A DNA stretch of 52,866 nucleotides from Microcaldota archaeon (lineage in GTDB: Archaea; Micrarchaeota; Micrarchaeia; Micrarchaeales; Micrarchaeaceae). Below the pieces are notes generated by a model. The model saw only the letters and a program-made list of their open reading frames with translations, made no database searches and was not told the origin of the DNA. Below, in pieces: positions 1 to 52,866 of the stretch (position 1 is its first letter; each line of letters starts with the position of its first letter). The stretch spans positions 1-52,866 of the forward strand of contig JAJZZO010000002.1 in assembly GCA_021797495.1 (NCBI GenBank). Direction: 5' to 3'. A program made the position numbers and the translations under genes.

Positions 1-38
1 TTATTTATAGATGACAATGCAGAAATATCTGCAACAGA

Positions 39-110
39 GCCTCGGTGGTGTAGTGGTTAGCATACGACCCTGTCACGGTTGCGACTCGGGTTCGAATCCC
101 GGCCGAGGCG
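39..110 (+). tRNA. tRNA-Asp (GTC)
   Basis: A 72-nt cloverleaf folds cleanly. The acceptor stem is GCCTCGG with CCGAGGC, followed by discriminator G110. The D arm is closed by GTGT/ATAC. The anticodon stem CGACC/GGTTG encloses the loop CTGTCAC, giving anticodon GTC (Asp). The T arm TCGGG-TTCGAAT-CCCGG is canonical. No CCA is encoded and no intron is present. Confidence 0.95.
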
Positions 111-193
111 CTCCCTAGTTATGTTATAGCATCAAGAATGCGAACATTTATTAATATACATTACATATACATATCATATACAAAGATGGTTGT

Positions 194-475
194 ATGAAAC
201 AGGGGGAAATAACAATATTACGGGTGCACAAAAGCACAAGGAACAAGTTGAAAAGGCTTGCAATAGCCAAAAGAGAAAGCTATGATGAGATAATAAACAG
301 GCTTCTGGGATATGAAAACAATGGCACCGATGATCTGGAAAAAAAGAGGCAGAAGTTGCTTAATAAGGGCATAAGCAAGGAGATAGTTAATCTTGTAGGG
401 GTTATGCCAAAGATCAGCCTTAAAGAAGAGAAAGCAATAGTCAGGCGTGCGATAGTTAAGAAGATGAGTAAATGA
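194..475 (+). CDS. VapB-like antitoxin
   Basis: This 93-aa protein probably binds DNA and the adjacent toxin. Residues 6-40 (ITILRVHKSTRNKLKRLA and following) resemble the short antitoxins that precede archaeal PIN toxins: a strand, then two helices with an SYDEIINRLL ending. The C-terminal half is lysine-rich and probably wraps the toxin. The stop codon overlaps the start of the next gene in an ATGA junction, the usual translational coupling of such pairs. A TATA-like AT-rich stretch lies at about 149-180. The family call rests on pattern and on the neighbour, not on a search. Confidence 0.7.
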   Translation: MKQGEITILRVHKSTRNKLKRLAIAKRESYDEIINRLLGYENNGTDDLEKKRQKLLNKGISKEIVNLVGVMPKISLKEEKAIVRRAIVKKMSK

Positions 476-873
476 TATTCCTGGATATCAATGTTCTTGT
501 TGATGTCCTAAGCGCCAGAGAGGGATACGAAGCCAGCGCAGAGATAATAGAAAGTATAAAGGAGGGAAAGGAGAAGGGCTGCATTTCCGCCCTTACAATA
601 CCGATAACATGGTATGTACTAGGAGAAAGGAGAGAGTCTATAGAGGAGATAAGGACGCTGACCAAATACTTTACGATAGTTCCGCTTAGCCTGCGGATAT
701 TGAATAACGCTTTCGAAAGCAAAATGCGCGACTTTGAAGATTCGATACAGCTAAACTCTGCACTGAAAGGCAAGAGTGAGTTCTTAATAACTAGAAACAA
801 AAAAGATTTTGAACATTACAATAAAATTATTATTTTAACTCCAGAGGAATTCTTGTCAAAGCATGGGAACTGA
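472..873 (+). CDS. PIN-domain VapC-like toxin (putative RNase)
   Basis: This 133-aa PIN-domain protein is presumably a Mg2+-dependent endoribonuclease. It opens with MIFLDINVLVDVL, which contains the first catalytic Asp (D5). Acidic residues near 87-90 (DFEDSIQLNSAL) and the late LITRNKKDF segment match the PIN pattern of three or four acidic residues plus a (T/N)xxxxDF end. It follows the antitoxin through an ATGA overlap. The specific RNA target cannot be read from the sequence. Confidence 0.8.
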   Translation: MIFLDINVLVDVLSAREGYEASAEIIESIKEGKEKGCISALTIPITWYVLGERRESIEEIRTLTKYFTIVPLSLRILNNAFESKMRDFEDSIQLNSALKGKSEFLITRNKKDFEHYNKIIILTPEEFLSKHGN

Positions 874-931
874 AAAAGATTTTACAGCCCTAAAGAATCC
901 ATAAAACAGACGGCAGCATCAAGATGATTGA

Positions 932-2374
932 TTGATAAAGAAAAAATCCGATATTCTTGTGCTGACATTCTTTATTTTATTGATTGCAGTAGGTTTCGCT
1001 GCTGTGCTTAATTTATACCTCACCAAAGGTGTGTCGTGGGACTTCGTATCGCATTACCTGAATGCGGAAACCGTGCTCAAGCAGGGATTCTACTCGCACA
1101 TCGCATTTTTGGGCAACAGTTCGATAATAGAAAATAATGGCTTTTATTTCGAGGCTGCAAGGGCGCCGCTAAGCTCTACACTTATGGCGCTCTCAATGCT
1201 TTCCAGCAGGAATATCGCGATTCCGATATATCTGGCGATTTTATTCGCGCTACTTGGCATTGCGTTGTGGAGTGTATCTAAAAGCTTAGGAATAAGTCCA
1301 TTATTGGGCGCCGCGTTGATGATAAGCCCATACCTGCTCAAATTTACGTTCCTGTTCAACAGCACCGAGATCCTCTCGCTGACCTTCGTGCTTCTTACGG
1401 TTGCATTTGTAGCAGAGAAAAGGTCCGAGGCTGGAATATTTATGGCTCTGGCAGGTCTTGCAAAATACACCAGTCTTATATTTTTGCCGCTTTTGCTGCT
1501 TTTGGGAAAGCCTAAAAAGATTTTTTACTCACTGGTATTTTTTGCAGTGGTAACACTGCCGTGGATTCTGTTCAATTACATCTTTTTTGGCAATCCAGTA
1601 TACAGTTACTATAACGCCATTGTTGTCGCTGTTTCCAGCACGGTGAGCAACTTCATTTCCCTGAAGGTGATTGAGGTATTGCTGGAGTTCCTTGTGATAC
1701 CATCGATACTGCTACTGTCCCTTGCACTTGGCAGCTTCATTAATGGCAGGGCAAATAAGAAAGAAACAGGTAAAACAGCAATGCGCGATTTCATTTACGG
1801 CAAGGCGTTCCTTATAATCTCATTCTTAGCGTTGGGATTTGCGGACTTGTTTATATTGGGGATGCACAATAGCACATTCGACCAGGAAAGGTTCGGATAT
1901 TTCTTTTATGCGGCGTTTGCAGTTGCCATAGCCTTTGCATTCAGTTCGGACAGATTGAACCTTAGTTTCAATGTACGGAAACTAAAGTTTAATACGCACA
2001 CGATTATGCCGTATGCGCTTTTCGTCGTATCCCTGTTTTTTATCTTATTGCTTCTCCATAATGAACCCATGCCGTGGTTCAGCTGGATGAGCCAGGCGAG
2101 CAATAATCCTGTGCTAAGAAATGCAGTGCTTGCGATAAACGAGGCTGGTCTTTCGAACTGCAGAGTTGTATCAAACGACTGGGTTTACCTAAAGTTCCTT
2201 GGCATCAAGGCGTTTTCCCCGTTTTATTACAACAGCACAATAGCCAGATACCCGATAGTCGCATTCGATACGTTAGGAACACCTCCGAATTACATACGCG
2301 AAACAAATATCTCGAAAACCATAACTTACCAGAATTATTCGATATTATTTCCTAAAAATTACATATGTCAATAA
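932..2374 (+). CDS. Polytopic membrane glycosyltransferase, GT-C fold
   Basis: This 480-aa protein has roughly a dozen hydrophobic segments. The first external loop carries SWDFVSHYLNAE (about residues 35-46), matching the acidic loop motif of GT-C (PMT/ArnT-like) enzymes that use polyprenyl-phosphate sugars, and the next loop has ARAPLSSTL. A likely role is transfer of a sugar to a lipid or protein on the outer face of the membrane. The start is TTG at 932; an in-frame GTG lies nine codons later and no good Shine-Dalgarno sequence decides between them. Acceptor and sugar are unknown. Confidence 0.6.
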   Translation: MIKKKSDILVLTFFILLIAVGFAAVLNLYLTKGVSWDFVSHYLNAETVLKQGFYSHIAFLGNSSIIENNGFYFEAARAPLSSTLMALSMLSSRNIAIPIYLAILFALLGIALWSVSKSLGISPLLGAALMISPYLLKFTFLFNSTEILSLTFVLLTVAFVAEKRSEAGIFMALAGLAKYTSLIFLPLLLLLGKPKKIFYSLVFFAVVTLPWILFNYIFFGNPVYSYYNAIVVAVSSTVSNFISLKVIEVLLEFLVIPSILLLSLALGSFINGRANKKETGKTAMRDFIYGKAFLIISFLALGFADLFILGMHNSTFDQERFGYFFYAAFAVAIAFAFSSDRLNLSFNVRKLKFNTHTIMPYALFVVSLFFILLLLHNEPMPWFSWMSQASNNPVLRNAVLAINEAGLSNCRVVSNDWVYLKFLGIKAFSPFYYNSTIARYPIVAFDTLGTPPNYIRETNISKTITYQNYSILFPKNYICQ

Positions 2375-2391
2375 GAGCAGTAATTATATGT

Positions 2392-2991
2392 TTATACAAG
2401 CTTTTCCACTTCCTGCTTCCTGAGCAGGCTCTTCAGCTTCTTCTCTACTTTTCTTGAATTGTATTTTATTTCGGATTCCGAATTTTCGAACTTGTTTATG
2501 AACCAGTATTCGTCTACGAAATCACGCGGGTCGATGGATTGCTGTTTGAGCTTTGATATGTTTTTGTTTGATATTACAACCACATAGAAGTTGTACTGTA
2601 CTATAAACTCCTTAAGCTTTCCCATATAGTCATTGTCTATGCTGCTGTGCGGCTCTAGTATCACTTGGCGGCCGTTGAACGATAATGATGTTGTGAAATC
2701 CGGAAAGTACGCCTTGCCGTTGCTCAGGGGATAACGCTTATATTCATAATACGAGGGTATGCCTAAATTGAGAAGAGCTATTTTTACTGCGTCTTCGCGG
2801 GGGTTCTTTGTCTGAAGTGATTGGTTTAGGTATTTCTTGCTGCCGATTTGTATAAAAACAGGTTGAATGAGCTGCATATCGGTGCGGTAATCCGCAGCTG
2901 TTTTTTGGCTTAGCATATCTTTTATTTCTGGTAAGATATTTATGCTTTGCACTGTTGTATGTTGCGTAAAGTAAACCGCATTCGGAATCAC
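2392..2991 (-). CDS. Putative PD-(D/E)XK nuclease-like protein
   Basis: This 199-aa soluble protein is not closely recognised. Its centre reads REDAVKIALLNLGIPSYYEYKRYPL, then FPDF at about residues 97-100, and about 14 residues later ILEPHS, a helix-PD-(x)n-E-x-H arrangement like restriction-endonuclease-fold domains. The C-terminus is lysine-rich. The GTG start at 2991 is the longest choice; an in-frame ATG lies about 27 codons in. It diverges from the UPF0147 gene, and the TATAAATAG block near 3006-3014 could serve both. Nuclease activity is inference, since the final residue of the motif is His and not Lys. Confidence 0.4.
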   Translation of the reverse strand: MIPNAVYFTQHTTVQSINILPEIKDMLSQKTAADYRTDMQLIQPVFIQIGSKKYLNQSLQTKNPREDAVKIALLNLGIPSYYEYKRYPLSNGKAYFPDFTTSLSFNGRQVILEPHSSIDNDYMGKLKEFIVQYNFYVVVISNKNISKLKQQSIDPRDFVDEYWFINKFENSESEIKYNSRKVEKKLKSLLRKQEVEKLV

Positions 2992-3061
2992 GGCAAAGGC
3001 TCAGCTATAAATAGCTTAAATCCCATTACTCTTTGTATAAGTGCTAATTATCGGTGATACT

Positions 3062-3328
3062 ATGCCAAAGAAAGAGGAAGTGCTGGAGCTCATAAAGCAG
3101 GCTAATGTGCAGATGGACATGCTGCTTGGTGACACCAGCGTACCGAAGAACGTGAGGAACGCAGTGAGTGAGGCTAAAACAAAGCTTAACGAGGAGGGTG
3201 ATTTTACGGTTAGGGCGTCTTCCGCGATATACAACCTTGACTCTGTGAGCAACGACATAAACCTGCCGCCACAGGCAAGGACAATGATATGGGGAGTGCT
3301 CAGCATACTTGAATCCATAAAGGATTGA
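3062..3328 (+). CDS. UPF0147 family protein
   Basis: This 88-aa protein fits the archaeal UPF0147 family of small helical proteins. It has EEVLELIKQANVQMDMLLGD followed by VPKNVRNAVSEAKTKL and PPQARTMIWGVLSILESI. Function is unknown for the family. I chose the ATG at 3062 over the in-frame GTG at 3041 because it gives the family's usual length. The gene ends 10 nt before DP1, so it is probably co-transcribed with the PolD genes. Confidence 0.75.
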   Translation: MPKKEEVLELIKQANVQMDMLLGDTSVPKNVRNAVSEAKTKLNEEGDFTVRASSAIYNLDSVSNDINLPPQARTMIWGVLSILESIKD

Positions 3329-3338
3329 ATGCGTTGAC

Positions 3339-4862
3339 ATGGAAAGTGAAAAGGAGGTTATTGCAAGGGGCTCGCTCAAGCAGCTCGCTGCGGCGCTCTC
3401 CAAAGCGGGCATGCTTATAGGCGGAGACATAGAAGAGGACATGCTCGAGGAGATAGACCCGTCCGCTCTTGCCTACGAGCTTATAGAGAACAAGGAGAGC
3501 GACGATGCCCTTCACATTGTGACAAGGGAAGAGCTCCAGAAAGCGATAGACCAGATAATGGAGCAGAAACAGCCGATAAAGATAGACGTAAGCAGGTCTG
3601 CCGATTTCAAGCCTCTCGCAGCTGAGATAGACGCACAGTACAAGATAAACAGCAGGGCGGTGGAGCACACAAACGGAACGGTCAACGATTTCGTGATGTA
3701 TTTCAGGGACAGGCTCAACAGGATGAGACAGATAATAGCGCAACACAGCAGCAACGGGCAGTTCCTCCAGAACCTCTCGCACATAAAGGATTATGCCTCG
3801 GGAAGAGAGGTCTACATACTAGGCATAGTGAGCAGGAAGATAATCACAAAGAACAACAACCTTATGCTGGAGCTTGAAGATGAAGAGGATTACGCAAAGG
3901 TCATCTTCATGAACGGGAGCTCCAAGGATGCGCAGGAGCTTTACGTGAATGCGAACTCGTTGACCAATGACGAGGTCATAGCAATAAAGGGCAAGATATC
4001 AGGGCCGTTCGTCATAGCCAATTCCATAGTATGGCCTGACGTCCCTATAAAACAGCAGAAAAAAATCGAAGAGGACATAAGCATCGCGTTCCTCTCAGAC
4101 ATACACGTGGGGAGCAAACTTTTCATGGAAAAGAATTTCTCGAAGATGATAAGGTGGCTCAACGGCGATGCCGACCACAGCCAGATGGAGCTTGTGGGCA
4201 GCATAAAGTACATCATCGTAAGCGGCGACGCCGCTGACGGCATTGGAGTATACCCTAACCAGGACAAAGACTTAGCAGTATCCGACATGTACACGCAGTA
4301 CAAAATGCTTTTTGATTTCATGGATGCGATACCAGATTACATCCACGTTTTCATAATGCCGGGGAACCACGACGCGGTGCAAAGAGCGGAGCCGCAGCCG
4401 CCGCTGCCGCAGGAGCTTATTGGCGATTTCAAAAAGGACAACGTACACATAGTGTCGAATCCCACGTATATGAACCTGCATAGTCTTGATGTGCTAGGAT
4501 ATCACGGTACCTCTCTTGATTCGATAATAAGTTCAATCCCTAACAACAGCTACGCCGTGCCGGAGAAGGCGATGATGGAACTGCTTAAGAGACGGCATCT
4601 CTCGCCGATATATGGAGGGAACATAATAGTGCCTTCGAAGAACGACAACCTCGTAATGGACACCATACCCGACATACTCCACATGGGCCACATACACAAA
4701 AACGGCATGATGAAATATCACGGAGTAACCATAGTAAACAGCGGCACATGGCAGGGCAGGACCGATTTCCAGGTAAGGCAGGGGCACATACCGACTCCAT
4801 GCATAATGCCTGTTTTCAGGGCGAAGGACTACAGCGTCACCTCTATAGACTTCAATAGGTAG
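3339..4862 (+). CDS. polB: DNA polymerase D small subunit DP1 (3'-5' exonuclease)
   Basis: This 507-aa protein is the proofreading subunit of the archaeal replicative polymerase PolD. An OB-fold region (about residues 160-235) precedes a calcineurin-like phosphoesterase domain. All metal-binding motifs are visible: SDIHVGSK (about 254), SGDAADG (about 294), PGNHD (about 341), YHGTS and GHIHKNG (about 450). Intact motifs suggest an active exonuclease. The N-terminal 90 residues are helical and acidic. It starts 10 nt after the UPF0147 gene and is followed 4 nt later by DP2, so the two polymerase subunits are made together. Confidence 0.95.
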   Translation: MESEKEVIARGSLKQLAAALSKAGMLIGGDIEEDMLEEIDPSALAYELIENKESDDALHIVTREELQKAIDQIMEQKQPIKIDVSRSADFKPLAAEIDAQYKINSRAVEHTNGTVNDFVMYFRDRLNRMRQIIAQHSSNGQFLQNLSHIKDYASGREVYILGIVSRKIITKNNNLMLELEDEEDYAKVIFMNGSSKDAQELYVNANSLTNDEVIAIKGKISGPFVIANSIVWPDVPIKQQKKIEEDISIAFLSDIHVGSKLFMEKNFSKMIRWLNGDADHSQMELVGSIKYIIVSGDAADGIGVYPNQDKDLAVSDMYTQYKMLFDFMDAIPDYIHVFIMPGNHDAVQRAEPQPPLPQELIGDFKKDNVHIVSNPTYMNLHSLDVLGYHGTSLDSIISSIPNNSYAVPEKAMMELLKRRHLSPIYGGNIIVPSKNDNLVMDTIPDILHMGHIHKNGMMKYHGVTIVNSGTWQGRTDFQVRQGHIPTPCIMPVFRAKDYSVTSIDFNR

Positions 4863-4866
4863 TTTT

Positions 4867-7800
4867 ATGGACATACATGATTATTTCGCGGAGCTCCACA
4901 GAAACTTCGAGACCGTGTTCGAGCTGGCGTCAAAAGCGAAAGCCAGGGGTTATGATCCCGAGCCGTTCGTTGAGATAACCCCCGCGCCGGATCTTGCCTC
5001 GAGGGTAGAGGGAATAATAGGCTTGAAGGGCCTCGCAGAACTGATAAAAAAGAATTCCGACGGCAAATCAAGGCAGGAGCTGGCGTTCGCCATGGTAAAG
5101 GAGATGTGCACGAACGAGGTATTTGCCGACGAGCCGAGCAAAAGGCTTTCCATGGCCACCAAAGTCGGATTGGCAGTATTGACAGAGGGCATATTGGTGG
5201 CACCCACCGAAGGATTGCAGGGAATAGAGCTACACAGAAACCCTGACGGAAGTGATTATGCAGCCATATTATATGCAGGCCCCATAAGGGGCGCTGGAGG
5301 CACAAGCGCTGCGCTTTCGGTTGCGCTAGCCGATTACGGAAGGAGAATACTGGGCATAGGCGCGTACAAAGCCACAAAGGCTGAGATAGAAAGATATCTT
5401 GAAGAGATACAGATTTACAATTCAAGGGTTGCGAGGCTGCAGTACCTGCCCCCGGAACAGGACATAAGGATAATATTGGAGAACTGCCCGGTATGCATAG
5501 ACGGGCTGGCTTCGGAGCAGATAGAGATAAGCATACACAGGAACGTATCGAGGCTTGACGCAGACGGAAAGCCGCAGCTTATATCCAACAGGATAAGGAG
5601 CGGCATATGCTTGGTTTCGTGCGAGGGTATAGCGCAGAAGGCTAAGAGCGTGCTGAAATACACGAAGGGCGCGGGATTGGACTGGTCATGGCTCAACCAG
5701 ATAATAAAGGTGGAAAAATCGCAGCAGGGACAGCAGCAGAAAGATTCCAAAAGCGCGGTGTTCCTGCAGGAGCTCGTGGCTGGAAGGCCAATATTCGCAT
5801 ATCCCGAACACCCAGGGGCGTTCAGGCTCAGGTATGGAAGGAGCAGATTTACCGGAATAGCCTCCAAAGGCTTCAGCCCTGCCACGATGTACCTTATGGA
5901 TGAGTTCATAGCCACTGGCACCCAGCTCAAGGTCGAAAAGCCTGGAAAAGGATGTGTCGCCGTGCCGGTGGACAGCATAGAGGGGCCGTTCGTGAAACTT
6001 GACACGGGCGAGGCCTTCAGGATAAACGACGTAGACGAGGCTAAAAGGCTGGAGCCGCACATCAAGAAGATACTTTCTGTAGGGGACATTCTTGTCACGT
6101 ATGGGGATTTCAAGAAAACAAACACTCCGCTTTCCCCGACGAGTTATGTCGAGGAGTACTGGGAGCTACAGCTAAAGGCTTCTGGTTTCGAAGGCAAACC
6201 TGTAGTTGAATCCTTCAACGACGCTCTTGAACTTTCCAAGAGATACGGGGTGCCCATGCATCCGCGGTATATCTATGATTATTCCGACATAAACACCGAA
6301 GACATGCTCAGCCTTGTCGAAACCGTGAAGGAGGCTTTCTTCAACGGCGCTGATACGCTTGAGAAGCTGGAAAAGATAACAATAAGCGGGGAGAGCACAA
6401 GGAAAGCGAGGGAGCTGCTCGAGAGGGCGTGCATACCACATGTGGACAGGAGCGAGAGTATAGATATAGACGGCGACACCGCCAAATCGCTTGTGGTGAG
6501 CTTCGGCATCCTGGAAGGAAACAGGATAGCGCAGGGAAGGGAGATCCCCGAGGATGCGCTTAGGGCACAAAGTTCGCTTGAAATGCTAAACAAGCTTGCA
6601 AAATTCAGGATAATGCAGCGCTCCACCAAGGTTGGAGGCAGGATGGGAAGGCCTGAGAAGGCGAAAGAGAGGCTCATGAAGCCAGCGCCGCATATCCTTT
6701 TTCCGATAGAAGAATATGGCGGCAAGGAGAGGAGCATATCAAAGGCATACATATTGCAGGGCAAGAAGTTTAATTCGCCAAATATAAGCATAGAGCTTGC
6801 AAGGCATATATGCACAGTGGGCGGAGAATACATAAACTCGTTCTATTGCGAGGAGCACAAGTGCAGGGCGGAAATCATGCGCAAGTGCAAGCTCTGCGGG
6901 AATTTCGGAACAGAATCAAAATGCAAGAAATGCGGCGGAAGCATGAGCGCCGGGGAGACCAAGCAGATAAACATAGTGGAGGAGATGAACAGGGCCATGA
7001 AAAAGCTCGGCATGCAGCAGATGCCCAAGCTCGTAAAGGGTGTAAAGGGCTTGTCGAACGCCGACAAGCTTGCGGAGCCGCTTGAGAAAGGACTGCTCCG
7101 AAGCGCTCACAACGTTTTCATATTCAAGGACGGCACGTCAAGGTTCGATGCAACCGACGTCCCGATAACGCATTTTTACCCGGACGAGATAGCTACCGAC
7201 GTTGAAACCCTGAAAGGATTGGGATACGACAGGGATTATCTCGGAAACCCCCTCGAAAGAGGAGACCAGCTTGTGGAGATCATGCACCAGGACGTCATAC
7301 TCAACAGGAGAGGAGCGGAATACTTCGTCAACGTCACCAAATTCATGGACGATATGCTTGTAAGGCTTTACGACCTGGATAAATTTTATAACGTTTCGGA
7401 GCAGAAGGATCTTGTGGGCCACTACGTTATAACACTCTCGCCGCATACCTCTGCAGGAGTATTGGGACGCATAATAGGCTTCACCGATGCGAGCGTAGGT
7501 TTCGCGCACCCGTATCTTATATCCGCAAGGAGGAGAAACTGCGACGGCGACGAAGACACAACGATGATGCTGCTTGACGCCTTGGTAAACTTCTCGAAAC
7601 ATTATATGCCTACGACGGTAGGTGGTACCATGGACGCGCCGCTTATTCTCACCGTAAACGTAAAGCCCGAAGAGGTGGACGACGAAGCGCACGCCATGGA
7701 AGTAGTGGACAGCTACGGAGTAGAGTTTTACGACAAAACATATTCGTATCCCGCTCCAGGAGAGGTAAAAGTGGAGATAGTGGGAGACAGGCTTGAAAAG

Positions 7801-8310
7801 GATTCCATATACTCGAACATAAAATTCACGCACTTGTCTGGAATAAGCGCCGTGGCAAAGGCACCTAAAAGGAGCTCGTACACTACATTGAAGACAATGA
7901 ATGACAAGATAGAGATGCAGTTCAGCCTCATGGACAAGCTTTACAGCATAGACAAACGCGACACGGCGAGGAGGCTCATACTGAGCCACTTCATACCCGA
8001 TTTAATGGGAAACCTGCATTCGTATTCAAGGCAGGGGTTCAGATGCGTGAAATGCAACGCCAAGTACAGGCGCGTGCCGCTCAAGGGAGTATGCACAAGA
8101 TGCAGCGGGAAACTGCTGCTTACGATATCTAAAGGAGGTATAGAAAAATACCTTAACACGGCGATAAACCTGGCAGACAGATACGAGCTCGAGCCGTACA
8201 TAAAACAGAGGATAATACTTTTGAAGGAGGAGATAGAAGCGGTGTTCGGACAGGTTGGCGCGGTGCAGATAAAGGATGACAAGCAGTTTAACCTGCTAAA
8301 GTTCATGTAG
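4867..8310 (+). CDS. polC: DNA polymerase D large subunit DP2 (catalytic)
   Basis: This 1147-aa catalytic subunit of PolD has the family's usual length and carries no intein. The double-psi-barrel active-site signature NCDGDED is intact at about residues 890-896. Zinc-binding clusters appear at about 666-693 (CKLCG, CKKCGG) and 1060-1081 (CVKC, CTRCSGK). The C-terminus ends KQFNLLKFM, which fits a PCNA-interacting (PIP) box QxxLxxF. It lies directly downstream of DP1 and meets polX tail-to-tail with a two-base gap. Confidence 0.96.
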   Translation: MDIHDYFAELHRNFETVFELASKAKARGYDPEPFVEITPAPDLASRVEGIIGLKGLAELIKKNSDGKSRQELAFAMVKEMCTNEVFADEPSKRLSMATKVGLAVLTEGILVAPTEGLQGIELHRNPDGSDYAAILYAGPIRGAGGTSAALSVALADYGRRILGIGAYKATKAEIERYLEEIQIYNSRVARLQYLPPEQDIRIILENCPVCIDGLASEQIEISIHRNVSRLDADGKPQLISNRIRSGICLVSCEGIAQKAKSVLKYTKGAGLDWSWLNQIIKVEKSQQGQQQKDSKSAVFLQELVAGRPIFAYPEHPGAFRLRYGRSRFTGIASKGFSPATMYLMDEFIATGTQLKVEKPGKGCVAVPVDSIEGPFVKLDTGEAFRINDVDEAKRLEPHIKKILSVGDILVTYGDFKKTNTPLSPTSYVEEYWELQLKASGFEGKPVVESFNDALELSKRYGVPMHPRYIYDYSDINTEDMLSLVETVKEAFFNGADTLEKLEKITISGESTRKARELLERACIPHVDRSESIDIDGDTAKSLVVSFGILEGNRIAQGREIPEDALRAQSSLEMLNKLAKFRIMQRSTKVGGRMGRPEKAKERLMKPAPHILFPIEEYGGKERSISKAYILQGKKFNSPNISIELARHICTVGGEYINSFYCEEHKCRAEIMRKCKLCGNFGTESKCKKCGGSMSAGETKQINIVEEMNRAMKKLGMQQMPKLVKGVKGLSNADKLAEPLEKGLLRSAHNVFIFKDGTSRFDATDVPITHFYPDEIATDVETLKGLGYDRDYLGNPLERGDQLVEIMHQDVILNRRGAEYFVNVTKFMDDMLVRLYDLDKFYNVSEQKDLVGHYVITLSPHTSAGVLGRIIGFTDASVGFAHPYLISARRRNCDGDEDTTMMLLDALVNFSKHYMPTTVGGTMDAPLILTVNVKPEEVDDEAHAMEVVDSYGVEFYDKTYSYPAPGEVKVEIVGDRLEKDSIYSNIKFTHLSGISAVAKAPKRSSYTTLKTMNDKIEMQFSLMDKLYSIDKRDTARRLILSHFIPDLMGNLHSYSRQGFRCVKCNAKYRRVPLKGVCTRCSGKLLLTISKGGIEKYLNTAINLADRYELEPYIKQRIILLKEEIEAVFGQVGAVQIKDDKQFNLLKFM

Positions 8311-8312
8311 GG

Positions 8313-10043
8313 TTATTTTTTGAGCAGTTTTTTCAACGAGTGCAGAGGTAGCGTGTTTGCCACCATGCGCTTTTGAAGCCAGCCGCGGCGTGCCATGCCT
8401 ATGCCATACCTTAGGAAATCGAAATGCGAGATGCTGTGTGCGTCGGAATCCACAGAAAACTTTATCTTGTAGTCTTTTATGGCGAATATCGAGGAATCGT
8501 TCAGGTCCAACCTGCTCGGGTATGAATCTATCTCCATTATGACGTTGCGCTCCTCGGCTTTTTCGGCTATCCTGCGCAGGTCTATCTTGTAAGCTTCCCT
8601 TTCATTTATTATCCTGCCTGTAGGATGTGCGAGTATGTTTACGTAACCAGAATCTATGGCTTTTGATACGCGCTCCGTCATTGAATTTATGTCCATACTG
8701 AAGTTCGAATGCACCGCGGCAACTACGCAGTCCATGGCTTTCAATGCTTTGGGGCTTAGGTCGAGCGTGCCGTCTTTAAGTATGTCGACCTCAGCGCCTT
8801 TCAGTATAGTGAGCTTTCCTGAAAGTTTGTCGTTAATCGAATCTATGCGTTTGAAAAATTCTTCAAAACTTTTCTCGTCCATGCCGTGGGCCACCTTAAG
8901 GCTTTTCGTATGGTTTGTTACCGCGAGATATTTCACCCCATGGGAGATTGCAGCATTTGCCATCTCCTCCAAAGTATTTGTTCCGTCAGTCTCTGCAGTA
9001 TGCGAATGCAGGTCACCACGCAGGTCCTGAAGCCTTACAAGCGTTGGAAGCTTGTGTTTCTTCGCCAGTTCTATTTCTCCCCTGTTCTCGCGCATCTCAG
9101 GTTCTATCCAGTCCATGCCGAGCCTTGAATATATATCGACTTCATCTATTGCTGATATGACATTGTCATTCTTGTCGAAAAGCCCGTATTCATTGAGCTT
9201 ATAGCCTTTCGATATGGCGATTTTACGGACTTCCACGTTGTGCTCCCTGTTCCCGGTGAAATACTGCATAGCAGCGCCGAAGCTTTCCGGTGCAATTACC
9301 CTCAGATCGCAGGTAGTGCCCATATCCAGCCATACTGTGGATTTAGTCGGACCTTTTACTACCGTGCTTGTTACGCCTTTCATACTAGTAAAAAGATCCA
9401 TGACCTTTTCAGGGTCCTTTGATATTGCCAGTATGTCTATGTCGCCTATTGTTTCTTTCATCCTCCTTGTGGAGCCGCATATTATCGCTTTATCAACCAG
9501 TTTGGATTCCTTGAGCCTGGATATTATGGATTCGGCAACAGGCAACGCATCCCCGAGAAGCAAACGGCCCTTTGAACCTTCGAGCATCTCTATGCCCTTT
9601 TCGAGCAATTGTTCGCTCTTCTCGCCGAAGCCCTCGAGACCCATGAGCTTGTGCGCCTCTATGGCCTCCTTGAGCTCCGGTATGTTCCTTACACCGAGCT
9701 TTTGATAGAGCATTATCGCCCTCTTGGCACCGCTGCCGCCAACCTTTGTCATGTTGGCGAAGTCTATTGGGTATTGCTTTTTGAGCTCCTCGTATTTTTT
9801 AACATGGCCGGTCTTGATGTATTCCTCTATCTTAGCTGCGAGGCCCTTGCCTATGCCTTTTATGGACATGAGGCCATTGACTCCAGAGCGCTTGTACAGC
9901 TCTGCTATGTCCTCGTCAAGGGACGAGATTGCCATGGCGGCATTCTGGTAAGCCCGCACTTCGAACCTTGCCGTCGGCCTCTGGTCTACGCTAAGCATGT
10001 CGGCTATCTCGTCGAATATCTCTGCCAGCTCCTTGTTCGGCAT
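8313..10043 (-). CDS. polX: PolX-family DNA polymerase with PHP domain
   Basis: This 576-aa repair polymerase has the bacterial/archaeal PolX layout: an 8-kDa-like N-terminal domain with helix-hairpin-helix elements (IKGIGKG at about 62, VGGSGA at about 98), a nucleotidyltransferase core with GSTRRMKETIGDIDIL (about 190-205, two catalytic Asp), a third Asp in the DLRVI segment, and a C-terminal PHP domain with DLHSHTAETDG (about 345), NHT, HSNF, HPTG and SDAH metal-ligand motifs. The PHP domain probably gives 3'-5' exonuclease or phosphoesterase activity. Its promoter lies inside an inverted repeat (10062-10105). Confidence 0.93.
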   Translation of the reverse strand: MPNKELAEIFDEIADMLSVDQRPTARFEVRAYQNAAMAISSLDEDIAELYKRSGVNGLMSIKGIGKGLAAKIEEYIKTGHVKKYEELKKQYPIDFANMTKVGGSGAKRAIMLYQKLGVRNIPELKEAIEAHKLMGLEGFGEKSEQLLEKGIEMLEGSKGRLLLGDALPVAESIISRLKESKLVDKAIICGSTRRMKETIGDIDILAISKDPEKVMDLFTSMKGVTSTVVKGPTKSTVWLDMGTTCDLRVIAPESFGAAMQYFTGNREHNVEVRKIAISKGYKLNEYGLFDKNDNVISAIDEVDIYSRLGMDWIEPEMRENRGEIELAKKHKLPTLVRLQDLRGDLHSHTAETDGTNTLEEMANAAISHGVKYLAVTNHTKSLKVAHGMDEKSFEEFFKRIDSINDKLSGKLTILKGAEVDILKDGTLDLSPKALKAMDCVVAAVHSNFSMDINSMTERVSKAIDSGYVNILAHPTGRIINEREAYKIDLRRIAEKAEERNVIMEIDSYPSRLDLNDSSIFAIKDYKIKFSVDSDAHSISHFDFLRYGIGMARRGWLQKRMVANTLPLHSLKKLLKK

Positions 10044-10061
10044 TGCACCGCCATTCCGTTG

Positions 10062-10105
10062 TTGCGTATTGATATTTTATACAACACAACATAACCAATA
10101 CGCAA
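10062..10105 (-). promoter_or_regulatory. polX promoter inside a 10-bp inverted repeat
   Basis: A TATA-like box (TATAAAATATC on the minus strand, about 10072-10081) sits about 30 nt upstream of the polX ATG. It is bracketed by a perfect inverted repeat, TTGCGTATTG (10062-10071) and CAATACGCAA (10096-10105), with a 24-nt spacer. That geometry suits a dimeric or looping repressor over a core promoter. Operator function is inference. Confidence 0.5.
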
Positions 10106-10339
10106 TATAATGCAAAGTAAAATCCATAAATAGCTTGTTATTGGTGCATTTCCATTAGAAAATAGTAGTATAAACTTTTGTTGGAATAGTTCGGCTAGGG
10201 TAGAAGTGGTTTTAAGTGCAAAGTTTACTGCATTTGCCAAAATTACCGAAGATGTTCACTGGTTCAACTCCTGCTGTGATTTAGCACATATGGAGAAACC
10301 TTGGGCAGTTTTCTTATATAGGTTGAAACATTTATCTGT
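10106..10339. other. Intergenic region, no gene seen
   Basis: This AT-rich stretch separates polX from the small-protein operon. I found no open frame with coding character, tRNA or terminator. A TATA-like CATAAATAG on the plus strand at about 10125-10133 has no obvious gene behind it. Confidence 0.4.
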
Positions 10340-10483
10340 TCACCTATGCATCTCATCTGCCCAGACGAAGCGATAGACGTTTTCCCTTTCCTTTACTATG
10401 ACCACTGGCCTTGCGTTGGCTGAATCCTTTTCAAGGAATCTCTCCAACTTCCAGTACCTTATTCTCTTTATAGGGTTAAGCAT
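10340..10483 (-). CDS. Small conserved-looking protein, 47 aa
   Basis: This 47-aa ORF reads MLNPIKRIRYWKLERFLEKD and continues with a strand-like RPVVIVKERENVYRFVW. It is the last of three tiny genes on the minus strand, 11 nt after the 48-aa gene. A shared operon and natural-looking amino-acid composition support it; no family is recognised. It may be a small nucleic-acid- or protein-binding factor, but that is a guess. Confidence 0.55.
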   Translation of the reverse strand: MLNPIKRIRYWKLERFLEKDSANARPVVIVKERENVYRFVWADEMHR

Positions 10484-10494
10484 GCATAAACACC

Positions 10495-10641
10495 TCAAAA
10501 AGTTTCGCCGCCGTATTTTTCCTTAAGGTATTTCCTTATTACTTTATAGTACAAAAGCTCCGCGGCCTCTCTTATCTCCGAATCGTTTTGCATGTAACTC
10601 TTTACCGCTTTCTCTATCTCTTTGTTATTTCTGAACATCAT
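10495..10641 (-). CDS. Small helical protein, 48 aa
   Basis: This 48-aa ORF begins MMFRNNKEIEKAVKSYMQ and is almost wholly helical and charged (EIREAAELLYYKVIRKYLKEKY). Its ATG overlaps the stop of the upstream 99-aa gene in an ATGA junction, a strong sign that it is translated. A GGTGTT Shine-Dalgarno-like sequence for the next gene lies at its 3' end. Function is unknown. Confidence 0.6.
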   Translation of the reverse strand: MMFRNNKEIEKAVKSYMQNDSEIREAAELLYYKVIRKYLKEKYGGETF

Positions 10642-10937
10642 TTCATCGCCTTTTTGAGTTCTATTGCGCTTACGAATTTTCCGTATCTGGGGCCTGCAAT
10701 GCTGGCTATTGATTTCTCTACCTGTTCATATGTCTTCTCGTCGAATTTCGCTTTAACCATGTAGCCTATGGAGCCCTCCGTGACGCATACCTCCTCTACG
10801 TCGTCTATATCAATTAGCCTGTTAGCAAGATCGTTTATGTCTGTGTTCTTCTGCGGTTTTATGAAGAAGAAGCTGTGCAGGAAGTCATTCCTGCTGCGCA
10901 ATTTGCATACCCTTCTCTTTTTCTTATCCCTATCCAT
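10638..10937 (-). CDS. Small ferredoxin-like-fold protein, 99 aa
   Basis: This 99-aa protein starts with a basic segment (MDRDKKKRRVCKLRSRND). It then has a beta-alpha-beta pattern: SFFFIKPQKN, DINDLANRLIDIDDVEEVCVTE, GYMVKAKF, and a helix EKSIASIAGP. The pattern resembles the RAM/ACT-like ligand domain of Lrp/AsnC proteins without the helix-turn-helix. It heads an operon of three tiny genes and is divergent from the large Lrp-like regulator at 11329. A link between the two is inference. Confidence 0.55.
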   Translation of the reverse strand: MDRDKKKRRVCKLRSRNDFLHSFFFIKPQKNTDINDLANRLIDIDDVEEVCVTEGSIGYMVKAKFDEKTYEQVEKSIASIAGPRYGKFVSAIELKKAMK

Positions 10938-11028
10938 TTTTTTACCCCTTTGTCATTATATTTCATAATTATTCATTAGCGATTGCGAAGAGTCCATAGA
11001 AAGAGAAAAATGTGAAAAAACAGTGTGG

Positions 11029-11128
11029 GTGGAAAGCCAGGAGGCAGCGAAGTTGCATGGTGGGCACTTTAGAACATAGAAAAATTCGGATATGAAACTA
11101 ATACTTTCCATTCCCGACCCCCTGGCTT
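11029..11128. other. Candidate structured RNA with competing helices
   Basis: Two long-range helices share bases and so exclude each other: GTGGAAAG (11029-11036) with CTTTCCAT (11104-11111, one G-U), and AAGCCAGG (11034-11041) with CCTGGCTT (11121-11128). Between them lies a compact hairpin, GCAGC-GAA-GTTGC (11044-11056). The region is less AT-rich than its surroundings and has no convincing ORF. It could be a small RNA or a leader of the gene at 11329. I see no known family signature. Confidence 0.3.
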
Positions 11129-11149
11129 GATTAATATTACGGCATAGCT

Positions 11150-11328
11150 TTTATAAATGGGTTTATGGTAAAATGTTATTGTTTATAAACTTAGATAGTA
11201 AAAATTGCTTTTAGATTTTAATAAATCTATATATTAACTTATATAATATAGGCATAATAGAGTATATAAAAATTTAATAATATATTTTAAATATTAATTT
11301 ATATAAGTATTATAAACGGGCGGGAAAA
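11150..11328 (+). promoter_or_regulatory. Very AT-rich promoter region of the Lrp-like gene
   Basis: This stretch is extremely AT-rich, with many overlapping TATA-like words (for example TTATATAAG at about 11299-11307). The start codon at 11329 is preceded by GGGCGGGAAAA, an imperfect Shine-Dalgarno sequence. The composition stands out from the rest of the window and might also be a site for nucleoid or regulator binding. Confidence 0.4.
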
Positions 11329-12681
11329 ATGGAATTAGACGCTAAGGTAAAAAGTGTGATTGATACACTAAAGCAGGAGCATACACACCACATCGCGCTA
11401 TACAAAAAAAGGGATGGATATTATGTGTATGAGACAATGCCAAAATGGGACAAGGTTAAACAGCGCAATACGCTGCTTACGCTATATATAGGCAAAATAA
11501 CCTTTGGCGGCGAATTAGTAGAGCCAAAACGAAGGAAAGGTTTTATAAAGGGAGTAAAAAACCTGGATGAGTATATAGACAGGTTAAATAGGTTAGAAAA
11601 TCAGAATGAGAGAAGCTATTTCGAGAATGAATATGAACCCCTAATTCTAAAAGAGCTTAGCACTAACCCAAGAGACGGTGTTGCAGAGATAAGTAGGAGA
11701 GTAGGGCTACCTTATTCAACAACGTCATACTGGATAAAGAAATTGGAAAAAAAATACGAGATAGTTTATACTATGGATTATTGGTTCTTAAAGCAATTTG
11801 ATTTAAACAGGTATATAGTAATAGTAAAATTCAAAAATAAAAGGCCGGATATAGATGGACTTAAGCGTGTCTTGGAAAGTAACCCATTTGTTCAGCTGGC
11901 CGTTTCGACAAGAGGCACATACGATCTTTTTATCTTTCTCATAGCTAAAACGCCTAGGGACGCCGAGGATATTATATATGGCTTGCGATCACACAACGTA
12001 CTGTCGCATTATCCGGCAAAATGGTATGCAAGTTATTACGGGATAGGAACTGGTTTTATACCGCTCCGTGACAGTTTCTTCGACGCATTGAAAGAGAGAG
12101 TATGGCATAGGAGCAAAGAGCATCCAAGAAAGCAAAAAGGTCAGATATTTCTAAGGGAATATGCAACACTGAAGGAGTTAAACAGCAATGGTCTTGTTAA
12201 ATTCTCGGAGATTGATGAGAAATATCACCTCAAGAACGGTTCCGCACAGTATACGTACCATGAATTAGTTAATAACAGAATGCTATTGCGTATCACTATG
12301 TATATGAAAAAGCCACCAGCAAAAGGCGTAGGTATATTCATCGCAGAGCAACGCAATATCGGATTGTTCAACGAACACAGAGAGGACTATTTAAAAGAGC
12401 TCATATTGGATGGAAAAGAGCCATTAAACAGGTACCTATTTGAAGGCGATATAGGTTCGCCATATGGGGTTATGCTAATTACACCGATATTCAGCAATGG
12501 CAACCTAGACAAAGCAGAGGATATTATCAGGCAAAAGGTAAAAGGTTCACTAGTAAAGACTTCTGTTGTTACCGATGTTTTGGTAGGGAATCTTGGCTTT
12601 CGAAAGATAGATACAATAAAAACATGGCCATATGAGACATTAGTTAAAGAGTACGATTATAAAACTGAAACCGAGGAATAG
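11329..12681 (+). CDS. Large Lrp/AsnC-like DNA-binding regulator
   Basis: This 450-aa protein appears to contain two regulator-like modules. After an N-terminal domain of about 90 residues comes an Lrp-type helix-turn-helix (about 103-140; DGVAEISRRVGLPYSTTSYW), then an AsnC-like alpha-beta domain (about 155-225; RYIVIVKFK, GTYDLFIFLIAK). A second winged-helix-like segment (about 265-310) is followed by another ferredoxin-like domain ending near 425. Normal Lrp proteins are about 150 aa, so this looks like a tandem fusion with an added N-terminal part. It is probably a transcription regulator; target and ligand are unknown. Confidence 0.6.
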   Translation: MELDAKVKSVIDTLKQEHTHHIALYKKRDGYYVYETMPKWDKVKQRNTLLTLYIGKITFGGELVEPKRRKGFIKGVKNLDEYIDRLNRLENQNERSYFENEYEPLILKELSTNPRDGVAEISRRVGLPYSTTSYWIKKLEKKYEIVYTMDYWFLKQFDLNRYIVIVKFKNKRPDIDGLKRVLESNPFVQLAVSTRGTYDLFIFLIAKTPRDAEDIIYGLRSHNVLSHYPAKWYASYYGIGTGFIPLRDSFFDALKERVWHRSKEHPRKQKGQIFLREYATLKELNSNGLVKFSEIDEKYHLKNGSAQYTYHELVNNRMLLRITMYMKKPPAKGVGIFIAEQRNIGLFNEHREDYLKELILDGKEPLNRYLFEGDIGSPYGVMLITPIFSNGNLDKAEDIIRQKVKGSLVKTSVVTDVLVGNLGFRKIDTIKTWPYETLVKEYDYKTETEE

Positions 12682-12707
12682 GAATAAAATACTATTAACA
12701 TTATTTG

Positions 12708-12731
12708 TTATCCTCCGTGTCCACCATCCAT
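12708..12731 (-). CDS. Mini-ORF 3 (MDGGHGG)
   Basis: This third copy of a tandem 40-bp unit on the minus strand is ATG plus six codons plus TAA, encoding MDGGHGG. AGGTGAT, a good Shine-Dalgarno sequence, lies 4 nt before the ATG. Relative to copy 1 it keeps length, spacing and glycine richness but changes three residues. It is far below usual gene length; coding is inferred from the pattern across the three copies. Confidence 0.5.
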   Translation of the reverse strand: MDGGHGG

Positions 12732-12747
12732 CAAAATCACCTAAATA

Positions 12748-12771
12748 TTACGCACCACTGCTGCCTCCCAT
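12748..12771 (-). CDS. Mini-ORF 2 (MGGSSGA)
   Basis: This middle copy encodes MGGSSGA and stops with TAA. It is preceded by AGGCGAT, one base away from the AGGTGAT of its neighbours. Against copy 1, three of the four changed codons are synonymous (AGC/AGT, GGA/GGT, GCT/GCG), which suggests the peptide, not just the DNA, is conserved. Confidence 0.5.
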   Translation of the reverse strand: MGGSSGA

Positions 12772-12787
12772 TAGAATCGCCTAAAAA

Positions 12788-12811
12788 TTAAGCTCCGCTT
12801 CCGCCTCCCAT
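12788..12811 (-). CDS. Mini-ORF 1 (MGGGSGA)
   Basis: The first mini-ORF encodes MGGGSGA with TAA stop. AGGTGAT stands 4 nt before its ATG, and it begins 17 nt after the stop of the small membrane peptide, so one mRNA would carry the membrane peptide followed by three 7-aa peptides. Gly/Ser-rich peptides of this size might act as signals or ligands, or their translation could be the regulatory event. Confidence 0.5.
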   Translation of the reverse strand: MGGGSGA

Positions 12812-12828
12812 CAAAATCACCTAAATAT

Positions 12829-13023
12829 TTATACTTCAAGCAAAATTGGACTGACGTGTTTAAATACCTTTTGTGCCTGCCTTGTATAATCCAGTAAAAG
12901 CAACAATACACTGGAAGAGATAACGGCAAACACGAAGAATCCGCCAATGAAATACCCTGCGGTTCTGACAGTAAGGCAGCCTGACATAAGCAGTTTCAAC
13001 ATCCAAGAAAGAGTTCGTGCCAA
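12829..13023 (-). CDS. Small single-span membrane peptide
   Basis: This ORF of 57-64 aa has one strong transmembrane segment, GYFIGGFFVFAVISSSVLLL, followed by a basic amphipathic tail (DYTRQAQKVFKHVSP). The longest start is TTG at 13023; ATG at 13002 would give 57 aa, and neither has a clear Shine-Dalgarno sequence. A competing frame in the same region (ATG about 13032) is also open but lacks recognisable features. Its position directly upstream of the mini-ORFs suggests a common transcript. Function is unknown. Confidence 0.45.
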   Translation of the reverse strand: MARTLSWMLKLLMSGCLTVRTAGYFIGGFFVFAVISSSVLLLLLDYTRQAQKVFKHVSPILLEV

Positions 13024-13085
13024 TTTCTATGCGCATGGCAAAGCATTTATCATTTCGCTACCAGGTATCTGCATAAGTGTTTGGA

Positions 13086-13679
13086 ATGGCTGAAGAAGGC
13101 ACGGACATGCTTAGGGAGCTTGACAGGCTCAGGAAGCTTAATGCGATATACCTTAGGATAATAAACAGGTATAACAGCTATATAGGGGAAGACGAGAGCA
13201 TATCGGTGGCGGAACTTCCAAGGCTCGTGACGCCAAAGGACCAGGAAGTCTCCAAGAAGGCAAAGGAGATAATGGAAAGCTTCGAGCAGTATAGCTACGA
13301 TAAAGACTTTTACTCTGCCAGCATAATGGCGTACGAGTTTGTGAAGAAGAACATAGAGCCCATAGTGCTCCCTGTGGAATTCTGGCTCGAACCTTCAGAA
13401 ACCCTGGAATTCGGCGCAGGCGAAAAGCTTGATAGGTATACGCTGCTGTGCAGCCTGCTGATAGCGCTGGGAAACCCTTCGGCAAAGATATTGATAACAG
13501 AAAAAAACGAACGGCTCAACCCAATATTGTACTATGAGTTCAACGGCATTTACATGCTCGACTTCGCTACAGAGATAAAAAAATTCGAGAGCAAGAACGA
13601 GCTTCTCAGTCATATAGGCATGGACGATGATACTATAGCCTACGAGTTCAACGACAAGATGTACCTGGACATAATCTAG
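13086..13679 (+). CDS. Transglutaminase-like fold protein
   Basis: This 197-aa protein has a C-terminal half (about residues 95-190) that follows the transglutaminase/papain-like pattern. LDRYTLLCSLLIALGNPSA has a Cys in the helix where the nucleophile is expected and the usual LG-x-P-A ending; ILYYEFNGIYMLDFA could supply the Asp strand. A clear catalytic His is not obvious, so it may be inactive. The N-terminus is a charged helix. I start it at ATG 13086 and not the in-frame GTG at 13077. Confidence 0.5.
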   Translation: MAEEGTDMLRELDRLRKLNAIYLRIINRYNSYIGEDESISVAELPRLVTPKDQEVSKKAKEIMESFEQYSYDKDFYSASIMAYEFVKKNIEPIVLPVEFWLEPSETLEFGAGEKLDRYTLLCSLLIALGNPSAKILITEKNERLNPILYYEFNGIYMLDFATEIKKFESKNELLSHIGMDDDTIAYEFNDKMYLDII

Positions 13680-13685
13680 AAGGAC

Positions 13686-13820
13686 TTAGCCCGCTATCTT
13701 GCCCCTCCTTCTTGAGGCCTTAAGCCTCTTCCGGTGCTCTTTCTTGAGCCTGCTTACCTTCTGCTTGTTCCTGTAATCCTTACCTATCTTCCTGTTTGAT
13801 TTAGTTACTTTCTTCTGCAT
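13686..13820 (-). CDS. Very basic 44-aa protein
   Basis: This 44-aa ORF is roughly half Lys/Arg (MQKKVTKSNRKIGKDYRNKQ, then RLKKEHRKRLKASRRRG). The start is fixed by GGTGCTTTA immediately before the ATG, the Shine-Dalgarno type used elsewhere here. Composition and size suit an RNA-binding or ribosome-associated protein, but I do not recognise a named ribosomal protein. It lies tail-to-tail with the transglutaminase-like gene. Confidence 0.6.
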   Translation of the reverse strand: MQKKVTKSNRKIGKDYRNKQKVSRLKKEHRKRLKASRRRGKIAG

Positions 13821-13878
13821 TAAAGCACCATAGATAGCTTTATTTCCGACTTTAGCTTATTTATTGCTTTTGATTGGC

Positions 13879-14418
13879 TCACTTTATGCTCAGCCTGAAA
13901 TCCTTTTGATAAGCTACCTGTACTACAGGCAAAACTATTTCAAGGACGCCGTTTTTGTATGTTGCTGTTGCCTTTTCCGGGTCCACGTTGGCCTCGAGCT
14001 GTATCTTCTTGCTGAACGCCATCCCCTTGCTGTTCATCTCTATTATGAGAATACCCTGCGAGGCTATAACGTTTATTTCCTCCTTCTTCGCGTTGGGCAT
14101 GCTTGCGTCAACAACCACCGAATCCTTCTTGTATATAGTCTCAACGAAGGGCTCGCTCGGCTGCACTGGTGGCAGCTGAGGTGGCTGGATAGGCTGCACG
14201 GGCTTGAAGTCCTTTGCAATGTGGTTAGGGCCTGGCGGCATCGGCTTGAGATCCATGCCATTTGTGGAGAGTTTTATGTTTATTCCGAACTCCTTGGCTA
14301 TGTTGTTCATGTCTTCGGAATCCATGTTGTCTTTTAACGTCTTTGCAATCAGCTTTATCAGGTTTTCTATATCAGGAACGCCATCGTTGTTGTCGTTCTT
14401 ACTCTTCTTCCTTGGCAT
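13879..14418 (-). CDS. Hsp20/alpha-crystallin small heat-shock protein
   Basis: This 179-aa small chaperone has an alpha-crystallin domain (about 95-179) including VVVDASMPNAKKEEINV, GILIIEM, and the signature NGVLEIVLP (about 156-164). The N-terminal 85 residues are an unusual arm: basic start, helix, then a proline-rich linker with PPQLPPVQPSEP. GGTGTG precedes the ATG by about 8 nt. It presumably holds unfolding proteins in oligomers. Confidence 0.85.
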   Translation of the reverse strand: MPRKKSKNDNNDGVPDIENLIKLIAKTLKDNMDSEDMNNIAKEFGINIKLSTNGMDLKPMPPGPNHIAKDFKPVQPIQPPQLPPVQPSEPFVETIYKKDSVVVDASMPNAKKEEINVIASQGILIIEMNSKGMAFSKKIQLEANVDPEKATATYKNGVLEIVLPVVQVAYQKDFRLSIK

Positions 14419-14506
14419 AAAATCGCCACACCTTTACTTTTTGAACGAGATATAAAAAGCTTTGCAGCAGCGGCATAACTGCGTTTACCTTTATTGGTAC
14501 GGCTGT

Positions 14507-15556
14507 TCAAAACCACTTCGATATGCCCTCCTGCTTAGATGCATTCCTTAATTTGGCAAGCGTTTCCGCAAATTTGGCTATGCGATTTTCCGAGAACTCA
14601 TAGTCCGCGCACATCATGCGCATTATGTCGTCAACGTTGGGCTTGAGCGAGAGCATGTTTTCTAGTTCTTCTTTGGTTAGCTCCTCGACTTCGGGATTGT
14701 TGAAAAGCTCTTCCACTTCGCCTACATCTGTTTGGAACTGCGCCTTGAACTTTTCGCTAACTATTGCTTCGACCTCCTTGAGGCTTTTTGCCTCCTTTAC
14801 TATTTTAAGGGCGGTTTTCGGGCCTATGCCCTTTATCCCGTCGTTGAAATCGTTACCCAGCATTATGCCTATCCATATGAGCTGTTCTCTGGAAATTCCC
14901 AACGCCGAAAGGGTTTCCGAAAGGGTTATGCGCTCAGGGACAACTTCCACGTACACGTTTTTCATCGGGAGCTTCCTCCTTCCCGAAAGAGTAAGGTTCC
15001 TTATTATCGTAGGGGCGCCGAACAGCAGCGTGTCGTAGTCCTGGCTCGCAGCAGCGTATACAAGGCCCTGTTTTGACATATAGCTTGCCTGGGCCTCTCC
15101 CTCGCCAGGGGCGTTTATGTGGGCTATGCCCATGAGCTCGAGCAGCTCCTTTGCGCTTGAGACTATGGCCTTGTCGACCCTTGTGCTTTGCTGTGCGTAC
15201 GTCCTTGCGGCTTCCAACGCGCCTTTTGACTTTGCCTCGAGCCATGCATTATAAGCGTCGTCCCTGCGCCTAGTCCTGGCTTCTATGGTCTTCATCTTGA
15301 GCTTTGAGGGCACGCCGTCGAATACGTATATGGGAGTTACCCCGTTTTGCACCAGCTCTATGCTCCTGTAGAACAGGCCTGAGAGGTGGCTTGTGACCCT
15401 CCCTTTTGAATCTTTTAGCGGCGTGCCGTCAGGCTGCCTTATTATTGAAAGGAACTGGTACAGTACGTTGTACGCGTCTATGGCAATGGTCTTCCCTGAC
15501 AGCTGCCTGATTTCTATCTTTTCTCGAGTTATGAGCTTGCTCAAGTCTACTGCCAT
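14507..15556 (-). CDS. fen: Flap endonuclease FEN1
   Basis: This 349-aa structure-specific nuclease removes 5' flaps in Okazaki-fragment maturation and repair. The N-domain starts MAVDLSKLI with IAIDAYNVLYQF (first metal Asp). The I-domain has APGEGEAQASYM and AASQDYDTLLFG. The helix-hairpin-helix is GIGPKTALK, preceded by LGNDFNDGI. The C-terminus QEGISKWF is a PIP box for PCNA. I use ATG 15556 with GAGGAG upstream; a GTG two codons earlier is possible. It forms a pair with MBF1 directly upstream. Confidence 0.95.
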   Translation of the reverse strand: MAVDLSKLITREKIEIRQLSGKTIAIDAYNVLYQFLSIIRQPDGTPLKDSKGRVTSHLSGLFYRSIELVQNGVTPIYVFDGVPSKLKMKTIEARTRRRDDAYNAWLEAKSKGALEAARTYAQQSTRVDKAIVSSAKELLELMGIAHINAPGEGEAQASYMSKQGLVYAAASQDYDTLLFGAPTIIRNLTLSGRRKLPMKNVYVEVVPERITLSETLSALGISREQLIWIGIMLGNDFNDGIKGIGPKTALKIVKEAKSLKEVEAIVSEKFKAQFQTDVGEVEELFNNPEVEELTKEELENMLSLKPNVDDIMRMMCADYEFSENRIAKFAETLAKLRNASKQEGISKWF

Positions 15557-15565
15557 CGGCACTCC

Positions 15566-16027
15566 TCATTTTGTTTCGTAATCGCCCAGCGTTGCACTGC
15601 CATGCTGCCCTATGGAATGCGTTTTGGCCTCCGGTTTTTCCTGCGCGATGAGATTTACTGCTAGGGCTTTTTCCAGTTTTTTGACCAGTGCCATAGGGGG
15701 CGTAGTCTTTTCTTCCTCTACGCGCGCAAGGAACGTTTCCTTCTCGTTTATCATCTCCGCGAGGACCTTAAGCGGCATCTTGAGCTTTTCCCTGGATTCC
15801 TTTATAGCCCTGCCGTAGTTGTCTACAAGTTCCGGACCGTTGTCATCAGTATCCCGTTTTTCTTTCTTGGTATAGTTGCCATAGCTGTTCTGCTTGCGCC
15901 CGCTATTGGGCTCGGCAACCACCTTCTTGCCATGTGCGCAGCGCGGGCATACCCTGAATTCAACGCCCTCTATTGCCACGACATAAGCGACGTCCGTCTG
16001 CTTTCCGCAAAGCTCGCATTCCTCCAT
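15566..16027 (-). CDS. Multiprotein bridging factor MBF1
   Basis: This 153-aa archaeal MBF1 has an N-terminal zinc ribbon with CELCGK (about 4-9) and CPRC (about 27-30), a disordered linker, and a Cro-type helix-turn-helix (YGRAIKESREKLKMPLKVLA onward, about 80-130). It is linked in archaea to transcription or translation. GGTGTGAT lies just ahead of the ATG. The 10-nt gap to fen1 suggests one transcript. Confidence 0.9.
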   Translation of the reverse strand: MEECELCGKQTDVAYVVAIEGVEFRVCPRCAHGKKVVAEPNSGRKQNSYGNYTKKEKRDTDDNGPELVDNYGRAIKESREKLKMPLKVLAEMINEKETFLARVEEEKTTPPMALVKKLEKALAVNLIAQEKPEAKTHSIGQHGSATLGDYETK

Positions 16028-16133
16028 CGAATCACACCCAGAGTATAATGTCGGGCAAGTTATATATTCTTATACAAAAGTAGCTTATGCTTTGATACCT
16101 GGCACGTAAAAATAGCTAATGCGGTTACGCTTT

Positions 16134-16310
16134 TTATTTGTCAGCGTATCGTCCGGTTTTTTCCCTGGTCATCCTCATGTACTCTTCGAGTTCCTCCTTC
16201 CTGACCCTCGTGACCATATTCCCCTCCTTGACCGCCACATATTCACCCTCATCGGGCTTTGAAAGCTCCTCAAGAAGTTTGTCCTCGTCAAAATGCTTGT
16301 AGTACCACAT
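16134..16310 (-). CDS. Small acidic-basic protein, 58 aa
   Basis: This 58-aa ORF starts MWYYKHFDEDKLLEELSK, followed by a strand pair (EYVAVKEGNMVTRVRK) and a charged helix. The frame stays open upstream, but the ATG at 16310 is the natural start. It stands alone between MBF1 and the site-2 protease. Not recognised. Confidence 0.5.
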   Translation of the reverse strand: MWYYKHFDEDKLLEELSKPDEGEYVAVKEGNMVTRVRKEELEEYMRMTREKTGRYADK

Positions 16311-16493
16311 TTTTATGCCCAAACGACCACCAGTGCGCTTATGCACGCTTACTGATTGTAAAGAAACATTTAGATTTGTTTCCCTTTTTACGCAAACGGA
16401 TAGACACGCAAACAATTCGCAAACTGCCTCAGTCACATAGGCTAAACGCTAAATAGCTTTATTGGCAAATCTACTTGCATTCGAGGCGCTTTA

Positions 16494-18005
16494 GTGGCTA
16501 TGGGAAAGAGGGCAGGTGCGGGAGACCCAGCAGAGCATTTCCTTTTTTATAAGAGAATTGCCGCAGTAGCTATCGCGCTTGTGGTTTTTGCGTTTATATA
16601 CCTGGATTATTACGCTTATTACATCGGAGTAATATTGCAGGTTGTTCTCGCGCTGGCTGTCTTGATGGCTTCTGGCATGGCGATCAAAAAGCTGCTCTCC
16701 CTGAAAGGCGGCTATGGGATGGTAATGTTAAGCGGGAGGCACGGAATACGCGAGATAGACATCCTTGCAAAGAAATATTCGCATTTCTGGAACCTGCTCG
16801 CCATGTGGGGTATGGTCTTGGGGTTCGGCCTGCTATCGTACCCGTTGATAAGAGGCAGGGCTTCGAAGAAGGTTTATGCTGTCGGGATAATAAGCAACAT
16901 ACTTATACTTGCATTTGTTTTGCCTTTCACGTCGTATGCGCTGCTTTTCATAAACATATCTCGCTTCAACCTCATATCAAGCGCAGAATTCTCTACCACG
17001 ATACCCAGCATTTCTGCACTCGTGTACAACTTCACTTACCCAGGAGCGTACTACCTGGAATACGTACTCAAAGCGATAGTAATTGTCACCGGATTTTCCG
17101 GTTACATAATAGCCCTGCTCATTGCAAATGCAGGTACAATAGTAGAAGCTGTAATAAAATCGATATCGGTTAACTCCATAGCGCCGCTGCACAGCCAAAC
17201 TCCAGGAGTTGCACCAGTAATACCTGGGATAGACCTTCCGCTCTTCAGCGGGGTGCTCTCCCTTGCGATAATATTGATAATACACGAGTTCTCGCACGGG
17301 ATACTCGCAAGGTCTTTCAAGGTAAAGCTGAAATCTGTAGGCGTGTTGCTTTTCGGGGTCATACCCGTTGGGGCTTTTGTCGAACCTGACGAGCGGGAGG
17401 TCGTGAAGCTTAAGAAGGACAAGCAGAACAGGATATTCTCCGCTGGCGTTTCCTCGAACTTCCTCGCTATGATCATATTTCTAATACCTATGCTCATAAT
17501 GCTCCCGTATATACTTACAAACGTCTACGGGCACGGCGTGTTTGTTTATTCCACAACGCCGGGTTATCCCGCTTACAACGTCATAAAGCCAGGTACTGAG
17601 ATCCTTGCCTGGGACGGCCACCACGTAAGCAATCTCACGCAGCTGGAAAATGCAGCGGTAAACGATAAGGTTGGTTCGCTCGTAAGTATAGCGGCGAATA
17701 CCGGCAATTACACCTTCGTGGCCAAATCGTACAACGGCACATCCAGAGGGGTTGTTGGGGTCAATCTGTACGAAAAGTATTTTCCGGTAACAAATACCCC
17801 GCTGAAGGGGATTGCGTATTTCTTCTACTCGCTCTTCGGCATATCCTTCATGCTAAATTTCCTCATAGCAGTGGTAAACCTGCTGCCAGTTCCAGGATTT
17901 GACGGGTGGAGGATTTATGCAAACAGCCTTAGCAAAAGAACGGTAAACATACTTACTGCTGTTGTGGTTATAGCGCTGCTGCTCAACATACTTCCGTGGA
18001 TATAA
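16494..18005 (+). CDS. Site-2 protease family membrane metalloprotease (M50)
   Basis: This 503-aa intramembrane zinc protease has several transmembrane segments in the N-terminal half and the catalytic HEFSHG at about residue 264 inside a hydrophobic helix. A PDZ-like domain follows (about 345-425; KPGTEILAWDGHHV). The second metal motif is NLLPVPGFDGWRI (about 460-472). Such enzymes cut membrane-bound regulators or leftover signal peptides. The start is GTG at 16494 or ATG at 16500, with a TATA-like AAATAG about 40 nt upstream. Confidence 0.88.
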   Translation: MAMGKRAGAGDPAEHFLFYKRIAAVAIALVVFAFIYLDYYAYYIGVILQVVLALAVLMASGMAIKKLLSLKGGYGMVMLSGRHGIREIDILAKKYSHFWNLLAMWGMVLGFGLLSYPLIRGRASKKVYAVGIISNILILAFVLPFTSYALLFINISRFNLISSAEFSTTIPSISALVYNFTYPGAYYLEYVLKAIVIVTGFSGYIIALLIANAGTIVEAVIKSISVNSIAPLHSQTPGVAPVIPGIDLPLFSGVLSLAIILIIHEFSHGILARSFKVKLKSVGVLLFGVIPVGAFVEPDEREVVKLKKDKQNRIFSAGVSSNFLAMIIFLIPMLIMLPYILTNVYGHGVFVYSTTPGYPAYNVIKPGTEILAWDGHHVSNLTQLENAAVNDKVGSLVSIAANTGNYTFVAKSYNGTSRGVVGVNLYEKYFPVTNTPLKGIAYFFYSLFGISFMLNFLIAVVNLLPVPGFDGWRIYANSLSKRTVNILTAVVVIALLLNILPWI

Positions 18006-18008
18006 GGT

Positions 18009-18761
18009 TCATAGATTAAGCTTCCTGAGTTCTTTCACTGTTCCGAAATCTATTGTTGAGCCGTAGCCCACCGCTATGGCATGCATCTTGTCTATGTCGT
18101 TTTTTTTGAACATGGGTGCAAGAAGCTCGGATTTTGGCACCATGTTAACCTCGGTTCCGCCTGCAAAAAAGTTCAGCGCAGGTATGACTATCAGAGGTAT
18201 GCGGCCATATTTTCCATATAAGAAGCAGCGCAGCCTTTCGTGCTTCCCGATAGCATCTATAACCCCTATGGCCGGATGCTCGTGGCCCATGAACATCGCC
18301 TTGACGCCCTTGGTGCTTTTGTCCATGAGTGGCAGCTCTTCGCCGTGGAAGAACAGGTATTTTCCTATCACTGCCTGCTGTCTGTACACCAATAGCTTAA
18401 AAGGTTCGCGATATCTTTCCACGAAGTTGTCATGATTCCCCTTTATCAGTATGGGTTCTATTCCTGCGTTTCTTACAAACATTATGAAATCGTAAAGTTC
18501 GTTGAACTCCTCCTCGTCAACCTTTGAGAATTCGTTCTTTATGTCACCGTTGACTATGAGCTTCTTGGCGTGGGTCTTTTCTATAGCTGCGGTCATGGTC
18601 TCGGTCATTTTCTTGAAGTTGACCTTAGGTATCAGGACTCCTTTCTTGGCCATCATTCCCTCGTAACCAAGATGCATGTCGGCAACGACGATAGCGTTGA
18701 GGCTCTTTATGAACGCCACAGGCAGACCGTCGAGCAGCTCTATGTCTTCGCTAAGCATCAT
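18009..18761 (-). CDS. Archaeal metallophosphoesterase next to Lhr
   Basis: This 250-aa calcineurin-like phosphoesterase has DMHLGYEG (about 28), NGDIKNEF (about 71), KGNHDNF (about 108), FFHGEE (about 138) and GHEHPAIG (about 160), so the metal site looks complete. It belongs to the SbcD-related archaeal group often encoded beside Lhr-type helicases. It lies 5 nt downstream of the helicase gene here, suggesting joint work in nucleic-acid repair. The substrate is not known. Confidence 0.85.
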   Translation of the reverse strand: MMLSEDIELLDGLPVAFIKSLNAIVVADMHLGYEGMMAKKGVLIPKVNFKKMTETMTAAIEKTHAKKLIVNGDIKNEFSKVDEEEFNELYDFIMFVRNAGIEPILIKGNHDNFVERYREPFKLLVYRQQAVIGKYLFFHGEELPLMDKSTKGVKAMFMGHEHPAIGVIDAIGKHERLRCFLYGKYGRIPLIVIPALNFFAGGTEVNMVPKSELLAPMFKKNDIDKMHAIAVGYGSTIDFGTVKELRKLNL

Positions 18762-18766
18762 TTTAT

Positions 18767-21412
18767 CTATCGTTTGGTTGTATTTATCCTTTTTATTACC
18801 ATCTTATGCAGGTATTTCAGATATTCGTGCCTTTCCTTCATCAGAACAACATCGGCGTGGCCGAATGTTATCATTGAATGTGCGAATGGGCTCGGGATCT
18901 GGGTCTTTATGACCTTGTATTTTGTCTCGCCGGATTTTATGCTCTGAAGGAGCGCTTTTGTCCTTGGCAGGTCCATTACCTCCTCGAAGATTTCCCTGTA
19001 TGTTTCCTTGAGCACAGGGAAATTCTTGTCTATGCTTTCCACAGCTTTTATGAGCAGTGTTGCGTTTACCTGCTGTCTGCCAACAGGAAGCTTGTAGCCC
19101 TTGTAATTGCGCAGTATCATGAAGCTCCTTGCGGCAACGTGCCTGAACCTGCGCTTCATTATCTCGGTTTTCCTTATGTTGGCCCTTAGAAGCGGCTCCG
19201 GGTCATGCAAGACCATCGCACTTATCGCGTCCTCTATGTCAGAGGGCTTTAGGCGGGATTCGGTATTTATTAGAAAGCCGTTGTCGTTTATCATTATGCC
19301 CACATCAGTGCCAAGCTTCCTGCCTATGTGTATGGCTATCACCCTGGAAAGCGTATCGTTTATGCGCCTGCCGTAGAGCGAATGGAATATAGCAAGGTTC
19401 TGCCCGCTTTTTGGATCTGCGGTTATCTCTATGAGTATCAGCCTGTCGTTGGGAACTGCCCCTGCGAACAGCTGTTGCTCGACAAAATAGCCGTATATCG
19501 CTTTTGCAGCGTTGCCGTCCATCGGCAGTGCCGAAAGCATTGATTCCATATCTTTAGGAACCTTCGATTTCAGATTGAGCGTGCCTTTTTTCAAATGCTT
19601 GGCCATTGCTACAGACATGGACGCCCGGAACTTCCCGATTTCGATTGCGAGCTCGTAGCTCAACGGAAGCTGCTCCGAAAACCACGGAGGTATTGTTGGG
19701 GCCGATGATGTAGCGGGCGTCACGTAACAACGCATGCCCTTTGCGTATTCGAACCTGTACAGCCTTCCGCCCAGGGTGAATATGTCGCCCTGTTTCATCC
19801 TTGTCAGGAACTCCTCCTCTATGTTCCCTATCCACCTTTTTGTCTTTGAATCGAAAACGTTTACAGATACCTCGTCAGGTATGGCGCCGAGATTCAGCAT
19901 GTATATCGGGCGTATCATCTTTCCCCTCCTGCCAAATGTATGCTCCTTTTCGTCATACCAGATTTTACCGTATACGCGCCTGCTTTCAAGACCTACGTAT
20001 TCACCTGCAAGGTATCTTACTGTGTCAATAAAATCTTCGTATTTTAAGCTTGAATACGGATATGCTGACTTTATCACACCGTATGCGTCCTTGACGTCCC
20101 ACTTTTTCATTATCGACATGCCTACTATGTGCTGCGCCAATATGTCCAACGCGTTCATTGGCACCCTGAACGAATCGAGGTGACGTTTTAATGCCGCATC
20201 AAGCATTATGCTGCACTCAACCAGGTCGTCCCTGTTGAGCACTATTATTTCTCCCTTCGCGACGGATTTGTATTTGTGGCCAGCCCTCCCTATCCTCTGC
20301 ACTGCCCTAGTAACGCTTTTCGGCGAACCAAGCTGTATGACGTTGTCTATGCTGCCTATGTCCATGCCCAATTCCAGGCTTGTCGAAGACACTGCGCATT
20401 TCAGCGATCCGGATTTCAGCAATTCCTCGACCTCGAGCCTCGACTCTCTTGAAAGAGACCCGTGGTGCGCAGCTATTTCCTCGTTGTACCCGAATTTTTT
20501 CTTGAGATTGAATACAACGCGTTCGGTACCGCTTCTTGTGTTAGTAAATATGAGCGTGGATTTGCTCTTCTTTATTATCCCGTTTATTATGTCATAGGTC
20601 TTTTCTTCTATCTCTTCGTCAGGCGTGTATATCATGTCCTTTACAGGGCTTATTGCCTGTACTTCAAGTTTTTTGCTCCATGACGCATCCACAACTATGC
20701 AGTCCTTCGGAGAGCCTTTCTCGTCGCAACCCACAAGGTATTTTGCCGCTTCCTCGAGGGGATACAGCGTGGCGCCGAGACCTACGCGGGTGAAGTCGTG
20801 GCCTATCATGCTCCTGAGCCTTTCAAGCGATAAAGCCAGATGCACGCCGCGTTTGTTATTCGCAAGCTCGTGTATCTCGTCTATTACGACGTATTCCACC
20901 TTCTTCAGGTTCTCGGAGAATTTTTCAGAGGTTATAAGTATCGCAAGGCTTTCGGGGGTGGTCACCAGTATATTGGGAGGATGAGTTAATTGCCGTTGCC
21001 TGTCCTTCTGCGGTGTGTCCCCAGTTCTTACAGCTATTGTAACATGCGAAGATTTTTCGTTTTTTGAAGAAAGCTGGTATATCTCCTCGAGAGGCTTGTT
21101 CAGGTTCTTGTATATGTCGTTGTTCAGCGCACGGAGCGGTGATATGTATATGCAGTAGACCTCTTCCTTCAATTCGCCCCTTGATGCCTTGTTGAAAAGG
21201 TCGCTGAGTATCGCCACAAAACCCGACATAGTCTTTCCTGAGCCTGTAGGGGCAGCCACGAGTATGTTCTTGTGCTCGCTCACGAGCTTGAAGGTGAAGC
21301 TCTGCGGGATTGTGAGCTCCTTGAAATTCTTGGTGAACCATTCTTTTACGTCCTTGTTCAATACGCCAAGGGACTCTTTGTCGCTGAATCCCTTGCCCAT
21401 ATATGTTATCAT
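18767..21412 (-). CDS. Lhr-type superfamily 2 DNA helicase
   Basis: This helicase of about 881 aa has motif I APTGSGKTMSGF, motif Ia SPLRALNNDI, motif II DEIHEL, motif III SATLxxL replaced by GATLYPL, and motif VI QRIGRAGH. The C-terminal half has the extra winged-helix and Lhr-specific domains. Lhr proteins remodel forked DNA and RNA:DNA hybrids in repair. I chose ATG 21412, because the longer TTG start at 21451 would translate the promoter-like region. The paired phosphoesterase follows. Confidence 0.9.
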   Translation of the reverse strand: MITYMGKGFSDKESLGVLNKDVKEWFTKNFKELTIPQSFTFKLVSEHKNILVAAPTGSGKTMSGFVAILSDLFNKASRGELKEEVYCIYISPLRALNNDIYKNLNKPLEEIYQLSSKNEKSSHVTIAVRTGDTPQKDRQRQLTHPPNILVTTPESLAILITSEKFSENLKKVEYVVIDEIHELANNKRGVHLALSLERLRSMIGHDFTRVGLGATLYPLEEAAKYLVGCDEKGSPKDCIVVDASWSKKLEVQAISPVKDMIYTPDEEIEEKTYDIINGIIKKSKSTLIFTNTRSGTERVVFNLKKKFGYNEEIAAHHGSLSRESRLEVEELLKSGSLKCAVSSTSLELGMDIGSIDNVIQLGSPKSVTRAVQRIGRAGHKYKSVAKGEIIVLNRDDLVECSIMLDAALKRHLDSFRVPMNALDILAQHIVGMSIMKKWDVKDAYGVIKSAYPYSSLKYEDFIDTVRYLAGEYVGLESRRVYGKIWYDEKEHTFGRRGKMIRPIYMLNLGAIPDEVSVNVFDSKTKRWIGNIEEEFLTRMKQGDIFTLGGRLYRFEYAKGMRCYVTPATSSAPTIPPWFSEQLPLSYELAIEIGKFRASMSVAMAKHLKKGTLNLKSKVPKDMESMLSALPMDGNAAKAIYGYFVEQQLFAGAVPNDRLILIEITADPKSGQNLAIFHSLYGRRINDTLSRVIAIHIGRKLGTDVGIMINDNGFLINTESRLKPSDIEDAISAMVLHDPEPLLRANIRKTEIMKRRFRHVAARSFMILRNYKGYKLPVGRQQVNATLLIKAVESIDKNFPVLKETYREIFEEVMDLPRTKALLQSIKSGETKYKVIKTQIPSPFAHSMITFGHADVVLMKERHEYLKYLHKMVIKRINTTKR

Positions 21413-21491
21413 TGTTGCACCGCGAACAGTATAAGAAAAAGGAACTGGCAAAAGGCCAGCGCAAACAATTCAACCGATAAAAACGGAGAAA

Positions 21492-21851
21492 TCATGCGTA
21501 TATCGATTTGTATTCGGTTCCCGAATCATCGATTATGTGTATGCATTCCCCTTCGCATTGTATGAGGCATGCCTGGCAAAGTATGCACGCATCGCCATTT
21601 ACCGCAACCGATATCCCGCCGCTCGTTCCGTCATTCGTATCGGCAAAATGGTGGTGGCCGTCTTCCACTTTTGACCACTTGTCAAGTATCGACTGCTCTG
21701 TAGTGCCTTTCCATTGCGCGTTTTCCGGAGCAGTATCCTTGTTGGCTTCTTCGATGTTCTTCCTGTCTCTTAGTTCAAATACTGCGACTGGGCAAACATC
21801 CTTGCAGTGCTGGCATCCAGTACATAGGGGTTTGTCTACATATACCTTCAT
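21492..21851 (-). CDS. 2x[4Fe-4S] ferredoxin with central insertion
   Basis: This 119-aa ferredoxin has CTGCQHCKDVCP near residue 10 and CILCQACLIQCEGEC near residue 88. The two cluster motifs are separated by an insertion of about 60 residues that is polar and His/Asp-rich (VEDGHHHFADTND). The insertion is unusual for a simple ferredoxin and may bind metal or a partner. It probably carries electrons for cytosolic oxidoreductases. Confidence 0.8.
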   Translation of the reverse strand: MKVYVDKPLCTGCQHCKDVCPVAVFELRDRKNIEEANKDTAPENAQWKGTTEQSILDKWSKVEDGHHHFADTNDGTSGGISVAVNGDACILCQACLIQCEGECIHIIDDSGTEYKSIYA

Positions 21852-21936
21852 TCTATCACGTTTAATCTAACATATTACATTCGCAGCGAAAGCATTTAAA
21901 ACAGGTAAACGGAATATTTAACCTGTTGTAAAAGTT

Positions 21937-22611
21937 TTATTTGGAGCGATTGAAGTTTTCCAGGTTCTTCATGTTTATTGTGTGTTCGAACGCAGCCATT
22001 ACTGCCATAAGAACGTTATATGTGGTCCTTGTCCTGCCTTTGGAGAAACTCCATATGTCTTTTACACCTGCAAGCTCGAGCATGCGCTTCACGTGCTTGC
22101 TTGCGACTATGCCTAGACCTTTTGGCGCTGGTTTTAGAAGGACTTCTACGCTGCCGCACTTGCCCTTTACCACGAATGGTAGGCTGTGATGCTGGCCGCA
22201 GGTGCACTGCCATGAACCGCATCCCATAGTAACGGGTATTATGTTCCTTTTTGCCGCGTTTATTGCGGAATCTATCGCCGCCTTTACTTCCACGTCCTTG
22301 GCCGCACCGACACCCACGTGGCCGTTGCCATCGCCGACTATTGCCGTGACCCTGAACTTCTGCTTCCTGTTGTTGCTAGTCATCCTCTGTACGCTCCTTA
22401 TTTCTACCACTTCGCTGTTTATGTTTGGCAGAAGCGCGTCCACTATGCCGTTCTCTTCTATGCTCTTGCCCATGCCGAATATCTGCTCAAGGCTCGTTAT
22501 GCTCCCAGCCTTGACCATCTTTCCAAGAGCCGTAACAGGCTCCCATGCGGCGACATCAAATTCCCTGCGCCTTTCTTGATTATTATAATTACCTCGTCCT
22601 CTTCCTCTCAA
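21937..22611 (-). CDS. rps5: 30S ribosomal protein S5 (uS5)
   Basis: This 224-aa protein has a glycine/arginine-rich start (MRGRGRGNYN), the double-stranded RNA-binding segment RKQKFRVTAIVGDGNGHVGV (about 80-100), and the C-terminal LKPAPKGLGIVASKHVKRML typical of archaeal uS5. It is the last gene of the spc-like cluster; uL30, uL15 and SecY, which commonly follow in archaea, are not found downstream. Confidence 0.95.
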   Translation of the reverse strand: MRGRGRGNYNNQERRREFDVAAWEPVTALGKMVKAGSITSLEQIFGMGKSIEENGIVDALLPNINSEVVEIRSVQRMTSNNRKQKFRVTAIVGDGNGHVGVGAAKDVEVKAAIDSAINAAKRNIIPVTMGCGSWQCTCGQHHSLPFVVKGKCGSVEVLLKPAPKGLGIVASKHVKRMLELAGVKDIWSFSKGRTRTTYNVLMAVMAAFEHTINMKNLENFNRSK

Positions 22612-22615
22612 AAAA

Positions 22616-23167
22616 TCACTTTGTTATCGTAATTTTACCCTTCACGCCCTCGAAAAGCTTGTCTAGCTCCTTGACATTGAGCTTGGATTTCTCGTAAAGC
22701 GAAAACTCCGACGTGCCCTTCTTCGAGCCCATCTTGGCGTATTCCGCGATGTGCTTGCCAGAGATTCTGTCATCGTCGGCTTCTATCTCCGAAACCAGAT
22801 CTATGCCGTTGTCCTTGCATCCTTTCGCAGCCGAGAATATGACGTTCCCCTTTATGGGCTTGTGCAGGCCTATGTCCAGTATCATCGAACCTTTTATCCC
22901 TTTTTCGCTTGCCTTCTTTGCCAACAGCATGCCGGTAAGATATGCAGTAGGTATGTTTGACTTCGGAAGCCAGCCCATGTTTTTGAGTTCTGTTGATACA
23001 GCGCTTGCCATTACGACGTCGCCGTCAGGCTTGTAATCGATTATCTGCGCGGTTATGGACCTGTTGCTCCTGCGTATCACTACACGTGGGAGCCTTCCCT
23101 TAAGCATTGCGATTCTTTTTCTGTAGTTTGTAAGCGATTTTGCGCGCCTCCTCTTGATGATTTTCAT
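22616..23167 (-). CDS. rpl18: 50S ribosomal protein L18 (uL18)
   Basis: This 183-aa 5S-rRNA-binding protein has RRRAKSLTNYRKRIAMLKGR near the N-terminus, then RVVIRRSNRSITAQIIDY and LDIGLHKPIKGNVIFSAAKG, all characteristic of archaeal uL18. It lies between L19e and S5 in conserved order. Confidence 0.95.
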   Translation of the reverse strand: MKIIKRRRAKSLTNYRKRIAMLKGRLPRVVIRRSNRSITAQIIDYKPDGDVVMASAVSTELKNMGWLPKSNIPTAYLTGMLLAKKASEKGIKGSMILDIGLHKPIKGNVIFSAAKGCKDNGIDLVSEIEADDDRISGKHIAEYAKMGSKKGTSEFSLYEKSKLNVKELDKLFEGVKGKITITK

Positions 23168-23176
23168 AAAAATACC

Positions 23177-23650
23177 TCATATGTGCTTGAGCTTTTCAAG
23201 CCTCTCAGGGCTTAGCTCTACCCCCTTGCTTTTTATATGGTTCAGGAGCGTCGCCTTTGTCTGGAATGTGCCGCCCTTGACCAAAGCGTAGAATTCCTTG
23301 TATTGCTCGTTGTCTATAGTCTTGTCGGATTTAAGGGCAGCTAGTATCCTCCTCTGCGACCTCATCCTTTTCATGTGGTTTGCTGTTGAACGCGATTTCT
23401 TGGTGCCTTTCTTTTTCCCTGGACCGCGCTTTCGCCCCTCGGCTCTCTTCTTCTTGAGCTCCTTGCCGTACTTGCTTATGTTGTGCTTTTCGACAATAGC
23501 GTATATGCTGCCCTTCTTTATCATGTCCTTTACGTCGTCGCGGGTTATGGCTTTCTTGGCATCGTCAAGCGCGGAAGGCTTTATCCTTATGCTTCGCTCG
23601 CCTCGCCTCATTATGTCGGAAGCCACCCTTCTCGTGAGTTTTATGCTCAT
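23177..23650 (-). CDS. rpl19e: 50S ribosomal protein L19e (eL19)
   Basis: This 157-aa protein shows the eL19 pattern: LTRRVASDIMRRGERSIRI, then the very basic KKRAEGRKRGPGKKKGTKKS, and a helical tail with MKRMRSQRRILAAL. It overlaps the end of L32e by 4 nt (ATGA), so the two are translationally coupled. Confidence 0.95.
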   Translation of the reverse strand: MSIKLTRRVASDIMRRGERSIRIKPSALDDAKKAITRDDVKDMIKKGSIYAIVEKHNISKYGKELKKKRAEGRKRGPGKKKGTKKSRSTANHMKRMRSQRRILAALKSDKTIDNEQYKEFYALVKGGTFQTKATLLNHIKSKGVELSPERLEKLKHI

Positions 23651-24033
23651 TGGTAAACACCATTCACTATCTTGACGCCCTTAGAGGATGCGATCTTCGA
23701 CATCTCGATGCGCTTCCTTTTTCCGACGTCATGGGATATAACTATGTTGTAAGCGCTTATCTTCGGATTGCGCAGTGCGTTGTCAAGCTCAGACATGTTG
23801 TGGACCAGCATGAGCCTCTTGCCGTCGGCGCGCACGCCTGAAACGCTGGCCGGATTCTTGTAACCTATTGTAGGCGTAGCGCCCATGAAGTCTCTTTTTA
23901 TCCTTTTCTTGTTGTCCTGGCCGCGCTGCTTGTGCCACCTTTCCGGAACATGCTTCCTGTTTTTGGCGCCTGCGTTAGGCACATTGAACTTGGGATGCCC
24001 CTTTTTCTTTACATTCGGTTTCTTTATCGCCAT
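23647..24033 (-). CDS. rpl32e: 50S ribosomal protein L32e (eL32)
   Basis: This 128-aa protein (from ATG 24033) has the eL32 core HVPERWHKQRGQDNKKR, FMGATPTIGYKNP, and the C-terminal NIVISHDVGKRKRIEM. A TTG three codons upstream is possible but less likely. It sits in standard order between L6 and L19e. Confidence 0.93.
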   Translation of the reverse strand: MAIKKPNVKKKGHPKFNVPNAGAKNRKHVPERWHKQRGQDNKKRIKRDFMGATPTIGYKNPASVSGVRADGKRLMLVHNMSELDNALRNPKISAYNIVISHDVGKRKRIEMSKIASSKGVKIVNGVYQ

Positions 24034-24046
24034 GAACTTCAACTCT

Positions 24047-24571
24047 TCATTCTATTGCGTAGTACACGCCGTCCTGGAATACCCTCTCGTCCTTGTGCTT
24101 TACCTTGCACGCCTTCCTCACGTTGGCGGCAGTTTGGGTCACGTCCTCGAGCTTTATCCCGTATATGCGCAATTTTTTCTCCTTTGCTTCGACTTTTGTA
24201 GCGCCGACTATAGGTGCGACGCGTGCTGCCCTCTCCCCGAGCATGTTCTTTATGTTTATGAAGCCAGGCTTCACTTCTATCGTCATTGGGAAGTGCGCAT
24301 ACACCGCTTCCATGTTGACCTCAAAATACTTGACCACGCCGTTAGCGTCGTTTGAAAGCTCCTTTACGAGGGAAAGCTCTGCCGTCGCGGCTTTTTTCAA
24401 GAACTTCTTGTTGACCGGAGACGGTTCTACAAGTATCTTTGAGCCTTTTATCTCAACCTTCAAAAGCGCGTCGTTGAACTGCTTTTCGTTGGTGCCTAGG
24501 GGTCCTTTTATTGTTACCTTGTCACCGCTAAGGGTTGCGCTGACGCCCTGTGCCAATGTTATTTCGGTCAT
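24047..24571 (-). CDS. rpl6: 50S ribosomal protein L6 (uL6)
   Basis: This 175-aa protein starting MTEITLAQG has two uL6 repeats: GVSATLSGDKVTIKGPLGTN in the first and MTIEVKPGFINIKNMLGERA in the second. The ATG at 24571 matches the family start; an upstream in-frame ATG would add nine unconserved residues. Confidence 0.95.
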   Translation of the reverse strand: MTEITLAQGVSATLSGDKVTIKGPLGTNEKQFNDALLKVEIKGSKILVEPSPVNKKFLKKAATAELSLVKELSNDANGVVKYFEVNMEAVYAHFPMTIEVKPGFINIKNMLGERAARVAPIVGATKVEAKEKKLRIYGIKLEDVTQTAANVRKACKVKHKDERVFQDGVYYAIE

Positions 24572-24601
24572 CAAACTACCATAAATCTTTAAATGCAAAT
24601 T

Positions 24602-24997
24602 TCAGTAAACGTACGCAAGCAAACGCCCTCCCATGCTTTGCTCCCTGGCCTTCCTGTGCGTCATGAGCCCTTTTGATGTGGAGAGCACCAGTATGCCGAA
24701 ATCCTTGCTTGGTATGTATCTCTCTTCGTACTTTCTTATCTCCTCGCTCGACATCGAATAGTGCGGCTTCACTATGCCTATGCCGTTGATCTTGTTCAGG
24801 AGCTTTAGCTTCATCATCTTGGCGTACCTGTCGGTGAACTCCTCGTAGTCCCCGAGATAGCCCTCTTCCTTGAGCAAATCGACGAAGGCCTTTATCTGCT
24901 TGGTGGAATACACTATGCATTCCTGCCTACCGATGTTCTCATTGGTCTTTATCTTGTTTATAGTGTCAGCGAGTCTGTCAACCATCAAATCAGCCAT
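24602..24997 (-). CDS. rps8: 30S ribosomal protein S8 (uS8)
   Basis: This protein of about 131 aa has MVDRLADTINKIKTNENIGR at the start, INGIGIVKPHYSMSSEEI in the middle and the diagnostic end FGILVLSTSKGLMTHRKARE with GGRLLAYVY. The ATG at 24997 overlaps the S14 stop by 8 nt; ATG 24985 is an alternative four codons later. Confidence 0.94.
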   Translation of the reverse strand: MADLMVDRLADTINKIKTNENIGRQECIVYSTKQIKAFVDLLKEEGYLGDYEEFTDRYAKMMKLKLLNKINGIGIVKPHYSMSSEEIRKYEERYIPSKDFGILVLSTSKGLMTHRKAREQSMGGRLLAYVY

Positions 24998-25148
24998 ATT
25001 TCTTAAAATTGAGGTCTTTCGCAACCTCCCTGAAGCATCTCTTGCATACGTAGAGCCCGTGCTCGCGTATCAGCGCGCGGCTTGCACCGCATATCCTGCA
25101 TTTCCTTATGCCTTTGCCCTTGTATTTTTCTTCTGGTCTAACTTTCAT
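24990..25148 (-). CDS. rps14: 30S ribosomal protein S14 (uS14), zinc type
   Basis: This 52-aa protein reads MKVRPEEKYKGKGIRKCRIC and carries the zinc-ribbon pairs CRIC (17-20) and CKRC (about 36-39), ending VAKDLNFKKYG, as expected for archaeal uS14. Its ATG overlaps the end of L5 by 4 nt. Confidence 0.93.
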   Translation of the reverse strand: MKVRPEEKYKGKGIRKCRICGASRALIREHGLYVCKRCFREVAKDLNFKKYG

Positions 25149-25693
25149 TGAGCAGCACCCTCTACCGTGACTCCAAATTCCTTTTCCAAGTATGATTTGA
25201 GCTCCTCCTTGCTTATGCGCCTGTGGGTCCTTTTCACCACGCCGTTAGCGCGCTTCTTTAGCTCAGTTCTTAATCCCGGCCTCTTGAACGAGACGTTGAC
25301 GTTCATGCCCAGCATGCCTATGACAGGGTCGTATTTTATCCCTGTTATGTCTATGTATTCCTTTATGCCGAAATTTACTGTGTTGTCCTGTATGCTGCGC
25401 TCTGGAACCTTGTCCCCGACAGCATCGAACAGCCTTTTTGCAAGGGCTTTTGCCGACGCGCTTCTGACGGTTACGAAAGCACCTATCTTTGCGCCCTTTG
25501 ATATCTTGAACTGCGGTATCCTTTTGGTTGATATGGAATCGGCAGGCTTAAAGCTCGATATTTGCTGCAACAGCTTCTTTGCGTTTGCCTGAAGCTTGTC
25601 GTCGTTGCCCGTGCCTATGTTTATTACGAGCTTGTTTATGCGTATAAGCCTCATAGGGTTTTCGTTCTTCGATGTCGGGTTTTGCTTTGCCAT
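25145..25693 (-). CDS. rpl5: 50S ribosomal protein L5 (uL5)
   Basis: This 182-aa protein has MRLIRINKLVINIGTGN, the FKPADSISTKRIPQFKISKG segment and VIGMLGMNVNVSFKRPGLR, which identify uL5 (5S rRNA binding, P-site tRNA contact). GGTGA precedes the ATG at 25693; a GTG three codons earlier is in frame. Confidence 0.95.
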   Translation of the reverse strand: MAKQNPTSKNENPMRLIRINKLVINIGTGNDDKLQANAKKLLQQISSFKPADSISTKRIPQFKISKGAKIGAFVTVRSASAKALAKRLFDAVGDKVPERSIQDNTVNFGIKEYIDITGIKYDPVIGMLGMNVNVSFKRPGLRTELKKRANGVVKRTHRRISKEELKSYLEKEFGVTVEGAAQ

Positions 25694-25698
25694 GAACT

Positions 25699-26385
25699 TC
25701 ACCCTGTTATTATAAGGTTCTCGACCAATGTGTCGAATTTCTCGCCGTTGTCCTGCTCTACCGTGGCTACCGCCCCTGAATGCATCGTGCCTTTTGCCAT
25801 TCCGACTATCTTGCCTCCTGCGCCAACATGCACGCCATCAACTACGATGCATTTTGCACCTGCCTTGAGCGGAAGGTGCTGCTTGAACTCACCGGATTCG
25901 GAAAACGTGAGCGTATCGCCCACATGTATGGAATCGCTGGGTGCTTTGATGATGCTGCCGTCGTGCAGCCTGAGCATGAGCTTTTTGCCGCTTGAGATGT
26001 ATTTGCCAACTACCTTGGCGTGCCTTTCCTCTTCTCCCTTCTTCAATTCCTCGAGTATTGCCTGTCCCTGTTTGTTTATCCTGACTATGAATTTCTTGCT
26101 TATCGGCTCTATGCTTATTGTGTCGTTGAGCCCAACAGGGTATTTCGGATCGATAATCTTGCTCCCGTTGACATTTATCTGCATGGCCTTTATCGCTTTT
26201 ACGGACTCTGCAGTTCCTGAGAAAAGGGATGTTTTCTTTATTATTGTTTGTAGCGCTATGGATTTCTCGAAGCTGTGCCTTCCAGGCCTAGGCTTCGCAG
26301 TGTACTTGTATTCCTTCTTTGCAACGCCGAAAAATCTCGGTGCGTTGAGAGACTTTATGTGCCTATTGTTCCCTTTGTTTGCCAT
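25699..26385 (-). CDS. rps4e: 30S ribosomal protein S4e (eS4)
   Basis: This 228-aa protein has the N-terminal HIKSLNAPRFFGVAKKEYKY and RPGRHSFEKSIAL, then an S4-like RNA-binding segment (about 60-110) and a KOW-type C-terminal domain (GAGGKIVGMAKGT). It overlaps the tail of L24 by 23 nt. Confidence 0.95.
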   Translation of the reverse strand: MANKGNNRHIKSLNAPRFFGVAKKEYKYTAKPRPGRHSFEKSIALQTIIKKTSLFSGTAESVKAIKAMQINVNGSKIIDPKYPVGLNDTISIEPISKKFIVRINKQGQAILEELKKGEEERHAKVVGKYISSGKKLMLRLHDGSIIKAPSDSIHVGDTLTFSESGEFKQHLPLKAGAKCIVVDGVHVGAGGKIVGMAKGTMHSGAVATVEQDNGEKFDTLVENLIITG

Positions 26386-26794
26386 TTTGAATCACGTCTT
26401 TTGCTTCCACGCTGGGCTTTGCGCTTGTGGTGGGAGCGACTTTGAGCTTTTGGGCCCTTTTTTTATCTGATAAGTTCAAGTCCGTTATATAAACATTGCT
26501 TATATTTATTGATATCGGCTTCTCCTTGCCTTTGGCGTCTTTCCTGTTGTATGACTCTATGAAGAGCTTGCCTTTCCTCAGGTCTACTCTAGTCACCTTG
26601 CCTGATGTGCCCTTTTTTGATCCTGTTACGATCTTGACCGTGTCGCCTTTTGATATCTGTATGGATCGCATGGAAACCTTCAGCTTTTGTTTCAGATCCT
26701 TGCTTAGGTGTGCGTGCGCCATGTGCTGCAGCTGGTGCAGTGGGGCGTTGTACCTGAATTTCCTCTGTTTCCTCGGCTTGCCGCTTTTAATCAT
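26363..26794 (-). CDS. rpl24: 50S ribosomal protein L24 (uL24)
   Basis: This 143-aa protein starts MIKSGKPRKQRKFRYNAPLH and contains the KOW motif KGDTVKIVTGSKKGTSGKVT (about 48-67), as in archaeal uL24. The tail (from about 115) is an extra, unstructured extension. The ATG overlaps the last base of the L14 stop (TAATG). Confidence 0.94.
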   Translation of the reverse strand: MIKSGKPRKQRKFRYNAPLHQLQHMAHAHLSKDLKQKLKVSMRSIQISKGDTVKIVTGSKKGTSGKVTRVDLRKGKLFIESYNRKDAKGKEKPISINISNVYITDLNLSDKKRAQKLKVAPTTSAKPSVEAKDVIQNGKQREQ

Positions 26795-27192
26795 TATACC
26801 ACTCTTGAGGCTATACCCGCCAACTTTATGTAACGCTCTACGACCTCCCTTGCCATAGCGCCCTTGACTTCGGTAGCTACCGGCAGATTTGCGTCGTTTA
26901 TCAATATTGCGGCATTGTCTTCGAACCTGATTCTCATGCCGTTCGCGCGTCTCATAGGATGCCTTTGCCTTATTATGACGGCCCTTACTTTCTTTTTTAT
27001 GTACTGCGGAGAACCGCTCTTCACGCTCGCCAGAACTATGTCCCCTATGCCGTTGCTTGCCATCCTCTTGTGCGCGCCGGACTTTCCTATCTTGTTTATG
27101 ATCATAAGCGTTTTTGCGCCGCTGTTGTCCGCGCATATCAGTATGCTACCAGGCACTAGAGTTTTCGATATGTTTGTAGTTATTCCCTTCAT
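26794..27192 (-). CDS. rpl14: 50S ribosomal protein L14 (uL14)
   Basis: This 132-aa protein has ILICADNSGAKTLMIINKIG, GDIVLASVKSGSP and the signature VRAVIIRQRHPMRRANG, followed by FEDNAAILIND. It is a textbook archaeal uL14, abutting S17 without a gap. Confidence 0.96.
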   Translation of the reverse strand: MKGITTNISKTLVPGSILICADNSGAKTLMIINKIGKSGAHKRMASNGIGDIVLASVKSGSPQYIKKKVRAVIIRQRHPMRRANGMRIRFEDNAAILINDANLPVATEVKGAMAREVVERYIKLAGIASRVV

Positions 27193-27489
27193 TCAAGCAC
27201 CAGTTTTCTTCACTATCTTCGTAACCACGAAGGATTTAGTCTTGCTAAGCCTCCTGCAGCCCTCTATTATAACGGTATCGCCTGTTTTCGCGCCTATGCA
27301 CTGCGGGTTGTAAGCAGGTATCCTTGATGATTTCCTGAGCGACCTCTCGTATTTCTTAAGGAACGTGGTATAGGGTCTTTCCACTATTACGGTCTTTGCA
27401 GCTTTGTCGCTGACGACAACAGCTTCTATGCTGCTTCCGCGCGTCTTGACGCTGCCGTGTATCGGGCATTTAGGGTCTTCGCATTCCAA
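27193..27489 (-). CDS. rps17: 30S ribosomal protein S17 (uS17)
   Basis: This 98-aa protein begins MECEDPKCPIHGSVKTRG and carries AVVVSDKAAKTVIVER and the GDTVIIEGCRRLSKTKSFVV segment of uS17. It is the first gene of the minus-strand spc-like cluster, with GAGTGAT as Shine-Dalgarno sequence and a leader of about 90 nt upstream. Confidence 0.94.
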   Translation of the reverse strand: MECEDPKCPIHGSVKTRGSSIEAVVVSDKAAKTVIVERPYTTFLKKYERSLRKSSRIPAYNPQCIGAKTGDTVIIEGCRRLSKTKSFVVTKIVKKTGA

Positions 27490-27613
27490 TTAATCACTCT
27501 GCAAAATTTTAAAGGCGCAAATAGGGCGCCATTGTAGCAGCTGGCTATGGCAGAAGTCGCCATTGGCCGAAAAGCAATAAAATTGCAGTTAATTATTAGA
27601 TGTATAATATATA
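27490..27613 (-). promoter_or_regulatory. Promoter and structured leader of the r-protein operon
   Basis: A strong TATA box (TATATATTATA on the minus strand, about 27604-27613) lies just past the rnp1 stop. With initiation about 25 nt on, the leader before the rps17 ATG is roughly 90 nt. It contains a GC-rich hairpin GGCGC/GCGCC (27514-27518 with 27526-27530) and a possible 30-codon upstream ORF starting at 27563 that would run into rps17. Autoregulation by an r-protein is plausible but unproven. Confidence 0.5.
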
Positions 27614-27617
27614 AAAA

Positions 27618-27935
27618 TCATACGCTTCGGGCCTTGTAGAACTTGAGTCCCTTGCTTATGCGTTCGTGGGGCCTGAAATTTATCTCCTTTCCCTCGACAA
27701 TGAAGCTTTTCCTTCCCGCCCTGAATGAAAAAACTGTGCCAAGTTTCGGAACTGTGGTGATTTTCTGCCCGTTTTTTACCCTTAATGTGAACTTCGTCTC
27801 ATCTATGACGGTTCCCTTAAGGCCTATGCGCGAGGAATCGCTGGAACGTTTGACCGTGACCTTCAAGCCTATCAGCTCCTGGAGCACTATGCTCTTGTTG
27901 TCGTATCCCTGCCATTTTTTTGCGTATTCTGCCAA
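27618..27935 (-). CDS. rnp1: RNase P protein component 1 (Rpp29)
   Basis: This 105-aa subunit of archaeal RNase P trims tRNA 5' leaders. The Sm-like barrel is visible in QELIGLKVTVKRSSDSSRIG, LKGTVIDETKFTLRV and TVFSF. The start is TTG at 27935 with GGTGCTTTGA upstream. Its place before rps17 is the usual archaeal one. The presence of a tRNA-Asp with a leader in the window fits an RNase P-containing genome. Confidence 0.9.
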   Translation of the reverse strand: MAEYAKKWQGYDNKSIVLQELIGLKVTVKRSSDSSRIGLKGTVIDETKFTLRVKNGQKITTVPKLGTVFSFRAGRKSFIVEGKEINFRPHERISKGLKFYKARSV

Positions 27936-27989
27936 TCAAAGCACCAGATGCTTTACGGTTTAATTGTTTCCTGCAAACGGTTAAAAGAT

Positions 27990-28565
27990 TCAACCGCTTT
28001 TATAGAGCTGCCTTATCGAATTTTTTGAGACAAGGAAGTATTTTGCCTTATCGCTGCCCAAGCCATCCCTTATGTGACTTATGTTGTCAGCTTTATCTTC
28101 GTAGATATCTATAGTATCATATTTCTCTGATAATTTTTCCATTTTTGAGAGTTTCCATTCTTCGTCATGCTTGAATAGATATTTCTTTGGCCTAAATATA
28201 AAAGAATCGATACGCACTCCCTGCGAATCCAGAAGCGACTGTATTCTCTCCCTGTCTGCAATGGGTTTTGCGCTTAAAAGTATTATTTTTCCTGTTTCTG
28301 GGTTATTTGATATCCTTGACAACCTGTCTATCATTTTCAGGTTGGGTTTGCTGAACCTGTAGTATTTGGCAAAACCGAGCCTGTAAATCTCATGCTTCTT
28401 CTTTTTCGGGAGCGCCCTTATCGATTCGATCGTCATGGGCTTCCCGGTTATTTCTTTTGCGGCAGCCACTGCGCACCTGTCAGTAAAGAAGAGGGTGTTG
28501 TCGAAATCAACAACTACTGCGCTTTTTCTTTTTTTATGCATATTGCCGCCACATGGTTTTTTCAT
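27990..28565 (-). CDS. HAD-superfamily phosphatase-like protein
   Basis: This protein of up to 191 aa has motif I VVDFDNTLFFTD (nucleophile Asp and general-acid Asp), motif II-like ILLSAKP, and motif III/IV YEDKADNISHI. The HAD core is therefore intact, and it is probably a phosphatase. The ATG at 28565 overlaps the stop of the upstream gene (ATGA); a second ATG nine codons later directly precedes HKKRKSAVVVDFD. The substrate is unknown. Confidence 0.75.
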   Translation of the reverse strand: MKKPCGGNMHKKRKSAVVVDFDNTLFFTDRCAVAAAKEITGKPMTIESIRALPKKKKHEIYRLGFAKYYRFSKPNLKMIDRLSRISNNPETGKIILLSAKPIADRERIQSLLDSQGVRIDSFIFRPKKYLFKHDEEWKLSKMEKLSEKYDTIDIYEDKADNISHIRDGLGSDKAKYFLVSKNSIRQLYKSG

Positions 28566-29404
28566 GAATCTATGCCCAGCTGCTTTAATTCCGCAATGGC
28601 GTTATGCACAAGACCTGGGTACCTATCTTTTTCTTCGGGCTTTTCTTTTGCTATGACCATAAAGCCGAAGTCTACAGGTATGTTGGTGGGCATTTCTTCC
28701 TGGTTGCGTATGGTTATCGCAGATAACATAGTACCGCTTGCGTATGCATGATAAGACCTATGGGTGCCGTCCTTGACTACGGTTACTACGTCTTTTTCCA
28801 CCTCTTTTTTTATGCGTTTAAGGGCGGTTTCCAAGTCGAATCTTGTAGGGCCTGAAACGCCTTTTATTATTATCGGATCGTTGTTTTTTATCCTAGCCTC
28901 AGCGAGCCTTATAGGTTCAGCGAAACCTTCTGATTTATAGTCCAGTACAATCGGAGGTATGAATATAGATGCATATTCTAGCTTTTCGCCAGCTTTTATT
29001 ATATAGCTGTTGCCGTTATTGCTTGCAGTTATGCCTAGCTGTTCGAAAAAATAGTCCCTGCTGCTCGCCTCGCCAAGCTTGTCTGCGCTTACGAACGTCT
29101 GTATGCCACAAAGCTTTTTTGGGTCATGCTTTTCGCGCTTTATGCTGGAATACTTATATACCTCTACGCCATTCTTGTCCGTTGCTTTGCGAAGCATTGA
29201 AGAAAGCTCTGAATCTGCTATATTGTAAACTTCATGCTTCAAGTTCGGATTATAGAGCATGTGCATATCCCTAGGAGATATTATATATTTCGAACCCTTC
29301 ATGAACTCGACAATGCCGGAAGTTTCTTCGGAGCTTATTTTACTAAGAATAACACCAGTTTGGTGTTTGAATTTTAAGGGTTTTTGTATTGGAACATTAC
29401 CCAT
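28562..29404 (-). CDS. Unknown protein with DGTHR motif
   Basis: This 280-aa protein is not recognised. Its best feature is TVVKDGTHRSYHAYASGTML (about 207-226). DGTHR recalls the DGxHR loop of ParB/sulfiredoxin-fold and DndB-like proteins. Earlier segments alternate strands and helices (HDPKKLCGIQTFVSADKL; SIFIPPIVLDY). It is translationally coupled to the HAD gene, so the two probably act together. Assignment to the ParB-like fold is only a suggestion. Confidence 0.5.
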   Translation of the reverse strand: MGNVPIQKPLKFKHQTGVILSKISSEETSGIVEFMKGSKYIISPRDMHMLYNPNLKHEVYNIADSELSSMLRKATDKNGVEVYKYSSIKREKHDPKKLCGIQTFVSADKLGEASSRDYFFEQLGITASNNGNSYIIKAGEKLEYASIFIPPIVLDYKSEGFAEPIRLAEARIKNNDPIIIKGVSGPTRFDLETALKRIKKEVEKDVVTVVKDGTHRSYHAYASGTMLSAITIRNQEEMPTNIPVDFGFMVIAKEKPEEKDRYPGLVHNAIAELKQLGIDS

Positions 29405-29495
29405 TGAGCCACCTATATATAATTAATGCTGTTTCGAATATATTTAGATATTACGGCTTATGTTTTGGGCTTCGATAAGCTTTTTGATAAGCTTA

Positions 29496-29813
29496 TTACA
29501 TCCCATTTTGTTTCACGAAATCTGTTATATATGGTATGCTTACGTCTTTGCCCTGATATGCTTCAACGCCTATGTAAAGCCCGTAAAGCCATATTAGCAA
29601 TACGATTACGCTGTCTATATATGGCACTAGAAAAAGTATGGCATCGACCACCAGCATAATGACTCCGAGTATTATGGCCTGCTCCGAATGCATCTTCATC
29701 CTTTTGTTGTTCTTGGAAAACATGAAGTATATTATTATGCCGGATATTATGGTGAACAGATACGCCAGTATGTAAAGTATGTTGTCGTCTTTCGGTGTTT
29801 TTGTTTTTGCCAT
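29496..29813 (-). CDS. Small membrane protein (DUF4870-like)
   Basis: This 105-aa protein has three hydrophobic segments: ILYILAYLFTIISGIIIYFM, AIILGVIMLVVDAILFLVP and VIVLLIWLYGLYIGVEAYQG. The layout resembles DUF4870/Tic20-like small membrane proteins. I start at ATG 29813 (MAKTKTPKD). Function is unknown. Confidence 0.6.
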   Translation of the reverse strand: MAKTKTPKDDNILYILAYLFTIISGIIIYFMFSKNNKRMKMHSEQAIILGVIMLVVDAILFLVPYIDSVIVLLIWLYGLYIGVEAYQGKDVSIPYITDFVKQNGM

Positions 29814-29847
29814 TTGCAACACTTTGTATTAAATTCCAGACTCGGAA

Positions 29848-31068
29848 TTATCTTATTATAATCTTGTCCGATATGTTGGTTATCCGGTCTATGTCAAATT
29901 TAAGGGTAGAACCGTAATCGGTCTTTACCATCATGTAGCCCTTCTTCGAGTCTATGCTCGTTACTTTGCCTATATATGCGCCTATGTCGTTTACCACGTT
30001 CTTGTCCTTGAGCCCGGCCTTCTTTACCGCGTGACGCTTCAAGGATGTGCTTGTGTATGATATAGCATAACCAATCATTACCACAACAATGCTGAATAGC
30101 AGGAGCTGGTAGAAGTATATCTGTCCTATGAACCAGGCCGAAACAAGGTATATCAGCGCAAGGGTCACTATTGTATAACCTATATATGTGCCCTGGTTTA
30201 TGGCCCTGTACTTGTAATGCCTGCTTTCTAGGTCTATCAGCCTCCCCATAAGGTACAGCACTAGGCTAACCGGAAGCAGCAGGAGCATGCTTTCTATAGC
30301 ATAAGACACCTGTGTGAGCGGGTTGTGCGTTATATGAACAGCGTTGGAATAGCCGCCGTATGCCAGCACCAGGCTTATTATGAAGAACAACAGCGCCGAC
30401 ATGTAAAGTGTGAACGTGACGCGGCTGATGCTGAAGCCGAAGCCCTTAACGGATGATATCATGTAGTCCTCAAGCCCGAAGCCCTTTATTAAGAGATATA
30501 CGCCTATCAGGGCCACCGGGAACTGCCAGCCGAGATTGAGATAATAGCTTATGGCGAACAAGAGCAGCAGCACCGCAGGTATGCCGAATACCGCCCTTGC
30601 GTAATGCGGCTCCTTGAGCTTTTCGATTATGGTGAAATATGTATTCTCGAACTGCTCGGCCTGCTTCATCCTGACTACGTCTACGCTGTTGACCTTGAGC
30701 CTGCTCTTGAGCAGCGGCAGAACCCTCTGGTCGCTTGCGCCGTCGGTTACAAGCACGCACGCGTCAGGCCTGAACCTGTCGATAAGCAGGTCTATCTGCC
30801 TTGAAAGTTCGTTGTCCGCCAGGAAACCCTCTTCTTCCGCGCCTGTTATTGTCGCAACCCTTACGGAGTACTTCTTAGACCTGAGCTCGTCGTATTTCTT
30901 TACGGCTTCGAACATCGTGTTTGCGTCTGTCTCTTGGGGATCGGCAATGGCGAGCTTCGTGGCTGCCTTTATAATATCGTTCTTCCCTATCACCGGGCCA
31001 CTTATCTTGGTCTTTCTGTAGAGGTCGTTGTCTATGTCTACAGCAAGCACCAGAAGCCTCTCCGCCAT
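29848..31068 (-). CDS. DUF373 family membrane protein
   Basis: This protein of about 406 aa opens RLLVLAVDIDNDLYRKTKIS, with GPVIGKNDIIKAATKLAIAD and CVLVTDGASDQRVLPLL, all typical of archaeal DUF373. A cytosolic N-domain of about 165 residues is followed by six or more transmembrane helices and a small beta-rich C-terminal domain (about 365-406). The role is unknown in all archaea. It ends 34 nt from the small membrane protein. Confidence 0.85.
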   Translation of the reverse strand: MAERLLVLAVDIDNDLYRKTKISGPVIGKNDIIKAATKLAIADPQETDANTMFEAVKKYDELRSKKYSVRVATITGAEEEGFLADNELSRQIDLLIDRFRPDACVLVTDGASDQRVLPLLKSRLKVNSVDVVRMKQAEQFENTYFTIIEKLKEPHYARAVFGIPAVLLLLFAISYYLNLGWQFPVALIGVYLLIKGFGLEDYMISSVKGFGFSISRVTFTLYMSALLFFIISLVLAYGGYSNAVHITHNPLTQVSYAIESMLLLLPVSLVLYLMGRLIDLESRHYKYRAINQGTYIGYTIVTLALIYLVSAWFIGQIYFYQLLLFSIVVVMIGYAISYTSTSLKRHAVKKAGLKDKNVVNDIGAYIGKVTSIDSKKGYMMVKTDYGSTLKFDIDRITNISDKIIIR

Positions 31069-31133
31069 CTTATCAGTAAAAATATGCACTGGAGTAATTA
31101 AAAAACTATATCATGCTGTTAGTATTTAGGGAA

Positions 31134-32285
31134 TTATGGGAGCTTGGCGACGCCTTTCAATAACATGTACATTGCGACGTAGTTAGGGAGCACTATTCTT
31201 TTGTTTTCGTACGGACCGTAATCGGTACCGCGCATCGTAAGCGTTTCCTTTGTGTTGGCCACGACAAGGGTCTCGCCTTTTTCGAAGGCTATGCAATCCC
31301 TCATTGGGTCGAACCTCTCGAAGCTTGAAACGCTTTCGACAGATTTCGCTATCAGGCCGGTGCCGCCGTGTATCGTATCCGCCATTCCAAGAAGGTGCTG
31401 GGGATTCTTTGTGACATTGCTGTCTATCGAATCGCTTTGCTTTATCGTCATGCTTTCGCTCACGTTCCTCCAAAACTCGTCCTTCTTTGGTATGCTCACC
31501 TTGTCCCAGTTGCCAGTCGTGATGCCCATCACTATGCTGCCCTTGTTGAGATACATCTTGCGCGCCATGGGCTTGCTTATCCCGAGGGCCTCTAAAGATG
31601 GAACCCCGGCATTCAGCGCCGTGACTATAGCCCTTGCCATCTTTCCGCCCCACCCGGGGTCGTTGGGCTTGGGACCCTGCAACCTTGCGGTCTTGTCAGC
31701 TATAGTAGGGAAGAAGCTTTCGGGCTTCAGCCCGTGGCCGGTGACATAGTCGCTTATGGCGCTCCTGGCAGACTCATCAAGACCTAGCACGGATTCGGAG
31801 CTTATTATTATGTGGTAGCCCCTGTTTCCGCTGAAATTTATTTTTATATCTTTGTTTGAAAAACCGAAATCCGGAATAAGAAACTCCTCGATAAGCTTGA
31901 ACGCTTCCATTTTGACCTCGTGCAGGCAGTTCTTGCATACCCACGACGTGCCGTGCTTTTTCTGGCATTCAAGGTGCAGATCCGTAGCGTCAAGATCAAA
32001 CACAAGCTCGCTACCGAGCCAGCCTTTCGCCTCCATGGGCCTTCCGGACGGGTTCTCGTAAAACGCTGGAGAACTCGAAACGAACGCAGGGATGTTCGCG
32101 GCTATATACCTGTTGAGCGATTCCATGTTGTTGAAGGCCATGTGCCTTTTTGCTATCTTCTTTTCGAAGGTGCCGAAGCCGAACTCCCTCTTTGTGAGAT
32201 TGTCTATGGTAACAGGATGCTTAGCATAAAAATCCTTAAACATGGAGCGGGCAAGGCTCTGCACGCTCGGATCAAGCTCTGGCAT
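31134..32285 (-). CDS. priS: DNA primase small (catalytic) subunit
   Basis: This 383-aa protein is the catalytic half of archaeo-eukaryotic primase. The metal site ELVFDLDATD lies at about residues 93-102. A zinc element (CQKKHGTSWVCKNC) follows. The conserved SGNRGYH loop is at about 151-157, and TIHGGTGL near 310 completes the nucleotide site. The large subunit is not in this window. The upstream gene is divergent at 32426. Confidence 0.93.
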   Translation of the reverse strand: MPELDPSVQSLARSMFKDFYAKHPVTIDNLTKREFGFGTFEKKIAKRHMAFNNMESLNRYIAANIPAFVSSSPAFYENPSGRPMEAKGWLGSELVFDLDATDLHLECQKKHGTSWVCKNCLHEVKMEAFKLIEEFLIPDFGFSNKDIKINFSGNRGYHIIISSESVLGLDESARSAISDYVTGHGLKPESFFPTIADKTARLQGPKPNDPGWGGKMARAIVTALNAGVPSLEALGISKPMARKMYLNKGSIVMGITTGNWDKVSIPKKDEFWRNVSESMTIKQSDSIDSNVTKNPQHLLGMADTIHGGTGLIAKSVESVSSFERFDPMRDCIAFEKGETLVVANTKETLTMRGTDYGPYENKRIVLPNYVAMYMLLKGVAKLP

Positions 32286-32425
32286 AATATCGATTGGATT
32301 CGAGCGTATTTATTGCTTGCTGTATTTCCCATTGTTGCTGATTTCATGCATGATTGTGCGCATTTGGCATGTTTGACAATGAGCGAACCACATAAACGAC
32401 AATTTAAACAGGTGTGGAGATATAT

Positions 32426-33019
32426 ATGCTGACCAACATGGCTTTTGTTGTAGTGGATTTGGATGGATGTCTTAGAGACGATGTCCATGAGGCTTTTGCA
32501 AAATTCCTCAGGCGAGAGGATTCGCTTACCGAGCACATGTTCAAGGAGCTAATATTCAACGCCCTTGACAGAATACCTTCTGCTGTAGATTCGGTGGCGA
32601 AGAAAACCGATGTTGCCAAAGGGTTGAACATGCACGTTGTCAAAGCGCTGAAGGTTATATATGATTCCGGAATTGAGGTTGTGGTAAGAACAGCCAACAG
32701 GAAGCTTGGCAGCGAGGGTGTGGAAAAGGTCAGGGAAGCACTTAAGGCAAATGGCATAGACGCTGTAGTGGAGCTCACGGAAGACAGGTTCAAGTACGCG
32801 GAACGCAACGGAGAGAAGCCAAGCCTCATACTTGACGACAAACCAGATGTTGTGATGAACGCCGCCAGGAAAGGGATAAAGTCGATACTGATAAGCTCGG
32901 ATTACAACAGGGCTGCTGGATTTTTCATGAAGGGCATAAACCGCTTGGTAAAGGTGGTAAAGCCGGAAGACATGGAGCGCGAATGCATGAATTCCCTTAA
33001 GCTACGCGCAACGGCATGA
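32426..33019 (+). CDS. HAD-like hydrolase
   Basis: This 197-aa protein has HAD motif I VVVDLDGCLRDD and the late acidic motif LILDDKPDVVMNA. EVVVRTANRKLGSEG fits motif II with a Thr. A helical cap of about 60 residues sits between. The start at ATG 32426 is supported by GGAGAT 5 nt upstream. The substrate is unknown. Confidence 0.7.
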   Translation: MLTNMAFVVVDLDGCLRDDVHEAFAKFLRREDSLTEHMFKELIFNALDRIPSAVDSVAKKTDVAKGLNMHVVKALKVIYDSGIEVVVRTANRKLGSEGVEKVREALKANGIDAVVELTEDRFKYAERNGEKPSLILDDKPDVVMNAARKGIKSILISSDYNRAAGFFMKGINRLVKVVKPEDMERECMNSLKLRATA

Positions 33020-33062
33020 GCGATACGGCTATGCATTTATAGTAAATAGCCAAAATAATATC

Positions 33063-33932
33063 ATGCTCGGGATAGGCAATAACAAAAATCCGGAGGCGAA
33101 ACTGGGGCCTCTCGAATTCTACGGGAAAATGCTTGATGTGGAGATTGTAGAGGCAAAGATAAGGAACGGTTACGCTTCTATAAGGAACGGTAAGGTTGTG
33201 ATAAGGGTTCCGAAGCGCTGCAACATGCGGAGCAAGGAGCGCATGATAAAAGAGCTTTATGGCAAGATATCAAAATCCTTGAAAAAGAAACCGGAGAGCT
33301 TTATCTCAAACCTCCCGCTGAGGTTTTATAACGGGGAGAAAATAGCTCCAAACGGCGAAAAATTAACCATAGAGGTACGCGATGGAGCTATGCGCGGAAG
33401 CGCGCGTGTGGGCAACGGCAGGGTCATTGCCAGACTTGGCAGCGATGGAAAAGATGTTTCTGACTTGGTATCCAAGGCTCTGGCAAGGCATTTCAAAGGA
33501 TACGTAACGGGATATGTAAACACGTGGAATAAGAGATTCGGAAGCGAGCTTGGAGGCATAAAGGTAAGCAGGGGCTTGACTGTCTGGGGCTCCTGCTCGC
33601 CGAAAAACAACATAACGATAAACCTCAGGCTCCTTTTCATGGACAAGAAATTCCTTGATTATGTGGTGGTGCACGAACTCTCACATACAAAGGTAAGGTC
33701 GCATTCCAAAAGATTCTGGACGCTTATCGGAAAATATATCCCTGAATATAGAAACATAAGGCGTGAGCTGAAGGTTGCAGGGGCTAGCATAAGCACTGAG
33801 GTTCTTGAACAAAAACAGGGAACAGAAAACCTCTATGCTAATAAACCAGAACGAGAATCAGAGTCAGAAAATTTGGAAAAGAAAAGCGCGCCGGCCGGTG
33901 AAGGCCAGCGCACGATTTTCGATTTCCGCTGA
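33063..33932 (+). CDS. YgjP/DUF45-like zinc metallopeptidase
   Basis: This 289-aa protein has WGSCSPKNNITINLRLLFM followed by VVVHELSHTKVRSHSKRFW, which supplies His, Glu and two more His for zinc (about residues 201-217), as in the YgjP-like (M48-related) family. The C-terminal 50 residues are a charged, low-complexity tail whose last 37 codons are duplicated 1,582 bp downstream. The proteolytic target is unknown. Confidence 0.8.
   Translation: MLGIGNNKNPEAKLGPLEFYGKMLDVEIVEAKIRNGYASIRNGKVVIRVPKRCNMRSKERMIKELYGKISKSLKKKPESFISNLPLRFYNGEKIAPNGEKLTIEVRDGAMRGSARVGNGRVIARLGSDGKDVSDLVSKALARHFKGYVTGYVNTWNKRFGSELGGIKVSRGLTVWGSCSPKNNITINLRLLFMDKKFLDYVVVHELSHTKVRSHSKRFWTLIGKYIPEYRNIRRELKVAGASISTEVLEQKQGTENLYANKPERESESENLEKKSAPAGEGQRTIFDFR
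33819..33932 (+). repeat. Direct repeat copy A (metallopeptidase gene tail)
   Basis: This 114-bp segment encodes the last 37 codons plus stop of the YgjP-like gene and matches 35401-35514. The first 95 bp differ at only three positions, all third codon positions and all synonymous; the last 19 bp diverge but keep length, frame and TGA stop. Confidence 0.85.
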
Positions 33933-34034
33933 ATGGCTTATCTCTATTATATTAACTTCTTTGACAACAAGATAGTCGTTACACAGTGTCATTGACCATT
34001 CTAGTCTTTAACATACTTAATCCCTTCAAACAAA

Positions 34035-35225
34035 CTATACAAATTTCAACATTTTGATAGCAGCCTCTAAAATAACGTCTTTTCCATCTTTTATATTTCT
34101 TATTGATGGATATACCTCTTTGTCTGGCTTGATTCCGCGCCCTTCAAATCGCGATCCATCAGGAAATGTAACGCCCACAGAACCTACCCCTATAAAGATT
34201 TCGTTTTTATAATTATCTACGTAAGTATTCCCGTTACTGCCTGCAGTTTTTATACCTATTATCTTGGCTCGTTTATTATCTTTAAATGGGAACACAAAAT
34301 CTTCAGCGGCAGACATCGTTGTTTGATCTACTAATATTACCAATTTTCCCGAATATGAATTTTTAATGGGATTTTTATATACCGATTTCTCTATTTTGTA
34401 GTGGTGCATTACTTTCTTACCGTTTATGTTATGCATCATTATAGATACAGCATCTTCAAGGAGTACTTTGGTATAACAAAATCTCCGATATTTTTTATTC
34501 ATTAGGGATTTTATCAATTGAATTGGAGTGTTGCCACCTTCGTTCCCTCGTAGGTCAATTATTAATTTTTTATACTTTTTAAATTTCTTTATGCATTTGG
34601 TCGCATCTTTTACTGCATTTTTGGAACTAAAGGATGGAATGGATACATACGCTATGTCTTCACTAATCTTTTTGGCTACACATACACGTTTATGCATATG
34701 ACTATTTTTATCAGACCGTGTTATTTTTATTACTCTATTGTCGTTGGTTGTTATGCTGAATCGCTGTGGGAATAACCATGGATATTCAAATAACCCGTTT
34801 CTCGCCATTCTATCGCTAGAGGCAGATAAGTAAACCTTCTTTCTTTTATATACTGCTTCAAGTTTTTCTCCGTTTATACATTTTATGATCGTACCTGGCG
34901 TGATTTCTTTGTTGGTACTGGAAAGCACCACCCACACTTTTTTATAATCATGGTATATTGCATGGAAAGGCAGTGAACCGCCATATTTATTCCGAAGTGA
35001 TAAATCGTTATACCATGTATGGGTATTTTTGAACTTGGCCATGAATTCCTTCATGACCATAGCAAACTCATATCTACTATCAGTATCCATTACTTTTTTT
35101 ATGTATTCTTTGTATAACTCGTCGATTTCAATATATGGTATCGATTCCCAATGCACAAAATAATTCTGAACATCGTGCATGGCTTTATAGAGCACCAGCA
35201 GACGTTCTTCAATTTTTATATCCAT
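34035..35225 (-). CDS. S41-family (tail-specific/CtpA-like) serine peptidase
   Basis: This 396-aa protein has no signal peptide. A PDZ-like segment (about 105-125, ITPGTIIKCINGEKL) precedes the S41 core: IAYVSIPSFS, LIIDLRGNEGGNTP (222-235), and the catalytic region LVDQTTMSAAEDFVFPF with Ser305. GIKTAGSNGN follows. Codon use is AT-rich, unlike the flanking genes. It lies inside a 1.5-kb insert between two copies of the metallopeptidase tail, which points to acquisition or rearrangement. It is probably a cytosolic protease; the substrate is unknown. Confidence 0.8.
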   Translation of the reverse strand: MDIKIEERLLVLYKAMHDVQNYFVHWESIPYIEIDELYKEYIKKVMDTDSRYEFAMVMKEFMAKFKNTHTWYNDLSLRNKYGGSLPFHAIYHDYKKVWVVLSSTNKEITPGTIIKCINGEKLEAVYKRKKVYLSASSDRMARNGLFEYPWLFPQRFSITTNDNRVIKITRSDKNSHMHKRVCVAKKISEDIAYVSIPSFSSKNAVKDATKCIKKFKKYKKLIIDLRGNEGGNTPIQLIKSLMNKKYRRFCYTKVLLEDAVSIMMHNINGKKVMHHYKIEKSVYKNPIKNSYSGKLVILVDQTTMSAAEDFVFPFKDNKRAKIIGIKTAGSNGNTYVDNYKNEIFIGVGSVGVTFPDGSRFEGRGIKPDKEVYPSIRNIKDGKDVILEAAIKMLKFV

Positions 35226-35400
35226 CTTACCGCGTTTAACGTAAACAATTCTGTGTTGCGTTAGGAAGCTGATTCTTAAATACTTTCATACTTATGATAA
35301 ATTTACGACCGCTTCCCTTATTTTCTCTTTGCCGTGATATTTGTATAAATCCGTTGCATCGCTAACCCATATATGCAGAACAAGCAAAAAAGCTGCTTAG
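35226..35400 (-). promoter_or_regulatory. S41 gene upstream region with TATA and small palindrome
   Basis: On the minus strand TATTTAAG (about 35275-35282) lies roughly 50 nt before the S41 ATG. A short inverted repeat, GTTTA-ACG-TAAAC (35234-35246), sits 9-21 nt before the start and could be an operator. Nothing else is seen up to the repeat at 35401. Confidence 0.35.
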
Positions 35401-35514
35401 GGAACAGAAAACCTTTATGCCAATAAACCCGAACGAGAATCAGAGTCAGAAAATTTGGAAAAGAAAAGCGCGCCGGCCGGTGAAGGCCAGCGCACCCTCG
35501 AAAATTTCAGCTGA
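35401..35514 (+). pseudogene. Direct repeat copy B: remnant tail of a metallopeptidase gene
   Basis: These 37 codons plus TGA are homologous to the end of the gene at 33063. The frame directly before is closed by TAG (35398-35400), so only a tail survives. Synonymous-only differences in the first 95 bp indicate that both copies were once coding. The remnant lies tail-to-tail against rpl12, the likely ancestral neighbour. Confidence 0.8.
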
Positions 35515-35516
35515 GA

Positions 35517-35828
35517 TCAGCCGAAAAGTCCTGCGAGGCCGCTTGCGGCTTCCTCTTCCTTCTTTTCTTCCTTCTGCTCCTTCTTCTCCTTTGCCGGAGC
35601 GGCCTGTGCAGCAGGGGCAGCAGCCGGTGCAGCTGCCTGCATGCTTTGAGCGTTCTTTATGATGTCCTTTATGTTCAGGCCCTTTAGCGATTCTACCACT
35701 GCCTTCGCTTTCGCCTCGTCAGGAGAGAAGCCGGCAGCCTTTACCACTTCCATGAGCTCTTTCTCGTTCACTTCCTTTCCAGCTGCGTCAAGCAGCAATG
35801 CCGCGTATACATATTCCATACTTTTCAC
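35517..35828 (-). CDS. rpl12: 50S ribosomal stalk protein P1/L12
   Basis: This 103-aa archaeal P1-type protein has the helical dimerisation domain [20 protein letters not shown], an Ala-rich hinge ([15 protein letters not shown]), a charged [13 protein letters not shown] stretch and the factor-binding end ASGLAGLFG. It is the last gene of L1-L10-L12. Confidence 0.95.
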
Positions 35829-35877
35829 CGTTTATCGTTAATTTTTGTTTCACTCTTTTTTCTGCAACATATATTAT

Positions 35878-36711
35878 TTATTGGTTGAGCTTGCCGCTAA
35901 GCGCATTGGCGTGAAGCGAAGCGTTCTCGACAAGCTTTTCCATTATGCCGGTGTCTGGCACCTTTGCCTCGACTCCGAGAATCATCGCCTCGTTGTACGC
36001 GTTTGCTATGAAGCGCTCTATTGTGTATCTGTTTACAAGCTTTCCTTCGTAGCTTATGGCGAGAGCCTGTGCGAACGACTCAATTATGTCCTTGGATACG
36101 CTTTCGGCGTTTATCCTGAACACCTCGCCAGTGTACTTCAGCCCTTCGCTCAGCATTATCCTTGGCTCTATGCTTGCTTTGAAAGGCATTATGTCAAGCG
36201 TGTGCAGAGCCTTTGCGACGGCGAGCGTTATTGTCGCGCCTTTCGGCACAAGAACCTTGTCCTTTGCTATGACAACCTTTCCTTTGTCTATCTTTACGTC
36301 TATGCCAGCGCTCTTGAGCTCAGTGACCGCTTGCCCTGGCTGAAGCGTAGTTTCGCCGCTGGCTATGTGTATGTCGTCAGGGGCGATTTGCGACGGCTTG
36401 GCCGCCAGCTTTATCGTGCTTGCAGCGAATTTCTTGTAAAGCTCGAACGGGTTTGAATTGCTGAGCATTATTGCGGACGTGCCTTCAAGCGTCTTTGCGA
36501 GCTCCTTTCCGTTCTTGCTCCCTTCAAGAACCCTCACGAGAAGCGATTTCTTGCCTGTTATGAACTTTACCTCGCCGCGCATGCTGTTCCTTGATGATTG
36601 CAGCAATCTGTCTGGTATGCTGTTCAGCGGCACTATGCCTATGAGCTTATAGCTATCTATTAGCTTGACGTGCTCTTCTACGAATTTTTTCTTTTGTTCT
36701 AATGTAAGCAT
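35878..36711 (-). CDS. rpl10: 50S ribosomal protein L10/P0 (uL10)
   Basis: This 277-aa stalk base protein has EHVKLIDSYKLIGIVPLNSI, the RNA-binding MRGEVKFITGKKSLLVRVL, and a long C-terminal part with ITLAVAKALHTLDIMPFKA. It ends in NASLHANALSGKLNQ; the typical C-terminal LGxLFG-like factor-binding motif of archaeal P0 is absent, so the factor contact probably rests on L12 copies. Confidence 0.93.
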   Translation of the reverse strand: MLTLEQKKKFVEEHVKLIDSYKLIGIVPLNSIPDRLLQSSRNSMRGEVKFITGKKSLLVRVLEGSKNGKELAKTLEGTSAIMLSNSNPFELYKKFAASTIKLAAKPSQIAPDDIHIASGETTLQPGQAVTELKSAGIDVKIDKGKVVIAKDKVLVPKGATITLAVAKALHTLDIMPFKASIEPRIMLSEGLKYTGEVFRINAESVSKDIIESFAQALAISYEGKLVNRYTIERFIANAYNEAMILGVEAKVPDTGIMEKLVENASLHANALSGKLNQ

Positions 36712-36720
36712 TTAAACACC

Positions 36721-37353
36721 TCACAGGAGCTTGACCGGCTTGCTCATAGTCAGCTTGGCGTATGCCGATTTTATGTTCTGCTTGCCCAGCTTCTTTGCCA
36801 GCGCGTTCAATACTTCGTCAATATTAGCCGAGAGCTTGTCCGTGGGCATGTCCTCCTTCCCAACCATGCAGTGCACTGTCGGAAGGTACTTGCCCTTGCT
36901 CCTTAGATATACGGATTTGCTGACGGAATTTATCATCGATGCTACATCCGTGCCTATCAAGGGCTTTGGCATCTTGTTTTTAGGTCCCAGGAACGAACCC
37001 ATGCTCTTTGCCACTGATGTCATCAGGCTGGGCTGTGCTATCATTTCGTATTTCAGCATTGAATTGAGCCCGACCTTGTCAGAGGCTATTGTCTGTATCT
37101 CGTTTCCGGATACGACTCTTGCGCCTAGCTCCTTGGCCTTCGATGCTATGTTGCTGTCATCGGCAAAAACAAGCACTTCGCTCTGCTTGCCCTTTCCGTT
37201 AGGGAGCAGCACCTGCAGGTTCAGCCTGTTTTCCTGTTTTGAGAAGTCCACGCCCTTGAAGTTCACTATGAGCTCTACGCTCTGCTTGAACTTTCTCTTG
37301 CCTTTGTTCTCTTCGATTAAAGACCTTAGTTTTTCTAATTGCTCTTGTTCCAT
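36721..37353 (-). CDS. rpl1: 50S ribosomal protein L1 (uL1)
   Basis: This 210-aa protein has FKQSVELIVNFKGVDFSKQE, the LGPKNKMPKPL motif (about 121-131) and the terminal SANIDEVLNALAKKL. It is first in the L1-L10-L12 operon; L11, often upstream in archaea, is missing here. The strong Shine-Dalgarno GGAGGG lies 7 nt before the ATG. Confidence 0.95.
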   Translation of the reverse strand: MEQEQLEKLRSLIEENKGKRKFKQSVELIVNFKGVDFSKQENRLNLQVLLPNGKGKQSEVLVFADDSNIASKAKELGARVVSGNEIQTIASDKVGLNSMLKYEMIAQPSLMTSVAKSMGSFLGPKNKMPKPLIGTDVASMINSVSKSVYLRSKGKYLPTVHCMVGKEDMPTDKLSANIDEVLNALAKKLGKQNIKSAYAKLTMSKPVKLL

Positions 37354-37360
37354 TTAAGCT

Positions 37361-37408
37361 CCCTCCTGCAAATTTGCAGTGACTGCGGGAAAAGCAGTGT
37401 ATAAGCAA
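37361..37408 (-). promoter_or_regulatory. rpl1 promoter, palindrome and Shine-Dalgarno
   Basis: A TATA-like CTTATAC (about 37400-37406, minus strand) is followed by the 14-bp perfect palindrome CTGCAAATTTGCAG (37366-37379), which abuts the Shine-Dalgarno GGAGGG (37361-37366). In RNA the palindrome could form a 5-bp hairpin touching the ribosome site; in DNA it could be an operator. Confidence 0.45.
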
Positions 37409-37429
37409 TAATGTTTAGCTCCCAACGTT

Positions 37430-37800
37430 TGTGACATCCTCTGCGCGACTTAATGTCGTGAGCTTCCAGCCCCTGTTTCATGGCGTTTAGTTCCTTCTTC
37501 GACGACTACTGCCCCGTCTGCACAGGGTCTTACACAATCTCCAAAGGCGTGACTTCCCGATTGTCCCTCGGTAGTGATTTCATTCATTTATCCATCAACA
37601 TCAAACCTATATTTACGGGATTTGCTCCCTTACACGCAACCAGCACTTTCAGCCTTGTTGCGGGACAGACATTCAGCGTTATTTCAATCTCAAAATTTAT
37701 ATATGTTGCGTTCGTTTTCGCCCGTCTTTGAAGAAAGCGGGTTTTCAATTGTGAAGTGACATCCTTCCACGCCTACTGACTTGTTGCGGTGTCAGGTGCT
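37430..37800 (-). mobile_element. Decayed IS200/IS605-type TnpB remnant
   Basis: The minus strand holds the C-terminal tail often seen in archaeal tnpB genes (TTEGQSGSHAFGDCV, then AVVVEEGTKRHETG, open only from 37587 to 37450), preceded in another frame by TLNVCPATRLKVLVACKGAN. Several stops and frame changes show it is dead. Degenerate right-end-like hairpins follow (CGAC-ATTAA-GTCG near 37453-37465; CTGAC/GTCAG near 37775-37794), and AGGATGTCAC occurs after each, at about 37433 and 37753. TnpA and the rest of TnpB are absent. Assignment is from remembered family pattern. Confidence 0.5.
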
Positions 37801-37938
37801 AGGAGGAGAAATCAATTATGTCGGTCTAAAGTGTGTGGGATTTCCCGCTCACGTTGTTAATAGATTTTGTGGTTGTTTTGGCGCTTCCTGCGCAAAATCT
37901 TTTAATATGCTTTCTGGCAATAATGCTCAGTGGTTTGC

Positions 37939-38403
37939 ATGGAAGAAGCCAGGAAGTCGTGGAGCGGCGCTTACACGTGCATGTTTAACGACGACCTCTC
38001 CGAAATGCTCCTTTTATGGCGCAATAAAGAGAAACGGGAGAAGGAAATAGTAGGATGGGGGAACATCGGCGGTTCGATGGAACCAGGTGAAACAGCACTG
38101 CAGACGTGCATACGGGAAGCGAAAGAAGAGATAGGCATTGAGCTGAAGCCTGAGGATCTTACATTTATCTGTACCAAGGCGTCTCCGGGAGAAGCACCGC
38201 ACAGTTGGACCATATATTTTTATGCCGCTTCGATTGATGGAAATACAGAGATTAACCTGAACGACGAATCGCGCGGATATGCGTGGTTTGGCGCCAACGA
38301 GCTGCCCGCTGGAACGCTGGATTCGAAAGAGGACATCCTTAATTGGTGGTCGCTAGCCAAAAACGCTTTGCATAAGGGAGATAAAATTAACTTGCAAGAC
38401 TAG
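37939..38403 (+). CDS. Nudix hydrolase
   Basis: This protein of about 154 aa has a complete Nudix box GGSMEPGETALQTCIREAKE followed by EIGIEL (GX5EX7REUXEEXGU). It hydrolyses a nucleoside diphosphate linked to another group; the substrate is not predictable. The start is ATG 37939 or the in-frame GTG at 37930, with a TATA-like TTTTAATAT about 35 nt upstream. Confidence 0.85.
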   Translation: MEEARKSWSGAYTCMFNDDLSEMLLLWRNKEKREKEIVGWGNIGGSMEPGETALQTCIREAKEEIGIELKPEDLTFICTKASPGEAPHSWTIYFYAASIDGNTEINLNDESRGYAWFGANELPAGTLDSKEDILNWWSLAKNALHKGDKINLQD

Positions 38404-38502
38404 AGCAATTAGCATGATTTTATAATAGGGCTCCGAGGCCGTACAAGCGTTTAGGCACAAAAGGTCATGAAATCTAATCGCCACGACCCATAGACAAGTA
38501 AT

Positions 38503-39360
38503 TTATTGTGCATTCAGAAAATCTGTATTTATATAACTTTTGAAATCGGTTTTTAAAAGAAATGACCATATATCTTCTTGACCAACCACTTTAGTATACT
38601 CCATCATTAAATTGTTTAGTTTTTGCGCGGTTTCCATACTGCAAACGCTAGTTATCTGTTCTAGATAGTTTCCAGCCATGCGGTGAGATTGGAATCCGAA
38701 TACCTCGCTAAGCAAACCATATGGAGCAAAATATCTTAATAGTGCTTCTTCGAATCCGCGATCTGTATTTTTAATGACGTTATACTTAGAAAATAAGACA
38801 TGTAATAATTCGTGTATTATTACCGAAATTGGTTCATTCTTATCTTTTTTAAGCACATATCTCCCCATACTATAGCTTATAACTCCAATATTCCTGTTTA
38901 CTGCTAGCTTCTGCCCGAAAGAGTTATTTTTATTGCCATATTCGTCAAGTATTATCACTAATTTATTGGGAAGCTGCATCCTAAATATTTCCTGTACTCT
39001 CTTTTCCATTTTATCTTTGATTTTCTCAAAAGATTCAGTTATTATAGCTTCTAATTCTATGAAAAATGAGTCGTCTGTATCTTTAATTTGTATATCTAGA
39101 CTGTCTAGCATTGAGATAATATGTGAACCTCCGATTTCTTCTATTTCTGCTTCCGGGTTATTTTCAAAGCATGCGTCCCATATTGATTGGTGATTAGGTA
39201 TTGAAATCGATTCTTCGAATACTTTACTTGAAATGTAAATTTCTTTGCCGAAAAATGTGGGAAAATCTTTGATTACCTGGGGTAACGCACCCTGACCGAA
39301 CATTTTGAATATTATGTTCAGTTTCCTAAACCTATCACTTGTTATAAATCTCAAATCCAA
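38503..39360 (-). CDS. HExxH putative zinc protease in the radical SAM operon
   Basis: This 285-aa protein is not recognised at family level. VIIHELLHVLFSKYN (H183, E184, H187) is an HExxH zinc site, and GFEEALLRYF (E204/E205) could give the third ligand in gluzincin fashion. The N-terminal 170 residues are helical with a mid-domain strand KLVIILDEYG. TTG at 39360 follows the radical SAM stop by a single base, so the genes are coupled. AT-rich. A role in cleaving the modified upstream product is inference. Confidence 0.6.
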   Translation of the reverse strand: MDLRFITSDRFRKLNIIFKMFGQGALPQVIKDFPTFFGKEIYISSKVFEESISIPNHQSIWDACFENNPEAEIEEIGGSHIISMLDSLDIQIKDTDDSFFIELEAIITESFEKIKDKMEKRVQEIFRMQLPNKLVIILDEYGNKNNSFGQKLAVNRNIGVISYSMGRYVLKKDKNEPISVIIHELLHVLFSKYNVIKNTDRGFEEALLRYFAPYGLLSEVFGFQSHRMAGNYLEQITSVCSMETAQKLNNLMMEYTKVVGQEDIWSFLLKTDFKSYINTDFLNAQ

Positions 39361-39361
39361 T

Positions 39362-40360
39362 CTAAAACCTTGATTTTTCTTTTATTTGAAGTGCGTGATT
39401 AAGCTCTTTTCTACGGAAGTTCAATTGGCATTGACCACCTTCCATCCCAAGTCTTAGATATCTATCCAGTGATCTTTGCCATATATCTCCCCATGATTCA
39501 GAATACAGGTTTCCGATAGATACATCCCTTATGGTGACGCATGGAGTTACATCTCCATTTGCAAAAACTCCCGCTCTTAGTAATCCAGCAGTGCATTTTT
39601 TAAAACCGTAGGTCTCCATTAGTGTATCGTTGTGATTTTCTTTATCGCAACCGTTATTTACGATACCACTTATTCTTACGTCATCTCTGCTTAAATCATG
39701 TTTAAGTTTGTTTATTTCTGTGTGCAAGCCAAACATTCTTTTACTATCGCATCTAAGCTCATTATATTTTTTATAACCTAAAGTAGAAGTAGGTTGAATG
39801 GGTTCAAGGTTTATTAATTGAATATTACTATAATTTAAAAGTAGATATTTTACGGTTTCTATTACATCATTACTGTTATGATTCGTTAGTACTATCCCTA
39901 CAGAAAATTGAATTCCGTTGCGGTCTAAGATATCCATACCTTTTATTGATTGTTTTGCCAAGCCTCTAGTTTTATCATTTATGTTTGGATTTATGCTATC
40001 TATCGAAATTTGTAAATTGGCATTATTTTTAAACGCGAAGATGGATTTCATTTTTTTGAGTTCGACAGCGCTTAAATTAGCCAATCTGGTACCGTTAGTA
40101 CTTATACCAATATTGCCGTTAAATACCTTATATGCATAATCCAATATTTCAATTATATCTCTCCTTAAAAACGGTTCGCCACCCAATATCACTATCTCGA
40201 ATGGATTTATTTCTTCGCTTGTTTTGCTAAATAGATATTTTAGCTTTCCTAACTCGGGCATTAAGTTAGTAAATGGTTTGGCATAGCAATATACACAGTC
40301 TAAATTGCAAACGCTCAGGACTTCAAACTCTACCCTAAAAGGCCCTCTTGGGAGAATCAT
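39362..40360 (-). CDS. Radical SAM enzyme with twitch/SPASM-like C-terminus
   Basis: This 332-aa protein has the radical SAM cluster motif CNLDCVYC (C18, C22, C25), GGEPFLRRDI and a TIM-barrel-like middle. The C-terminal part has CX12GX4C (from about residue 255: C, then NGDVTPC), a GNL segment and one more Cys near 311, matching a twitch (shortened SPASM) domain with an auxiliary cluster. Such enzymes modify peptides. ATG 40360 has GGTG 8 nt upstream; the longer TTG start adds two residues. It probably acts on the protein encoded just upstream. Confidence 0.85.
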   Translation of the reverse strand: MILPRGPFRVEFEVLSVCNLDCVYCYAKPFTNLMPELGKLKYLFSKTSEEINPFEIVILGGEPFLRRDIIEILDYAYKVFNGNIGISTNGTRLANLSAVELKKMKSIFAFKNNANLQISIDSINPNINDKTRGLAKQSIKGMDILDRNGIQFSVGIVLTNHNSNDVIETVKYLLLNYSNIQLINLEPIQPTSTLGYKKYNELRCDSKRMFGLHTEINKLKHDLSRDDVRISGIVNNGCDKENHNDTLMETYGFKKCTAGLLRAGVFANGDVTPCVTIRDVSIGNLYSESWGDIWQRSLDRYLRLGMEGGQCQLNFRRKELNHALQIKEKSRF

Positions 40361-40378
40361 TAACAAAGCACCAATAGA

Positions 40379-40828
40379 TTAATATTTAATCCTTAGTTCT
40401 TTAATAACGTCTGTGAAATCTTTATTAATCTCCTCCAGTGATTTATCCTTAATGCTTTCGAGTAGTTCTATCGCATTTTTGTCAGCATAGAATATTGTAC
40501 CGGTTGAATTATTGCGCACAAAACCATAACCCTTTTCTTTTCGAATTTGGATTATGGCATTAAGTTTAAGTGCATCTACACGTTGTTTATTGCTCGGCCA
40601 CGGAACATTGTCCCATGCTATATCATTATCCCATGGTTTCACGTCATCCCAATTATCCCACATAGTTTTTGATTTAGCGTCAACAAACTCTTGATCGGCT
40701 CTGCTAACATATGGGATTAGTTTGAAGTCGCGCTTTTCATTACTGTTTCTCAACAATGCAAAATTTTTGGCTGCGTCTACAATAGGCACTTCGCTTTTCT
40801 CGTCTCTTGCTTTTGAAAAATTCCCCAT
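40379..40828 (-). CDS. Putative modified protein: WDN motifs plus PqqD-like domain
   Basis: This 149-aa protein heads the radical SAM operon. Residues 1-55 are polar. Residues 56-79 hold a tryptophan cluster: W57-D-N, W60-D-D, W66-D-N, W72-D-N and W77-P-S. Residues 88-149 follow the PqqD/RRE pattern (IIQIRKEKGYGFVRNNSTG, YADKNAIELLESIKDKSLEE). Aromatic-X-Asn/Asp triads are the sites some radical SAM/SPASM enzymes turn into cyclophanes, so this may be a fused substrate and recognition domain. That function is inferred; no search was possible. Confidence 0.6.
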   Translation of the reverse strand: MGNFSKARDEKSEVPIVDAAKNFALLRNSNEKRDFKLIPYVSRADQEFVDAKSKTMWDNWDDVKPWDNDIAWDNVPWPSNKQRVDALKLNAIIQIRKEKGYGFVRNNSTGTIFYADKNAIELLESIKDKSLEEINKDFTDVIKELRIKY

Positions 40829-40870
40829 GATAACACCAAAGTATTAACTTATGAAATTTATATATAGATT
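40829..40870 (-). promoter_or_regulatory. Promoter of the WDN/radical SAM operon
   Basis: On the minus strand CTATATATAAAT (about 40857-40868) is a clear TATA box about 33 nt before the ATG at 40828. GGTGTTAT, the local type of Shine-Dalgarno sequence, lies 3-10 nt before that ATG, so the mRNA leader would be very short. Confidence 0.6.
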
Positions 40871-41149
40871 ATTTAAAGGTACGACATTTGACTAATAGTA
40901 TTGCTACTGTTCAAATGAAAATTTTACAACTATTTTACGCAGGAAGCAGTGGTCGTATACTCTTCAACGCACAGAACATCTGCGATAATGGCATCTGATT
41001 TAAGACATGTACAAGGACAAAGAATTTGATTTTTGCGCAAGTTATATATTAACAATTAAGGATTAATTGTGGAATATTTTATAAGCGCCATAATTACAAG
41101 ATATGATAGCTCATATTTAACTGTTCTAGAAAAATATAGTTGATAATTC
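40871..41149. other. Intergenic region between divergent operons
   Basis: About 280 nt between the radical SAM operon and the class I LysRS gene. It is AT-rich with several T-runs. TATA-like AAAATATAG at about 41129-41137 may drive the LysRS gene. I see no ORF, tRNA or repeat. Confidence 0.4.
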
Positions 41150-42718
41150 ATGGACAACGAATCCATTTTAGAGGATAATAAACCGCAAATAAAAGGCATA
41201 GAGCATTGGTCGACAAAGTTGGCTAATGAAGTAATCTCTAAGAAATCACCGCCATTTGTAATAACAGGAGGTATGACTACAAGCGGGCCGGCGCATTTGG
41301 GCACCGTATGCGAATTTTTATACCCGTCCGTCATAAAGAAGAGCATAGAAGCCCTGGGACATGATATAAAATTTTACTTTGTGGGAGACATATTAGACGC
41401 GTTTGATAGCATCCCAGAGGAATTAAACGCTTATTCCGAAACGCTTAAAGCAGAACTAGGTAAGCCTCTTGCTCGTACGTTGGATCCGAAAGGATGCCAT
41501 AATTCGTTTGGCGAACATTATCTTATGCAAGCAGTTGATATTATGCACCTGCTAAACATAGATATAAATGTCATAAGAGCCACCCAACTTTATACAGATG
41601 GATCTTTTGACGTTTACACTAAGAAATATCTGCAGAATGAAGACATTGTTCGTGATATCGTTGCCAGGACCTCCGGAAGGGAAAGTAAGGATTTCGCATC
41701 TTGGAGCCCCATAATGCCAATTTGCCAAAATTGCGGCAGGATAGCCACTACAAGAGTAATACAGCATAACGATACCGAATATGAATACGCTTGCGATAAA
41801 GATGTAGGTTACGTCAAAGGGTGTGGCCATAGCGGGAAAAATGATATACGCGACCACGAATATAAGCTGCAATGGCGATTGCATTGGTCAGCTTGGCAGG
41901 CTTGGTTCCGTACGAGCATAGAAGGTTCTGGAGTAGACCATATGACAAAGGGTGGAAGCAAGGACACAAGCTTCGCCGTTCTAAAGGACTTCTTTAATAT
42001 CGAACCGCCCGTATATTACAAATACGGTTTTGTCTTGTTCCATGGCAAGAAATATTCAAAAAGCAAGGGGATAGGCGTTAGCGCTGCGGACATAGTAAAG
42101 CTTATTCCGCCGGAGCTCTTAATTTACATGTTAACATTGCCGAACATAGAGGCGAATAAAGACATAGATCCTGACGGCGAAAAATTGATTAGAGTATACG
42201 AAGACATAGAGAGAATATCAAAGTTGAATGTTCCCGAAAACAGGGCCGATGCCAAAAAATTAAATGTTTACAAGCTGCTTATAAAAAAACTGCCGTGGAA
42301 AGCACCATTTTTGGATATCCTCATGAATTTTCAGGTATACAAAGACTTTGAAAAAGTCGGAGATATAGTCAACGATAAACTAGGTGCGGAATATTTATCC
42401 AAGTATATAGAAGAATGGTTGCGCATGGGTTATGCACCTGAAAGGTATAACTTTTCAGTGTCTTACGATTCAAAAATAACCGTTAATAAGGAAGCGGTCA
42501 GGTCATTTATAGACGAGCTGGGTTCCGACATGTCTCCTGAGGACATACACGCCCTTGTCTATAAAATCGCAAAGGACAAAGGGGTTGACGCAAAAGAATT
42601 ATTTAAATCATTATATAACGGTATCATAAATAAGGATACTGGCCCGAGATTCGGAAAACTGGCTTACGCCATAGGCATAAGCAATATAAAAAATATACTA
42701 ACTAAAGCAATAGAATAA
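41150..42718 (+). CDS. lysS: Lysyl-tRNA synthetase, class I
   Basis: This 522-aa enzyme ligates lysine to tRNA-Lys with a Rossmann-fold (class I) core. The HIGH-like motif is GPAHLG (about 46-51), the KMSKS-like motif YSKSKG (about 299-304), and a zinc-binding CQNCGR is near 192. The helical anticodon-binding part runs from about 340 to the end, with DTGPRFGKLAYAIG near the C-terminus. Base composition is AT-richer than that of the class II gene 1.1 kb downstream. Two unrelated LysRS classes in one genome is uncommon. Confidence 0.93.
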   Translation: MDNESILEDNKPQIKGIEHWSTKLANEVISKKSPPFVITGGMTTSGPAHLGTVCEFLYPSVIKKSIEALGHDIKFYFVGDILDAFDSIPEELNAYSETLKAELGKPLARTLDPKGCHNSFGEHYLMQAVDIMHLLNIDINVIRATQLYTDGSFDVYTKKYLQNEDIVRDIVARTSGRESKDFASWSPIMPICQNCGRIATTRVIQHNDTEYEYACDKDVGYVKGCGHSGKNDIRDHEYKLQWRLHWSAWQAWFRTSIEGSGVDHMTKGGSKDTSFAVLKDFFNIEPPVYYKYGFVLFHGKKYSKSKGIGVSAADIVKLIPPELLIYMLTLPNIEANKDIDPDGEKLIRVYEDIERISKLNVPENRADAKKLNVYKLLIKKLPWKAPFLDILMNFQVYKDFEKVGDIVNDKLGAEYLSKYIEEWLRMGYAPERYNFSVSYDSKITVNKEAVRSFIDELGSDMSPEDIHALVYKIAKDKGVDAKELFKSLYNGIINKDTGPRFGKLAYAIGISNIKNILTKAIE

Positions 42719-42750
42719 AGAATGTTGAACTAAAACGTTTAACCCGACTA

Positions 42751-42780
42751 GAAGGCGAAGGTTTATACCTTACAACCTTC
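42751..42780. other. Hairpin after class I LysRS
   Basis: GAAGG-CG-AAGG-TTTATA-CCTT-ACAA-CCTTC forms a nested hairpin 30 nt after the LysRS stop. T-rich stretches follow within 40 nt (42790-42840). It may help end transcription of the LysRS gene or of the convergent hydrolase gene. Confidence 0.35.
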
Positions 42781-42886
42781 AACTTGTGCATTTTTCTTTG
42801 TACGTTTGTTTATAACATCTTTTAATTGATATATTTTTATGGCATTTCATTTTTGCTTCCGATGAATGCCGGCACCATATTTTTGG

Positions 42887-43705
42887 TTATTCCGATTGTT
42901 GCAGGTTGTCCCTGAAGAAGTCAATCAGCATGCGCCAGGCGTCCTTCGCTGCCTTTTCGTTGTATGTCTGCGGTCTGGTGTCGTTGAAGAACGCATGGTA
43001 TGCCCCAGGATACACTTTTATGGTGACACTTTTCTTCGCTTCGACGAGCTGCTTGACGAGTTCCGGCACCTTGGATGTTATGCGCGTGTCCTCGCCTGCG
43101 TATAGCCCGAGCATGGCGTGCTTTATGTTCTTTGCCTTTTCTATGGGTTCTGGGTTTTCACCGTAGAATACCGCAACCGCATCCGCCCTTCCAGTACAGC
43201 CGAGGCTTAGCGACATGCCTCCACCAAAGCAAAAGCCAACGCTTCCTATTTTTCCGTTAACGCTTTGGAGCTGCGCAAGGTAGTCTACCGCGCTTGAAAG
43301 ATACTGCGTGAAAAGCTCTGTCGGCCTGTTCATAAATAGGGTCTCGTATACTCCGCTTATTAGCTTCTGCTCTTCCTGGCTCAGCTTTGACATTTGCTCG
43401 GACCTGTAAGCCTCGTCCCTTTGTTTGTCCGGAGGTATGGACATTATGAAGCGCATAGTTTTCAATATGCCCTCCTTCGTTATAGTAGCTGAGAGCTTGT
43501 TGCTTGTGAAAAGATCCGGGGCAAGGACAACATAGCCCTGCATCGAAAGTCTTTTAGCGACATCCCGTATGTGGTCATCAAGACCGAATATCTCGTGAAT
43601 CAACACTATGCCAGGGTGTTTTTCGCTGTCGTCCGGTCTTGCCAGGTATGCGTTTATTCCGTCTTCGCCTGTTTTATACCTAAGTTCTTCCGTTTTTATT
43701 TCCAT
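42887..43705 (-). CDS. Dienelactone hydrolase family protein
   Basis: This 272-aa alpha/beta-hydrolase has the nucleophile motif GFCFGGG (Cys as in dienelactone hydrolase), the Asp in GLYAGEDTRI, and the His in GAYHAFFND, so the triad is present. HEIFGLDDHIRDVAKRL near residue 37 is the family hallmark. There is an inserted helical region of about 45 residues after the second strand. GGTGTTTTC lies before the ATG. The natural ester substrate is unknown. Confidence 0.9.
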   Translation of the reverse strand: MEIKTEELRYKTGEDGINAYLARPDDSEKHPGIVLIHEIFGLDDHIRDVAKRLSMQGYVVLAPDLFTSNKLSATITKEGILKTMRFIMSIPPDKQRDEAYRSEQMSKLSQEEQKLISGVYETLFMNRPTELFTQYLSSAVDYLAQLQSVNGKIGSVGFCFGGGMSLSLGCTGRADAVAVFYGENPEPIEKAKNIKHAMLGLYAGEDTRITSKVPELVKQLVEAKKSVTIKVYPGAYHAFFNDTRPQTYNEKAAKDAWRMLIDFFRDNLQQSE

Positions 43706-43844
43706 GAAAACACCATTGATAATTGTTGCGTAAAAGTAATAGCTTTTTTCCGCTCATTTTGCACTTATTGTAAAAAGTTTGCACATTAGCACATAATAAA
43801 TAATAATTTAACATATGCATTTCTATTACATTTTCGGGATTTTT

Positions 43845-45308
43845 ATGGTAGACAGTTTCAAATTGGATAAAATGAAAAAGCTTTTGGAGAAGGGAATAAA
43901 CCCATATCCTTATTCCTTCAAGCAGAGCGCACACGCCGAAGAGATAAAGGCGAACTATGAAAAAATGGAGGGAACGTCAGTAAGCGTTGCCGGCAGAGCG
44001 GTCAGCATGAGGCGCATGGGGCAGCTGTATTTTATAGACATTCTCGACGAGAGCGGCAAAATACAGATGCTTGCCGCGGCGAACATAACCGAAAAGGCCT
44101 CTTTCGAATTGCTCGATGAGATAGATGCCGGAGATATTTTAGGCATCGAAGGCACCGTAAGCAAAACCAAGCGCGGTGAGATAAGCGTAGAGGCAAAGGG
44201 CATCACGGTGCTCGCAAAATCGCTGAGGCAGCTTCCCGAGAAGTTCCACGGGCTCAACGATACCGAGCTGCGCTACAGGAAGAGGTATCTGGACCTTATA
44301 GCCAATACCGAAGTAAGAAAATTTTTTACAACAAGGGCCAAAGTGCTCAGTTTCCTGCGCAATTTCCTGGATTCCAGGGGCTATGTGGAATTTGAAACGC
44401 CGATACTGCAGCAGACATACGGAGGGGCAAACGCTGAGCCTTTCAAGACTAGGTATAACGCCCTGGGCACCGACGTGTTTCTGAGAATTTCGGACGAACT
44501 GTATTTAAAAAGGCTCATCATAGGCGGCTTCGAGAAGGTTTATGAGGTATCAAAGGACTTCAGGAACGAGGACATAGACTCCACACACAATCCTGAGTTC
44601 ACGCAGATAGAATTCTACGAAGCCTACAAGGACTACAACGACTTTATGGAAATGACTGAAGAAATGCTATCAAAGCTCGTAAAGGAGCTTTTCGGCACCA
44701 CAAAGATAAAATACCAGGGAAAGGAGCTTGACTTCACGCCGCCGTTCAAAAGGGTCTACTGGGTCGATGAGATAAAGAAGAAAACAGGCATAGACGTAGC
44801 TGAGTTGACCGACGAACAGGCAAAGGAGATTTCGAAAAAGGAGAAGCTTGAGATAGGCATAGTCAATGCCTACCACGTTGCAGACGCGCTGTTCGACAAA
44901 TACATAAAGCCTGAGCTTTTCAACCCGGCGTTCGTTCTTGACTTCCCGGCGTACATGTGTCCGCTCACAAAGGACAAGCGCGGCAACCCGAAGCTCAGCG
45001 AAAGGTTCGAGCTTTACCTTGCGGGGAAGGAGGACGCGAATTGTTACTCCGAGCTTACTGACCCGATAGAGCAGAGGAAGAAATTCGAGGAGCAGGATTC
45101 CGAGAGGAAGAAGGGCGACGTCGAAGCGCCGCCGAGCGACGAGGATTTCCTTGAAGCGATAGAATACGGGATGCCTCCCACGGCCGGGCTTGGGATAGCG
45201 ATAGACAGGCTGGCGATGATACTTACGGACAATGTGTCGATAAAGGAGGTAATGCCGTTCCCTGCGGTGAAGCCGAAGAACGAGCCGACAGACCAGGCCG
45301 CAAGTTAG
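43845..45308 (+). CDS. lysS: Lysyl-tRNA synthetase, class II
   Basis: This enzyme of about 487 aa has an N-terminal OB-fold for the anticodon (about 45-135; VSVAGRAVSMRRMGQLYFID), class II motif 1 (RNFLDSRGYVEFETPIL), motif 2 (FRNEDIDSTHNPEFTQIEFY) and motif 3 (GLGIAIDRLAMIL). The mid-sequence is divergent but complete. I start at ATG 43845 (MVDSFKLDK), since the upstream ATG would add ten hydrophobic residues overlapping the promoter. It duplicates the activity of the class I enzyme at 41150. Confidence 0.93.
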   Translation: MVDSFKLDKMKKLLEKGINPYPYSFKQSAHAEEIKANYEKMEGTSVSVAGRAVSMRRMGQLYFIDILDESGKIQMLAAANITEKASFELLDEIDAGDILGIEGTVSKTKRGEISVEAKGITVLAKSLRQLPEKFHGLNDTELRYRKRYLDLIANTEVRKFFTTRAKVLSFLRNFLDSRGYVEFETPILQQTYGGANAEPFKTRYNALGTDVFLRISDELYLKRLIIGGFEKVYEVSKDFRNEDIDSTHNPEFTQIEFYEAYKDYNDFMEMTEEMLSKLVKELFGTTKIKYQGKELDFTPPFKRVYWVDEIKKKTGIDVAELTDEQAKEISKKEKLEIGIVNAYHVADALFDKYIKPELFNPAFVLDFPAYMCPLTKDKRGNPKLSERFELYLAGKEDANCYSELTDPIEQRKKFEEQDSERKKGDVEAPPSDEDFLEAIEYGMPPTAGLGIAIDRLAMILTDNVSIKEVMPFPAVKPKNEPTDQAAS

Positions 45309-45438
45309 CCGGATAAAACGAAAAGGCTTAAAAGGCTTATTCAAGATATATATGCACAACAGCTAGGCTGGCTCCTGCACTTTCGGGTGCCGGAAAAAGT
45401 AAAGGCTAAATTATAGAGTGTTAGAATATAGCTTGAAT
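45309..45438 (+). promoter_or_regulatory. Promoter and hairpin region upstream of tRNA-Ser
   Basis: AGATATATATGC (about 45344-45355) is a TATA-like element. About 20 nt later a GC-rich hairpin occurs (CTGG, internal loop, GCAC-TTTCGG-GTGC, CGG; 45368-45393) followed by GGAAAAAG. The tRNA begins 45 nt further on. The hairpin may be part of a tRNA precursor leader or a small RNA. Confidence 0.35.
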
Positions 45439-45552
45439 GCCAGGGTGGCAGAATCTGGTAACGCGTGCGCCTGGAAATATATACCTGCAAGCGCATGGCT
45501 CCTCGAGCCTTCTGGGTTCAAATGCTCTATGCTGAATATCCCAGCCCTGGCG
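45439..45552 (+). tRNA. tRNA-Ser (GGA) with two introns
   Basis: Acceptor stem GCCAGGG/CCCTGGC with discriminator G, a long variable arm GGCTC-CTC-GAGCC, and anticodon GGA (45473-45475) mark tRNA-Ser. Intron 1 (45477-45489, 13 nt) follows position 37; its bulge-helix-bulge is relaxed (CTGG against CCTG, one U-U mismatch, bulges AAA and CAA). Intron 2 (45523-45538, 16 nt) lies in the T loop and has a textbook motif: helix TTCA/TGAA, 3-nt bulges AAT and TAT, outer stem CTGGG/CCCAG. Removing both gives a normal CTGGAAA anticodon loop and TTCAAAT T loop. Confidence 0.9.
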
Positions 45553-45564
45553 TTTGGTGTTCAA

Positions 45565-46119
45565 ATGGCTGAAGAAAAAAATGCACAAGGCAATGAAAAA
45601 CAGCACGGAAGGAAAGAGTCTTCCGCTAGGCTTACCTCGGTTATAAGAATAGCCGGAAAGGACGTCAACGGCAGCTTGAGCGTCGAAAGGGCTATAGATT
45701 CGGTAAAAGGCATAGGCAGGGACATGGCAAGGGCGATAAGCCACGTGATGGAAAGCAAGCTTGACATGGATCCGAAAGTAGAGATAGGATCTCTTGACGA
45801 AGAGGGCATAACCAAATTGGAAGCGCTTATAAAGGACCCGCAGAAATACGGGATACCTAAATTCATGCTTAACAGAAACAAGGATTTCGAAACCGGGAAG
45901 GACCTGCACGCAGTTGGCAACGAGCTGATATTCGCCAACAGGCAGGACATATCAAGGGACGTGACACTCAGGACATGGAGGGGCGCAAGGCACCAGTACG
46001 GCCAGAAGGTGCGCGGACAGCACACAAGGTCAACAGGAAGGACTGGCGCGACCATGGGAGTAACGAAGAAGAGCGCCATGAAGCCCGGAGCTCCGGCGGC
46101 GAAATCCGACAAGAAATGA
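45565..46119 (+). CDS. rps13: 30S ribosomal protein S13 (uS13)
   Basis: This 184-aa protein has VIRIAGKDVNGSLSVERAID, KGIGRDMARAISHVM and the C-terminal RTWRGARHQYGQKVRGQHTR with TRSTGRTGATMGV, diagnostic of archaeal uS13. I start at ATG 45565, 12 nt after the tRNA, with GGTG 5 nt upstream; a longer in-frame start would translate the tRNA. It is probably co-transcribed with tRNA-Ser and with S4 and S11. Confidence 0.94.
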   Translation: MAEEKNAQGNEKQHGRKESSARLTSVIRIAGKDVNGSLSVERAIDSVKGIGRDMARAISHVMESKLDMDPKVEIGSLDEEGITKLEALIKDPQKYGIPKFMLNRNKDFETGKDLHAVGNELIFANRQDISRDVTLRTWRGARHQYGQKVRGQHTRSTGRTGATMGVTKKSAMKPGAPAAKSDKK

Positions 46120-46132
46120 TTAGAGTGATTGT

Positions 46133-46675
46133 TTGGGAGCACCTAGGAGAAACAGGAGAAAATTTGACAAGCCAAAGGACATATGGAACTTGGCAAGGAT
46201 AAATGCTGACAATGCGCTCATAAAGGAATACGGCCTCAAGAACATGAGCGAACTCTGGAAAGTGCAGAGCGAGCTCAGCAGGATACGAGGTAACGTAAGG
46301 CTTCTTTTATCTGGGGCTGCCGGAATGGGAAACGTGGAGCAGGCCTTGAAAACCAGGCTCATAAAGCTTGGAGTCATAGACAATGAAACGCCGCTCGAAA
46401 AACTCCTCGAACTTAGCGAAAAGAGCGTGCTTGACAGGCGTCTCGAATCCGTAGTATACAGGAAGGGCTTGGCGAGAAGCATGAAGCAGGCAAGGCAGCT
46501 TATAACGCATGGTTTCATATCGATAAACGGACGCAAGTTCACAGTGCCAGGGTATTTGGTCAAGGCAGAGGAGGAGCACAAAATAGGCTACTACAAGCCC
46601 ATAGACATCGCGCCGGCAAGCAAACCAGAAGAGACAAAAGTAGAACAGCCAAGCGTGGAACAAGTAGAGAATTGA
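46133..46675 (+). CDS. rps4: 30S ribosomal protein S4 (uS4)
   Basis: This 180-aa protein starts (TTG) [20 protein letters not shown], with [20 protein letters not shown] and the S4 RNA-binding motif [20 protein letters not shown] (about 103-122) and VPGYLV. GAGTGATTG serves as Shine-Dalgarno sequence 3 nt ahead of the TTG. The C-terminal 20 residues are an acidic extension. Confidence 0.94.
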
Positions 46676-46693
46676 AACTATAGGTGAATATTC

Positions 46694-47194
46694 ATGGTTA
46701 AAAAAGAGAAAGCCAAACCGGCGGAAAAGAAATCAGGAGGAGAGAAGCAGAAGAAAGAGGCTGTTTCCTACGAAGCAAAGGCCATGGAGGAGACAAGAAC
46801 AAAGCCGAAACCTGAAAGGCTTGCGGTTGCGCACGTCTATTCCTCAAAGAACGATACGATAATAACGCTTACTGACATAAGTGGTGCCGAGACCATAGCT
46901 GTAGGCAGCGGAGGCATGATGGTCAACACGGATTCGCAGGAAGGATCGCCATATGCTGCCATGCAGGCAGCTTACAAGGTTGCCGCTGCAGCCAAGGAAA
47001 AAGGCATAATGAACATTAACATAGAGATAAGGGCACCTGGAGGCCACAACTCAAAAACACCAGGGCATGGGGCCCAGGCAGTGGTTAGGGTGTTGGCAAG
47101 GAGCGGATTGCGTGTCAACAGGATAGAAGACGTTACCCCGATACCGACAGACACCACGAGAAGGCCAGGAGGCAAGCGCGGAAGGCGCGTATGA
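46694..47194 (+). CDS. rps11: 30S ribosomal protein S11 (uS11)
   Basis: This 166-aa protein has a Lys-rich extension of about 40 residues before the uS11 core [20 protein letters not shown], then [20 protein letters not shown] and the terminal [20 protein letters not shown]. RpoD, usually next in archaea, is replaced here by Csl4. Confidence 0.95.
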
Positions 47195-47239
47195 GCAATG
47201 CTTATAGCCCTTGCATGCAAAATATGAACGAGGATTTGA

Positions 47240-47890
47240 ATGACTGAACCTATTTCGACTTCGGAAGTTGTATTTCCTGGCGACAGGCTATCTACAGAAG
47301 AAGAATTTCTGCCTGCAAGGAACGTCTATGTCGAGAACGGAGTCATATATTCCGCGGTGTTCGGCAAGGCTTCCGCAGAAGAGGGGAAGATGCAGGTAAA
47401 CAGCGCAACCAGAGACATAAGGAAAATGAAGCGCGGGATGTTCGTCCTTGGAAAAGTGGTGGGCGTGCTGAAAAGCGTCATATTCGTAGAAATAGAGAAT
47501 TTTTCAATAAACAGCGAAGAGTTTATAGCCGGAAAGGACGGGAAAGTGGTCCTCATGGCCCCGAGGCCGATGCACAGGGGAATGCACGACAGGCCTCCGG
47601 AAAGAAGCAGAAGCGATTCAAAGCCTGCTGAGATGGGAGATGTAATCCTTGCAAAGATAATAATGGAGGACAGTGAGATATTCACGCTAAGCCTTAGAGA
47701 TCCAGAGGCAGGCGTAGTGTACGCTCTATGCGACAACTGCGGGAACAAGATGCAGCTGGACAAGCACGGCGATGGCCTGTATTGCAGCGAGTGCAAGATT
47801 ACGGCAAGGCGCAAGGTAAGCAGCTTATACGACAACTCCAAAGCGATAGAGGAACTCCTTTTGCGCAATGGACAAGAACATAGCGAATGA
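47240..47890 (+). CDS. csl4: Exosome RNA-binding subunit Csl4
   Basis: This 216-aa cap protein of the archaeal exosome has an N-terminal domain VVFPGDRLSTEEEFLPARNV, an S1-like domain (about 65-155; MFVLGKVVGVLKSVIFVEI and GDVILAKIIMEDSEIF) and a C-terminal zinc ribbon CDNCGNKM...CSECK (about 169-190). It links RNA decay to the ribosomal/RNAP gene cluster. Confidence 0.9.
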   Translation: MTEPISTSEVVFPGDRLSTEEEFLPARNVYVENGVIYSAVFGKASAEEGKMQVNSATRDIRKMKRGMFVLGKVVGVLKSVIFVEIENFSINSEEFIAGKDGKVVLMAPRPMHRGMHDRPPERSRSDSKPAEMGDVILAKIIMEDSEIFTLSLRDPEAGVVYALCDNCGNKMQLDKHGDGLYCSECKITARRKVSSLYDNSKAIEELLLRNGQEHSE

Positions 47891-47910
47891 GATACTGCAT
47901 CGGCGATTGA

Positions 47911-48186
47911 ATGGATGGGATAAATATCATAAAAAACGAGAGCAAAGAGCTCATACTTGAATTTGAAAACGGCGATACCACAATACCGGACCTTATAACT
48001 GCCGAGATTGCGGAAAACCCCGATGTGGCATTTGTAGGAGTTACGAAGGACCATCCGGAAACCGGGAAGCCGCAATTGGTGATAAAGACCAACAAGAAGA
48101 AGGCTTCTGAGATTCTCGAAAAAGCCCTGGAATCGATAGACGAGCAGATATCCGCGATAAAGAAGGACATAAACGCAAAGCAGTGA
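47911..48186 (+). CDS. rpoL: DNA-directed RNA polymerase subunit L (Rpo11)
   Basis: This 91-aa assembly subunit has IIKNESKELILEFENGDTTI, a domain with AFVGVTKDHPETGKPQLVIK and a long C-terminal helix. It pairs with RpoD in the RNAP platform. It starts 20 nt after Csl4, and the Csl4-RpoL pairing suggests one transcript. Confidence 0.92.
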   Translation: MDGINIIKNESKELILEFENGDTTIPDLITAEIAENPDVAFVGVTKDHPETGKPQLVIKTNKKKASEILEKALESIDEQISAIKKDINAKQ

Positions 48187-48222
48187 TTATCCTAAGGGAT
48201 AAATCTTTTTCTTTTCTTATTT
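48187..48222 (+). terminator. Hairpin plus T-tract after rpoL
   Basis: Directly after the rpoL stop is the stem TTATCC-TAAG-GGATAA (48187-48202), then ATCTTTTTCTTTTCTTATTT. A hairpin followed by a T-rich run is a good end signal for the S13-RpoL transcript. The T-run also borders the next gene, which begins at 48228. Confidence 0.55.
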
Positions 48223-48227
48223 TATAG

Positions 48228-48788
48228 ATGAAAAAAGGGGCAAGGCTTCTTGCGGTTGCGAGCGGGCCTATATACGAAAGGAGGAAAAAGCGCACGATAC
48301 TGGTCGGAGTGGTAGGAAGGCTTGGCGAGATAGAGGGCGTGCTCTCGGAAAACGTTGAGATAGACGGCAGCGACGGCACCTTAAAGATATTAAGGCTTAT
48401 GAACAAGTCCCGCTTTAAGGAACAGATAAAAGCCATAGCGATAAACGGCGTTGCCATAGCCGGGTTGAATGTAGTCGACGTCAAAACTCTCGAGCGCAAA
48501 TCCAAAGTGCCAGTATTGATACTTACAAGGAACAAGCCCAACATGAAAGCGTTCGTTAACGCTCTGAAAAGATATTCCGAAGCAAATCCCTCGGCGCTTG
48601 CACGTATCGACAAGGTGAAAGAGCTCAACGCCGAAAGGCCTTTCAAAAAATCCAGAGGGTTTTATGTACAGGGAAAAGTTCTGGACGAATACGGAAATTC
48701 ATTGATAGAAACAGCCTTCGAAACGCTCAGGATCGCGCACATGATAGCCAAAGGAGTAAGCACGGGAGTCTCAAAGGGCAGGATATGA
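48228..48788 (+). CDS. DUF99 family protein (endonuclease V-like fold)
   Basis: This 186-aa archaeal DUF99 protein has TILVGVVGRLGEIEGVLSEN, VEIDGSDGTLKILRLMNKSR, AIAINGVAIAGLNVVDVKTL and VPVLILTRNKPNMKAF. The family resembles endonuclease V in fold; activity is unproven. The ATG comes right after the TTTTATAG stretch, so the transcript may be nearly leaderless. Confidence 0.85.
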   Translation: MKKGARLLAVASGPIYERRKKRTILVGVVGRLGEIEGVLSENVEIDGSDGTLKILRLMNKSRFKEQIKAIAINGVAIAGLNVVDVKTLERKSKVPVLILTRNKPNMKAFVNALKRYSEANPSALARIDKVKELNAERPFKKSRGFYVQGKVLDEYGNSLIETAFETLRIAHMIAKGVSTGVSKGRI

Positions 48789-49185
48789 GCAAGCAACAGT
48801 GCACACCTTACCGCATTCGAAGAGAGACTTCACATATTTATAGAATGCAGCATTGCACACGCACTGCCGAGTTCTCTTTGCACAAAAAGCATATATACTG
48901 ATGCGCAGTGATAATTTACCGTGAGCGTGATGCCCTTCCAATATGCAATGCTGTAGTACTAAGTAACGATTTCTGTAGTCACCACGATGCAATAGAGGAT
49001 TGCCGGAACATTGAAAACAGGGAAGAGCCAGTACTAGTTCTTGCTTGCAATAGGCGCAAGCACCGAGAACCCGATATTTCGAATCCTTATGTTTCCTCGG
49101 CTCGGGCGAATAATGCGCATGGACTGATGCATTCGCAGAGACAATTACAGAGGCACACGTGCACGATACGCAATAGGTGTAATAT
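48789..49185 (+). other. Intergenic region with strong hairpin before DAHP synthase
   Basis: About 400 nt lack a convincing gene. At 49037-49070 GTTCT-TGCTTGC-AATAGGC-GCAAGCA-CCG-AGAAC forms a 12-bp interrupted hairpin, about 115 nt before the aro gene. A TATA-like GCATATATACTG occurs at about 48890-48901. The region may be a leader of the DAHP synthase mRNA. Open frames exist here but look random in composition. Confidence 0.4.
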
Positions 49186-50217
49186 ATGAGCATTATAATG
49201 AAGACAAACGCTACGGATGACGACGTAAAGGCAGTTGTGAAGATGCTGGAGGGCTTCGGATTGAGGGCAGATATATCGAAAGGCGAATATCACACAGTTA
49301 TAGGAGAAATAGGCGACGAGAAAAAGATGGATGCGGAGTTGATAAAAACTTTGCAGGGAGTGAAAGATGTCATACCGATACAGGTTCCGTACAGGCTCAT
49401 GAGCAGAAGTTACATCGACAATGACATAACAGTAAAAGTCGGAAATACTAAAATAGGCGGTAAAGAACCGCCAGTATACATTGCGGGGCCATGTTCCATA
49501 GAAAGCTATGAGCAGTTAAGCAGGATAGGCATTAAGGTGAAAGAAGCAGGGGCCAACATGCTGCGTGGCGGCGCTTTCAAGCCTCGGACTTCGGTACATT
49601 CGTTCCAGGGATTGGGAACTGAAGGGCTCAAGCATTTGCGTAGAGTAGGCGAGGAGCTCGACATGCCAACAGTCACGGAGGTGCGCAGCGAACTCGACGT
49701 GGAGATTGTAGCGGAATATGCGGACATGCTGCAGATAGGAGCGCGCAATATGTATAATCAAGACCTTATAGAAGCAGTGGCAAAGCAGAATAAGCCGGTG
49801 CTTTTCAAGCGGGGCTTTTCGGCACAGATAGATGAATACCTGAGCTTCGGCGAGAGGCTCATAGCCCACGGGAACAGAAATGTTGTACTATGCGAACGCG
49901 GAATAACGCCTCTGGGCGGGGCGTTCAAGCAGCAGACAAGGTATACGCTGGACATAGCTGCAGTGCCTGTAATAAATTCCGAAACTCCTTTCCCTGTGAT
50001 TACTGACCCGAGCCACGCTTCCGGAAGAAAAGATCTCGTTGTTCCGATGGCGAGAGCATCTATAGCGGCCGGTGCGAATGGGCTTATCATAGAGGTGCAT
50101 GACAGGCCGCAAGAGGCGCTGAGTGACGCAAACCAGGCATTGCATCCAGACGTGTTGAAGGAACTGATAAAGTCATGCAATGATATATACGAAACGCTGA
50201 ACCGCAAGATAGGATAA
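49186..50217 (+). CDS. aroF: 3-deoxy-7-phosphoheptulonate (DAHP) synthase
   Basis: This 343-aa enzyme catalyses the first step of the shikimate pathway (phosphoenolpyruvate plus erythrose 4-phosphate). A ferredoxin-like N-terminal regulatory domain (about 1-72) precedes a TIM barrel with VYIAGPCSIES, MLRGGAFKPRTS, LQIGARNMYNQDL, KPVLFKRGF, CERGITP, DPSHASG and GLIIEVHD. The layout is that of type I-beta enzymes controlled through the N-terminal domain. A second in-frame ATG lies at 49198. Confidence 0.93.
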   Translation: MSIIMKTNATDDDVKAVVKMLEGFGLRADISKGEYHTVIGEIGDEKKMDAELIKTLQGVKDVIPIQVPYRLMSRSYIDNDITVKVGNTKIGGKEPPVYIAGPCSIESYEQLSRIGIKVKEAGANMLRGGAFKPRTSVHSFQGLGTEGLKHLRRVGEELDMPTVTEVRSELDVEIVAEYADMLQIGARNMYNQDLIEAVAKQNKPVLFKRGFSAQIDEYLSFGERLIAHGNRNVVLCERGITPLGGAFKQQTRYTLDIAAVPVINSETPFPVITDPSHASGRKDLVVPMARASIAAGANGLIIEVHDRPQEALSDANQALHPDVLKELIKSCNDIYETLNRKIG

Positions 50218-50482
50218 AGGAAACCACCGCAAGAAAAGAGGTTTCTTCCGTAGCAAGCTAACAGCATTTGAACTGCCAGATTCAATTGAATAAGTAGTTT
50301 CTTCTGGCGAAGTTCACCTTAATGCCAAATAGATGGTTCGTACGAAACATATTATCTTCCGATATAATTTCCGATTACTTTTTCTTCGGCATGATAATAA
50401 TGCGGCTGCTGTGCTGGTTGCTACAAAAATGCTTTTAAAGATAACTTTCGGTTTCAAACGCGTTGAGAAAATTCTTTAAGTA
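50218..50482. other. Intergenic region after DAHP synthase
   Basis: No gene is seen. Near the start, GAAACC (50219-50224) and GGTTTC (50242-50247) can pair over a purine-rich loop and may form a 3'-end hairpin. The rest is unstructured to the eye. Confidence 0.35.
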
Positions 50483-50596
50483 TTAAGCTTTTAGCCTTCT
50501 TCTTTCCCCTGCGGGCTTTTCGTCGGAAAGGCGTTGGATAAGCTCCTTCCATTCTATTATTATAGAATTAACCATCTTTTCCATTGTCGCATTCAT
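50483..50596 (-). CDS. Tiny ORF, 37 aa, coupled
   Basis: This 37-aa ORF (MNATMEKMVNSIIIEWKELI, then a basic tail GERRRLKA) has an ATG that overlaps the stop of the upstream tiny ORF in an ATGA junction. The helix-plus-basic-tail layout would suit a small antitoxin or regulator. Not recognised; it could be a remnant. Confidence 0.4.
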   Translation of the reverse strand: MNATMEKMVNSIIIEWKELIQRLSDEKPAGERRRLKA

Positions 50597-50730
50597 TTCA
50601 TCAACTCTGATATTATCTCTTTGATTGACTTTTCTTCTATCATATTTTCTGCAATTTCATATGAAATTCTTTCCATGAGACGTTCATCGGCTTTTACGGC
50701 CTTTTTGATTAGACAGGATAAGTTGCACAA
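50593..50730 (-). CDS. Tiny ORF, up to 45 aa
   Basis: This frame encodes a helical peptide (ADERLMERISYEIAENMIEE, then KSIKEIISELMK). The longest start is TTG at 50730, but a TATA-like TTAATATTTAA at about 50737-50747 lies so close that initiation at ATG 50676 (27 aa) is more likely. The coupled 37-aa ORF follows. The pair resembles a shortened toxin-antitoxin-like module; this is a guess. Confidence 0.4.
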   Translation of the reverse strand: MCNLSCLIKKAVKADERLMERISYEIAENMIEEKSIKEIISELMK

Positions 50731-50921
50731 AAGCCTTAAATATTAACCAAAGCACGAATTAGTTGAGTTGCATGAAATCCAAGACATTTGTACGGAATTG
50801 TCTGCTTGGGCCAATACTTATCGGTAGCTAAAGGACTGCGCTCTTTCGCTGGTTATAAAACTTTCAAACGCTGCAGCGCGAGCTGCGATTACTTGTTTTG
50901 CACTTACCAAAAGGTGAGAAT

Positions 50922-51905
50922 ATGGAGTATGAAACACAAAAGATAGACGAAGGAATAGAAAAACGCGGCCTGCCAAAGCCACTGCACAAACTGTCAGCAG
51001 AAGAAACGGAAAGGAGGAGAGCCTCGGTGATGATTGGCTCGGACATCTTGGCGTATGCCGAAAGGTTCATGCGCGAAGAAGGGTTTAGCCAATTGCTCCC
51101 AGTGCTGTTGTCTCCCATAACCGACCCTCTCTGGCCCGACCCGGCAGCGGGGATCTACAAAAGGCTCGAATTCGACATATACGGGACAACAGTTAGGACA
51201 ATGCACAGCATGATAGTGCATAAGCTTGTAGGGACCTCGTTGCTGTTAGATAGGTTCTTTGTGGTGTCGCCAAACATAAGGCTGGAAAAACCAGAAAGGG
51301 CTTCCACAGGAAGGCATCTTTTCGAGTTCTCGCAGTTGGATTTCGAAGCCAGCGGTGCGTCATCCGGAGAGATACGCTCCATCATCGAAAGGCTGCTGTC
51401 GGGTTTGATAGAGCATATTGGAACTGCTGAAGGCAAGAGGTTTGAATTGCTGAAGGGCTCGCTGCCGAAATTCAAGATCCCGTTTAAGGTATACATGCGC
51501 GAAGATCTGGAAAGGGAATACGGAGAGAGTTGGGAGGACGAATTACCTAAACACATAGAGGAGCCGGTCTGGATCGTGGATTTGCCCAGGGAATTCTACG
51601 ATTATGAAGATCCAAAAACGCACCGCTGGGACAACTTCGACCTTTACTTACCCGGGAGGGGAGAGCTTGTAACTGGAGGCCTGAGGGAGTTCGAGTACGA
51701 AAAGATGGTATCAAAAATTGGGAGCGCTGGCGTTAAGGCTGAGCTTTATACGCTTCTTTTGGAACTTGCAAAGGAGAGAAAAATAAAACAAAGCGCAGGC
51801 GCGGGAATAGGCATGGAAAGGCTTATCGCGTGGATAACAGGAGCGAAGCACGTAGGAGACGTGCAGGCATTCCCAAAGATACCTGGAATGGTTTACGAAC
51901 TCTGA
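50922..51905 (+). CDS. Archaeal asparagine synthetase A (AsnRS paralogue)
   Basis: This 327-aa protein has the class II aaRS catalytic core but no N-terminal anticodon-binding OB-fold, as in archaeal AS-A that makes asparagine from aspartate, ammonia and ATP. Motif 2 is seen in FFVVSPNIRLEKPERASTGR and FEFSQLDFEA, and motif 3 in AGAGIGMERLIAWITG. DLPREFYDYED and GELVTGGLREFEY match the AsnRS/AspRS-like site. AAAGGTGA 5 nt before ATG 50922 sets the start. Confidence 0.85.
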   Translation: MEYETQKIDEGIEKRGLPKPLHKLSAEETERRRASVMIGSDILAYAERFMREEGFSQLLPVLLSPITDPLWPDPAAGIYKRLEFDIYGTTVRTMHSMIVHKLVGTSLLLDRFFVVSPNIRLEKPERASTGRHLFEFSQLDFEASGASSGEIRSIIERLLSGLIEHIGTAEGKRFELLKGSLPKFKIPFKVYMREDLEREYGESWEDELPKHIEEPVWIVDLPREFYDYEDPKTHRWDNFDLYLPGRGELVTGGLREFEYEKMVSKIGSAGVKAELYTLLLELAKERKIKQSAGAGIGMERLIAWITGAKHVGDVQAFPKIPGMVYEL

Positions 51906-51917
51906 GCGGCTGGTTTG

Positions 51918-51937
51918 ATTTTTATTTTTTTTTATTT
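51918..51937 (+). terminator. T-run terminator after asparagine synthetase
   Basis: Thirteen bases after the stop, GATTTTTATTTTTTTTTATT forms a long T-rich tract on the plus strand, the usual archaeal termination signal. It lies in the short gap before the convergent gene that ends at 51948. Confidence 0.6.
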
Positions 51938-51947
51938 GCCAGACGCT

Positions 51948-52337
51948 TCAATCCCAATATTTGTTGTAGAGGTGCTCGTCTACTGCTTCGTTTACATCTG
52001 ATCTGAAATATTTTTTGGATAAGTCCTCCTTATCGTCCTTGTTTGTTATCACTTCTATGCTTGATTTTGATTCGGTACGCAGAAGTTTCGTGCGATTAAC
52101 CTCCGAAAGCGCTTTCTGGAGTTTTTTTGGATCCTGCGCGTATACAAGCATGACGCATTTATGTATTTTTGAATCCTCTGTCTTCATGCCAACAATGTCT
52201 ACGCCCTGTGAGCTTAAGCTCGTGCGCACTGATTCCTTTTTGCCGGTTAATGCGTTGCTGTTATTTGTGCTTATCGTGATTATTGCAGTGTTTTTGTCAT
52301 AATCAACGGTTCCCTGGTTCATTCTAAGGTTTTCCAT
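51948..52337 (-). CDS. Unknown protein, about 129 aa
   Basis: This protein is not recognised. From ATG 52337 (MENLRMNQGTVDYDKNTAII) it shows two similar alpha-beta halves: NTAIITISTNNSNALTGKKE and CVMLVYAQDPKKLQKALSEV, then a charged tail with DKEDLSKKYF and DEHLYNKYWD. It is possibly a small ferredoxin-like fold. It is the last protein gene before the rRNA. Confidence 0.5.
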   Translation of the reverse strand: MENLRMNQGTVDYDKNTAIITISTNNSNALTGKKESVRTSLSSQGVDIVGMKTEDSKIHKCVMLVYAQDPKKLQKALSEVNRTKLLRTESKSSIEVITNKDDKEDLSKKYFRSDVNEAVDEHLYNKYWD

Positions 52338-52580
52338 AAGAAACACAGCATAAGATTTTTTCTTTTTATATTTATATCAAACCATGGCGTTCGTTAATCG
52401 ACGTTATTCCAGAAAACCGCTAAACACATGGTTTTGAAGGCGAGAAGCCGTCTTCAGAGAGTTGGTGCAGTAGGTTAAGCCAGTACTTGCGGTAGCGTTG
52501 ATTCTTTGGCTTAAGAGTATCAGAATGCGCCCTCTTTTAAGGCGCGTAACTGTTGATATATCGATTCTTGATGCGGTATC
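52338..52580. other. Intergenic region with two hairpins upstream of 16S
   Basis: Two hairpins are evident: TTAAGCCA with TGGCTTAA (52475-52482 and 52507-52514, 24-nt loop), and GCGCC-CTCTTTTAA-GGCGC (52527-52545). No protein frame is persuasive. They might belong to a small RNA gene that ends before the rRNA promoter. Confidence 0.35.
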
Positions 52581-52584
52581 ATAA

Positions 52585-52761
52585 GGTATAAATACTTTAT
52601 CCCTAAAAACAATACTGCTTATTGTGGCAATTTTTGACCACTATTTGTTTCGATGCAATTTTGCATGTTTAATATGAAAATTCCTGCTTGGAATTGGATG
52701 TAGTCTTGAGGAGTGCAATAAGGTACCGACAATTGCGATAATATGGCCGTTCCAGACATCG
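52585..52761 (+). promoter_or_regulatory. Putative rRNA promoter and 16S leader
   Basis: GGTATAAATAC (52585-52595) gives a good archaeal TATA box. Initiation about 25 nt downstream would leave a pre-16S leader of about 145 nt. The leader should contain half of the processing stem that encloses 16S; the other half lies outside the window and could not be checked. Confidence 0.55.
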
Positions 52762-52866
52762 ATTCCAGTCGATGCTGCTGGAGGGCACTGCTATCAGATT
52801 TCGACAGCCATGCAAGTTCGCTCAGCGGCTTCGCTGGGCAGCGTACGGCTCAGTAACACGTAGTCA
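52762..52866 (+). rRNA. 16S ribosomal RNA, 5' end (partial)
   Basis: The sequence from A52762 aligns by eye with the archaeal 16S 5' end: TTCCAGTCGATGCTGCTGGA (helix 1), GGCACTGCTATCAGATTTCG, GCCATGCAAGTTCG and CTCAGTAACACGTAGTCA. The gene continues past the window edge. Helix 1 keeps pairing through compensatory changes (TCCAG with CTGGA). The exact 5' end is uncertain by a few bases. Confidence 0.92.

Follow-up and report, generated by a model that had tools for sequence, protein, structure and literature searches.

The window analysed here, i.e. the whole stretch of 52,866 nucleotides derived from a genome of 0.96 Mb, contains three tightly packed ORFs located on the minus strand (38503-40828), which are referred to as genes A, B and C. 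A summary of their features is presented in Table 1. The ORFs occupy the positions given in the first-pass annotation, which had described them as AT-rich: their G+C content (33-37%) is lower than that of the window (45%), and their GC3 is 30-33%, compared with 58-65% for most of the housekeeping genes of the window. The same annotation placed the three genes behind a TATA box; a TATA-like stretch (TTTAAATA/TATATATAA) does precede gene A, but this was judged by eye only. A sigma-70 promoter scan was set aside as not meaningful, since the host is an archaeon. For gene B, ATG 40360 is the preferred start codon, rather than the TTG (40366) selected by the ORF caller 6 bases 5′ of it, because the MILP sequence is kept among homologues. 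Gene C encodes a protein of 285 aa, and its TTG start lines up with the ATG at which a homologue begins.

Table 1. Features of the A-B-C locus and their positions in the window.
Feature	Position	Strand	Description
Gene A	40379..40828	minus	149 aa; predicted precursor fused to an RRE, with a leader motif, a core of Trp triads and an RRE-like domain at the C-terminus
Gene B	39362..40360	minus	332 aa when started at the ATG; radical SAM/twitch enzyme without its own RRE
Gene C	38503..39360	minus	HELLH protein with Glu pair downstream, gluzincin-like; putative peptidase (or hydroxylase)
Gene A leader-like motif, LIPYVSRADQEFVD region	40679..40720	minus	residues 37-50; predicted strand 38-41; motif shared by homologues
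Gene A core WDN-WDD-WDN-WDN-WPS	40592..40660	minus	residues 57-79; predicted to be disordered
Gene A RRE-like domain	40382..40591	minus	residues 80-149; predicted beta-beta-beta-alpha-alpha-alpha; AF2 and Foldseek
TATA-like and SD-like region 5′ of gene A	40829..40890	minus	read by eye

The neighbourhood of the operon contains genes for lysyl-tRNA synthetases of both class I (PF01921) and class II (PF00152), located 1 kb apart at 41150-42718 and 43815-45308. The GC3 of the class I gene, which flanks the operon, is low (42%), and the 7 other genomes of the genus yielded no copy of this gene. An AT-rich gene (34% G+C) encoding an S41-family peptidase is located approximately 3 kb from the operon (34035-35225). 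This gene and the neighbouring NUDIX gene were rejected as members of the system, since they are not conserved partners at the other loci.

A search of 301 Micrarchaeota genomes with gene B identified 10 homologues of full length, distributed over 8 genomes; a remoter eleventh (G001, contig 3) was found by reading of the neighbourhoods and a second search. An independent search with a profile of A returned these 8 genomes and 11 locations and no others. At these locations, gene A lies directly upstream of gene B, at a distance of 2-20 bases (nine pairs measured). Genes A and B are confined to these 8 genomes as 11 adjacent pairs, and neither A without B nor B without A was found among the 301 genomes; the regular occurrence of the radical SAM gene on its own, named in the first-pass annotation as an argument against its proposal, was therefore not observed. 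The co-occurrence of the gene trio, suggested there as a check, held for A and B (11/11), but not for the HExxH gene C, which is present in only 5 of the 11 systems. The arrangement expected of a RiPP pathway, a gene-encoded putative precursor adjoining and co-inherited with a candidate modifying enzyme, was seen in all 11 pairs. The dN/dS values calculated between G241C7 and G243 (0.21 for A and 0.06 for B) indicate that both genes are under constraint.

Neither gene occurs in the seven remaining genomes of the genus, and a search over 395 relatives at E 1e-40 revealed no further homologues. Searches of virus contigs, phages and plasmids returned nothing, or remote radical SAM enzymes only. 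The patchy spread of the A-B system, over two families and 7 of 126 genera, together with its low G+C content, suggests that it was acquired by horizontal transfer. Further radical SAM loci belonging to this enzyme family (in G066, G028, G029, G031, G060 and G006) were inspected and proved to be unrelated. We also observed, in contig 11 of G241 (L089:1262-2487), a 60-aa ORF ending in SIESWDGDDGGRG, located directly before a gene for a full radical SAM/SPASM protein, which looks like a separate, conventional cyclophane-type RiPP pair with a C-terminal core.

The product of gene B matched the Pfam models Radical_SAM (8e-16) and SPASM (5e-7). It contains both of the motifs listed in the first-pass annotation, CX3CX2C (C20-X3-C24-X2-C27) and CX12GX4C (C258-X12-G271-X4-C276). 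Residues C20, C24, C27, C258, C276 and C313 are invariant in the 11 homologues, of which 10 also have a linker Cys at about the position of C240. This corresponds to the CX3CX2C and CX9-15GX4C-gap-C pattern of radical SAM/twitch enzymes and, as judged from these motifs, B belongs to the radical SAM proteins whose twitch domain binds a single cluster. Its closest relative in the PDB is the RiPP maturase SkfB (3.5e-24); B begins at the core domain and lacks the N-terminal RRE of SkfB, CteB and SuiB. Among the NCBIfam matches listed (25 of 65), the scores of B did not come near the cut-off of any named subfamily (best match: ScmE, 74.8 of 400), these matches place it in no known 3-CyFE subfamily of triceptide maturases, and the best of the listed matches are mixed, i.e. 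ScmE, WgkB (Lys-Trp), mycofactocin MftC and GeoRSP. The reaction of B must therefore be argued from its substrate.

The homologues of A are composed of a short N-terminal motif, a Trp-rich variable middle part, which aligns poorly, and a C-terminal domain that is conserved and in which I-x-R and G-F recur. The consensus of the N-terminal motif is IPYxRSAxQEF, with the variants LIPYVSRADQEF, LIPFSKSASQEF, RLYARSADQEF, VPYSHTADSEF, IPFSRGSDQEF and IPYARSASQEY. In the protein encoded within the window, the four triads recorded earlier (W57-D-N, W60-D-D, W66-D-N and W72-D-N) are all present, along with a fifth Trp (W77-P-S) that had not been listed. Among 10 non-redundant A sequences, the position +2 of 35 of the 41 Trp residues is occupied by Asn, Asp or Gln, compared with 25% expected by shuffling, and none of 5000 shuffles reached the observed count; offset +1 is mildly enriched, and offsets +3 and +4 are at chance. 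Asn, Asp or Gln is also found at +2 of 8 of the 10 core Tyr residues. These aromatic-X-X3 triads constitute what is, in sequence terms, the signature of triceptide cyclophanes. The spacing between successive Trp residues varies (mostly 3-7), and so does the residue at +2: the cores of G241 and G243 use Gln throughout (WEQ-WTQ-WDQ-WVQ-WDQ), and that of G211 uses Asp and Asn (WDD-WHD-WDN-WDN-WGN-WDN). All five Trp residues and their +2 residues are unchanged between G241C7 and G243, in which the N-terminal and RRE parts diverge more. No double-Gly or signal-type site was obvious in A.

The first-pass annotation had also regarded homologues that lack the Trp triads while keeping the enzyme as evidence against its proposal. 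Only one of the 11 homologues is of this kind (P0015, the second G241 copy of A); it contains no Trp, but retains a Tyr-Ser-Asn (YSN) triad. The A-B-C set to which it belongs, in which this Tyr triad is the only one, is located in contig 20 of G241 (L073:9188-11402), approximately 3 kb from the first set, and may represent a diverged substrate specificity. In G207, the homologue of A (L075:6082-6448) contains WDN-WDN as well as YKD, YVN and YKD; an in-frame TGA occurs just 5′ of the leader motif, at the contig end, and only the remaining part of this truncated copy, with its leader motif cut short, was used. The remote system of G001 (contig 3; L036:5080-7236) has a WDNGGWSGKGWSR core and a PqqD-like C-terminus, and is located beside transposase-like genes.

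The C-terminal domain of A (residues 80-149) was folded alone, because a search of Foldseek with the full-length model was diluted by disorder. In the AF2 model (10 rows; pLDDT 84.4) the domain adopts the beta-beta-beta-alpha-alpha-alpha order of the winged-helix fold of RREs. A Foldseek search against 350,542 PDB chains returned, as the four best matches, RREs from leader-peptide complexes (best: CteB 5why and TbiB1 5v1v/5v1u; probability 0.93 to 0.66), with PbtF, SuiB and CteB 5wgg also within the top 50. The E-values were 0.09 and above, with none reaching E 0.001; as matches to a predicted model, they are specific for RREs, though without significance by themselves. Alignment with the mycofactocin RRE MftB2 (hhalign) placed the strands in register, but was weak (P 0.014, probability 3%). 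Neither PqqD (PF05402) nor any other RRE sequence model of Pfam and NCBIfam matched A, and a profile search of its RRE-like domain against PDB sequences returned no RRE; PF05402 is known to overlook many RREs (PMC7470986). The PqqD/RRE-like C-terminus, on which the first-pass annotation had made its proposal depend, is thus predicted by structure modelling, but is not recognized by Pfam or NCBIfam.

In the model of full-length A, the pLDDT is below 50 for residues 44-84, i.e. the Trp segment is predicted to be disordered. Residues 38-41, within the shared N-terminal motif, were assigned by DSSP as a strand of low confidence, and all other strands are located in the RRE. A strand in DSSP implies a pairing partner and, as judged from this secondary structure, AlphaFold seems to have extended the RRE sheet by the leader. 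RREs bind the leader as a fourth strand beside beta-3. The leader of CteB joins the sheet of its RRE (PMC6231123).

The third position of the operon is less uniform. The HELLH motif reported for gene C is present (residues 183-187), and proteins with HExxH occupy this position in 5 of the 11 systems; four others encode TraB/TIKI-like proteins, the remote system of G001 has a degenerate form (HGYFH), and nothing recognizable was seen there in G009. A candidate peptidase gene, of one of two unrelated kinds, is thus present in 9 of the 11 systems. All five HExxH proteins contain a Glu pair 17-21 residues after the motif, which agrees with the gluzincin-type pattern (HExxH and a Glu about 18 residues on). 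The TraB/TIKI-like proteins share a conserved His, Glu, E-x-x-R-N and G-x-G-H, and Pfam TraB matches one of them, at no better than E 0.05. The designation of gene C as a protease, made in the first-pass annotation, is therefore weakened: the motif is there, but it recurs in a minority of the systems, and no Pfam or NCBIfam model matches the protein.

Taken together, we consider it probable (roughly two chances in three) that A and B constitute a minimal cyclophane RiPP pathway, with an RRE built into the precursor and a core that is freed, probably by a metallopeptidase. The N-terminal motif of A (LIPYVSRADQEF) would dock as an added beta-strand on the C-terminal RRE of the same chain, which would loop out the disordered Trp-rich segment and present it to B, an enzyme with no RRE. 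Using a 5′-deoxyadenosyl radical and the auxiliary cluster bound by its twitch, B would then take a beta-carbon hydrogen from the Asn, Asp or Gln at i+2 and bond this carbon to the ring of Trp i, creating one three-residue cyclophane per W-x-[NDQ] triad with a change of -2 Da each; the Tyr triads (Y-x-[NDQ]) would be closed likewise. The modified segment would probably be cut from the leader and the RRE by a metallopeptidase, i.e. the product of gene C here and the TraB/TIKI-like protein elsewhere. We infer the cross-linking chemistry from the motif and by analogy with the triceptides, and we also infer the release of the product and the biological role of the system. The self-recognizing substrate with an internal core, put forward in the first-pass annotation, withstands the tests of RRE fold, Trp loss and occurrence of the enzyme alone. 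Several observations count against this pathway: (i) the Foldseek E-values exceed 0.001 and no sequence model names an RRE, (ii) one homologue (P0015) is free of Trp, (iii) all triads of G241 and G243 have Gln at X3, which is not among the acceptors described in PMC11002830, (iv) an internal core needs two cuts and there is no constant peptidase, (v) no transporter was seen beside the genes, and (vi) the family of B, below the listed NCBIfam cut-offs, gives no reaction.

The main competing reading of gene C accepts this pathway and makes the protein an alpha-KG-dependent HExxH hydroxylase, or an oxidative cleaver, acting on cyclophane residues. HExxH proteins encoded near cyclophane enzymes, once annotated as peptidases, can be hydroxylases of this type, which beta-hydroxylate Asp or His once the cyclophane has formed, or cleave the backbone by oxidation (PMC12636437). 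We regard this reading as the lesser possibility, given that TIGR04267 (mod_HExxH) matched none of the six gene-C-position proteins scanned and nothing in a direct search of the genome carrying the window, that the Glu pair is gluzincin-like in all five proteins, and that the replacement of C by a TraB/TIKI-like gene in four systems would suit a peptidase role. It is rather unlikely that A is a substrate on which B performs another radical change, such as the joining of two Trp by an ether or of Trp to Lys (compare darobactin and streptide), epimerisation, dehydrogenation or an aminomalonate-type reaction. The mixed NCBIfam matches of B, among those listed, would allow for this, and sequence networks do not readily predict the reactions of radical SAM/SPASM enzymes (PMC6231123); however, the residue at i+2 is an amide or acid, neither a second aromatic nor Lys, and the variable Trp spacing is ill-suited to a fixed Trp-Trp link.

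Two further alternatives concern the role of A itself. The modified Trp segment might stay in place as a lasting cofactor or binding site, as in quinone-cofactor proteins, so that A would not be a RiPP precursor. In favour of this role, A is a protein of 149 aa that contains a folded domain, it shows no clear double-Gly or signal-type site, and no protease accompanies it constantly; but the folded domain resembles a peptide-recognition element and not an enzyme or binding domain, and the core is disordered and variable among homologues, which makes this role improbable. Still less credible is that A is a mere RRE or chaperone with a Trp-rich linker, and that B modifies an unseen small precursor encoded elsewhere. 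A discrete RRE followed by a radical SAM enzyme is indeed the usual order in mycofactocin and PQQ operons (mftA-mftB-mftC); however, no other conserved small ORF (of 60 aa or more) was found beside the compared loci, no part of A is more patterned than its triads, and a leader-like motif is already present ahead of the core.

If the proposed pathway is correct, a precursor with its own RRE would change the search for precursors, which would have to include long proteins with internal cores, and would explain why tools mining short peptides miss such systems. Cyclophane chemistry would also enter the Micrarchaeota, whose tiny genomes have little accessory biosynthesis, and a single-chain, self-guiding substrate could be handy for placing cyclophanes on chosen sequences. 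The odds are slightly in favour of the broader claim of an archaeal class of cyclophane RiPPs, in which a single chain would combine leader, core and RRE (cis RRE) and fold back on itself to offer several W/Y-x-[NDQ] triads, including those with Gln, to a stand-alone twitch enzyme, with unrelated metallopeptidases releasing the product in different genomes. RREs have been described as discrete proteins or as fusions to enzymes, biosynthetic or partner proteins (PMC7470986, PMC12710340). In the available portions of the openly licensed literature on precursor-RRE fusions and on RiPPs of DPANN/Micrarchaeota, this architecture was not found, and the accessible part of a survey of mine-drainage DPANN genomes reports 9 RiPP-related clusters without describing this layout (PMC12153355).

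Among the known systems, the triceptides (XncB, OscB, MscB and YxdB) also combine a SPASM-type radical SAM enzyme with an adjacent precursor of repeated aromatic-X-Asn/Asp triads; OscB bonds Trp C7 to the C-beta of Asn or Asp at i+2, and YxdB closes Tyr-Asp (PMC11002830). The system described here differs from them in (i) its single-cluster twitch in place of a full SPASM domain, (ii) the internal rather than C-terminal core, (iii) the RRE in the precursor, (iv) the archaeal host, (v) the Gln acceptors of some homologues and (vi) the enzyme, which matches no named subfamily among the matches listed. The mycofactocin system, MftA-MftB-MftC(-MftE), likewise brings together a precursor, an RRE, a radical SAM maturase and a peptidase, in archaea as well, and B aligns with MftC over nearly its full length (26-28% identity). 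However, MftA and MftB are separate proteins, Trp triads are absent, the maturase MftC belongs to the SPASM enzymes, and the modified residues are the C-terminal Val-Tyr. SkfB, the best solved relative of B, also has a twitch domain, and the RRE of CteB is the best match to the predicted fold of the C-terminus of A; in SkfB, CteB and SuiB the RRE is fused to the N-terminus of the enzyme, whereas here it is located on the substrate and the enzyme lacks it. In the borosins (OphMA), a core is naturally fused to a component of the machinery that matures it, but there the partner is a catalytic methyltransferase and the core is C-terminal, unlike the RRE and internal core of A. The system is best filed, provisionally, as a new variant of the radical SAM cyclophane RiPPs.
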